Shown here in pieces: positions 1 through 32,058 of a stretch of 32,058 bases of DNA. The DNA comes from a virus, in IMG/VR virus record IMGVR_UViG_3300042353_000427, positions 1-32,058 of that record. One strand, 5' to 3'. The position numbers and the translations under genes are program-made. Within the stretch, counting starts at the first letter, position 1, and the number at the start of each line of letters is the position of its first letter. Below the pieces are notes generated by a model. That model was not told the origin of the DNA, searched no databases, and saw nothing but the letters and a program-made list of their open reading frames with translations.

Positions 1-41
1 ACATCCCCCTTCCCCCTATCGAGGGGTGCGTCTTCTGTCAT
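1..41 (-). CDS. Partial duplicate of the terminase small subunit gene start
   Basis: This is the first 13 codons or so of the gene fully present at 31550-31972, seen again because the circular map was cut inside it. The ATG lies at 39-41 on the minus strand and overlaps the TGA (38-40) of the upstream HTH gene as ATGA. It should not be counted as a separate gene. Confidence 0.9.
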   Translation of the reverse strand, partial: MTEDAPLDRGKGD

Positions 42-127
42 GATCGTACCTTCCGCTTTCTCAGAATCAACTCAAATCCGGCAGCGTGCGCGATTGCGAG
101 CGCGGAGTCAAACGCGGGCTTGCGCCT
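1..127. repeat. Terminal direct repeat, left copy (circular-map overlap)
   Basis: Bases 1-127 are identical to bases 31932-32058, starting acatccccct and ending gggcttgcgcct. The minus-strand gene 31550-31972 starts inside the right copy, and its start is also present in the left copy next to the end of the gene at 38-298. Joining the ends therefore gives a continuous operon. An overlap of exactly 127 bases is what a k=127 de Bruijn assembler leaves on a circular contig. I read it as an assembly overlap rather than a biological terminal repeat. Confidence 0.97.
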
Positions 128-298
128 TCCATTGCGTGTTCCCGGTGTCCCAAGGAGGCAGCGCACGGTATGGGCGCGGAGGATGCCTTCTGCATCCATG
201 CGGTTTGCAAGCTCGCCTCGCGTCATGCCCTGCCCCTCAACGGCGGTGCGAATGTGTTCCTTGAAGTCGTCGTAGGTGTTGATGGCGGCAGCGGACAT
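38..298 (-). CDS. Small helix-turn-helix protein (XRE/antitoxin-like)
   Basis: This 86-residue protein has an N-terminal helix around residues 9-22, then an HTH-like stretch (MTRGELANRMDAEG followed by a second helix). Its tail, AFDSALAIAHAAGFELILR, is typical of small XRE-type regulators and antitoxins. The ATG at 298 keeps the first helix of the fold but has a poor ribosome site and overlaps the upstream gene by 76 bases in another frame. An alternative ATG at 226 makes an ATGA overlap with the upstream stop and has GAGGGG in front of it, but would lose the first helix. The stop overlaps the start of the terminase small subunit gene, so the protein is made with the packaging genes. No toxin partner is evident. 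DNA binding is inferred from the fold; the target is unknown. Confidence 0.7.
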   Translation of the reverse strand: MSAAAINTYDDFKEHIRTAVEGQGMTRGELANRMDAEGILRAHTVRCLLGTPGTRNGRRKPAFDSALAIAHAAGFELILRKRKVRS

Positions 299-651
299 AT
301 GCTTGCGAGTATAGCGCGAGAAGCGCGAGATGGAACAGGGCGACGCGAAACGCTGATAAGGTGCGGGATTTCTTTCGCGTCCTTGTCCTGCGCCCATTCC
401 ATGAGGATGGCTATGCGTTCGCTGAACCAGTAGATTTCGGGTAAGCGCGGCTCGTACTCCTCGCGGAAGACTTTGAGTACGGGGTGGTAAATCTGTGCGC
501 TGGTACGAAATGGGGAGGCTTGGATGACGACCCCGTCCTCGTCTACGGCGACTAGCCCGGTATGGGTCAGGCCAACCGCGAAGCCCTCGCACTTGAGGTA
601 GGCGGCTGCGCGTGCGAGTTTCGTTTTGTTCGGTTTGCTTGCGTATCTCAT
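223..651 (-). CDS. Hypothetical protein between replication and packaging genes
   Basis: The protein is 142 residues. Its ATG at 651 is set by AGGAGA four bases upstream. The first 100 residues look like a real folded domain (for example EIYWFSERIAILMEWAQD). The last 40 residues are low-complexity S/P/T/R-rich and coincide with the start of the HTH gene read in another frame, so the C-terminus may be a by-product of the overlap. No known family was recognised and there is no signal peptide or membrane segment. It sits between a possible helicase loader and the HTH gene in the same transcription unit, so a role in replication or early-late control is possible but unproven. Confidence 0.7.
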   Translation of the reverse strand: MRYASKPNKTKLARAAAYLKCEGFAVGLTHTGLVAVDEDGVVIQASPFRTSAQIYHPVLKVFREEYEPRLPEIYWFSERIAILMEWAQDKDAKEIPHLISVSRRPVPSRASRAILASICPLPPSTPTTTSRNTFAPPLRGRA

Positions 652-717
652 GTGTCTCCTAGATTGCCCTGTGCGGCGTTCCTTGGGTTGGGATGGGGTG
701 GAAGGCGTATTTGTGTC

Positions 718-1191
718 TCAAGCGCGGCTAGGGGCAACCCTGCCCCGCTGCGAGCGGACGTAGTCAACGGCAACGGCGAGTACTCGGGCGGTGGTGGGGA
801 CATAGGTCATCATGTCGCGCACGGCTTCGATCTCGGCATCGGTCACGGTGGCGAGCGTTTTTGCTGCCCACGAGTCCCATTCTGCAAGCTCGCTCGCGCT
901 TGGTGGGATGCAGGTCTGGGCGCGTGTGTCCTCGATCTCGGTACTCGCTACCCCGGCGGTGTGCGCGGTGGCGGTGATCTTGCAGTACGCCTTGTGAATG
1001 GCGGACAGGTCGGGGCGGCTATCGCGCTCAAGGCGGTGCTGCTTGATGCACTCGCGCAGGATGTCCTGCTTCAAAGATCCCCAGCGCTCGTTCAGGAGGT
1101 CGCCTTCCTCCGGGGTGGGCTTGTACTTCGGCCACAGTTTGCACAGATAAATCTTGTTGTCGATCCACGTTGTTGATGTTGTCGTTTGCAT
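718..1191 (-). CDS. Possible helicase-loader-like replication protein
   Basis: The protein is 157 residues from the ATG at 1191. A TTG at 1212 would add seven residues and form a TTGA overlap with the initiator stop; neither start has a strong ribosome site. The N-terminal half has the look of small phage replication partners: a W-P-x-Y-K-P segment, then helices with LKQDILRECIKQH and DLSAIHKAYCK, resembling the N-terminal helical domain of proteins encoded just after a winged-helix initiator. There is no Walker motif, so it is not a DnaC-type ATPase. The order initiator-with-iterons then this gene parallels lambda O then P. The loader role is inferred mainly from position. The C-terminal 60 residues, with an EWDSWAAKTLATVTDAEIEA region, were not recognised. 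Confidence 0.6.
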   Translation of the reverse strand: MQTTTSTTWIDNKIYLCKLWPKYKPTPEEGDLLNERWGSLKQDILRECIKQHRLERDSRPDLSAIHKAYCKITATAHTAGVASTEIEDTRAQTCIPPSASELAEWDSWAAKTLATVTDAEIEAVRDMMTYVPTTARVLAVAVDYVRSQRGRVAPSRA

Positions 1192-1208
1192 ATTGAAATC
1201 CCGCTCGC

Positions 1209-1610
1209 TCAAAAGGGTACTAGTCGAGGTTTTTCCGCCGCCGTTTTCCGAGTTCGTTTTGTTAGTTGAATGGACGAGTTAGGATCCCTGTCCGGATTCC
1301 GGACATCTCCTGTCCGGATTTCAGACATCTGATGTCCGGATTCCGGACAGGTTGGTGTCCGGATTTCGGACAGGTGGATGGTGTAGGTAAGAGACTTCCC
1401 CGTACCTTTGGTGGTCAAGATTCCGCGATTGCGGAGGTTGCTGATTATGGTGTTTACGGTCGTCCGCGCCATGCGACATTTCGCCGCCAGTTTCTTCTGA
1501 CTGGGGTACGCCACTTCGCCGTAGTCGGCGAGGGCGAGGATGACCAGAAGCTCCCCGGCGCTCAAGTCTTGGACGGTTGCCCAGATGTCAGATGGTCGTA
1601 GTCGTGCCAT
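1209..1610 (-). CDS. Winged-helix replication initiator (lambda O-like, iteron-bearing)
   Basis: This 133-residue protein has an HTH_36-type winged helix in residues 5-70: LSAGELLVILALADYGE, then YPSQKKLAAKC (recognition region) and TTVNTIISNLRNRGIL. This domain is common at the N-terminus of phage replication initiators and O-like proteins. The longer reading frame upstream to 1745 lacks coding character, so I chose ATG 1610. The C-terminal third is repetitive (SEIRT, MSEIRT, VRNPD) because it is encoded by four palindromic iterons (1289-1372) and ends in a basic tail. It should bind those iterons and recruit host helicase machinery. The stop TGA lies within TTGA ahead of the next gene. It would be expressed from the control region 1611-2078. 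Confidence 0.8.
   Translation of the reverse strand: MARLRPSDIWATVQDLSAGELLVILALADYGEVAYPSQKKLAAKCRMARTTVNTIISNLRNRGILTTKGTGKSLTYTIHLSEIRTPTCPESGHQMSEIRTGDVRNPDRDPNSSIQLTKRTRKTAAEKPRLVPF
1289..1372. other. Replication origin: four 17-bp palindromic iterons at 22-bp phase
   Basis: Four copies of the near-palindrome TGTCCGGATTCCGGACA lie at 1289-1305, 1311-1327, 1333-1349 and 1356-1372. Copies 1 and 3 are identical; copy 2 (TTTCAGACA) and copy 4 (TTTCGGACA) differ by one or two bases. Starts are 22, 22 and 23 bases apart, so all sit on the same face of the helix. As 22 is not a multiple of three, the repeat shifts reading frame each time and cannot be conserved for the protein, which points to a DNA function. 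They lie in the initiator gene, as in lambda ori within O. Just downstream in the gene's direction (1250-1275) there is a T-rich stretch that could serve for unwinding. Confidence 0.85.
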
Positions 1611-1639
1611 GTCTTTACCAAGGCCGCAGGTAGGGCGGG

Positions 1640-1703
1640 GAGCGGCTGCGGGCTGACCCGCCCCACCTACAGTTGTCGAGAATTTGAGCAGTTGCAGCCG
1701 CTC
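1640..1703 (-). promoter_or_regulatory. Inverted repeat in the initiator 5' leader
   Basis: GAGCGGCTGC at 1640-1649 is a perfect 10-base inverted match of GCAGCCGCTC at 1694-1703. A nested gcggg/cccgc pair lies at 1648-1652 and 1657-1661, so alternative foldings compete. It lies 30-93 bases ahead of the initiator ATG on the minus strand, downstream of the candidate promoter at 1736-1764, so it would be transcribed in the leader. A role in limiting initiator translation is inferred. Confidence 0.4.
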
Positions 1704-1735
1704 GGCAAATCCCCACGCGGGTACTTGCTGGAAAT

Positions 1736-1764
1736 ATGATACCATAAACCTGCCACCATGTGGC
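1736..1764 (-). promoter_or_regulatory. Candidate extended -10 promoter for the initiator operon
   Basis: On the minus strand TATCAT (1741-1736) is preceded directly by TGG, which is the extended -10 pattern. A weak -35 (GCCACA) sits 17 bases further up. The start would be near 1729, giving a leader of about 120 bases before the ATG at 1610. The -10 overlaps a small dyad, TATG-ATAC-CATA. The -35 is poor, so this remains a candidate. Confidence 0.4.
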
Positions 1765-1802
1765 GGGGCGGCCTTGGTCGCTCCTTACCTCACCCCCGGA
1801 AG

Positions 1803-1843
1803 CGCGGCGTGTCGATCGAAAGATCCGCGCCGCGTTTGTTTTT
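1803..1843 (+). terminator. Rho-independent terminator on the plus strand, divergent region
   Basis: Bases 1803-1811 pair with 1826-1834 (nine pairs, one G-T). After a two-base bulge, GATC pairs with GATC around a GAAA tetraloop (1818-1821). The stem is followed by TTTGTTTTT at 1835-1843. The T-run is on the plus strand only, where no upstream plus-strand gene exists. It could end a short RNA from about 1740 or stop antisense readthrough into the early promoter. Confidence 0.75.
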
Positions 1844-1912
1844 GGCGTACCAACCGCGCCAGCCGACCACCAGCGCGGCTGGCACACCGAGCGGCATCAT
1901 AATCGGGCGCGG

Positions 1913-2032
1913 TGTCAATTTATTTGATACGGGTTTCGGGCTATGAATCTGCAATTATGCATAAATCTGTCAACAAACTTATGTGATACCCCTTGCGTAC
2001 CGATATACCTTGTAGTACATTACTGATGTCAA
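1913..2032 (-). promoter_or_regulatory. Three exact TTGACA hexamers on the minus strand
   Basis: TTGACA reads on the minus strand at 1918-1913, 1973-1968 and 2032-2027, spaced 55 and 59 bases. The one at 2032 has TATATC 19 bases downstream, a usable if over-long spacing. The other two have no clear -10 element (the 1918 copy has TATGAT but only 11 bases away). They may be leftward promoters, or TGTCAA may be part of an operator repeat bound by a phage regulator. Confidence 0.45.
1993..2021 (+). promoter_or_regulatory. Candidate promoter of the rightward early operon
   Basis: TTGCGT at 1993-1998 and TACATT at 2016-2021 are separated by exactly 17 bases. The predicted start, near 2028, lies 50 bases ahead of the first early gene. 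Three of six -35 bases and four of six -10 bases match the sigma70 consensus. It overlaps the TTGACA at 2027-2032 on the opposite strand, so the two directions may interfere. Confidence 0.5.
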
Positions 2033-2058
2033 AGGCGCGTGCCTCTGACAAACGCAAA

Positions 2059-2081
2059 CAGTTTGAGAGGACTGACCAATG
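2059..2081 (+). promoter_or_regulatory. Conserved translation leader, copy 1
   Basis: CAGTTTGAGAGGACTGA followed by CCAATG places a GAGAGGA ribosome site about nine bases before the ATG at 2079. CAGT and ACTG can pair and put the ribosome site in an eight-base loop. Almost the same leader precedes the genes at 2459 and, less exactly, 6218. Confidence 0.6.
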
Positions 2082-2369
2082 CCAAGCATGACCCCAACCC
2101 TAGACCACTACCTCAGCTCCGAGGCCATCGCCCGCCTAGCGGAGCAATACGACATTGACGCGATTGAATTTGCATGGCTCAAAGGTAACTACGGAACCTT
2201 GCAATCACAAGGACTTGGCAAGTGTGTCGGGTTGGCAACGATTGAGCAGGCCACCGAATCGTACGAAGATTCAGAAGGTGGATTCATCCAAGTCAAACTT
2301 GAAGAAGAAAACCGCATAGAGAACATCCCACTAGAACGAGGCTTACTTACCGTGTGGGTTTGTCCGTAA
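2079..2369 (+). CDS. Early protein 1, unknown
   Basis: This 96-residue acidic soluble protein is the first gene of the rightward operon, with the strong GAGAGGA ribosome site of the conserved leader. It shows an N-terminal helical part (SSEAIARLAEQYDIDAIEFAWL) and an E-rich C-terminal half (VKLEEENRIENIPLERG) ending in a hydrophobic strand. No cysteine pairs, membrane segment or nucleotide-binding motif. No family recognised. First genes in phage early operons often act on the host or its defences, but nothing in this sequence shows that directly. Confidence 0.75.
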   Translation: MPSMTPTLDHYLSSEAIARLAEQYDIDAIEFAWLKGNYGTLQSQGLGKCVGLATIEQATESYEDSEGGFIQVKLEEENRIENIPLERGLLTVWVCP

Positions 2370-2383
2370 TCGACCGCGCACCT

Positions 2384-2404
2384 GTCCCCTTCTTTGAAGG
2401 GGGC
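2384..2404 (+). other. Intercistronic hairpin between early genes 1 and 2
   Basis: CCCCTTC (2386-2392) pairs with GAAGGGG (2396-2402) around TTT, with two further pairs outside. No T-run follows, so it is more likely a stability or processing element than a terminator. It lies 15 bases after the first stop and about 55 before the next start. Confidence 0.5.
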
Positions 2405-2437
2405 GGGATGCGACAGCCGATACTGCCGCAACGCACC

Positions 2438-2461
2438 CAGTTTGAGAGGACTGAGCAAATG
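2438..2461 (+). promoter_or_regulatory. Conserved translation leader, copy 2
   Basis: CAGTTTGAGAGGACTGA followed by GCAAATG repeats the leader at 2059-2081 with only two small differences. The match covers the ribosome site and its flanks but not the coding sequence that follows, so the leader itself is what was kept or copied. Confidence 0.6.
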
Positions 2462-2713
2462 TCTACCAAGACCCAAATGACCGTCACCGATGCCTTAAAC
2501 AGCGACCGTATTGCCAAGCAGTACAACGATGCGCTGCTTGCCGCCGCCCGTGAAATTAACGACGACGTAAGCCAGCGAGTGATCCGCGCAAACGCCGACC
2601 TTGCCGCCGTTGACCACGATGACGAGAACGCTTTCGCCGCGTGCGTGGACGAGATCGACTCAGCCGAAGGCGCATTCATTGCTCGCCACGAGAACACGGT
2701 GGTGAGCCTGTGA
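2459..2713 (+). CDS. Early protein 2, unknown acidic helical protein
   Basis: The protein is 84 residues. A longer frame from 2354 is rejected because the copied leader and ribosome site sit right before the ATG at 2459. The protein is mostly helical and acidic (IAKQYNDALLAAAREINDDV, VDHDDENAFAACVDEIDS). No family recognised. Its TGA overlaps the GTG of the next gene (GTGA), so the two are probably translated as a coupled pair. Confidence 0.75.
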   Translation: MSTKTQMTVTDALNSDRIAKQYNDALLAAAREINDDVSQRVIRANADLAAVDHDDENAFAACVDEIDSAEGAFIARHENTVVSL

Positions 2714-3039
2714 CCGCACGGCGTACCGACCCCGCGACCAGCCACGCGGCCGCCGATGACATGGCTCCCAAACTCGCAGGGCTTCAAGCCGCGCTCCTTG
2801 CCGCATTTAGCGCGGCGGGGGCGTATGGCTTGACCTCAGACGAAGCCGAAGCCGCAGCGCACCTACACGCGGGGGCGCGTCGCCGGGTCAGCGAGCTGCA
2901 CGCGGCAGGGCTGATTGCCCCTACTGGCGGCACTCGCCTTGGTCGCGCTGGTAAGGCGCAGCGCGTATTCATTGCCGTTGTCTCTTCTATCCCCGACAGC
3001 CTCTTCACCACCTCTACCGAAAGGAAATTCCGATGCTAG
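2710..3039 (+). CDS. Small winged-helix-like phage protein
   Basis: This 109-residue protein starts at the GTG within GTGA (2710). It opens with RRTDPATSHAAA, a motif seen at the start of many small phage HTH proteins. After a helix (LAGLQAALLAAF) comes a winged-helix-like pattern: AGAYGLTSDEAEAA (helices 1-2), ARRRVSELHAAGLIA (recognition helix), then a wing with PTGGTRLGRAGKAQRVF. It probably binds DNA; its target is unknown. The frame reaching up to 2641 is rejected because its start is inside the previous gene and has no ribosome site. Confidence 0.75.
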   Translation: MTARRTDPATSHAAADDMAPKLAGLQAALLAAFSAAGAYGLTSDEAEAAAHLHAGARRRVSELHAAGLIAPTGGTRLGRAGKAQRVFIAVVSSIPDSLFTTSTERKFRC

Positions 3040-3377
3040 ACACCAAGAAGATCCGCAAGCGCGAAGTTGAGTACGACATCAATGTTGACCAGTTGCCCGG
3101 AATCCCGGAAGTCATCGCTGAGTACCTCATGTCACACGCCGTGACCGTCCTCCTAGAAGGTCGCTACCAAGTCGATGGCGGCAACCCGGATGCGGGCGAC
3201 CAGCCAGCATGGCGCTTGCTCGACTGGAAGATCCTTTCCGTGAGCCTTGACAACGTGGTTCTCGATCATGACGAGCGCGTCCCGTCAGACTTCCCGATGG
3301 CGCTCGTCATCAACAGCACCTACTCGCGGCATACCCGGGAGTACCTTGAGGCGCGGCCGCCGGAGATGTACGAATGA
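3033..3377 (+). CDS. Early protein 4, unknown
   Basis: This 114-residue soluble protein has a clear AAAGGAAA ribosome site in the end of the previous gene, which it overlaps by seven bases. An N-terminal charged segment (KKIRKREVEYDINV) is followed by helix and strands (AEYLMSHAVTVLLEGRYQV, WKILSVSLDNVVLDH). The C-terminal part is SDFPMALVINSTYSRHTREY. No known motif. The stop overlaps the next ATG as ATGA. Confidence 0.75.
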   Translation: MLDTKKIRKREVEYDINVDQLPGIPEVIAEYLMSHAVTVLLEGRYQVDGGNPDAGDQPAWRLLDWKILSVSLDNVVLDHDERVPSDFPMALVINSTYSRHTREYLEARPPEMYE

Positions 3378-3730
3378 AAAACTGCAAGACCTGTGCGGAA
3401 TTGGTTGAGTCGCTCAAGGTGGCTACCGCACTCATCAAGGACGCTACCGCGCAAATCAAGGAGCTACACCTTGACCTGAACGAAGCGCGATACGACAACA
3501 AAGCCTTGCGAATACATTTAGACAACCAGAGTGGTCAGGTAAAAGGTCTTCAACGTGCTATGAACAAGCAGGCAAAGCGCGAGCGGCTCATGCAGATTCA
3601 ACCGAACAAGGGCATTACGGAGAAGGGCGAAATACAGGCTCACATGATTGCCAGCGCAATCGAACAGGCACTAGCGGCCCCCGCGCCAACCCTGTCGAAG
3701 CGGTCAAAGCGTTTGGGTTCTGAAGGTTAA
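3374..3730 (+). CDS. Early coiled-coil protein with N-terminal CxxC
   Basis: The protein is 118 residues. It starts MKNCKTCAELVESL, a CxxC at residues 4-7, then has a long heptad-rich helix over residues 8-70 (VATALIKDATAQIKELHLDL and onward) and a basic tail. It is likely an elongated dimer; a metal or disulfide role for the single CxxC is uncertain. No family recognised. It is coupled to the previous gene by ATGA. A 27-base gap with an AAGGAAA ribosome site follows. Confidence 0.7.
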   Translation: MKNCKTCAELVESLKVATALIKDATAQIKELHLDLNEARYDNKALRIHLDNQSGQVKGLQRAMNKQAKRERLMQIQPNKGITEKGEIQAHMIASAIEQALAAPAPTLSKRSKRLGSEG

Positions 3731-3757
3731 CACCGCCACGGCGGAGAAGGAAACGAC

Positions 3758-3961
3758 ATGAGCGACCTGAGAGACTTAGCGACATTGTGCAAGGAGATTG
3801 ACTGCCTGACGGCACAGGTGGACACGCTTCGCACGGAGCGCGACGAGGCGCGGCGAATGTTTTGCAAAACTTTGTGCAAGTTCATTGGAGACACACCGGG
3901 ATTGGCAGAAACTTTTGCTAACGACCAAGGCTGGGATTGCTACAAGGGGCTGATCCAATGA
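3758..3961 (+). CDS. Small coiled-coil early protein, four cysteines
   Basis: This 67-residue protein begins MSDLRDLATLCKEIDCL and continues as one amphipathic helix to about residue 45, with cysteines at spacing C-x4-C and later CKTLC. The C-terminal part has NDQGWDCYKGL. The pattern (coiled coil, then a G-W segment) recurs in the proteins at 4127-4456 and 4456-4632, which suggests related small proteins. Ribosome site GAAGGAAA. The stop overlaps the next start as ATGA. Confidence 0.7.
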   Translation: MSDLRDLATLCKEIDCLTAQVDTLRTERDEARRMFCKTLCKFIGDTPGLAETFANDQGWDCYKGLIQ

Positions 3962-4140
3962 AAGAGATTATGTTGTTTCGTAACAACCGATGGGTGCAGT
4001 CAGACCTGAAAGAACTGCCGCCTCATGTACACGGCAAGCCAGAAGAATGCGACCGATGCAACGCGGAAATGTATTGGGATTTAGAACGTACCGCAAACAG
4101 ATCAAATTCAACTCAAGGAAAACAAAATGTTCAAGCATGA
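3958..4140 (+). CDS. Small early protein with a CxxC pair
   Basis: The protein is 60 residues. ATG 3958 overlaps the previous TGA (ATGA) and is preferred over an upstream ATG at 3937 inside that gene. A histidine pair (HVH) lies near EECDRCNAEMYW, a possible zinc-ribbon half. The tail, rich in N, S and Q, looks disordered. No family recognised. Confidence 0.65.
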   Translation: MKEIMLFRNNRWVQSDLKELPPHVHGKPEECDRCNAEMYWDLERTANRSNSTQGKQNVQA

Positions 4141-4456
4141 CATTGTTATTCGACTAAGAAACATTGCTGGATTCGGTTGGCAATGCGGTGAGCCGCTCAA
4201 AGATAAAGGAACGACATTTCGATGCTCCTGCGGATGTAGCCAAGTTGGCGATGATTGGGATGGCAATCTAACTATTTCACAACCAACCATATTGAGAGAA
4301 GCCGCCGATGAGATTGAACGAGTTTGCAAAGAGCGTAATGATGCGCGGCTAGAAGTGTGCAAGCAGTTGACAAAAAATGGCCCATCTCGCTTAACTGACA
4401 GAGAGCTTGCCATGTTGCGCGATTGGGGTTGGTTGGCACATATGGAGGTCAAGTAA
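4127..4456 (+). CDS. Early protein with cysteine cluster and coiled coil
   Basis: This 109-residue protein starts inside the previous gene (14-base overlap), with AAGGAAAA as ribosome site. The N-terminal half carries C-x13-C-x-C-x-C (WQC, then FRCSCGC), which could bind zinc. The second half is a helix with ILREAADEIERVCKERNDAR, a pattern seen in many small phage proteins, and ends MLRDWGWLAHMEVK. No specific family recognised. Its TAA overlaps the next ATG (TAATG). Confidence 0.7.
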   Translation: MFKHDIVIRLRNIAGFGWQCGEPLKDKGTTFRCSCGCSQVGDDWDGNLTISQPTILREAADEIERVCKERNDARLEVCKQLTKNGPSRLTDRELAMLRDWGWLAHMEVK

Positions 4457-4632
4457 TGGAAGAGCGCGACCGCATGGCCGTTGAAATGCTTCGGGTTGTG
4501 TTCCAGACGACCCAGCATTGGGCTGGGGTGCAGCATGATGAAAAGTGGTATTGGGACGATATGAACTCGGCAGCAGAGGTTGCTTACCGCCTTGCCGATG
4601 CAATGCTCAAAGCACGAAAGGAAGAGCAATAA
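4456..4632 (+). CDS. Small helical early protein
   Basis: This 58-residue protein starts at the ATG in TAATG, with TGGAGG upstream in the end of the previous gene. It is charged and helical (RDRMAVEMLRVVFQT, AAEVAYRLADAMLKARKEE) with a W-Y-W cluster at mid length. It resembles the helical half of its neighbour. Function unknown. The stop again overlaps the next start as TAATG. Confidence 0.7.
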   Translation: MEERDRMAVEMLRVVFQTTQHWAGVQHDEKWYWDDMNSAAEVAYRLADAMLKARKEEQ

Positions 4633-5021
4633 TGGAAGAAGAAGACAACCGTTGGGCGCGGCCCGTGCTGCATGACGTGGAATGGAATCGCAAGGACGGC
4701 TACCCCGCGTGGCTAAATGAAAACCGCGTCCAGCGCGGGCTGGCGGGCAAGTTCGACCGCCCGGTCTTGGTCATCGTTGGCGGCGACCCCATGCTGCACC
4801 AAGTGGACGAATCGGACGGCAACCCGGTACTTGCCTACTGGCGAGCTTCGGTTTACCTGTTGCAGACCAACCCCGAGGGCATTGAGGGGACGCGGTTCAG
4901 CAGCTTGTGCCTCTTTGAAGAGGGGGACACGCAGGACGCGGTACGCGAGGATCTGATGAACCGCGTTGTGAACTTCATCACCAAGTGCAACCCCAATACC
5001 AAGGTCGCCCATGTCAGCTAA
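4632..5021 (+). CDS. Early protein 9, unknown, acidic
   Basis: The protein is 129 residues, with ribosome site AAAGGAAGAG. It opens with an acidic and W-rich stretch (MEEEDNRWARPVLHDVEW) and has a strand-rich core (FDRPVLVIVGGDPML, VLAYWRASVYLLQTN). It ends in a helix with DAVREDLMNRVVNFITK. No catalytic motif is clear and no family was recognised. Its end overlaps the CsrA-like gene by 11 bases. Confidence 0.7.
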   Translation: MEEEDNRWARPVLHDVEWNRKDGYPAWLNENRVQRGLAGKFDRPVLVIVGGDPMLHQVDESDGNPVLAYWRASVYLLQTNPEGIEGTRFSSLCLFEEGDTQDAVREDLMNRVVNFITKCNPNTKVAHVS

Positions 5022-5226
5022 CACCATCACAGGCGGCTTCCTGACCATCACTATCCGTAAGCGTGACGAGTCGATCATCCTGCTTGACGAGGCAGGGGAG
5101 CAGGTCGCGCAGATCTTCGCCAACCTGCAAGGCTCAAGCAATCACGACCGCATCCGCGTCTCGATCCGCGCCGACCAGCGGTACAAGATCACGCGGTCAA
5201 AGGGGGAATCCCGTGTTCAAGATTGA
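5011..5226 (+). CDS. CsrA-like RNA-binding protein (putative)
   Basis: This 71-residue protein is about the length of CsrA (60-70). It has the two conserved CsrA blocks in the right order. The first is an N-terminal strand, TITIRKRDESIIL, comparable with the family's L-T-R-K-x-G-E-S-I. The second is a C-terminal block, DRIRVSIRADQRYKITRSK, comparable with the family's N-R-V-R-I-G-I-x-A-P-x-x-x-x-I-x-R. The usual glycine before E-S is D, and A-P is A-D. CsrA proteins bind GGA motifs in mRNA leaders as dimers and block or stabilise messages. Here the protein could retune host or phage translation. Family assignment is by motif only. Confidence 0.5.
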   Translation: MSANTITGGFLTITIRKRDESIILLDEAGEQVAQIFANLQGSSNHDRIRVSIRADQRYKITRSKGESRVQD

Positions 5227-5359
5227 CACCCTGACGGTAGAGGGCATCCGCAAGGACAAGAGCAAAGGGATGAAGCAGTCGGATATCGCCCGGAAGTACC
5301 GGGTCAGCCGCTCGGCGGTGTGCCGTATCGTGTTGGGGAGTCGCCGCGTTGCGCGGTAA
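5213..5359 (+). CDS. Small HTH protein (resolvase/transposase-type HTH)
   Basis: This 48-residue protein has GTG 5213 as start, five bases after AGGGGGAA. The frame upstream of that start is the CsrA-like gene read out of frame. The core KGMKQSDIARKYRVSRSAVCRI is a clear helix-turn-helix of the HTH_7/HTH_23 kind found in resolvases and transposases, but with no catalytic domain attached. It is followed directly by a terminator, so it closes the first early unit. It probably acts as a small DNA-binding regulator. Confidence 0.75.
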   Translation: MFKIDTLTVEGIRKDKSKGMKQSDIARKYRVSRSAVCRIVLGSRRVAR

Positions 5360-5374
5360 TCAAGGTTTTTGCGG

Positions 5375-5413
5375 CGATCCCGCCGGGGGGCGTTCCCTCG
5401 GCGGGGTCGTTTT
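5375..5413 (+). terminator. Rho-independent terminator within the early operon
   Basis: CGATCCCGCCG (5375-5385) pairs with CGGCGGGGTCG (5399-5409) through eleven pairs, one of them G-T, and is followed by TTTT. It lies 15 bases after the HTH gene stop. Genes beyond it (5543-6128) would need readthrough, antitermination or an unseen promoter. Confidence 0.75.
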
Positions 5414-5414
5414 A

Positions 5415-5540
5415 TTGTGGGCGCGGCAAATCTTCAAACGCCCTACGCCAAAAAAACAGAAGCAAGATACGCTCTCGGCGGTGAAGCAAGAACTACACCG
5501 CATAACGCTAAGAGACGACCTCTACCGGGGCGAGGGTTAA
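5415..5540 (+). CDS. Possible small ORF (TTG start), doubtful
   Basis: This frame gives about 41 residues, basic and helical (WARQIFKRPTPKKQKQ, then VKQELHRITLRDD), ending two bases before the ATG at 5543. The amino-acid make-up looks protein-like. The only starts are a TTG at 5415, or an ATG at 5349 that would read through the terminator hairpin. There is no convincing ribosome site. Confidence 0.25.
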   Translation: MWARQIFKRPTPKKQKQDTLSAVKQELHRITLRDDLYRGEG

Positions 5541-5542
5541 TC

Positions 5543-5725
5543 ATGCGCGGGGACTGGGAAGAGGACATCATCGACCGCATCACGGCGAGCGAGTCCACCG
5601 ACCCCCTGCTCAAAGAAGCCGCAAGCGAGATCACCTATATGCGCGAGCAACTCACCGCACAAATCAAAGAAGTCAACCGCGCACGGCAGGCGCTTCTCCT
5701 CTGCCAGCGGGCGCAGCGTGCTTGA
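5543..5725 (+). CDS. Small helical early protein before the resolvase
   Basis: This 60-residue protein starts at ATG 5543 with GAGGG eight bases upstream. A longer frame to 5369 would run through the terminator stem and lacks a ribosome site. The pattern DIIDRITASESTD-PLLKEAASEITYMREQL is the familiar small phage protein layout in which a short lead helix is followed by A-A-x-E-I-x-x-L-R. It overlaps the RusA gene by eight bases. Function unknown. Confidence 0.65.
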   Translation: MRGDWEEDIIDRITASESTDPLLKEAASEITYMREQLTAQIKEVNRARQALLLCQRAQRA

Positions 5726-6128
5726 GTTCGTAGTTGTTGGAATCGCCGCGCCCCAAGGTTCTAAAACGGCATTCGTGCGCGGCGGCCGTGTTTCGCTTGT
5801 GGAGTCGTGCGCGAGGGTCAAGCCCTACCGCGCTCTCGTTTCCCTTGCTGCAAGCCAAGCGCGTAAAGAACCACCAACGCGGCTACCTGTAGGGATAGGG
5901 ATTACCTTCGTCTTCGTTCGCCCGAAGAGCCACTACACCAGCAAAGGCGAACTCCGCGCTGGCGCTCCAAGCTTCCCCGGAAAGCCTGACGTGGATAAGC
6001 TCTGCCGTGCGGTTTTGGATGCCCTGACCGGAATCCTGTACCACGATGACGCGCAGGTCGTTTCCCTGAACGCCAGTAAACGCTACGGGGTCGCGTCAAT
6101 GACGGCTATTTCCCTTGTCACCTGTTGA
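5718..6128 (+). CDS. rusA: RusA-family Holliday junction resolvase
   Basis: This 136-residue protein starts at GTG 5718 and matches the usual RusA length (about 120-140). It has the N-terminal strand with G-x-P-x-x-K-like GIAAPQGSKTAFV. The acidic catalytic block is KPDVDKLCRAVLDAL, giving two aspartates plus the one in LDAL, followed by YHDDAQV. In the family, these metal-binding aspartates cut four-way junctions symmetrically. It would resolve replication and recombination intermediates before packaging, alongside the ERF annealing protein downstream. Its stop codon lies inside the -35 of the next promoter. Confidence 0.88.
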   Translation: MLEFVVVGIAAPQGSKTAFVRGGRVSLVESCARVKPYRALVSLAASQARKEPPTRLPVGIGITFVFVRPKSHYTSKGELRAGAPSFPGKPDVDKLCRAVLDALTGILYHDDAQVVSLNASKRYGVASMTAISLVTC

Positions 6129-6153
6129 CAAGCGCAATACGGGGGAGTATCTT
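6125..6153 (+). promoter_or_regulatory. Sigma70-like promoter for the recombination pair
   Basis: TTGACA (6125-6130, perfect consensus) and TATCTT (6148-6153, four of six) are separated by 17 bases. The predicted start near 6160 leaves a leader of about 58 bases that includes the third copy of the GAGAGGA leader. This would give the ERF and Gp157-like genes expression independent of the early terminator at 5413. Confidence 0.65.
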
Positions 6154-6198
6154 TCCCATGCCCTAGCATTTCGCCGGGGTCGAGTGCGGCGAGCCGCG

Positions 6199-6220
6199 CA
6201 GTCTTGAGAGGACGATCATG
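6199..6220 (+). promoter_or_regulatory. Conserved translation leader, copy 3 (diverged)
   Basis: CAGTCTTGAGAGGACGATC followed by ATG matches the leaders at 2059 and 2438 over CAGT-x-TTGAGAGGAC, then diverges. The ribosome site GAGAGGA is unchanged. The pairing arms are shorter (GTC with GAC). Confidence 0.5.
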
Positions 6221-7000
6221 CAACGAAGTGACACTATCGGGGAGCTAGCGAAAGCGCTGGCGGCCGCAAACTTGGAAATCGTGAACCCTAGCCTTGACGC
6301 GGTGAACCCGCATTTCAAGAGCCGATACGCCAGCCTTGGCGCAATCATCAACGCCGTCCGTTTGCCGCTTGCCCGTCACGGGATCAGCGCCGTGCAGACG
6401 GTCAGCACCGATGGCGGGGCGGTTGGGGTGACGACCACCTTGCTCCATGCGAGCGGGGAATGGATGGCGGAGACGGCTATGTCTGCCCTACCTGACCGCG
6501 CTACGGTTCAGCAGTTGGGCTCGATAATTACGTACCTTCGCAGGTACTGTTTAGCCTCGGTGACCAACATAGTGGGGGAAGAGGATTCCGACGGGAACGA
6601 GGCAAGCTTGCCAAGCGCACCGCGTAGCGAGCCCCGTAAGCCCTTCAAGCCGCAAGACCCACGGACAGCCGTTCCGCCACCTCCGACCACTCCTAAGGCA
6701 ACCAAGCCCGCTCCTGAGCCTGTGGCAGAAGTCAAGGCGGCAACCAAGGCGCTTGACGCGTACCCGGACGTATACGAGGGGACATTCGACATCCTGCGCG
6801 TAGTCGTTCGTGACGGCAAGGCTCACGCCATTCAGGTGGACGGCCTGCACGGGAAAGCGTGGCTCGCCACAACCATACAAGAGTACGTCAACATGGCGAA
6901 AGAACACGTCAACGGCTGTATGCAGTTGCAGCTTGAGCGCGTCGGCGACACGCTCCAGATCATGAAGGTCATCGCATCCCAAAAGGAGATTCCGTTTTGA
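6218..7000 (+). CDS. erf: ERF-family single-strand annealing protein
   Basis: This 260-residue protein has an N-terminal ERF domain over roughly residues 5-130. It shows NPHFKSRYASLGAIINAV (the hallmark N-P-x-F-K-S-x-Y-A motif) and QQLGSIITYLRRYCL with GEEDSDGN, the family's G-x-x-x-T-Y-x-R-R-Y and acidic D-x-D-G-N. A proline-rich linker (about 145-170) leads to a C-terminal beta-rich domain of unknown type. ERF proteins anneal single strands for recombination and for circularisation or concatemer formation. It is coupled to the Gp157-like gene by TTGA and has its own promoter and strong ribosome site. Confidence 0.92.
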   Translation: MQRSDTIGELAKALAAANLEIVNPSLDAVNPHFKSRYASLGAIINAVRLPLARHGISAVQTVSTDGGAVGVTTTLLHASGEWMAETAMSALPDRATVQQLGSIITYLRRYCLASVTNIVGEEDSDGNEASLPSAPRSEPRKPFKPQDPRTAVPPPPTTPKATKPAPEPVAEVKAATKALDAYPDVYEGTFDILRVVVRDGKAHAIQVDGLHGKAWLATTIQEYVNMAKEHVNGCMQLQLERVGDTLQIMKVIASQKEIPF

Positions 7001-7506
7001 GCCTCTACCAAATTACGTCCGAAATGCAGTCCATTCTCGATGCCGTCTTGGACGGTGGCATCGACTCGCCCGAGGCGCAGGCCGCGCTCGACGAGCATCT
7101 CACGGGTCTAGATGTCGCCCTCGACACCAAGGCCGAGTCCTACGCGGGATTCATTCGTGAGCTAGAGATGCGAGCGGAGGCGAGGGGCAAGGAAGCCTCT
7201 CGCATCCGTGCGCTCGCAGCGGCTGACGATGCCCTTGCCACACGCCTTAAGGAAGGGCTAAAGGCGGCAATGGAGACGACTGGGCGGTTGAAGATCGAAA
7301 CGCCCCGGTTTAAGTTGTCGGTCGCTGGCAATGGCGGAAAGCAGTCGCTACAGATCGACGACGATGCCGTCAAGGGTCTTGAAGTCCCGCTCGTGAAGAT
7401 CGTCACCGAGCCAAACAAGGAAGCGATCCGGATCGTCCTTGAGGCTGGCGGCGAGATCCCCGGATGCCGCTTGCTCCCTCGCGGGACAAGCCTTCGCATT
7501 CGCTAA
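6997..7506 (+). CDS. Gp157-family phage protein
   Basis: This 169-residue protein starts at a TTG in TTGA, eight bases after AAAAGGAGA. It opens SLYQITSEM, followed by a long coiled coil (about residues 45-95, with KAESYAGFIRELEMRAEARG and EASRIRALAAADDA). The sequence LKAAMETTGRLKIETPRFKLSV is diagnostic of the siphovirus Gp157 family. The C-terminal third resembles the family's Q-x-x-D ... V-P ... P-N-K-x-x-I ... G-x-x-I-P-G pattern. The family is common beside recombination genes; its biochemical role is not settled. Its stop is at the point where the late operon arrives from the other side. Confidence 0.88.
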   Translation: MSLYQITSEMQSILDAVLDGGIDSPEAQAALDEHLTGLDVALDTKAESYAGFIRELEMRAEARGKEASRIRALAAADDALATRLKEGLKAAMETTGRLKIETPRFKLSVAGNGGKQSLQIDDDAVKGLEVPLVKIVTEPNKEAIRIVLEAGGEIPGCRLLPRGTSLRIR

Positions 7507-7935
7507 TTACTTTGCCTCTCCCTCGCCGTTGCCTTCGGGTGGCGGCGAGGTTTCTTTTTGCCCAAATGGAACTAGGCGGTTCAATGCCTCGCGCCGCTTC
7601 GCGCACGGGCCGCAGGAGTTTGCCTTGATGCCGACCGCGCTCGTCATCGCCGCGACTACGTCACCCAGCCCGCGCATCCGAGGAGGCGCAACCGTCCCCG
7701 GCGCGGGTGGCTGCATTTCGGTGGTCAGTTTGGTGCGGGCGCGGGCAGGCCCAGCGCCAAGGAAGAGCGGCGGGTCAATGATGTTGCCTTCCCGCGTTTC
7801 GCGCTGCTCGCAGGTATCGCACTTGGTCGCGTCAAGGTTGCGGGTGCAGAAGGGGGACGTACCAGCCACGCGCCACGACTTGCAATCAATAATCGGGAGC
7901 GAGATGCCGGAGACGTTGAGCGTGCCGATGGTCAT
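7507..7935 (-). CDS. Last late gene, cysteine-motif protein, unknown
   Basis: This 142-residue protein is coupled to the 614-residue cysteine-rich gene by ATGA. It has C-x2-C as KCDTCEQR (about residues 39-42) and a second as SCGPCAKRREALNRL near the C-terminus, preceded by GLGDVVAAMTSAVGIK. I recall this G-L-G-D ... K-x-C-G-x-C-x-x-R-R-x-x-L-N-x-L layout as a recurrent small motif in phage and bacterial hypothetical proteins, but cannot name a function. The four core cysteines could bind zinc. The C-terminal codons carry the terminator of the opposing operon. Confidence 0.75.
   Translation of the reverse strand: MTIGTLNVSGISLPIIDCKSWRVAGTSPFCTRNLDATKCDTCEQRETREGNIIDPPLFLGAGPARARTKLTTEMQPPAPGTVAPPRMRGLGDVVAAMTSAVGIKANSCGPCAKRREALNRLVPFGQKETSPPPEGNGEGEAK
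7521..7559 (+). terminator. Strong UUCG-loop terminator ending the early operon
   Basis: CCTCGCCGTTGCC (7521-7533) pairs with GGTGGCGGCGAGG (7538-7550): thirteen pairs, three of them G-T, closed by a C(TTCG)G tetraloop. The T-run TTTCTTTTT follows at 7551-7559. It lies wholly inside the last codons of the convergent gene 7507-7935. There is no T-run in the other direction, so it stops only rightward transcription. Confidence 0.88.
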
Positions 7936-9776
7936 GAGGTCAGGGCGACGATTGAGCCGTCAGACTTGCAATAGATTTTAGGGTCTTGGAACGAACGTAA
8001 GCAAGGTATCGGGAGGGGATGGTCAATATCCCATTGCCCGCCCGGTGAGCAGTCTTCTCCCTGTGGACAGCATGGCGCTGGCGTGTAGGTGAATGGGTAG
8101 GCGTAGCAACCTGTGCGAGGGTCGGGCATCCCGGGGCAAAGCGAAGACCAGCCGTAGACAAGGACGATGATGGTGTTGCCAATCGTGACCGTGATGTCAT
8201 CAAGCGGCCAACCATCGCGGGCTTCGCAGTTGGTCGCGTTTTGATAGAAGCCGATGTCCACGCAGATCGGGATAGTGCCGTTCCCGTACTCCTGCACGCG
8301 CTTCATGGTGTACCGCTCCCCAAATGAATACTCGGGGAAGGACAGGCATTGGATGACGTAGTTGTTCGGGGTCGCGGTGATTGCCGAGATGGACGCGTTG
8401 CAAGTGTTCTCGCTCGTCTTACGCCAAGGGTAATCAACGAGCAAAGTCTGCGAGGCGCAGGCGTAGTAGCGAGGGGACGAGCCGACGAGCGTGACCGTGA
8501 TGTCTTGGTTCCCGTTCGTGAACTCCACGCGGTCAACCGTGAGGGTGTCGCCCTCAGAGAACCCGGGACGGTCGTTCGGTGTCTGCCAGTCGCAGGTCAC
8601 GCAGGATTGGCGATTGCCAAACCAGAACCACGCCGACCAAGGCGGGATACCGGAAGCCGTTACCAGCGCCCCGATGCGGTTGTTGATGCGCTCGGCAATG
8701 TGCGCGGCGTTGCCTGAGAAGATGACGATGTCAAGACCGCAGACACTCAGCTTGGGCGCTCCGAGCGTTCCCCAGCCCGTTGCGACCGTGTTGTTTTGGT
8801 CGATGTGGACAATACCGGACGAGCCAAGGAACAGGGCATTGAGAGCAGCCTGAGCGCCCGGGCTTTCGGGGTCGATCCCCGGCGCAAAGCAGGCCGGGAA
8901 GACGATGGTCATGATGTCCTCTTCGTGGACAGGGCATCCGAAACTGCCGAGCGAGTAGCACGTCCGCACGTCATACGTCTCAAAGCGATCCTCGAAACTG
9001 TCGCAGTAGTCCGGCAGGTCGTCGCAGATCGGGGTATTGCCGCAACAATCGCCCTCCGGCTCGCAGTCTGGGCAAGTCATGTATTGCACATAGGACTGCG
9101 TGACTTGGTTCGGGCAGTTGCCGGGGCTGACCGGGTCGCGCACGGTGCAGAAGCCCATCTCCTGCGACATACCCACGTCGAGGCTGACGATCTCAACTGG
9201 CGGGCCGTGGTCGCAACGAACGTCCCAAGGAACGCCAATCGTCTCAATGCAGGTACGAGCGGAGCTTGCAATGGTGACGCTCTTCCCTTTGACCGTGCCA
9301 GCCTGATCCTTGAAGTCGTAGCACTCGGCAACCAATTCCTCGCAGGGCAGTTGCGCGTTGTTTGCAATGGCGGGGCCGTACTCAGGGATTTGGATGTTCG
9401 CAATGCCGCCCGGGTTCCCTTGCTGCTGGGGATCTGCATAGCAACACGGGTTCTCCCCTACAACACGGTTCTTGATCTCGACTAGATAGCCCACGTTGAC
9501 CGGGTAAATCGACAGCGGATTCGGGCAAGGCAACTGGTCGAATCCGGTCAAAATATAGATGCAACAGTCATAGCTGATGTAGTAGCACTTCGTCGCAATG
9601 TCTGGCGGGTCGGGGATGCCTATCGAAATCAGATAGCCGATGCAGAACTCAATGCGAGCAGGAGCCTGCGAGCAATCAGGCTCGCAGCAATAATTCGCAA
9701 AGTAGTCCTCGCACTTGAGGGCGTACCACAACACGCCGGGGTCGCAGCAACACGAAACCGCCGGGAGTGCGCTCAC
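7932..9776 (-). CDS. Cysteine-rich late protein, 44 Cys in 614 residues
   Basis: GTG start at 9776 (GTGA overlap with a micro-ORF), no ribosome site of its own. Forty-four cysteines are spread over the full length, often as CC or CxxC (SCCC, YCC, DCC, CVTC, PCC). Aromatic, proline and glycine content is high and there is no signal peptide. Segments such as LTVDRVEFTNGNQDITVTLV look like beta-strand domains. Its place after the fibre and membrane genes suggests a late virion or tail-tip protein rather than an enzyme; no catalytic motif is visible. The cysteines could form disulfides once outside the cell or bind metal. No family recognised. Confidence 0.8.
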   Translation of the reverse strand: MSALPAVSCCCDPGVLWYALKCEDYFANYCCEPDCSQAPARIEFCIGYLISIGIPDPPDIATKCYYISYDCCIYILTGFDQLPCPNPLSIYPVNVGYLVEIKNRVVGENPCCYADPQQQGNPGGIANIQIPEYGPAIANNAQLPCEELVAECYDFKDQAGTVKGKSVTIASSARTCIETIGVPWDVRCDHGPPVEIVSLDVGMSQEMGFCTVRDPVSPGNCPNQVTQSYVQYMTCPDCEPEGDCCGNTPICDDLPDYCDSFEDRFETYDVRTCYSLGSFGCPVHEEDIMTIVFPACFAPGIDPESPGAQAALNALFLGSSGIVHIDQNNTVATGWGTLGAPKLSVCGLDIVIFSGNAAHIAERINNRIGALVTASGIPPWSAWFWFGNRQSCVTCDWQTPNDRPGFSEGDTLTVDRVEFTNGNQDITVTLVGSSPRYYACASQTLLVDYPWRKTSENTCNASISAITATPNNYVIQCLSFPEYSFGERYTMKRVQEYGNGTIPICVDIGFYQNATNCEARDGWPLDDITVTIGNTIIVLVYGWSSLCPGMPDPRTGCYAYPFTYTPAPCCPQGEDCSPGGQWDIDHPLPIPCLRSFQDPKIYCKSDGSIVALTS

Positions 9777-9820
9777 GCCACGATCACAATGCAGAGGGCG
9801 AGGATCACAACGCGGATCAC
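9773..9820 (-). CDS. 15-residue hydrophobic micro-ORF
   Basis: The frame encodes MIRVVILALCIVIVA from a GTG at 9820. It is joined to the gene before and the gene after by GTGA overlaps. AAGAAGG lies about nine bases upstream. It is almost wholly hydrophobic and could insert in a membrane, or serve only to couple translation of the large gene. It is too short for statistical support. Confidence 0.35.
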   Translation of the reverse strand: MIRVVILALCIVIVA

Positions 9821-9921
9821 TTGCCAGCCTTCTTCATGCAGAGATACCAACCAGCGCCAAAAGCAATGGCGGCAGCGGCGAGAGCGAACCAAATATTCCC
9901 TAGGGTGTCTGCGAGAATCAT
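9817..9921 (-). CDS. 34-residue single-span membrane protein
   Basis: The sequence is MILADTLGNIW followed by FALAAAAIAFGAGWYLCM and a KKAGK end: one transmembrane helix (about residues 10-29) with a positive C-terminus. The ATG at 9921 is two bases after the upstream TAG, with AAAGG eight bases before it. A longer frame in another register has no coding character. A holin-like or accessory lysis role is possible from the company it keeps, but is not shown. Confidence 0.6.
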   Translation of the reverse strand: MILADTLGNIWFALAAAAIAFGAGWYLCMKKAGK

Positions 9922-9923
9922 GT

Positions 9924-10415
9924 CTATGCCTTTCGTCGTGTCTTTGATTTTCTAAACGCCGCATCAAACAAGGGATCTTGCGCCCGCATGACGGCCACCA
10001 TCTCCCGCTCCCCTTCAGGGCGAGCAGTATCTAGCATATCGACCGCGAGATCGGCTGCAACTACCTTTTTCCTAGGAAGCCAGCCAAACGCAATGCGTAA
10101 AAAAGTCCCCAACCCGCTCATCCATAGCACGATGACCACCGCAATGGCGACTACCGCCACCGCCCCGTAGGTCAAGGCGGTCAGCCACATGGGGGTCTTA
10201 TCCTCCACGCCGGACAGTTGCACATGAATCCCGGACGCGAGCGCGTCGATACGGGTAGCCCGGGCAACGACCTCCGGATCTCCGGTTTCCGTCCCGCGCT
10301 GGATCAGCCCCTGAGCCTCGGCGCGGATGTCGTTGGACGACTGCGCGATCCTCTGCACGGGGCTACAACCCGCGAGGAGGGCAAGCATGGCGAAGGTGAG
10401 CCACCAACGGCTCAA
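9924..10415 (-). CDS. Lipoprotein with transmembrane segment, spanin candidate
   Basis: This 163-residue protein starts at TTG 10415, part of a TTGA overlap, with GAGAAG upstream. Residues 4-17 form a lipoprotein signal ending ALLAGC; Cys17 is followed by Ser, which in enteric bacteria favours outer-membrane sorting. Residues 18-75 are helical and polar, 76-99 form a transmembrane helix (WLTALTYGAVAVVAIAVVIV), and about 64 charged residues follow. A lipid anchor at one end and an inner-membrane span further on is the unimolecular spanin layout, though those normally end soon after the span. With the coiled-coil membrane protein upstream it could also be the outer partner of a two-component spanin. 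Confidence 0.65.
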   Translation of the reverse strand: MSRWWLTFAMLALLAGCSPVQRIAQSSNDIRAEAQGLIQRGTETGDPEVVARATRIDALASGIHVQLSGVEDKTPMWLTALTYGAVAVVAIAVVIVLWMSGLGTFLRIAFGWLPRKKVVAADLAVDMLDTARPEGEREMVAVMRAQDPLFDAAFRKSKTRRKA

Positions 10416-10675
10416 CGCTTCTCGATACGCGTGACGCGATCTTCTAGCCCGCGCACGCGCTCCCCAATGACTTGAATCTGTGCGTTGCCAGCGGTCGCTA
10501 GTTCTTGGATCTTGCCTAACTCGCCCGCCATTCTTTCGAGGCTGCGGGTCTGCTGCTCGTCGCGTTCCGAACGGCTGCCAGCGTAGACAAGCGCGGCCAC
10601 TAAAGCCGTGACCGCCACGAAGAACTGGGCAAAGCGAAGCCATCGGTCGATAGATGATGCGGTTTCGATGGTCAT
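10412..10675 (-). CDS. Single-span membrane protein with coiled coil (i-spanin-like)
   Basis: This 87-residue protein has one N-terminal transmembrane helix (about residues 14-34, FAQFFVAVTALVAALVY), then a charged coiled coil to the end with the heptads ELGKIQELA and IGERVRGLEDRVTRIEKR. This is the shape of Rz-type inner-membrane spanins, and its end overlaps a lipoprotein gene as Rz/Rz1 pairs do. It also resembles small accessory membrane proteins next to holins. No ribosome site is strong here. Which lysis role it has cannot be decided from sequence. Confidence 0.65.
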   Translation of the reverse strand: MTIETASSIDRWLRFAQFFVAVTALVAALVYAGSRSERDEQQTRSLERMAGELGKIQELATAGNAQIQVIGERVRGLEDRVTRIEKR

Positions 10676-10684
10676 TTGTATGCG

Positions 10685-12313
10685 TTAGAATTCTGAAATT
10701 ACCACGATGATTCCTGCGCCGCCTGCGCCACCCGCGCCCGTTGCAACGGTAGCCGCGCCCGATCCACCACCACCTGAGCCGTAGATGCCTGCGCCGCCTG
10801 CAACGCTCGTGCCGCCAATGGAGGGCGATCCGCCGCCACCTGAGCCGTAGTACCCGACTGCCGAACCTGCGCCGCCTGTGTTTGCTCCGCCTGTACCAAT
10901 ATGGAGACGCGTGCCACCTGTGCCGCCAGCGAACGCCGTACCGCTACCGGGCATCCCGCCACCACCGCCGCCGCCGGGAGCGCCAACGCTGTAGCCAGCC
11001 GTTGCGCCTACCGAGCTTGTTGTTCCGCCTGCGCCGCCTGCGCCGCCGATATAGAGCGCATCGCCCGCTGTGCTAGCCGCGCCACCCGCTCCACCGCTAT
11101 TAGTACCTGCCGCGCCAGCAAGACCACCGACCGCGTACGCGTAGGTGATCCCCGCGCTAATAGCCGTAGAGATTCCGCCAGCCGCGCCATTATTTCCATT
11201 ATTTGGAGCCGCTACGCCTGCGCCGCCCGTTCCAGCCGCGCCGACTGTCAGGGTAAGGGTTGCCGGAAGGCTTGCCGCTGCGTATTTGATAGCAGTAATT
11301 CCTGCACCACCGCCACCACCGCCGCCGCCCTTGCTGCCAGACGCGTGCGCGTGACCGCTACCGCCGCCACCGCCGCCACCGATGCAGATGATTTCCACGG
11401 CCTTGCAGCCGATGGGTTTCGTCCATGTCGTTGTTCCTGCGGTTGTGAATGCTTGAACATCGGTCACAGGCTGTGACTGCCACTCAGTTGACCCAAGGAC
11501 ATAGACGAGCGAGTCGCCGCTTGCTGGGGCAGATGACTGCACCGCCACGCCTTGCAACTTTGCCACCACAGGAGCCGGATATGTCCCGCTCAAATCCCCA
11601 GTCGCTGACCCGTTCGGGGCGCGTGAATCAGAAAGTCGGGCATCGTTACCAACGCACGCCGTACTACTGCTTGTGCCATAGGAAACCGTGAAGGTGCGGT
11701 TCGCGGACAGGTCGCCGCCGCCCGTCAAGCCCGTGCCAGCAATCACTTGACGTGTTGACGGAACCTTTGCGGCAAGGTCAGACACTAAGCTCGTGACCTG
11801 CGACTGAGCTACCGTAATTGGGTCAGATCCTGCCGACCCATGCGATGCGGCGTGCGCTGTGGGGGTGCGGGAATTAGTAAGTCGTGCGTCGTCACCTTCG
11901 CAAACGGTGTCGGCATCGGTTCCGTAGATCACACTTATGACGCGGCTAGTTGATAAATCACCGCCACCAGTCAACCCCGCGCCGCCGCTAATAGATATAG
12001 CCGTTGAGGCTTTCCCAGCAAGGGAAGTCACAAGGCTAGTGACCTGCGCCATCGTAATGGTGACCGCGTCCGTTCCGCCCGCCGTGTGCGTGCTGGCATG
12101 GAGCGGAGGGGTAACGGCGGCCACAAGCCGCGAATCGGTCGCCCGAACTGCCTGCGAAGATGTCCCCGACCCGTTTGGGGCGAAGTCCACGGCTATTGTG
12201 CCAACCCCCGTAATCGTGCCGCCAGTCAACCCCGTCCCAGCGGTGATAGCCGAGACTGCTCCCGCGTTGATATCCACGCCCGAGGTGGTGATGTTGAGCG
12301 TTACGTCTGACAT
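10685..12313 (-). CDS. Tail fibre with repeat modules and glycine-rich tip
   Basis: This 542-residue protein has N-terminal repeats of the fibre type AGTGLTGGGDLS ... NDARLSDSR, seen in two clear and one weaker copy. Between them are H-x3-H-x2-GG-x-D motifs (HASTHTAGGTD, HAASHGSAGSD), which in other fibres bind metal. Next comes GDLSGTYPAPVVAKLQG, another fibre signature. From about residue 285, WTKPIGCKAVEIICIG opens a glycine-rich domain with many GGGG runs, ending GGAGIIVVISEF, as in glycine-rich receptor-binding tips. It is expected to form a trimeric fibre touching the host surface. Coupled to the gene before by TGATG. Confidence 0.88.
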   Translation of the reverse strand: MSDVTLNITTSGVDINAGAVSAITAGTGLTGGTITGVGTIAVDFAPNGSGTSSQAVRATDSRLVAAVTPPLHASTHTAGGTDAVTITMAQVTSLVTSLAGKASTAISISGGAGLTGGGDLSTSRVISVIYGTDADTVCEGDDARLTNSRTPTAHAASHGSAGSDPITVAQSQVTSLVSDLAAKVPSTRQVIAGTGLTGGGDLSANRTFTVSYGTSSSTACVGNDARLSDSRAPNGSATGDLSGTYPAPVVAKLQGVAVQSSAPASGDSLVYVLGSTEWQSQPVTDVQAFTTAGTTTWTKPIGCKAVEIICIGGGGGGGSGHAHASGSKGGGGGGGGAGITAIKYAAASLPATLTLTVGAAGTGGAGVAAPNNGNNGAAGGISTAISAGITYAYAVGGLAGAAGTNSGGAGGAASTAGDALYIGGAGGAGGTTSSVGATAGYSVGAPGGGGGGGMPGSGTAFAGGTGGTRLHIGTGGANTGGAGSAVGYYGSGGGGSPSIGGTSVAGGAGIYGSGGGGSGAATVATGAGGAGGAGIIVVISEF

Positions 12314-12666
12314 CAGACCGCCCCCGCATAGGTGTTGACCTGAGCCGCGCCGAGCGAGATAAGCCGCTTGGTGACGCTACTAGGGAAGAAGATGTCGAGG
12401 TCGTACCGGGCGCTGCCAAGGGGCATAAGCGCCGTCACGGACGCGGGAACCTTGATGGTTGCCACGGTCATGGCTACGTTGAGAGTGATTCTAGGGGTTG
12501 CGCCGATGCTAGAAGCAACCAAGAACGCCGCCGTATTGGGTTGGGAGACGGTCAAGCGCCATTCTGTAGCCGTGTTGAGCGCGGGGTAGGTTGACGGCCA
12601 TACGCCAACCGTGACAATGTCTTGAAACTCTGCACCCTGCGCGAAGATGACATTCCACTTTTCCAT
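12313..12666 (-). CDS. Tail protein, unknown, precedes the fibre
   Basis: The protein is 117 residues. ATG 12666 has AGGAGCC five bases upstream, overlapping the previous stop codon; a longer start at 12693 is rejected. It is a beta-rich protein with MEKWNVIFAQGAEFQDIVTV at the start and several strands (WRLTVSQPNTAAFLVAS, RITLNVAMTVATIKV). The overall look, a short immunoglobulin-like or baseplate-type domain ahead of a fibre, suggests a fibre attachment or tail-tip part. No family confirmed. Confidence 0.7.
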   Translation of the reverse strand: MEKWNVIFAQGAEFQDIVTVGVWPSTYPALNTATEWRLTVSQPNTAAFLVASSIGATPRITLNVAMTVATIKVPASVTALMPLGSARYDLDIFFPSSVTKRLISLGAAQVNTYAGAV

Positions 12667-12674
12667 GCTGGCTC

Positions 12675-14450
12675 CTATTGCTGTTCGGTGCAAGTTACCT
12701 TAACCGCGTTTGGCATTGAGAACCAATACTGCGGTTCTACAGGAACTGTTCCGCTGGTATAAGAGGTTGGGAACTGCTCAACCATGTGAACGATGGTGTC
12801 GTTGCAGATCGGGAGCGCCTCAATAGTCGCGTTGAGGTAGTCGGACTGAAGCACCCCGGGGGCAACACGGGTCGGGCTAGTGTTGCCGTTCTCGGCCATG
12901 TTTCGGGCAACGATTGCGGCGGCTGCCGTGCGGGCGTATGCTCCAATGGAGACGCTTGGGGTAGCGCCAATGGTCGGGTTTGGTTCAACCTCCACAAACG
13001 AGTACGCCCAGCGCCAGTTGCCGTAATACTCATGGTTTGTAATCCGCGCCGGGAACGAACGGCACATAGGAGGCGGCACATCAATGATGGTCGCCCCGAC
13101 GCAGTTTCGGTACGCTTGCGCGTTGCCCTTGGCGGTGACGATGTCCCTCGGATCGTTCCAGCTCGTCCCCTGCAACCCGAAACGCCAGTCTGTCTCGTCT
13201 GCCGAGGAGATGGTGTACGGCGACCACTCCCCATCAATGACCGCAAGGCGGTAGGAGACGTTGCCAAGCTGCCCGATGGTGACCGTTGTTGACGTGTACC
13301 ACGGAATCCAACCAGCCCAAACCGTCCGCCCGAAGGGGATGTTTGAGTTCCGGGAAGCGTAGTCGTCCCGGATCTTGGTGGAGAGCGGGGTTGGGTTCCA
13401 ACCCGGGCTAGTGGTCAAGACTGCCCCGGTACTGTCCTGCACCACAATAGACGCGTCCGTGATGTAGGCCGCACCGATGTCGTTCGGGGCGCGGACAAAG
13501 GTTGCCGCCGACCCTGCCGCGTAGACTTGGTTCGTTGTGAAACTCTGCCCCACGGCGGGGACGTTGGCAAGGGTGCAGTTGTCGTAGTAGGTCAGCCCCT
13601 CAACCATGCGCTGGGGGAACACGGTGCTACAGGTCAACGGGGCGCGAGCCTGATACCCCGTTTGGTTGTACAGGGAAACCAGCACGTTACTGCTCGTGGA
13701 TGCGCCATTGACGGGCTGCATACCTCCGCGGATAGCGGTTTGGTAGAGCTGCATCCGCGTGTTGTATTGCGCCTTGAGGTTCGACCGGGAAATGAATCGA
13801 GTGACCGACCCGTCGCTCACGATGATCTGCTGATTCGCCACCGCGACCGCGTCAAGCACCGTAGCAAGGCTGACGTTCGGGGAGCCGTACAGGTCGCTTA
13901 AGCGCCTCATGTATTCCGGGCTTTGCACGGTAAACCCAGTTGGGGCGGTCAGGTTGTCGGCGCTTGCCGCCGCGCTGATCTGTGCAAGGAGTTCGGTATA
14001 GGTCGTAATCGGGGTAGGCGCGGTCGCGTCATTGACCTGCCAGCGTCCATCGGACGACCATGTTTGGGCAAGGGCAATATTGAGGACGGCCGCCGATGAG
14101 AACTGCCAGTACCAACGCTCGTCCACCAGTTCCACCAACACCGCGCCGCCCTGCTGCGTCCAATAGAACGGCTGCGGGGGTCGGGCGTACAAGCCGCTGA
14201 TGACTACCGACACGCCGCTTGAATCCTCAAGGGTCAAAGAGACGGTGAGATTTGCAAACAGCGCCGCTACCTGAGTCGATGCAATCAAGAAACTGGCGCG
14301 GGTGTTCTGCGTCATACCGACCGGGACATCTACCGAAAACAGGTCAGCCTCGGGTATGCCGATCTGCCGCGCCGTGTCCTGCATAACAGCGTCAGGCAAG
14401 AGGACGGGAATGATCGTCTGCCCTGATGTGATGTACGCTTGTACGCTCAT
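12675..14450 (-). CDS. Large tail-tip protein A, unknown
   Basis: This 591-residue protein is rich in S, T, A, W and Y and in predicted strands, with no coiled coil or membrane segment. The first 100 residues look like a separate domain (SVQAYITSGQTIIPVLL ... RPPQPFYWTQQGGAVLVEL). The middle contains MVEGLTYYDNCTLANVPAVG and GRTVWAGWIPWYTSTTVTIG. Position after the tape measure and one other large gene, and before the fibre, is where baseplate hub or distal tail proteins lie. I recognise no family. Start and stop overlap the neighbours as TAATG or within a few bases. Confidence 0.75.
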   Translation of the reverse strand: MSVQAYITSGQTIIPVLLPDAVMQDTARQIGIPEADLFSVDVPVGMTQNTRASFLIASTQVAALFANLTVSLTLEDSSGVSVVISGLYARPPQPFYWTQQGGAVLVELVDERWYWQFSSAAVLNIALAQTWSSDGRWQVNDATAPTPITTYTELLAQISAAASADNLTAPTGFTVQSPEYMRRLSDLYGSPNVSLATVLDAVAVANQQIIVSDGSVTRFISRSNLKAQYNTRMQLYQTAIRGGMQPVNGASTSSNVLVSLYNQTGYQARAPLTCSTVFPQRMVEGLTYYDNCTLANVPAVGQSFTTNQVYAAGSAATFVRAPNDIGAAYITDASIVVQDSTGAVLTTSPGWNPTPLSTKIRDDYASRNSNIPFGRTVWAGWIPWYTSTTVTIGQLGNVSYRLAVIDGEWSPYTISSADETDWRFGLQGTSWNDPRDIVTAKGNAQAYRNCVGATIIDVPPPMCRSFPARITNHEYYGNWRWAYSFVEVEPNPTIGATPSVSIGAYARTAAAAIVARNMAENGNTSPTRVAPGVLQSDYLNATIEALPICNDTIVHMVEQFPTSYTSGTVPVEPQYWFSMPNAVKVTCTEQQ

Positions 14451-16294
14451 TACGCGTAGTCCTGTGCCGTGCCAAGTTGATAGGCCTGCGCGTTGCTACC
14501 AAGCGCCAGCACGGAACTTGCTTCAATTTGGTTATTTGCGTCGTACCCAAGGGCAAGCGGAGCGGCAACGCTGGGGCTTGCTCCTGAAGGCCACCATTGT
14601 CGGCGACCGCTCACGGTTGAATACCCGTTACTCGTTGCCCCGCCGCCGTCATACGAGCGAAGCGTGCGCGTGTAAACCCCGATGAACGTGCGCTGCCCAG
14701 CAGGGTCAACGTCCCCGTGATTGACCTTCCAGTCATCATGGATGACTATAAAGCCAGAAGGAATAGGGCGGAACGTCCGGACAGGTGGGACGTTGACGCG
14801 AGAGACTACGGTTGTCTCATCTATGGTGACCGATGCCTTGCCCGTCTGAAACACGAAATCCGCGCCCTCGGTGTAGAGCGTTTGCATCCGGTGCATCCGC
14901 GTCTGGGTGCTGACGTTCGTAGTTGTCTTCGACTGCTCTACGGATGTCGCTTGCCCGTCGCCATTAAACTCGGCAAGTGCTTGGTCATTCTTAAATGGGC
15001 CTGCTTGAATAACATTGTTAATAGTGTCAAATTGAGTCGCCGGAACCTCAATACTGATAGTTGGGGTTCCCGGGCTGCAATATTCATTGATGACCGCAAT
15101 ACATGACGCAACCGCTATTGTCTGGGTGGTCAGCGTCTTTGCGCTTGTTTCATTGTCTACCCAATGCGGGACGCCAGCCACGCCGTTGTAGGGGCTATAC
15201 GGGTCAGGAAGAGCGGGGCAATCGCGACCAACACCAAAGGACTTGCCAACAATCTGAGCGAGCGGGACAGGATAAGACGCTACCCCTGCAATATCCGTTG
15301 CAATGGCTGGGGCAAGCGCGTCGATCTCAAATCGAATCTTTGCCTTCTTGAGCATCTCCTGCTCGGTCACCACTATCCGCATGATCTTGCAGCGAGCAAA
15401 GATGATGCGCGACTGAGCAAGAACCACGGCCGCCCAAATCAAACTCCGGACATCGCCGTTGACCGCTCCCTCTAGATCACAAGAGAAACGCAACGTAGCC
15501 CATTGCAGCATCTGGCGATTGCGCTCGTAGGTGAATTCAGCCGAACCAGCAAACGCGGCATCAGGCAAAGCCGTCCGAGCCTGCGAATCGTTGATCTCGT
15601 AGATGAGCGAATTACCCGCCTCGTTGTAGGCGTAGGTCTGAGACTCGCGCCGCCAGTTTCCAACGCCCGGGGCAACCGGAAGAATCGCTCGGCGGAAAAG
15701 ATCCGCGTAGGGAGCCTTGCCGCTTACTGCGCCCGATGTCCCACTCGCGGCGGCAGTAGCCGTTGTCCCGGTTGCCGCAAGGTCAACCACCAACACGCCC
15801 GACACCGTGCGCGTGATATGCCCGCCAGCGTCAAGAGCAAATCGAGATGTCCAGCGGTGTGAAAGAATCGGGTATGGGCTTGGTTCTTGTTGATTATTTC
15901 CATTAAGCGCCAAGGCTGCCGAAATTGTGAAATTCACAACACAAGCACGACGACCGCTAATTTCCGTCACCGTAATTGACATCAACGGGCCGCGCATGGT
16001 GTCGGGGTGGCTGATGTTGAGGAGGTTTTCCGTACCCTCTGGCGTTGTTACGCTGACCAAAACATTCTCAACGCGCCCTGTTACTTTTTGAAATCTAAGG
16101 GCAAGTTCGGTATAGGTGTTTGTGCCATCCGAAATTAAACAACTGCCAGCAACATTAACCTCGTATCGGATCAGCGTGTAGCCATCTTCGGCATAGACGG
16201 GCTTATGGTCGTATGACGAAATGTTCGCGTAGGGAAGCGTGTAGGTCGTTGAGTCAAACGTAAACGAGACAAAGGTGCTTCCATTACTTGGCAT
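14450..16294 (-). CDS. Large tail-tip protein B, unknown
   Basis: This 614-residue beta-rich protein directly follows the tape measure gene (TAATG). The N-terminus begins with a short domain (FVSFTFDSTTYTLPYANI). The middle region contains QTYAYNEAGNSLIYEIND, EFTYERNRQMLQWATLRFSC and later KARIRFEIDALAP-like strands. The C-terminal part has FIVIHDDWKVNHGDVDPAG. In siphophages this slot encodes the distal tail or hub protein, which is the likely role here. No family was recognised and no lytic motif is seen. Confidence 0.75.
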   Translation of the reverse strand: MPSNGSTFVSFTFDSTTYTLPYANISSYDHKPVYAEDGYTLIRYEVNVAGSCLISDGTNTYTELALRFQKVTGRVENVLVSVTTPEGTENLLNISHPDTMRGPLMSITVTEISGRRACVVNFTISAALALNGNNQQEPSPYPILSHRWTSRFALDAGGHITRTVSGVLVVDLAATGTTATAAASGTSGAVSGKAPYADLFRRAILPVAPGVGNWRRESQTYAYNEAGNSLIYEINDSQARTALPDAAFAGSAEFTYERNRQMLQWATLRFSCDLEGAVNGDVRSLIWAAVVLAQSRIIFARCKIMRIVVTEQEMLKKAKIRFEIDALAPAIATDIAGVASYPVPLAQIVGKSFGVGRDCPALPDPYSPYNGVAGVPHWVDNETSAKTLTTQTIAVASCIAVINEYCSPGTPTISIEVPATQFDTINNVIQAGPFKNDQALAEFNGDGQATSVEQSKTTTNVSTQTRMHRMQTLYTEGADFVFQTGKASVTIDETTVVSRVNVPPVRTFRPIPSGFIVIHDDWKVNHGDVDPAGQRTFIGVYTRTLRSYDGGGATSNGYSTVSGRRQWWPSGASPSVAAPLALGYDANNQIEASSVLALGSNAQAYQLGTAQDYA

Positions 16295-17031
16295 TAAACT
16301 CGCGCCCCCATAAGTCGTAGATCGTCTAGGAAAGGTTTATTGAGTTCTGAGAAATCAATTTCAGGCTTGGTGTTGAGATTGATTTCCCGAATGTCCTTGC
16401 CAATTTGTTCAATTGAAACACCAAGGTTCTTAAAGAAATCACCGCCCATAAACGTAGGAATCATCTGTAAGCCGATACCGTACAGTTCAATTAAACGTCC
16501 AATGATGTCAATGACTTTGGGAAGCCATGTTTCTAAATACTGCAATACCTTGGCTACTTGTTGCAGAATTGGGCCGACAATGGCGGCTCCTGCGGTAGCA
16601 AATACGGATCGAAACCGGAACAGCGACCGCTCAATTTCACCCTCCGCCGACACCACCCTTGCAGCCAACGCGCCGCCCATGTTTGCGGCTCGCATTTTCT
16701 CCCCCATCATTGCCATTTCATTGCCAAGGTCTGCAAGCTGAACTGCTGGGCTGTACTCGCGGATGTCGTCTACAAACTCTAGAACAAACTGGCGCAACTG
16801 CATAAACGCGTCGTAGATCATCTTGGCCGCTTTGATTATTTGAACAACAGCAATCTTAAGGGCAGAATATATCGCAGTAATGATTCCGCTGACCATTTCC
16901 GAAGCCAATGCAGCGACTGAAAGCCCACCAGACATTGCTTTGCCTATGCCACCCGCAGCACCGCCAGCACCGCCAGCAGAAGACCCGCCGCCCTCGTTGA
17001 TGTCGATGGTGATCTTTCCTAAGTCTTGCAT
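16294..17031 (-). CDS. Short tape-measure-like protein
   Basis: The protein is 245 residues. ATG 17031 is part of TAATG with GGGAGG eight bases upstream; the extra five codons to 17046 are dropped. An N-terminal G/A/S stretch (GGGSSAGGAGGAAGGIGKA) leads into long hydrophobic helices (SEMVSGIITAIYSALKIAVV and AGAAIVGPILQQVAKVLQYL), the usual composition of tape measure proteins. Position after the tail chaperones and terminator and before the tip genes agrees. At about 0.15 nm per residue of helix it would span only 35-40 nm, very short for a siphophage, so the tail is stubby or this protein is only part of the ruler. Confidence 0.7.
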   Translation of the reverse strand: MQDLGKITIDINEGGGSSAGGAGGAAGGIGKAMSGGLSVAALASEMVSGIITAIYSALKIAVVQIIKAAKMIYDAFMQLRQFVLEFVDDIREYSPAVQLADLGNEMAMMGEKMRAANMGGALAARVVSAEGEIERSLFRFRSVFATAGAAIVGPILQQVAKVLQYLETWLPKVIDIIGRLIELYGIGLQMIPTFMGGDFFKNLGVSIEQIGKDIREINLNTKPEIDFSELNKPFLDDLRLMGARV

Positions 17032-17495
17032 TATTGAACCTCCCACGTCATTTCAAACGCGCACAGGAAAGTCTCGGTTCCACGCATCCAGCCGACCGCC
17101 TCGTCTACCGCCTCAATCTGCCCACCGCTGCGCCATGTGAGCGGGATGGTTAGCCGACCGCCGAGCGTGTTCTGAATCAGGAGCGTGCGTAGCCCGTCGA
17201 TGAATTGCTCGATACCCTCATCGCCAGCAATGCGTTCGGTAGCCCGGTTGGTGTTGTCAAACAGGCCGCGCCACCAGACCGTGATCTGAATCGTTGATTC
17301 AAGCAGCCCAACGCCGCTACGAGGGTGCAGGGCAGCGTCTCCGCTGGGGACGATCTGTACCGCATACTGGGCAAGCATTTCGTCTCCGGGCTTCTCCGCC
17401 ACATAGACGGCATCCCCGTAGCCGCTCGTAGACATCCAATTACGGATCTCGTCACGCAGCGCAAGCCAAATGCCCGCGTTACTTTGCACGGTCAT
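17031..17495 (-). CDS. Tail terminator-like protein
   Basis: This 154-residue protein has an N-terminal helix (WLALRDEIRNWM), then strands with YAVQIVPSGDAALHPRSG and STIQITVWWRGLFD, a helix (RIAGDEGIEQFIDGLRTLL) and a last strand (TFLCAFEMTWEV). This order of helix, antiparallel strands and helix resembles tail terminator proteins of the lambda gpU kind, which cap the tail tube. Its place between the chaperone fusion and the tape measure is not the lambda order, so the call rests on fold resemblance. Coupled by ATGA upstream and TAATG downstream. Confidence 0.6.
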   Translation of the reverse strand: MTVQSNAGIWLALRDEIRNWMSTSGYGDAVYVAEKPGDEMLAQYAVQIVPSGDAALHPRSGVGLLESTIQITVWWRGLFDNTNRATERIAGDEGIEQFIDGLRTLLIQNTLGGRLTIPLTWRSGGQIEAVDEAVGWMRGTETFLCAFEMTWEVQ

Positions 17496-18000
17496 TGGTT
17501 TGCCGCCTTGCTGTGTTCGATTTGCATACGCGTCTTGAAGGCAAGGGATGCGTCACCTGTAGTAAGACGGATAATGTGTTCGGTCAGCTCGGGCGATCCA
17601 AACGCAACAGCAATGCCTTGCGCGAATACGAGGGACTGTCGCGCTTCAATCATGGGGATGTTCTGCGCTAGTCCCATTGCCGTGTTCTCATCAAATTCCG
17701 AGGGGAGCCGTCCGTATGTCGCAACGAATAGGGATACCCCCCTTGCTATTTTCCCGCCTGCTCTACCGCCTGACCCATACGCGCAAAGACTGCGAAGAGG
17801 ATCTCGTCCGACGCGTTAGCAGCTACTTCGGGCGAGCGTGCTACTTTTCGTAAGGCTGCTGCGACATCCGCGACTTGCGGTTGCCCGTCTTGCTTCCCGC
17901 TCAATGCGGCGAGCGCCTCGTTCCATTGAACCACCAACGCGCCGGACGGAATTTCTACGCGGAAGAGAAGCGGGTCGGTATCTGGGGTAAGGTCGATCAT
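17492..18000 (-). CDS. Tail assembly chaperone, -1 frameshift fusion (G-T like)
   Basis: The zero frame 17746-18000 ends GCG GGA AAA TAG. Slipping back one base on G-GGA-AAA lets translation continue ATA GCA AGG ... without a stop into the frame that ends at 17492. The fusion has 169 residues: 84 from the first frame and 85 after the slip. The first residues of the second frame (LFVATYGRLPSEFDENTAMG) have no start or ribosome site of their own. In lambda and many siphophages, G and G-T made this way hold the tape measure and recruit the tube protein; the position here, between tube and tape measure genes, fits. Confidence 0.85.
17746..18000 (-). CDS. Tail assembly chaperone, short form (G-like)
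   Basis: This 84-residue product of normal termination at the TAG just after the slippery site starts one base after the tail tube stop. It is acidic at the start (MIDLTPDTDPLLFRVEI) and helical later (VADVAAALRKVARSPEVAAN, DEILFAVFARMGQAVEQA). It shares its N-terminus with the longer fusion; the short form is expected to be the more abundant. Confidence 0.8.
   Translation of the reverse strand: MIDLTPDTDPLLFRVEIPSGALVVQWNEALAALSGKQDGQPQVADVAAALRKVARSPEVAANASDEILFAVFARMGQAVEQAGK
17749..17755 (-). promoter_or_regulatory. Programmed -1 frameshift slippery site GGGAAAA
   Basis: On the minus strand the heptamer G GGA AAA is in the correct phase (X-XXY-YYZ), directly before the TAG stop. About six bases beyond it, AGGG and CCCT can form a small hairpin. 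The heptamer type matches those used by lambda-like tail chaperones. Confidence 0.88.
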
Positions 18001-18001
18001 G

Positions 18002-18490
18002 TCAGGAAGTATAAGAGGCGGCGAGCAAATTGCTACCGTCTGGGATGGCGCGGAAGGTCAAACCCATACGTTGCTCGACGTTGCCGAATTGCGAGTGCGC
18101 GATTGCGTCACCCATCAAGAAGCAACGCCCAAAGGTGTAGCCCGTCTTGCCAGCCGTCGCTGGGTCAATTTGAACCCCAAACGTCCCGCTATCACCAACC
18201 AAGAGGCGGCCAACGGTCGAGGTGTACGCCGCACCTCGCTGGCGCACCTGAAGGCTTGTCAAGACCGACGCATCCCACTTGACCAGCGTGACAGTAATCG
18301 TCGCGCTCGTGTTTTGAACCACCATTTCCTCAGGAGTCGCACCCGAGGCGACGGTTTTGATTTCATGGATGTTGTCCGAATAGGAGACTTGTGGGAGGTT
18401 GTCGTTGTCGGTCAAGCCCAGCTCAACATAGCCAGCGCCGACATTGACATAAATAGACGTTGGGCCAGCGACGAAGATTGCGGTTGCCAT
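18002..18490 (-). CDS. Major tail tube protein
   Basis: This 162-residue beta-rich protein begins MATAIFVAGPTSIYVNVGAG, a common beginning of siphophage tube subunits. Strands alternate with short turns throughout (ATITVTLVKWDASVL, GTFGVQIDPATAGK) and it ends QRMGLTFRAIPDGSN. It lies directly before the frameshifted chaperones, as tube genes usually do. The subunits stack as hexameric rings to form the tail tube. Coupled by one-base stop-start overlap with the tail completion gene. Confidence 0.82.
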   Translation of the reverse strand: MATAIFVAGPTSIYVNVGAGYVELGLTDNDNLPQVSYSDNIHEIKTVASGATPEEMVVQNTSATITVTLVKWDASVLTSLQVRQRGAAYTSTVGRLLVGDSGTFGVQIDPATAGKTGYTFGRCFLMGDAIAHSQFGNVEQRMGLTFRAIPDGSNLLAASYTS

Positions 18491-19179
18491 TACTTGAGTT
18501 TTCCTTTGAGGATCTTTGCTAGACCGATTCTAATGGTTTTGCCTATGGCACTAAATTCCACGGCGGTCGGGACAAGGAACGGACGTGCGGGAACGTCTAC
18601 GCCGCCCCACGCCATGACGTAATCTTTGCCCTGAGACAAGTTCTCGGTGTTGGGATTCGCCCCCGTCGCATGGGTGCGCTTGCCCTTGCGTGTCAGCGGG
18701 ATAAAGTTCGGGCCGTCCGTTGAGAAGCCCTTCTCATGGTAGATGCCGTAGATAGCGCCGGACATCGTCACGGATAGGCGGGCGGGGCCAGTCTGCTCTG
18801 CTTTCGCCCCAATCGACCGCAACAGGTTCCCGGTATCCCGGAGGGGCTGTCCACCATTTCGGTAGGACTGCCCGGTCATCTGGTACTCGGTCACCATAAC
18901 GTTCTTCACAACGACCGAGCCGTCCTTCTTCTTGCGGCTGACCGCCTTGAGGACTTGGCGGGTCGCGCTGGCAACCTCGCCCTCCCGGGGCTTCTTAGTC
19001 GTCCAGAACTCGCCCGACATGGGTTTGAGCGCCGCGAGGGCTACCGTCTCCCCGTTCGGGCCGCGTCCTTCGCTCTTTGCAATGTGCTGCTTCGCGTAAG
19101 CCGAGATAGCCGCCGCAATGCCGTTGCGGACAGACTCGTTGGCGAGCGCCTTGCTGATTCTCTTGCGCCACGGCTCCAC
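18490..19179 (-). CDS. Tail completion / virion morphogenesis protein (Mu gpG/gpS type)
   Basis: This 229-residue protein shows the family marks QPLRDTGNLLRSI in the middle (about residues 111-123) and the C-terminal ARPFLVPTA motif, as in Mu- and P2-type virion morphogenesis proteins. GAIYGIYHEKGFSTDG before a basic insert corresponds to the family's Y-G-x-x-H-x-x-G. It is strongly basic at both ends. It would act at the head-tail joint. It sits two bases after the DUF1320-like connector gene. Confidence 0.82.
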   Translation of the reverse strand: MEPWRKRISKALANESVRNGIAAAISAYAKQHIAKSEGRGPNGETVALAALKPMSGEFWTTKKPREGEVASATRQVLKAVSRKKKDGSVVVKNVMVTEYQMTGQSYRNGGQPLRDTGNLLRSIGAKAEQTGPARLSVTMSGAIYGIYHEKGFSTDGPNFIPLTRKGKRTHATGANPNTENLSQGKDYVMAWGGVDVPARPFLVPTAVEFSAIGKTIRIGLAKILKGKLK

Positions 19180-19180
19180 G

Positions 19181-19675
19181 TCAGCGCCCCGGCATCGTGT
19201 TCGGGAGGCGAGGGCGGAAGAAGCTGCTATTGCTTACCCCGTTGTACCACGCGAGCGTCTGCAATGGGGTGGCTTGCACCGCTGGCACGCCCGCACTAGC
19301 CGCCTTGGCGACTGTGCCAAATATCATCTTCCCGTCCCGGAGTGCTTCCAGCATTGAGTACGCCTGCTTGAGACGCTGCTCCACGGCTGGGGTGATCTTC
19401 ATGGCGCGGCGCTGAAAGAGCGCCTCGACCGCCAAGTCAACAACGAGCGTCATCAGCAGGGGGTCGTGAGCCGCTGAGAGCGTCGTCAAATCCAAATCGG
19501 TGTAGATGTTGCCTACCCGCGTGTACGCCTGCACGATCCCCGTAGCGCGTTCTAGCGCGTGCGTAGTCACCGGGTTGGAGCCGAGCATGGGACTACCGAG
19601 GTCGCTGCACAGTTGTGCAATGATCTGGGCATCGAGCGCGGCTTCCAAATCGGCGTAGGTGGCGTATGCAGTCAT
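19181..19675 (-). CDS. Head-tail connector, DUF1320 (Mu gp36-like)
   Basis: This 164-residue protein opens TAYATYADLEAALDAQIIAQL, the start signature of the DUF1320 family. An all-helical body follows with ALERATGIVQAYTRVGNIY and LMTLVVDLAVEALFQRR. The C-terminus carries a short strand region before a basic end. In Mu-like phages this protein joins the portal and tail. It is separated from the capsid gene by a strong hairpin (19690-19723), which may lower its expression relative to capsid. Confidence 0.85.
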   Translation of the reverse strand: MTAYATYADLEAALDAQIIAQLCSDLGSPMLGSNPVTTHALERATGIVQAYTRVGNIYTDLDLTTLSAAHDPLLMTLVVDLAVEALFQRRAMKITPAVEQRLKQAYSMLEALRDGKMIFGTVAKAASAGVPAVQATPLQTLAWYNGVSNSSFFRPRLPNTMPGR

Positions 19676-19689
19676 GTGTTCCGCCTAGA

Positions 19690-19723
19690 GAGGGGGGTGG
19701 GAACCGAAGTCCCCACCACCCTC
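19690..19723 (-). other. UUCG hairpin after the capsid gene
   Basis: On the minus strand GAGGGTGGTGGGGAC (19723-19709) pairs with GTTCCCACCCCCCTC (19704-19690) through fourteen of fifteen positions around a TTCG loop. No T-run follows. It lies 20 bases beyond the capsid stop, so it is likely to protect the capsid message from 3' decay or partly stop transcription, which would help capsid outnumber downstream products. Confidence 0.7.
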
Positions 19724-19742
19724 ATCCTGAGAGGCTGAATAA

Positions 19743-20777
19743 TCAGGCTGTGACGTTGGCGCACAGGAACCCAGAGACTGGAGCAACCAGTTCCGAGGTG
19801 CTGTTGTCAATGACGCGACCTTCAATACGGCGATCCTTCGGATCGTCCCAGTTCTCAACCGTCATATCTTCGAATGCGAAGATCTGGCAGGTGCTGAACG
19901 AGGTCGAACCTTCGACACCAATCAAGCCACCGGGGCGGCTCACGAAGATTGCCGAGTTGCCGTACACGAACGAACGAGTCGCCGAGGCTGCGCCCTTGCG
20001 GGTCGTAATCTTGACCGAGTCGTCAACGACAACCGAAACGCCGAACAGATTCGGCGGGAGGCCGTAACGGCTGAAGATGTCAGAGCCTTGCAAGAACGGC
20101 AAGGCGGCTGGGTAGTTCTTCACGTAGTCACGGATTTCGGCCGCCTGTGAGATGATGTTTGCAACGGTCGGACTAATGACCATGCAAATATCTTCGCTAC
20201 GAACCGCGCCACCAGTTGCGAGCGAGATGCGCTGGAGCGCGTCTTGGATACTTGCCTGAATGACGTTAGTGGACGAACTCGTCCAAACGCCCTTCCAAGC
20301 ACCAGCAGTAGCCTGATAGTTGCCTGCTGCGGTAAACGCCGTAACTGCTGCGGTGTTGGTCAGCGCGGTAGCCGTTCGCATGGAGCGAGCGGTCATAGCG
20401 AGCTGTGCCTTGCTGCGAGCGTGCTGGGCAACGATGTCCCACGCGGCTTGCTTAACCGTCTCGTTCGGAATGTAGAACGGGAAGGCGAAACGTTGCGCCG
20501 TGAAGGTAACGAAATCGTGCTGGTTCATCTTGCCGACCGGACGGTCATTGCCAAGAGGCCAGATAAATTCGTTAACGTCGGTCACGCGCACGTTGTCGTC
20601 CGAATCAAGACGCAGGTAATACCCCGTCTGTTGATTGCAGGCAACGATTTGAGCGTAACGGGTGATGGCAAACGAATTCACCGCACGGGTGAACTCAACT
20701 TGGAGAGCGCCAGTTGCGAGCGCGTTGGTGGAGGGGACGTAAGTGTTTAGACCGCCTCCGACTGTTACATAGGCCAT
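19743..20777 (-). CDS. Major capsid protein
   Basis: The protein is 344 residues. AAAGGAGG, the best ribosome site in the window, lies just before the ATG, as expected for the most abundant protein. The sequence has HK97-fold features: an N-terminal arm (VTVGGGLNTYVPSTNAL), helix-rich middle with WDIVAQHARSKAQLAMTARS, then IQASIQDALQRI, SPTVANIISQAAEIRDYV and a strand-rich end (FAFEDMTVENWDDPKD). Its position after protease-scaffold and decoration genes agrees. The N-terminal GGGLNTYVPST recurs in the protease-scaffold protein just before the internal scaffold start. Confidence 0.9.
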   Translation of the reverse strand: MAYVTVGGGLNTYVPSTNALATGALQVEFTRAVNSFAITRYAQIVACNQQTGYYLRLDSDDNVRVTDVNEFIWPLGNDRPVGKMNQHDFVTFTAQRFAFPFYIPNETVKQAAWDIVAQHARSKAQLAMTARSMRTATALTNTAAVTAFTAAGNYQATAGAWKGVWTSSSTNVIQASIQDALQRISLATGGAVRSEDICMVISPTVANIISQAAEIRDYVKNYPAALPFLQGSDIFSRYGLPPNLFGVSVVVDDSVKITTRKGAASATRSFVYGNSAIFVSRPGGLIGVEGSTSFSTCQIFAFEDMTVENWDDPKDRRIEGRVIDNSTSELVAPVSGFLCANVTA

Positions 20778-20802
20778 TTGATGACCTCCTTTCGAGTGCT
20801 AA

Positions 20803-21222
20803 TTAGGCGATCCCACGGGTGGCTGGGAGGCGGTAAGCCCAGAAGATGACACCATCAGCGGCGGCAGGTTCAAGGGAGACGAACATCGGAATAGTTCCGG
20901 TGGTGGCTGCGGTGATTGCCTTGCCTCCGGTGGTTGGCATCAAGCCAGTACCAGCGTTGGTGATTGCCGCACCAGCTTCGATCTGCACGCAGTTCGATGG
21001 CTGAAGGGAAATCGGGTCGGCGACCGTAGTTGACGTAGCCGCAAGTGCATGAGCGGTAGCGTCGAATCGACGGGTTGAGCCGTCGGTTACACCGCAAACG
21101 TAGTCGGTCACGGCAGTTGCCGGAGCGCCAGCAAAGCTAACCGTCGAAGACGAGAAAACCTTGCAGATGCGGAAGGGGTTGATGTCAGCGCCAGCGACGA
21201 GATTTGGAGAGAATTGAAGCAT
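20803..21222 (-). CDS. Capsid decoration-like protein (DUF2190-like)
   Basis: This 139-residue small A/T/G-rich beta protein has a strong AAAGGAAA ribosome site. Segments LVAGADINPFRICKVFS, YVCGVTDGSTRRFDAT and CVQIEAGAAITNAGTGLMP match the pattern of capsid cement proteins, where G-x-x-I-x-P-x-x-x-V and V-x-x-G-x-x-I are usual. Position between scaffold and capsid genes is the standard place. It would bind the outside of the expanded shell. Confidence 0.8.
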   Translation of the reverse strand: MLQFSPNLVAGADINPFRICKVFSSSTVSFAGAPATAVTDYVCGVTDGSTRRFDATAHALAATSTTVADPISLQPSNCVQIEAGAAITNAGTGLMPTTGGKAITAATTGTIPMFVSLEPAAADGVIFWAYRLPATRGIA

Positions 21223-21234
21223 TGTTGTTTCCTT

Positions 21235-21849
21235 TTAGCCCTTCATCCGGGCGTTGATTGCCTTGGCAAACTCTTCAGGCTTGCCAGCAAATTGCTTGAC
21301 TAATGAGCCAACGTCACCAATATCCATGCCACGCGGCAGGGCTGCTCGGCTCATATCAATCTTGGTTCCGATTGGGTCGCGGGCGAACAGGTCGCGCCAT
21401 GACTCAAGGAGAGCAACTGGGTTACGGGAAGCCTGCAACTGACCAACAAGCGCCTCGCGCTGTGAGTCTGGGATGCGGTAGCCCTCCTGCTCCATGATCT
21501 CCACTTCGCGCTCAAACTTCTCGCGCTTCAACTCGGCTTCAAGACGGGCGAACCGCGACTTGAGGCGAGCGTTTTCTGACCGAAGAGCGTAGGTCGAACG
21601 ACGGCTGGCAATGACGGATTCGTCTTCCATGTCGTCCTCTTCGCCTGCCTCAACGTCATGGCTCTCGATGTCGATGTGGACTTGACCGTCTTCCTCGGCC
21701 ATCTCGTCCTTCATCTCATCGTCGTCCTCAGCCATCTCGTCCTTGTCGTCCGAGTTGTCCGCGAACTTCTTCTTCATCATGTCCGAGAGTTCGGAGATGG
21801 CGCACTTCATGGCCTCCAACTCCTCGCGCATATCGTCGCTGGATGCCAT
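21235..21849 (-). CDS. Internal-start scaffold protein (Z/Nu3-like)
   Basis: Inside the protease gene, in frame, ATG 21849 is preceded by AAGGAGGAGG at seven to nine bases, an excellent ribosome site. The product has 204 residues: MASSDDMREELEAMKCAI, an acidic D/E/M-rich stretch and a long coiled coil, with no protease domain. Lambda C/Nu3 and Mu I/Z use the same plan to make scaffold in excess over protease. Inferred from the ribosome site and domain edge. Confidence 0.78.
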   Translation of the reverse strand: MASSDDMREELEAMKCAISELSDMMKKKFADNSDDKDEMAEDDDEMKDEMAEEDGQVHIDIESHDVEAGEEDDMEDESVIASRRSTYALRSENARLKSRFARLEAELKREKFEREVEIMEQEGYRIPDSQREALVGQLQASRNPVALLESWRDLFARDPIGTKIDMSRAALPRGMDIGDVGSLVKQFAGKPEEFAKAINARMKG

Positions 21850-22731
21850 GCTGGCCTCCTCCTTGGTAGTCGTCGGGACAAAGGTATTGAGTCCACCGCC
21901 GACCCCGACGAGGTCATGGTTGGACTTTGAACAAGTGATCTTCTCGCCCTTGCGGGTGAAATGGGTGTCCGGGAGAGGGCGGCGCGGGGTTTCACGCCCG
22001 AGCAACGCCACCTCAGAGAGATGGTTTGAGCCTGACCAGATCTCAGCCGACCGACGCGGAAACGCGTTAGTAGCAATGAAGCGGTCGAAAATATCGCGGT
22101 TGACTTCCATGTCGCCCACAATGTACCCAATTCCATCGCGTTCTTCGTAGGAAATTGTGGGGAATCGACCGACAGCCGACTTCGGTTCCTTGCCGTCCTT
22201 CTCGTGCATGATGACGAGGCGAGGGAACGAACCGCGAGCCATGTGCTTGCGCGTACTAGCGACGATGTCCTTGAGGCGCTTGTTGTTGAAACGCTTCAGC
22301 TCCGGGTCATCCTCGCCATCTATGGTTGGGTCGAACGCCATGAACAGTTCGACGCGCTCAATCATGACCTTGTCGCCATCTTCGGCGACTGTGTGAGATG
22401 TCTTTGCGTTCACGGTCTTCTCCTCTTTGCGGTCGAGTTCCTTGTCTTTGCGCTCTGCCCATGCCTTGCCAGCATCCCCGCCCCACAGGAGCCACGCGAT
22501 ATACCCGGCGGAATCCTTGCCCCAGCCCTCGCCCTGCTTGTCAACCTCATGCCGAGCGAAGTAGGACACCATCCGGCGCACGGTTTCGGGTGACAGGTTT
22601 GCCCGGTTCTTGATGTCACGCGCCCGCGCTACGCCGATCTCCGTGCCACCCCTGCCGTGCTTCTCGCGCAGCTCAAGGCCGCGGGCAGCATTCGATGCCA
22701 TCTCGGTGGTTGGTTTGAGGTCTATTTCCAT
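21235..22731 (-). CDS. Capsid maturation protease-scaffold fusion (Mu I-like)
   Basis: This 498-residue protein starts at ATG 22731, five bases after the previous stop; the frame up to 22803 is rejected. The N-terminal domain (1-95) carries NAARGLELREKHGRGGTEIG and AWLLWGGDAGKAWAE, a motif common at the front of phage protease-scaffold proteins. A middle domain (about 115-265) with VELFMAFDPTIDGED, FPRLVIMHEKDGKEP and AFPRRSAEIW resembles Mu I-type proteases. A very acidic coiled-coil scaffold follows, then a basic helix (about 395-430) and ordered C-terminus. Cleavage would remove the scaffold after shell assembly. An internal start makes the scaffold alone. Confidence 0.82.
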   Translation of the reverse strand: MEIDLKPTTEMASNAARGLELREKHGRGGTEIGVARARDIKNRANLSPETVRRMVSYFARHEVDKQGEGWGKDSAGYIAWLLWGGDAGKAWAERKDKELDRKEEKTVNAKTSHTVAEDGDKVMIERVELFMAFDPTIDGEDDPELKRFNNKRLKDIVASTRKHMARGSFPRLVIMHEKDGKEPKSAVGRFPTISYEERDGIGYIVGDMEVNRDIFDRFIATNAFPRRSAEIWSGSNHLSEVALLGRETPRRPLPDTHFTRKGEKITCSKSNHDLVGVGGGLNTFVPTTTKEEASMASSDDMREELEAMKCAISELSDMMKKKFADNSDDKDEMAEDDDEMKDEMAEEDGQVHIDIESHDVEAGEEDDMEDESVIASRRSTYALRSENARLKSRFARLEAELKREKFEREVEIMEQEGYRIPDSQREALVGQLQASRNPVALLESWRDLFARDPIGTKIDMSRAALPRGMDIGDVGSLVKQFAGKPEEFAKAINARMKG

Positions 22732-22735
22732 GCGG

Positions 22736-23767
22736 TTAGACAATCGCAGACAGGTTGGTGGCGATTTCAGACGACCCAAGATCATTAGGGTGAATGCCGT
22801 CATAAAGCCGATTGGTGTTGTTTGTCATGATTGACAAACCATCAATGTAGAACGTGTTCGCGTCACCAGCAGCCAACTCAGCCGCTTGTACTGCGCTTCG
22901 GTACTGGGCAAGCGTGATCGTATTGGTGTTGGGTGAGTAAATCGGGGAGATCACATGAATGGCAGCAGAAGGCAATGCCGCTCGGGCGTTAGTAATCCAC
23001 CCCTGCACGCGGGTCTGGAATGTCACTAGCGGCGTTTGAGCGTAGAAATCGTTATAGCCAATCATGTAGGTCACAACATTGCAGCCCGTGCCAGTCAACC
23101 CATTTCCATCTGCTGCAACTGCTGTCTGACCACCGTTTGCCAAATTTACCAATTGCTTGTTTTCGGCAATGGCTAGAAGGTACGGCCATGACGTTGTGAC
23201 CTTTGAAGCTGCCGACCCTTGCGTAATGCTGTCCCCGCACGTTGCTATTTTGTTGGCTGGCCGTGACACCGTTGTCATGGTTGCGCCTGTGTTCAATTCA
23301 ATCTTTCTCAACTCAAATCCAACCCAATACGCCCAAACAATTGTCACCGTCTTGGAGCCAGCGGCAAGGCTAAGTTCAATTGTCACAATTCCGGTTTCGT
23401 TCCACGCTTGCTCCCATTTATACGTTTTGACTTCTACACCATCAACAAGAATTGCTCCTGTGCTGAGGTTGTTATTGGTGTCTCCGGTGAATCTCACAAG
23501 ATCATTGTGAAACATAGACACGCGCACGGAAGTAGCCGTTGTTGTGAACGACACACGGCTTCCCGGCGCTGCATTTTCAAAGTCATAACCGGGCGAAGAA
23601 ACTGGGCGAAGGAACCGAAGCGTGCTTGCCGACTGCTCCGCAATAGACGCGTAATCCGAGACGGTGAAGCTTGCCGAGTTCGGCAAGTATTGCGTCCATC
23701 CCGCTGCCGTCCCGCTTAATCCGGGGCGACGGAATCGTCTTATGGCGTTGGAGAGTCGGTTCCGCAT
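22736..23767 (-). CDS. SGNH/GDSL esterase with N-terminal jelly-roll domain
   Basis: This 343-residue protein has the blocks of an SGNH hydrolase: CGDSITQGS (Ser180 nucleophile), NLANGGQTA (block II glycine), IGYNDF (Asn239) and DGIHPNDLG (Asp323, His326). A beta-sandwich-like domain of about residues 35-165 (SVRVSMFHNDLVRF, GIVTIELSLAAGSKTVTIVW) stands in front, as in CE2-type carbohydrate deacetylases. It probably removes acetyl groups from host polysaccharide. It lies in the head module right after a spike-like protein and before the protease, not among tail genes. The first 18 residues are arginine-rich. Coupled by TAATG. Confidence 0.85.
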   Translation of the reverse strand: MRNRLSNAIRRFRRPGLSGTAAGWTQYLPNSASFTVSDYASIAEQSASTLRFLRPVSSPGYDFENAAPGSRVSFTTTATSVRVSMFHNDLVRFTGDTNNNLSTGAILVDGVEVKTYKWEQAWNETGIVTIELSLAAGSKTVTIVWAYWVGFELRKIELNTGATMTTVSRPANKIATCGDSITQGSAASKVTTSWPYLLAIAENKQLVNLANGGQTAVAADGNGLTGTGCNVVTYMIGYNDFYAQTPLVTFQTRVQGWITNARAALPSAAIHVISPIYSPNTNTITLAQYRSAVQAAELAAGDANTFYIDGLSIMTNNTNRLYDGIHPNDLGSSEIATNLSAIV

Positions 23768-24945
23768 TAGATGCTATACCACGCCGCGCCCATGTTGACT
23801 GTTCCGCTTCCAACTGTTGCCTTGAATTGCACTTGAACCAACTGAGATCCAACCGCGTCAACAAGGGCTGAAGCTGTTTCGGTCGCTGTGGCTGTTACCG
23901 TCGATGGGCGGTAAAGCGAAGCGTCTGGGCTGAGTGCCACCTGCGTGATGTTTGAGAAGACATACGAGGGGACATTGTTGACCGTCATAACAGCAACAGT
24001 TCCCGTGCTGTAAGCCAGCGTCAAGTCTGCCAAGACGGTTGGGAACCATGCGGTAACTGGCGGGACGGTTGTGTTCGTTGCCGTGACGGCCGCAGTAGTG
24101 GTAGCAAGGTACGGAGATGCCGATGTTCCCCATTCAACCTGACCGCCCCACACCACAACTCCCTTGGTGAGATCGGAAACATATGAACCTATACCCCAAT
24201 TGCCACCACCAACTCCCGGTGTTCCTGTTGGATTTGGAGATATCAAGAAATACTGTACTTGGCGGCAGGTAATAGCCACGCGATACCACAAAAGACCAGT
24301 ACCTGCAACGGGTGTGACCGTAGCGGTTGGCGTAGAAGTAAACCATGTTCCTGTGTTAATAAATTCAGTCTCTGTGATGGTTCCGGTATTCAAATCAATA
24401 GTGACCGCGTAATAGGGGCCACCCGAACCGTTGCCACAACTAACAGATGCGTATTGCCGACCCAGTCCACCTTTGACATAGACCGAATGCGTTCGGATAT
24501 CGGTAGATGCCCCGGGCGCACCTAAATCACGACCAATGAAATGTCCGACTGCGGCTCCTACGTTTGTTTCAAGAACATTATCTGCGGTTGTCGTTCCATC
24601 TGGCGCAACTGACGCATTGATAGAGCCACCAGTTACTGCAAGGTTAGACTTGATCCACGCAGCATTATCAAAATCTTGGCTGTAGGTGATGAGGTTCGTA
24701 TAGGTGACCGGAATCGGACACGGGTTCCAGCCAACCACGCGCATACCAACCCCAGTAGCGTTGTTCACGCTGCTCAATGGGGTGATCTTCAACAGGCTTG
24801 GGCATACGGCCGTTTCGAGGGTGTAAATGACCCCGGTCGTTGGCTTGGTGGTCGTAGGTGCAATTGATCCGTAACTTGCCGATGCAGCTGCGGGGGCAAG
24901 GAATTGCGACGCTGGTTGTGCAGTCGATAGAAATGATTGTGGCAT
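23767..24945 (-). CDS. Head-spike-like carbohydrate-binding protein
   Basis: The protein is 392 residues, with ribosome site GAGGAGAAC. Residues 80-285 match the layout of phage head spike/fibre domains: NLITYSQDFDNAAWIKSNL, SVAPDGTTTADNV, THSVYVKGG, then WYRVAITC and VVVWGGQVEWGTSASPYLAT, where the N-L-x-x-S-x-x-F and G-x-Q-x-E-x-G ... Y-x-x-T marks are diagnostic. These domains resemble carbohydrate-binding modules. A second beta domain follows. Placed directly before the esterase, it may hold that enzyme on the capsid or bind the same polysaccharide. Confidence 0.82.
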   Translation of the reverse strand: MPQSFLSTAQPASQFLAPAAASASYGSIAPTTTKPTTGVIYTLETAVCPSLLKITPLSSVNNATGVGMRVVGWNPCPIPVTYTNLITYSQDFDNAAWIKSNLAVTGGSINASVAPDGTTTADNVLETNVGAAVGHFIGRDLGAPGASTDIRTHSVYVKGGLGRQYASVSCGNGSGGPYYAVTIDLNTGTITETEFINTGTWFTSTPTATVTPVAGTGLLWYRVAITCRQVQYFLISPNPTGTPGVGGGNWGIGSYVSDLTKGVVVWGGQVEWGTSASPYLATTTAAVTATNTTVPPVTAWFPTVLADLTLAYSTGTVAVMTVNNVPSYVFSNITQVALSPDASLYRPSTVTATATETASALVDAVGSQLVQVQFKATVGSGTVNMGAAWYSI

Positions 24946-25851
24946 TTACAGTTCTCCTCTGCGCTTCATGTCGAGCGCGATTGCGACCGCTTGGTCTTGT
25001 GGCTTGCCTTCTTTGATGAGCTTGGCGATCTTCGCGCCGACGGCTGGGTCAGCGGCGGACATGATCTTCAGCCCTGCCTTCTGCTCCTCGGTCTGCTCGC
25101 GGGTCATGCGGGTCTTTGCGCCGGGGCGGGAGAACGTGCCCAAGTATTGAGCATCCAAGGTCATCCCTAAAGATTTTGCTCTATTCTGAAACTCTTTAAT
25201 TTCTTCCCGTGATTTTTTAATAGTAGCAATTGATTCCTTAATAACGCCGTTTTCCGAATCAAGGAGAAGGCTCAATTTTGCCTTTCTTTTGATATCACGC
25301 GTGTTATTTATTTGGGCGGTCAATTTCTGGATATTTGCTTTTGCTTCTTTTATATTGTCATTCCGATTGCCAATACGCCATATCGCCCCATGAATTCTGC
25401 CTTGAATTGACGCTTGATCGCGTTCCCCATAAGACGTTGCTGCTGGGCCGAATCCAAACTCTGCCTTCGCGCCAGAGCGGGCGAAGTTATAGTCATTTAA
25501 TCCTTCTATGGATTGACCAATTCCGGATGCCGCTTCATCAAAAACTGAACTGTACTCTTCAGCGTCAACATCGCCATTTACCGTTTGCGATTTTATTTTA
25601 GCCAGTTTCTTTGCCATCAAAGCCGTAAGTTCCTTCATTCCGGACATGGCATCGTTGTAATCCGATTCAATTCTCTTGAGTACCGCTACATTCTTTTTGG
25701 TCAATAGCGCCTTTTTGCGTACTGCTGCTGCTGCTTTGTCTTGGGCGACTTCCGCCTTGCGTGCAGGTGACCCCTTGAGTGGGGCTGGCCCCATTGCTGC
25801 AAATCCAAGACGGGCGGCGATTTCTTTGCCTGTGTTGCTCATGTTGTGCAT
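24946..25851 (-). CDS. Tagged coiled-coil cassette protein, short form
   Basis: This 301-residue protein starts at ATG 25851, with GGAG nine bases upstream; a start at 25866 lacks a ribosome site. Order: RLGFAAMG start motif; cassette B (MGPAPLKGSPARKAEVAQ); tag FARSGAKAEFGF; cassette A, a coiled coil with INNTRDIKRKAKLSLLLD and AKSLGMTLD; tag FSRPGAKTR; and a C-terminal domain ending IKEGKPQDQAVAIALDMKRR, a motif known from other phage hypothetical proteins. Cassette A is AT-rich while the tags and flanks are GC-rich. It is highly basic. Placed between MuF-like and spike genes, it may be an internal head or ejected protein; function unknown. Confidence 0.75.
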   Translation of the reverse strand: MHNMSNTGKEIAARLGFAAMGPAPLKGSPARKAEVAQDKAAAAVRKKALLTKKNVAVLKRIESDYNDAMSGMKELTALMAKKLAKIKSQTVNGDVDAEEYSSVFDEAASGIGQSIEGLNDYNFARSGAKAEFGFGPAATSYGERDQASIQGRIHGAIWRIGNRNDNIKEAKANIQKLTAQINNTRDIKRKAKLSLLLDSENGVIKESIATIKKSREEIKEFQNRAKSLGMTLDAQYLGTFSRPGAKTRMTREQTEEQKAGLKIMSAADPAVGAKIAKLIKEGKPQDQAVAIALDMKRRGEL

Positions 25852-25876
25852 CGTAGCGATCTCCATTGCGATTTAT

Positions 25877-26959
25877 TTATGCGTTTACGAAACCGGGGTC
25901 AGGAACTTGGCGCGTGTCCACTAGGCGCTGACGCGCTCCGTTGTGCTTGGCAATAGCGGCTGGGTCAATCGTCCCGTTCGGGCGCGTCCAACGCTCGCGC
26001 AACGCCTCGGCGGCCGGGACGGGAATAATCGCGCAACGGCACGCGAATCCCAATGGGGGTGAGATTCCGAGGCGGTCGAACTCTGCCATTGTGTTTACAT
26101 AGCCGTCAAAGGCGCGGTGTGTTGGGCGTGTCCGATTGTCCTTGGTGGCGCTGAACTGCACCAGCGGGACGAAAGCCTGTACCCGCTCATCCCGTAGGAC
26201 TTCGGCGCTGCCCTCGGTCATGGCGCGGTTGGTGTTCGTCCGCAGGACGGTTTCAAGGCGGGAGGACGTTAGCCCCGTCCCGGTCATGAGTTGGGCGGTC
26301 GTTACGAAGTCGCCAAGGTTCATGGTCTTGATGAGCTTGCCGACCACGCTCTTGGTCGGGCGCTCCTCGATGACCTGCGCGATCAGTTCCTGCACCATGC
26401 GCGTCTGGGCGGGGTTCATGGCGGTGACAAAGAAGGTGGTATCGACAATCCGCTTCACCCGGGAGATAGCGCCTTGCGGCCCCCGTGTAACACCGCGTAA
26501 CAACGAATCGAGAATCGGGGACTGCTTGCGGAGGTCGGGAAGGGCGTTTTCGCGCTCGTGATCGGTCACGTCCCCGGCGCTGGCGGCTGCTGCCTTGATG
26601 AGCAGCTCCCAGTCGGCGCGGGAGATTGGGACGCGCTTCCTGAACCAACCCGTGATCGGAGCCATCCATTTCGTTCCGAAGCCTTCAAGGGAGATCGGCA
26701 CGTCTCGGTCAAACTTGACCGCGTCCCCATCGTCCAGCATTCCTTCAATAGCCCCGTCCGGGATCTTGGCGGTGTCCACGGTGTCACGCGCCCCGAACAA
26801 CCACGATGCCATCAGGAGCGCCGCAGTCGCCTCGTGGAACTCTGCCCACGCCGCGAGGGCATCTTCGCCCCTGACCTGAGCCGCGACCGCACGGCGGTAC
26901 GCCTGCTGCGACTGGCGCAGGACTTTGCGGAGGTGCTTGTCGAGTTCGGCTTTGGTCAT
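25877..26959 (-). CDS. MuF-like minor head protein
   Basis: This 360-residue protein has an N-terminal helical domain (KHLRKVLRQSQQAYRRAVAA), then the phage Mu F/SPP1 gp7 region near the C-terminus: VLRTNTNRAMTEGSAEVLRD, KDNRTRPTHRAFDGYVN and FACRCAIIPV. R-T-x-x-x-x-A, D-x-R-T-R-x-x-H and C-x-C are the family's metal-site marks. A few copies are built into the head near the portal. It overlaps the portal gene as ATGA. After the C-x-C it ends with a short helical tail and no fused toxin domain. Confidence 0.9.
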   Translation of the reverse strand: MTKAELDKHLRKVLRQSQQAYRRAVAAQVRGEDALAAWAEFHEATAALLMASWLFGARDTVDTAKIPDGAIEGMLDDGDAVKFDRDVPISLEGFGTKWMAPITGWFRKRVPISRADWELLIKAAAASAGDVTDHERENALPDLRKQSPILDSLLRGVTRGPQGAISRVKRIVDTTFFVTAMNPAQTRMVQELIAQVIEERPTKSVVGKLIKTMNLGDFVTTAQLMTGTGLTSSRLETVLRTNTNRAMTEGSAEVLRDERVQAFVPLVQFSATKDNRTRPTHRAFDGYVNTMAEFDRLGISPPLGFACRCAIIPVPAAEALRERWTRPNGTIDPAAIAKHNGARQRLVDTRQVPDPGFVNA

Positions 26960-28449
26960 CGCTTGCGCTTGCGAACGGCGGCTACCTTCGGCGCTTCAGG
27001 GGCTGGCTCGTCGCCCTCGCTCTCGTTGCCCTGCCCGAGCATGGCTGAGAGCGGGTTGGATGATGCGCCCGCGCTGCCAGCGGCTTGACCACCAAGGACG
27101 GATTCCCCGTCTTCCGGGTCGGACAGACCGAGGAGGTCGCGGACTTCGCGCTCGCTGACGCGGCCACCCATTTGGATAAACGTCTGAATCGCTTCCAGCC
27201 GCTCCTTCGGGTTCGGGCGCTCCGGGGCGAAGACGAACCGGATGCGGCGTGCATCCTCTTCGGAGGCTCCGAGCATCCCGGCAATGATGCGGACGAGGTC
27301 GGTGGTCAGGCTCTCCGCAAGGCAATCCGCGTGATAGCGGATGACGCGAGAAAGGGTATCGGCGTGGAGGTCGGCAACGCCTGACCCCATACCCGTCCCG
27401 CCAGCCTCGCTAGAGAGCGACTGACCGAGGATCGCTTCCTTGAGTTTGCCAGAGAGCCAGTTGACCAACTCCATAAAGATCTGGGCGCGGCCACCGTTCG
27501 CGTCCTTGATGTCGATGTCGTACATGGACTCGGTCGGCGAAATGCGGGGCAGGACGACCGAGTTGTCATTGACCAAGTTCTGCAAGATGGTCATCATCTC
27601 GCTCTTGGCGGCATCGTTTCCTGCTGGGTAGTACCCAACGCGGATGCCGAGGGCGTACCGCTCCACATAGGCGGCGGCGTTCTGTAGGACTTCCTGCTTC
27701 AAGAGCCAGATGTACCAGCAGACATCTCGCGCCCCTACGCCACGGTAAACCGTCTCGGCGCTGTTCGGGTCGATGAAGTTTGGCGCGGTGGTGAAGACGC
27801 GGTGCAGGACGATGGCGCGACGTTCGTTATCGTCAAACAGGTGGACGAGGGAGTCAAAGCCGAGGTCGGTGACGGATGCCTGATTGATATAGGCGCTACC
27901 AACGCGCATCGCCACGTTCCCGGTCTGGTCAAAGGCGAGGGTGTCGGAGGCGAGCGGGAGCCATTCGCGGATGCGTACTCCAAGGCGCGGGTCGCGGTCG
28001 TAGACCACGTTCACGGCGCTGCACCCGTACCAGACGGCTTCGTGCAGGGAACGGAACATATCGCTACGGCGCGGGGCTGCGCCGATGATCTCGGCAATGC
28101 GGTCGGCGAGCTTGACGAGGCGGGGATCTGATTCGTCGTCGGAAAGTACGTTCCACTCCAACCCGGCAAGGGTCACGAGCAGGGAGCGCAGCACGCCCTC
28201 AATGTCCGCGTCTGCACGCATCATCGCCTGATAGTTCGGGTCGAGGCGGTAGGCGAGGCTGGAGTTCCGCAGCATCAGGCTGGCGGTTCGGAAGAACGTC
28301 CGCTGCACTTCCACGGGCATCGCGAGCGGCCCGGTTAGTCCACGATCAATCGGAGGCGGCAGCGGCTTGCGCGGTCGCTTGGTTGGTGGCAATCCTGCGC
28401 CGGGGATCGACTGACGTTGCGAGAGCGGGTTGTTGATCGGGTCGGGCAT
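26956..28449 (-). CDS. Portal protein, DUF935 (Mu gp29-like)
   Basis: This 497-residue protein has a DUF935 portal layout. It contains YQAMMRADADIEGVLRSLLV (about 74-93), the core MFRSLHEAVWYGCSAVNVVY, KQEVLQNAAAYVERYALGI, and the late motif LGQSLSSEAGGTGMGSGVAD with its histidine, then RFVFAPERPNPKERLEAIQT. The last 60 residues are low-complexity with a basic end. Twelve copies form the DNA channel at one vertex and dock the terminase. Together with MuF, DUF1320 and protease-scaffold genes it marks the head module as Mu-like. Confidence 0.92.
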   Translation of the reverse strand: MPDPINNPLSQRQSIPGAGLPPTKRPRKPLPPPIDRGLTGPLAMPVEVQRTFFRTASLMLRNSSLAYRLDPNYQAMMRADADIEGVLRSLLVTLAGLEWNVLSDDESDPRLVKLADRIAEIIGAAPRRSDMFRSLHEAVWYGCSAVNVVYDRDPRLGVRIREWLPLASDTLAFDQTGNVAMRVGSAYINQASVTDLGFDSLVHLFDDNERRAIVLHRVFTTAPNFIDPNSAETVYRGVGARDVCWYIWLLKQEVLQNAAAYVERYALGIRVGYYPAGNDAAKSEMMTILQNLVNDNSVVLPRISPTESMYDIDIKDANGGRAQIFMELVNWLSGKLKEAILGQSLSSEAGGTGMGSGVADLHADTLSRVIRYHADCLAESLTTDLVRIIAGMLGASEEDARRIRFVFAPERPNPKERLEAIQTFIQMGGRVSEREVRDLLGLSDPEDGESVLGGQAAGSAGASSNPLSAMLGQGNESEGDEPAPEAPKVAAVRKRKR

Positions 28450-28691
28450 CAGGATTTCTCGTATGCAAGGGCTTTGATTTGGTCTACCGTCATGCGCTTG
28501 ACAACGCCGTTCGGCTGCTTCACTTCGTAGGACGTAGCAAAGGCTGGCGGGTTGGTCTGCCCACTGCGGAAGTCAAGCGTATACCCAATGCGCTTGAGCG
28601 CCGCTTCGGCTTGATCGATGGTCAGCTTGCGCTTGCTTGTCGGCAGGGCGAAGATGCCCAGTCGGCGCATGATGTCCTTGCGTTGGCTCAC
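28449..28691 (-). CDS. Small protein with RLG-F-A start motif, before the portal
   Basis: This 80-residue protein starts at GTG 28691 inside GTGA with the cassette protein gene; its stop overlaps the portal ATG (TGATG). It begins MSQRKDIMRRLGIFALP, resembling the starts of the two cassette proteins (MSKQDIEKRLGFAAQG; MSNTGKEIAARLGFAAMG). The rest is a small alpha-beta domain (IDQAEAALKRIGYTLDF, YEVKQPNGVVKRMTVDQIKA). No family recognised. The common start suggests that the three proteins share a partner or location in the particle. Confidence 0.72.
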   Translation of the reverse strand: MSQRKDIMRRLGIFALPTSKRKLTIDQAEAALKRIGYTLDFRSGQTNPPAFATSYEVKQPNGVVKRMTVDQIKALAYEKS

Positions 28692-30085
28692 GCCTTCGCC
28701 TTCGCGCCTGTACGGGAGAAGCCGGGACGTACATCGTCGTGCGCGTTTGCTACTTGGGTTTCCATACCAAGCTTCGCGGCGTACTGCATTAGTTGCTCAA
28801 ACTCCGCCCGGGTAATGTCCACCTCTTTACCCATCTTCTTGGCAAGGGCAATGATGCTCTTCTTTGCGAGGTCGGGCTGGCTTGGAATCTGTTTAGCAAG
28901 GGAAGAGAAATCCGTATCAAAGCGGGCAAACTTCGCTTTCACGCCGGGGCGGGAGGCTTGCAAGGTCATCCCTAATTTCCGCGCTCTCTTTTCCAACTCA
29001 ATGATCTCTCTCGCTGTTTCTTTAAAAGCAGCCTCCGCTTCTCTATCAGCTGCCCTTTCCTTCTCTAGAAGCCGTAGGAGTTTGGCCTTCTTTTTCATAT
29101 CAGGCGTGGTATAGGTTTCTGTATTTAACTTATATATTCTTGGAGTTGCAGCTTTAAGATAGTCCGCCAGTTCCCTATAACGCGGCCGCAAAGTATTCAG
29201 CTTGCGTTGAATTGTCGCCTTCTCTTTATCGATAGCAGCGGCGCGTGCGGCTGCGCGTGCAACTGCTGCTGCCTTCTCTTCGGCGATTTCTTCCTTGCGG
29301 GCGGGCGAACCCCTGAGTGGGGCTGGCCCGATTGCTGCAAAGTCTGCCTTCACGCCAGAGCGGGCAAACGGGGACTTCGATGCGCCAAGGATCATGGACT
29401 GGGACTTGACGGCGATCCGCAGCTGCTCAACGTAATGCTCAATGTCCTTCGCGCTGGTCGCGGAGTTGATGACCTTGATGGCGTTGGTGACATACGCGTC
29501 GAGCGCGGCGAGCCGCTCCTTGACCTTGTCGCGCATAAACTTGTAGTTGGTGATTGCGTCCTTGGCTGCGGCCTTTGCCTCGGCGACTTGCTTGCGGTAC
29601 TCCGGCGACTTGGGATCAGCCGGGTCGGCGGTCAGCGCGGTAGCCGCGTAGCCAACGCGAGACAAGAACCCCATCTCTGCCTTCGCACCGGGGCGGGCAA
29701 AGTTACCTGCCCATTTAGGGTCTAATGTAATCCCTAGGGATTTTGCGTCAGCCTGATTTTCTTGAATACTCTGCCGCGCTCGTCGGAGATAAAGAACCTG
29801 ATCCTTCATTCTCTTATTTTCAACATCAAGTTTCAGGCTTAACTTTGCCTTCCTTTTGATATCACGCGTGTTGTTTATTTCGGCGGTCAATCTTTGGATT
29901 TCTTCCTTTATAAATCTCATATTGGAATTGAGATTGCGCATCTCCCCCGCCTCATACCGAATGTTGGTTTCGATTCTTCGTTGATTTTCCTTCATCTCAG
30001 ACGGGGAAAGTCCACCTGAAACAAACTCCGCCTTCACGCCTTGCGCCGCGAATCCCAAACGCTTCTCGATGTCTTGCTTGCTCAT
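28688..30085 (-). CDS. Tagged coiled-coil cassette protein, long form
   Basis: This 465-residue protein starts at ATG 30085 with AAAGGAAC upstream. Tags of the type A/S-R-P/S/T-G-A/V-K occur near 29686 (FARPGAKAEMGF), 29354 (FARSGVKADFA), 28943 (SRPGVKAKFA) and 28705 (FSRTGAKAKA at the very end), plus a related AAQGVKAEF near 30040. Between them are coiled-coil cassettes. Cassette A (INNTRDIKRKAKLSLKLD ... AKSLGITLD) and B (IGPAPLRGSPARKEEIAE) match those in 24946-25851; a second, diverged A lies before the third tag. Very rich in K, R, A and E. It lies between the large terminase and the portal, an unusual place. Function unknown; an internal head or ejected protein is possible. Confidence 0.75.
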   Translation of the reverse strand: MSKQDIEKRLGFAAQGVKAEFVSGGLSPSEMKENQRRIETNIRYEAGEMRNLNSNMRFIKEEIQRLTAEINNTRDIKRKAKLSLKLDVENKRMKDQVLYLRRARQSIQENQADAKSLGITLDPKWAGNFARPGAKAEMGFLSRVGYAATALTADPADPKSPEYRKQVAEAKAAAKDAITNYKFMRDKVKERLAALDAYVTNAIKVINSATSAKDIEHYVEQLRIAVKSQSMILGASKSPFARSGVKADFAAIGPAPLRGSPARKEEIAEEKAAAVARAAARAAAIDKEKATIQRKLNTLRPRYRELADYLKAATPRIYKLNTETYTTPDMKKKAKLLRLLEKERAADREAEAAFKETAREIIELEKRARKLGMTLQASRPGVKAKFARFDTDFSSLAKQIPSQPDLAKKSIIALAKKMGKEVDITRAEFEQLMQYAAKLGMETQVANAHDDVRPGFSRTGAKAKA

Positions 30086-30125
30086 GTGGTTCCTTTGTTG
30101 AGTAGTCCGCAAGCATCGTACCGAT

Positions 30126-31592
30126 TCAACCGAACATTCTGCGCTTGACTGCGCGAGAATCGAACATCCTGCTTGTGTCGGTCGCCACGGTGACCGCGCC
30201 GCCCGATGTCACTACCGTCCCGCTCGACGCTGCGGTGCAGAGGTCAACGATGCAGTCCACCGTATCGTCGTGACTGCCAGCGGGGAACGCCAGCATTTCG
30301 TCAAGGGTGGAGCGGAAGTCGGCGTGGACTTGCCCGTCATGGTTCTGCGGAAACAAGAGCTTCCCCTGCTCAACGAACGGCTGGGCGGCGGCGGCTCGTA
30401 AATGCTTGTCGGCGGTACGGGTGACGGCAATGACGGGCTGGTGGCAGTCTTGGCGGAATTGGTCGAATACGCCCTTCTGCGGCCCGTTCGCTTCCGCCAG
30501 CACCATGCCCACGCCACGGCGCTCAACGAGGTCTTTCGCCATGCGGGCGAAGTCGGGGAACGACTCGCGGACGCGGAGGATGTCGGTCAGGTACAGGTTG
30601 CGGGCTTGGTCAACCTCGCCCACGATACAGACCGAGTAGTCGGGGTCGTCGCGCTCTTGGCGCTTCTTTCCGTAGCCCCAGTCGATGGCGGCGACCGTGC
30701 GCGTGCCGAGGGGAACCGTCCCGGAGCGGTAGTACCGCGTCCATTCCGGTCGGAAGATCAGGAGGTCGGAGGACAGCGGAACGAGTTCGTAGGCGCGGGC
30801 ATACGCCATCGGCCCCATCTCGCGGCGCTTCTGGTCGAGGATCTCAGGCGTGAACACGCTCGGCCACGGGCTAATCAGTCCCCGGCAAGGCTCGCGCAAG
30901 AGCGTGCCAGCGCGTTCGCATTCGCGTCTCCAGTCGGCGGTAATGTCGTCCGTATGGAAGGGGGTCGCGGTGCGCCAGATGCGGGCGGGGTGCTTGGCGG
31001 ACGGGTCAAGCATGGGGAGCCAGATGTTGTTCATCGCCTCCTTGACCTGTGCGCGGAGAGTCGGCTGGAGGACGGCGTTACGTAGGTCGCAGATGTCATC
31101 CGGCCAAAGAACATCGGCGCGTCCGCCCGTGCGCCCGAAGATGCCGGAGGCTTGAACGGACGGGTCACGCCTCGCCCCTACCCCGGGCGCGGTGATCGAC
31201 CACGCCATGACGGTGTCCTCCCCGGGCTTGAGTTCAATGTGCGGGAAGGTGGCGCGGTAAATGGGGCTGCGGATGATGTCACGCAGGAAGCGGGATGTGG
31301 CGCTTGCAGCTTCGTCGTTCTGCCCGATCAGCTTAAACCGTGTCGCTGGGCGGCGACCAAGCCACCACGCGGCTAAATATGTAAGGCTGCTGGTCTTCGC
31401 GTGACCACGTGGGATTTCCCCGTACCAACTGTGATGCTTCAGCGCGTGCGCGATCAGCCTGCGCTGAAGGTCGGAGGCGGGCTTGCCGAGGCACAAGGCT
31501 AAGAAGGCAACCGGGTTCTCCCGCGCTGCGGCGACCGCTTGCTCCGGAGTCAGGCTTTGCGCTTTGGTTTTCGCTTTGGCTTTGGAAGGCAC
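30126..31592 (-). CDS. terL: Terminase large subunit
   Basis: This 488-residue protein has ATPase motifs PRGHAKTS (Walker A variant, residues 61-68), ADVLWPDD (Walker B, 159-166) and RTATPFH (coupling motif near 208). The nuclease domain has AAIDWGYGKK (Asp304), VLAEANGP (Glu368) and GSHDDTVD (aspartates near 442). All are in the family's order, so it should be active in cutting and pumping DNA into the prohead. The lysine-rich N-terminus overlaps the small subunit gene by 43 bases. The gene is followed by the cassette protein, not directly by the portal. Confidence 0.95.
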   Translation of the reverse strand: MPSKAKAKTKAQSLTPEQAVAAARENPVAFLALCLGKPASDLQRRLIAHALKHHSWYGEIPRGHAKTSSLTYLAAWWLGRRPATRFKLIGQNDEAASATSRFLRDIIRSPIYRATFPHIELKPGEDTVMAWSITAPGVGARRDPSVQASGIFGRTGGRADVLWPDDICDLRNAVLQPTLRAQVKEAMNNIWLPMLDPSAKHPARIWRTATPFHTDDITADWRRECERAGTLLREPCRGLISPWPSVFTPEILDQKRREMGPMAYARAYELVPLSSDLLIFRPEWTRYYRSGTVPLGTRTVAAIDWGYGKKRQERDDPDYSVCIVGEVDQARNLYLTDILRVRESFPDFARMAKDLVERRGVGMVLAEANGPQKGVFDQFRQDCHQPVIAVTRTADKHLRAAAAQPFVEQGKLLFPQNHDGQVHADFRSTLDEMLAFPAGSHDDTVDCIVDLCTAASSGTVVTSGGAVTVATDTSRMFDSRAVKRRMFG

Positions 31593-31972
31593 TTGGGGGG
31601 CTGGATCTGGTTGAGGCTTTGAGCGACGGCATCAAGGGCTTGATCTCCAAGGTCGTGGATCACTTCCACGCGGTCAGTTGCCGTACCAGCGTCAAGGCGC
31701 AGGATGCGGTCGAGCTGCACGGTTGCGTCTACGCGGTCACGGGATAAGGATGCAAGGACTTCCACGGCTCGCACGCGGGTGCGGGTATCCATGTTCGGGT
31801 CGTTCATCACGTCCTGTAGGAAGGCGGGCGCAGACTTGGCTGCCTCGGCTGGAATGTCCCAACCGCCGTAGACGGCTCGCTCAAGGCAGGATAGGTGCAG
31901 GGTCTTGTCGCGGCGCGTGACGAGGTCGCGGACATCCCCCTTCCCCCTATCGAGGGGTGCGTCTTCTGTCAT
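31550..31972 (-). CDS. terS: Terminase small subunit (putative), spans the circular join
   Basis: The protein is 140 residues. The ATG at 31972 is in the right-hand repeat and overlaps the HTH stop (ATGA; same in the left copy at 38-41). Its core LERAVYGGWDIPAEAAKSAP and NMDTRTRVRAVEVLASLSRD, a short helical domain before a dimer helix, resembles small-terminase-like proteins encoded just ahead of many phage large terminases. The C-terminus is rich in K, R and P. There is no classical HTH. The call rests on the core pattern and on position. Confidence 0.75.
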   Translation of the reverse strand: MTEDAPLDRGKGDVRDLVTRRDKTLHLSCLERAVYGGWDIPAEAAKSAPAFLQDVMNDPNMDTRTRVRAVEVLASLSRDRVDATVQLDRILRLDAGTATDRVEVIHDLGDQALDAVAQSLNQIQPPKCLPKPKRKPKRKA

Positions 31973-32058
31973 GATCGTACCTTCCGCTTTCTCAGAATCA
32001 ACTCAAATCCGGCAGCGTGCGCGATTGCGAGCGCGGAGTCAAACGCGGGCTTGCGCCT
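31932..32058. repeat. Terminal direct repeat, right copy
   Basis: Identical over all 127 bases to 1-127. Removing one copy and joining the ends restores the unbroken operon HTH gene - small terminase - large terminase. Confidence 0.97.
31969..32058 (-). CDS. Partial duplicate of the HTH gene end
   Basis: This holds the last 29 codons and stop of the gene present in full at 38-298, cut by the window end. It belongs to the repeated segment and is not a second gene. Confidence 0.9.
   Translation of the reverse strand, partial: RRKPAFDSALAIAHAAGFELILRKRKVRS

Follow-up and report, generated by a model that had tools for sequence, protein, structure and literature searches.

The internal proteins IPI-III of phage T4 are small, poorly conserved and basic, carry a short common N-terminal signal, and enter the host by ejection after being packaged; GmrSD restriction enzymes are inhibited by Ip1-3 (PMC9026906, PMC12373910). 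Polyvalent proteins join many unlike domains in one polypeptide, are encoded near virion genes and are thought to be injected with the DNA (Iyer et al. 2017, PMC5512222), and domain mosaicism in phage proteins has been linked to host interaction (PMC10684548). Integrons hold an open-ended pool of cassettes that is reshuffled at a repeated short DNA element, and empty sites occur. The mobile regulatory cassettes of T4-type phages and the polymorphic loci of T-even phages also shuffle by way of repeated short flanking sequences, the shuffled units being whole small genes and not domains of one protein.

Here, we show that a group of uncultivated phages encodes modular array proteins in two genomic slots, which exchange cassettes at the borders set by a short tag, turn them over rapidly and keep them under purifying selection. 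As in the T4 internal proteins, a short N-terminal stretch stands on otherwise unlike proteins (capsid targeting is not shown for the arrays). Unlike those proteins, which are separate genes with one body each, an array gene strings up to nine bodies together, and the tag between them is at the same time a joint in the DNA; packaging of the arrays is not shown, and the long array protein L described below matched no known internal protein in Pfam, PHROGs, PDB sequences or INPHARED. Like polyvalent proteins, the arrays are encoded among virion genes and hold many unlike domains in one chain, but they lack several recognisable enzymatic or effector domains, and neither a tag nor cassette exchange between near-identical phages is found in the bearing sections of PMC5512222. 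Two 'large polyvalent protein associated' entries among 50 listed Foldseek rows were weak (E 0.04 and 0.17) and rested on a low-confidence model; therefore they do not support such a kinship. As in integrons, cassettes are gained and lost at a repeated site, but here they are in-frame protein parts, the repeat is coding and no integrase was found in 19 long contigs. The arrays share with the T4-type mobile cassettes the flanking of modules by repeated short sequences, but shuffle domains of one protein; tag-joined arrays are not described in the bearing sections of PMC10684548 on phage protein fragment shuffling.

The window, that is, the whole analysed stretch of 32,058 nucleotides of IMG/VR record IMGVR_UViG_3300042353_000427, was confirmed to contain two cassette ORFs, both on the minus strand together with all their parts. 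The long protein L (28688..30085) occupies slot 1, between the genes of the terminase large subunit (TerL) and the portal, and consists of an N-terminal signal, four cassettes and a C-terminal tag; it most likely starts at the ATG at 30085, preceded by AAAGGA, and ends at 28688 (465 aa). The short protein S (24946..25842) occupies slot 2, after MuF, and consists of an N-terminal signal, two cassettes and a conserved C-terminal domain; its ORF spans 24946-25866, and the part conserved in relatives begins at the ATG at 25842 (298 aa). The signals are MSKQDIEKRLGFAAQGVK in L (30032..30085), the end of which overlaps the weak first tag, and MSNTGKEIAARLGFAA in S (25795..25842).

An earlier note, made from sequence alone, had counted six tags and a weaker seventh in these ORFs, and all seven were located. 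In L they are the weaker variant FAAQGVKAEFV (30020..30052), FARPGAKAEMG (29669..29701), FARSGVKADFA (29336..29368), ASRPGVKAKFA (28925..28957) and the terminal FSRTGAKAKA with the stop (28688..28720); in S, FARSGAKAEFG (25453..25485) and FSRPGAKTRMT (25102..25134). L cassette 1 (29702..30031, GC 0.43) is a copy of cassette 'A' of family 13, followed by cassette 2 of family 2 (29369..29680, GC 0.62, 18 members in our set), cassette 3 of family 13 (28958..29347, GC 0.51), which has a 'B' start and a diverged A, and cassette 4 of family 4 (28721..28936, GC 0.53, 11 members). S cassette 1 (25486..25794) opens with the 'B' string GPAPLKGSPARK, and S cassette 2 (25135..25464, GC 0.41) is again an 'A' of family 13. 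Thus the claimed distribution of A, once in S and twice in L, held, with the three copies forming one cluster, as did the occurrence of GPAPL[RK]GSPARK in both proteins. The claim that the A cassettes are AT-rich held only in part: it is true for two of the three copies (GC 0.41 and 0.43), because the diverged third has a GC of 0.51, versus 0.63 for the portal and MuF genes. Part of the C-terminal domain of S (24949..25113) matches the PHROG profile phrog_2423, of unknown function (E 9.3e-9, residues 272-303 of the 306-aa ORF); against INPHARED it gave only insignificant matches (E 0.3-0.9), to Caulobacter phages.

Pfam and PHROG searches identified the neighbouring minus-strand genes as the terminase large subunit (30126..31592), the portal protein (Portal_Mu, 26956..28449) and a MuF-like head protein (25877..26959); among the rows listed, terminase and portal were only 22-28% identical to named phages. 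Also on this strand are p80, an 80-aa basic protein with the same type of N-terminal stretch (RKDIMRRLGIFA, 28449..28691), and a 522-aa protein (21235..22803) whose N-terminal module matches phrog_2859. We read the latter as a likely protease/scaffold, a reading which no family match states; the same module also opens some arrays in relatives. Slot 2 adjoins a tail-like protein and a GDSL esterase.

How far do the arrays extend beyond the window? The phenomenon is far larger. We found 124 distinct array ORFs, 37 in slot 1 and 87 in slot 2; loci that show flanking genes have the arrangement TerL-[array 1]-portal and MuF-[array 2]-protease/capsid, with one odd gene order (L198). The arrays contain 400 internal cassettes of about 147 families, mostly one to six and at most nine per array, with a median cassette length of 78 aa; single-cassette arrays and an empty slot 1 exist. 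The families are not detectably related to each other at the thresholds used. Among the 73 families seen more than once, 71 stand next to different neighbours (at least two contexts) and 34 occur in both slots; 231 of 272 cassette adjacencies are distinct. This picture of families and contexts did not change at five clustering settings.

The 11-residue tag is conserved as a coding DNA element of 32 nt with sharp edges. Its core codons are near-fixed (for example, Gly is GGC in 451/477 cases versus 46% elsewhere), and all 993 tag matches within arrays are sense and in frame (overlapping loci counted). In 198 fetched loci the tag profile gave 508 hits of at least 10 bits in real ORFs versus 3 in shuffled ones; as most of these loci had been retrieved by means of the family itself, the tags can be called non-random, but their frequency among phages does not follow from this. 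The tag DNA profile had 45 matches outside arrays, 27 of them array ends, cut arrays or short array-like genes, versus 6 in shuffled loci at the same threshold. Matches in other head genes were weak only (the 522-aa protein family in 7 loci at 15.3 bits, portals in 2 at 16-18 bits).

Homology between arrays ends inside a tag in 78% of cases versus 29% at random, and within 10 nt of one in 87% versus 42% (n = 871 ends; array pairs are not independent); the remainder of the tested ends, about 13%, is farther than 10 nt from any tag. L137 and L120 are 99.7% identical over 947 nt and then part inside the tag at 922-954, and one locus is empty in L081/L107 and filled by a single cassette in L088. 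Turnover is fast: when phages with at least 97% portal identity are compared within one slot, 19 of the 30 pairs have no cassette in common and only one has the same cassette order. MuF is 95.3-98.2% identical in 16 of the 19, as is TerL, where present, at 94.8-98.7% in 13 of those 16. Change reaches beyond the arrays: next to slot 2, the two copies of the tail-like gene align in full in only 3 of the 7 near-identical pairs in which both were found. The cassettes themselves are under purifying selection, with dN/dS about 0.14 (264 pairs) and a median pN/pS within families of 0.16 (51 families); because of this dN/dS, the idea of selfish filler DNA was dropped. With respect to the earlier note, the likeness of the tags in DNA is confirmed, and the trading of cassettes by recombination at the tags is supported by the tag-bounded homology blocks, the pair parting inside a tag and the empty/filled pair. 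A shared cassette order among relatives would have refuted this trading, and the claim survived.

Which enzyme could join the tags? An annealing recombinase is encoded in 17 of the 19 long contigs, ERF in 15 and RecT in 2 of the other 4, and neither was seen in the remaining two. In the window, an ERF single-strand annealing protein (6218..7000, plus strand) is the candidate recombinase for cassette swaps. No tyrosine-recombinase integrase (PF00589) was found above the cut-off in any of the 19, with the control found in 14/14 genomes, nor any resolvase or serine recombinase (one resolvase match fell below the cut-off) or reverse transcriptase (PF00078). An integron with its integrase and a diversity-generating retroelement were dropped on this absence of integrase and reverse transcriptase, respectively; template and variable repeats lay outside the search.

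The N-terminal signal, with a consensus of about R-x-x-I-x-x-R-L-G-F-A, stands also on p80 and p126, two small basic proteins of the same locus; the 208 matches to the signal pattern are 146 array ORFs, 26 p126, 20 p80 and 16 others (overlapping loci counted). A strict pattern is present in 80 of 116 unique array ORFs, and by eye the other 36 comprise 13 with a close variant, 6 with a phrog_2859 start and the rest, including L072, L077, L139 and L146, with an unclear start or no signal. Arrays have a median pI of 9.8 (9.3-10.2 across 5-95%), versus 5.1-6.2 for the portal, 522-aa, major capsid (MCP), tail-like, decoration-like, adaptor-like and tube proteins; MuF (median 9.2) and GDSL (8.5) are basic as well. 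Cassette charge is mildly positive, with a median of +0.036 per residue, and the arrays are cysteine-poor.

AlphaFold modelled the window's L with helices only (pLDDT 63) and the S of L041 as mostly helical (pLDDT 53.5), both at low confidence, and only secondary structure and linker position were used. All five L tags lie in or overlap low-confidence, presumably flexible stretches. A description as coiled-coil proteins is fair for L; other cassettes of the family look alpha/beta by eye. A Foldseek comparison of the modelled L with viral models had no hit at E <= 0.001, and PDB sequence searches gave with L and the array of L059 none at E <= 0.01. No Pfam or PHROG family matched L or S as a whole up to E 1, and the modular reading, which a match to a known non-modular family would have refuted, survived. 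Matches of single cassettes in Pfam, PHROG and PADLOC are few and mostly weak: at E <= 0.01 the 147 representatives hit 17 Pfam families, none of them more than once, the best being DUF7678 (1.4e-15) and the others 7e-5 or worse. Single cassettes weakly match a tail tip domain of phages in Pfam (E 0.009) and a tape measure PHROG (E 9e-4); the listed Pfam/PHROG matches include no further family of tail, fibre or receptor-binding proteins. No cassette has a known activity.

Taken together, we lean, with some reserve, towards L and S being basic modular virion proteins whose cassettes are swapped by tag-mediated annealing and act on the host after ejection. In this model, the short N-terminal signal would bring L and S into the prohead core, followed by a string of independent cassettes linked by the flexible 11-residue tag, and the 32-base tag DNA would double as a recombination joint. 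When related phage DNAs meet in one cell, ERF or RecT may pair tags of different arrays, and whole cassettes would therefore be gained, lost or exchanged in frame. The cassettes would act on the host as accessory proteins, countering its defences or helping to take it over, and would leave the particle along with the DNA, and an arms race with the host would select for their rapid turnover. ERF/RecT as the agent, the virion location, the ejection and the anti-host role are inferred; there is no virion proteomics and no cassette with a known activity. The previously suggested roles (DNA condensation, ejection, a modular surface) are not settled. The arrays' high pI, common N-terminal stretch and place among the head genes make an internal or ejected role more plausible than a surface function.

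The strongest rival, which we hold to be rather unlikely, is a polyprotein: a protease of the prohead or of the host would cut at the tag and thereby release the cassettes as separate small proteins, either within the head or in the cell. The position of the L tags in presumably flexible stretches, the relatives of some cassettes as separate small genes and the L signal running into a tag variant speak for it; the merely weak tag DNA in other head genes (522-aa family, two portals) speaks against it. To our knowledge, no protease has this tag motif. Unlikely is a DNA-condensing or scaffold filler, that is, basic spacers that could replace one another in compacting DNA or shaping the head, so that their identity would hardly matter. 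The basic pI and the mostly helical low-confidence models would fit, but the families, mutually unrelated at our thresholds, hold their own sequences under constraint, their charge is only mildly positive, and there are arrays of a single cassette as well as an empty slot 1; DNA condensation alone leaves unexplained that many unrelated families are each under purifying selection. Also improbable is an exchangeable surface module that would decorate the capsid or recognise the host and owe its diversity to recombination, much as modular tail fibres do. Host-range genes typically turn over this fast between phages that are nearly identical, slot 2 lies beside the GDSL esterase and the tail-like protein, itself variable, and single cassettes weakly recall tail components; however, the arrays are basic, cysteine-poor and mostly helical, other tail, fibre or receptor-binding families are absent from the listed matches, and the N-terminal stretch is common to two small basic proteins. 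Finally, a dedicated, integron-like site-specific recombinase or nuclease working on the tag would suit the sharp-edged 32-nt element, its fixed orientation and the identical consensus tag DNA in L072 and L146, two loci with a portal identity to the main group of only ~40%, but is doubtful given that no tyrosine or serine recombinase or reverse transcriptase was above cut-off in the 19 long contigs, that annealing recombinases are in 17 of them and that tag sequences vary, although an unknown or host enzyme remains possible.

Returning to ejected modular virion proteins as the preferred reading, a bolder version, for which we see almost as much reason to believe as to doubt, regards the array as a protein-domain counterpart of the integron: through the coding tag, phages of one group would take finished effector domains out of a common pool numbering some hundreds, combine them in a single virion protein and bring the whole set into the host together with the genome. 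If so, one locus would list some 150-250 small phage proteins kept for use in or around infection, nearly all of unknown function, and the tag would be a natural joint at which domains can be added in frame to a protein carried by the virion; turnover perhaps gives the virus particle new sets of helper proteins to carry. Annealing recombination, modular evolution and phage protein delivery, usually seen apart, would become linked, and one could test what makes phages differ when their portal genes are almost the same, and whether the sets of cassettes follow the defences of the hosts.

Searches of INPHARED with seven of the 124 arrays gave no match for the window's L, L176 and L012; L066 matched only via the phrog_2859-type module (12 listed of 73 rows), and L059, L128 and L194 via single cassettes, this module or short motifs. 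Stand-alone small-gene relatives, known for only a few of the 147 families, are RcPeripeteia_88, Milano_093, RHph_Y21 EVC16_121 and L023:2392-2736. A tag scan of the GTDB genome collection returned four stretches; three, with one pattern match each, are in our judgement likely due to chance, and the fourth, L146, is a 6.5-kb contig in a Nitrospiraceae MAG that does carry an array.

Both open reading frames that the earlier note had claimed, the long cassette protein L (28688..30085, minus strand) and the short one S (24946..25842, minus strand), are present in the sequence, and the repeats it had named, short tags and the cassettes between them, were recovered mechanically in both. L and S are separated by a portal of Mu type and a MuF protein, with the large terminase before them (Pfam, PHROG). 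Neither Pfam nor PHROG searches gave a family spanning the whole of L or the whole of S, while the C-terminal stretch of S resembles phrog_2423 (function unknown; PHROG). At E 0.01, none of the 50,697 named phage records contained a relative of L. Relatives came from IMG/VR scans with L (31 stretches), S (31), the 31-base tag pattern (87) and an alignment of S proteins (best 80 of 159 stretches kept); these loci, numbered with an L prefix, overlap, and form 105 groups when a shared exact 2000-mer is taken as the same genome. In the open-access PMC literature searched, we found neither the tag letters RPGAKA, SRPGAK and ARPGAK nor, with incomplete search results, a description of such cassette arrays.

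The tag is conserved as protein and as DNA. Its profile gave 508 matches of at least 10 bits in ORFs of 198 loci versus 3 after shuffling, and at least two strong tags occurred in 126 unique ORFs (124 once fragments were removed). Across 475 distinct copies, the tag DNA is a 32-base element whose majority sequence is TTCTCCCGCCCCGGCGCGAAGGCGAAG followed by TTT or ATG and finally GC, and conservation is near background just beyond both edges. The core codons are nearly fixed (Ser TCC 275/327, Arg CGC 404/453, Pro CCC 344/377, Gly GGC 451/477, Ala GCG 336/386), whereas elsewhere in arrays the same codons account for 19, 40, 25, 46 and 31%, respectively. The tags of loci L072 and L146 have the same consensus DNA as the main group, although their portals are only ~40% identical to it, as do those of L077 and L139, which have cassettes in common with L072. 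Within arrays, 993/993 tag DNA matches were in coding sense and in frame (overlapping loci counted); shuffled loci gave 6 matches. Outside counted arrays lay 45, of which 27 were ends of arrays, truncated arrays or short genes resembling arrays, two were single matches in L145 and L148, and the remainder were weak (14-19 bits), in seven loci of the 522-aa protein family, two portals and seven other places.

Are cassettes exchanged at these tags? We scored homology-block ends at ≥90% identity, and of 871 internal ends, from pairs that are not independent, 78% fell inside a tag versus 29% at random and 87% within 10 nt of one versus 42%. Counted in bases of the tag, left ends cluster at 0-5 and right ends at 18-35, and thus the moving block is tag-cassette-tag. 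On inspection, most off-tag ends were left ends at the conserved C-terminal domain, ~120-200 nt short of where the array stops. Loci L137 and L120 are 99.7% identical across 947 nt, covering three cassettes, diverge inside a tag at 922-954 and match again over the last 166 nt. In L081 and L107 an empty frame consists of signal, one tag and C-terminal domain; in L088 the same frame, between TerL and portal, holds one cassette, its flanks closely matching.

Cutting arrays at tags yielded 400 internal cassettes of 59-133 aa (5-95% range), which grouped at 30% identity and 70% length into 147 families (Chao1 estimate ~243). At least two different neighbours were found for 71 of the 73 multi-member families, and 231 of 272 adjacent pairs were distinct; other clustering settings gave 138 to 239 families and left this mixing unchanged. 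The 105 complete arrays average 3.4 internal cassettes, with a range of 1 to 9. The usual gene order is TerS-TerL-[p126]-[array 1]-[p80]-portal-MuF, then [array 2]-tail-like-GDSL-522-aa protein-decoration-MCP, where p126 and p80 are small basic proteins; some genes are absent in some phages, and one locus, L198, deviates. Of 124 arrays, we placed 87 in slot 2 (after MuF) and 37 in slot 1 (between TerL and portal), and 34 of the 73 families use both.

Turnover was compared in 58 genome groups with portal and complete array, giving 30 same-slot pairs with portals ≥97% identical. No cassette was in common in 19 of these and the order was the same in one (mean Jaccard 0.12), with MuF 95.3-98.2% identical in 16 of the pairs and TerL 94.8-98.7% identical in the 13 of those where both were present, some over only a portion of the gene. 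Next to slot 2, the tail-like gene aligned over its full length in 3/7 pairs and over short stretches only in 4/7, and is therefore also variable between near-identical phages. The cassettes are working proteins, as inferred from sequence alone: dN/dS is 0.14 (264 equal-length pairs, 70-98.5% identical; portals 0.07, 116 pairs) and median pN/pS across 51 families is 0.16.

As for the agent of exchange, the window encodes ERF at 6218-7000, and ERF occurs in 15 of 19 long contigs (window included), RecT in two of the other four. Those 19 contained no integrase, no reverse transcriptase and no resolvase above cut-off (one match fell below it). Rad52-like recombinases, including Erf of phage D3, recombine diverged DNA (PMC3945230); that ERF or RecT acts here is an inference.

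What might the arrays do? Their pI, computed on frames from the first Met, is 9.3-10.2 (5-95%), with medians of 10.2 for p80, 9.6 for p126, 9.2 for MuF, 8.5 for GDSL, 7.1 for TerL and 5.1-6.2 for the other structural proteins compared. An N-terminal pattern, [DEK][ILV]xxRLG[FIMS], marks 208 ORFs: 146 arrays, 26 p126, 20 p80 and 16 others. Three of the latter (L068, L112, L113) lie between TerL and portal, ten are of the type overlapping or adjoining the array 2 start in L085 and L007, one is a truncated array (L002), and the last two are the same doubtful ORF in two loci. A similar stretch begins two single-cassette genes outside the slots (L121:2696-3391; L128:1653-2024, minus), and a phrog_2859 module starts the window's 522-aa protein and, in place of the usual signal, some arrays. 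T4 internal proteins are loaded via a common N-terminal signal and, once ejected, inhibit restriction enzymes (PMC9026906, PMC12373910); the arrays likewise place a common N-terminal stretch on unlike proteins. Because of this parallel, our reading is that L and S are internal to the particle and ejected, with packaging and ejection inferred by analogy.

The only secondary structure in the AlphaFold model of L, a weak one (pLDDT 63), is helical. Each of the five tags falls in or overlaps a stretch of pLDDT <50 (9-25, 127-155, 228-264, 376-387, 459-465), consistent with a possible, model-predicted role as hinges; a sixth such stretch (173-188) carries no tag.

For a few cassettes there are matches among stand-alone small genes, whose functions are unknown. 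RcPeripeteia_88 (37% identity, E 7e-5, the match starting 19 codons upstream of the annotated start), Milano_093 (40%) and RHph_Y21 EVC16_121 (42%) each lie within runs of small unknown ORFs; a further stand-alone relative, L023:2392-2736, is in the array-bearing phages themselves, and one cassette matches DUF7678.

Several further observations were made. The p126 protein, basic and 122-126 aa long, has an N-terminal stretch like that of the arrays and an end rich in cysteine, and is encoded between TerL and array 1; it was noted in L003, L005, L010, L017, L026, L027, L030 and L031. In L146 the 367-aa ORF at 2808-3908, immediately preceding the array and likely the MuF gene, carries close to its start a relative of cassette family 20, perhaps as a cassette-MuF fusion. 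The short CWEGYEAVGTKKKDGKTVPNCVPK-type motif forms its own cassette in the long array of L059 (cassette 7), recurs in L072:6161-6979, L077:1-480, L139:1799-2635 and L178:1-594, and was matched in cyanophage hypothetical proteins. The window's tail-like and GDSL esterase genes (22736-24945) stand amid head genes, and from gene position their products may be part of the head surface. The string GGGLNT[FY]VP[TS]T, conceivably a common binding or processing motif, is common to the 522-aa protein (21235-22803) and the likely major capsid protein (19743-20777).
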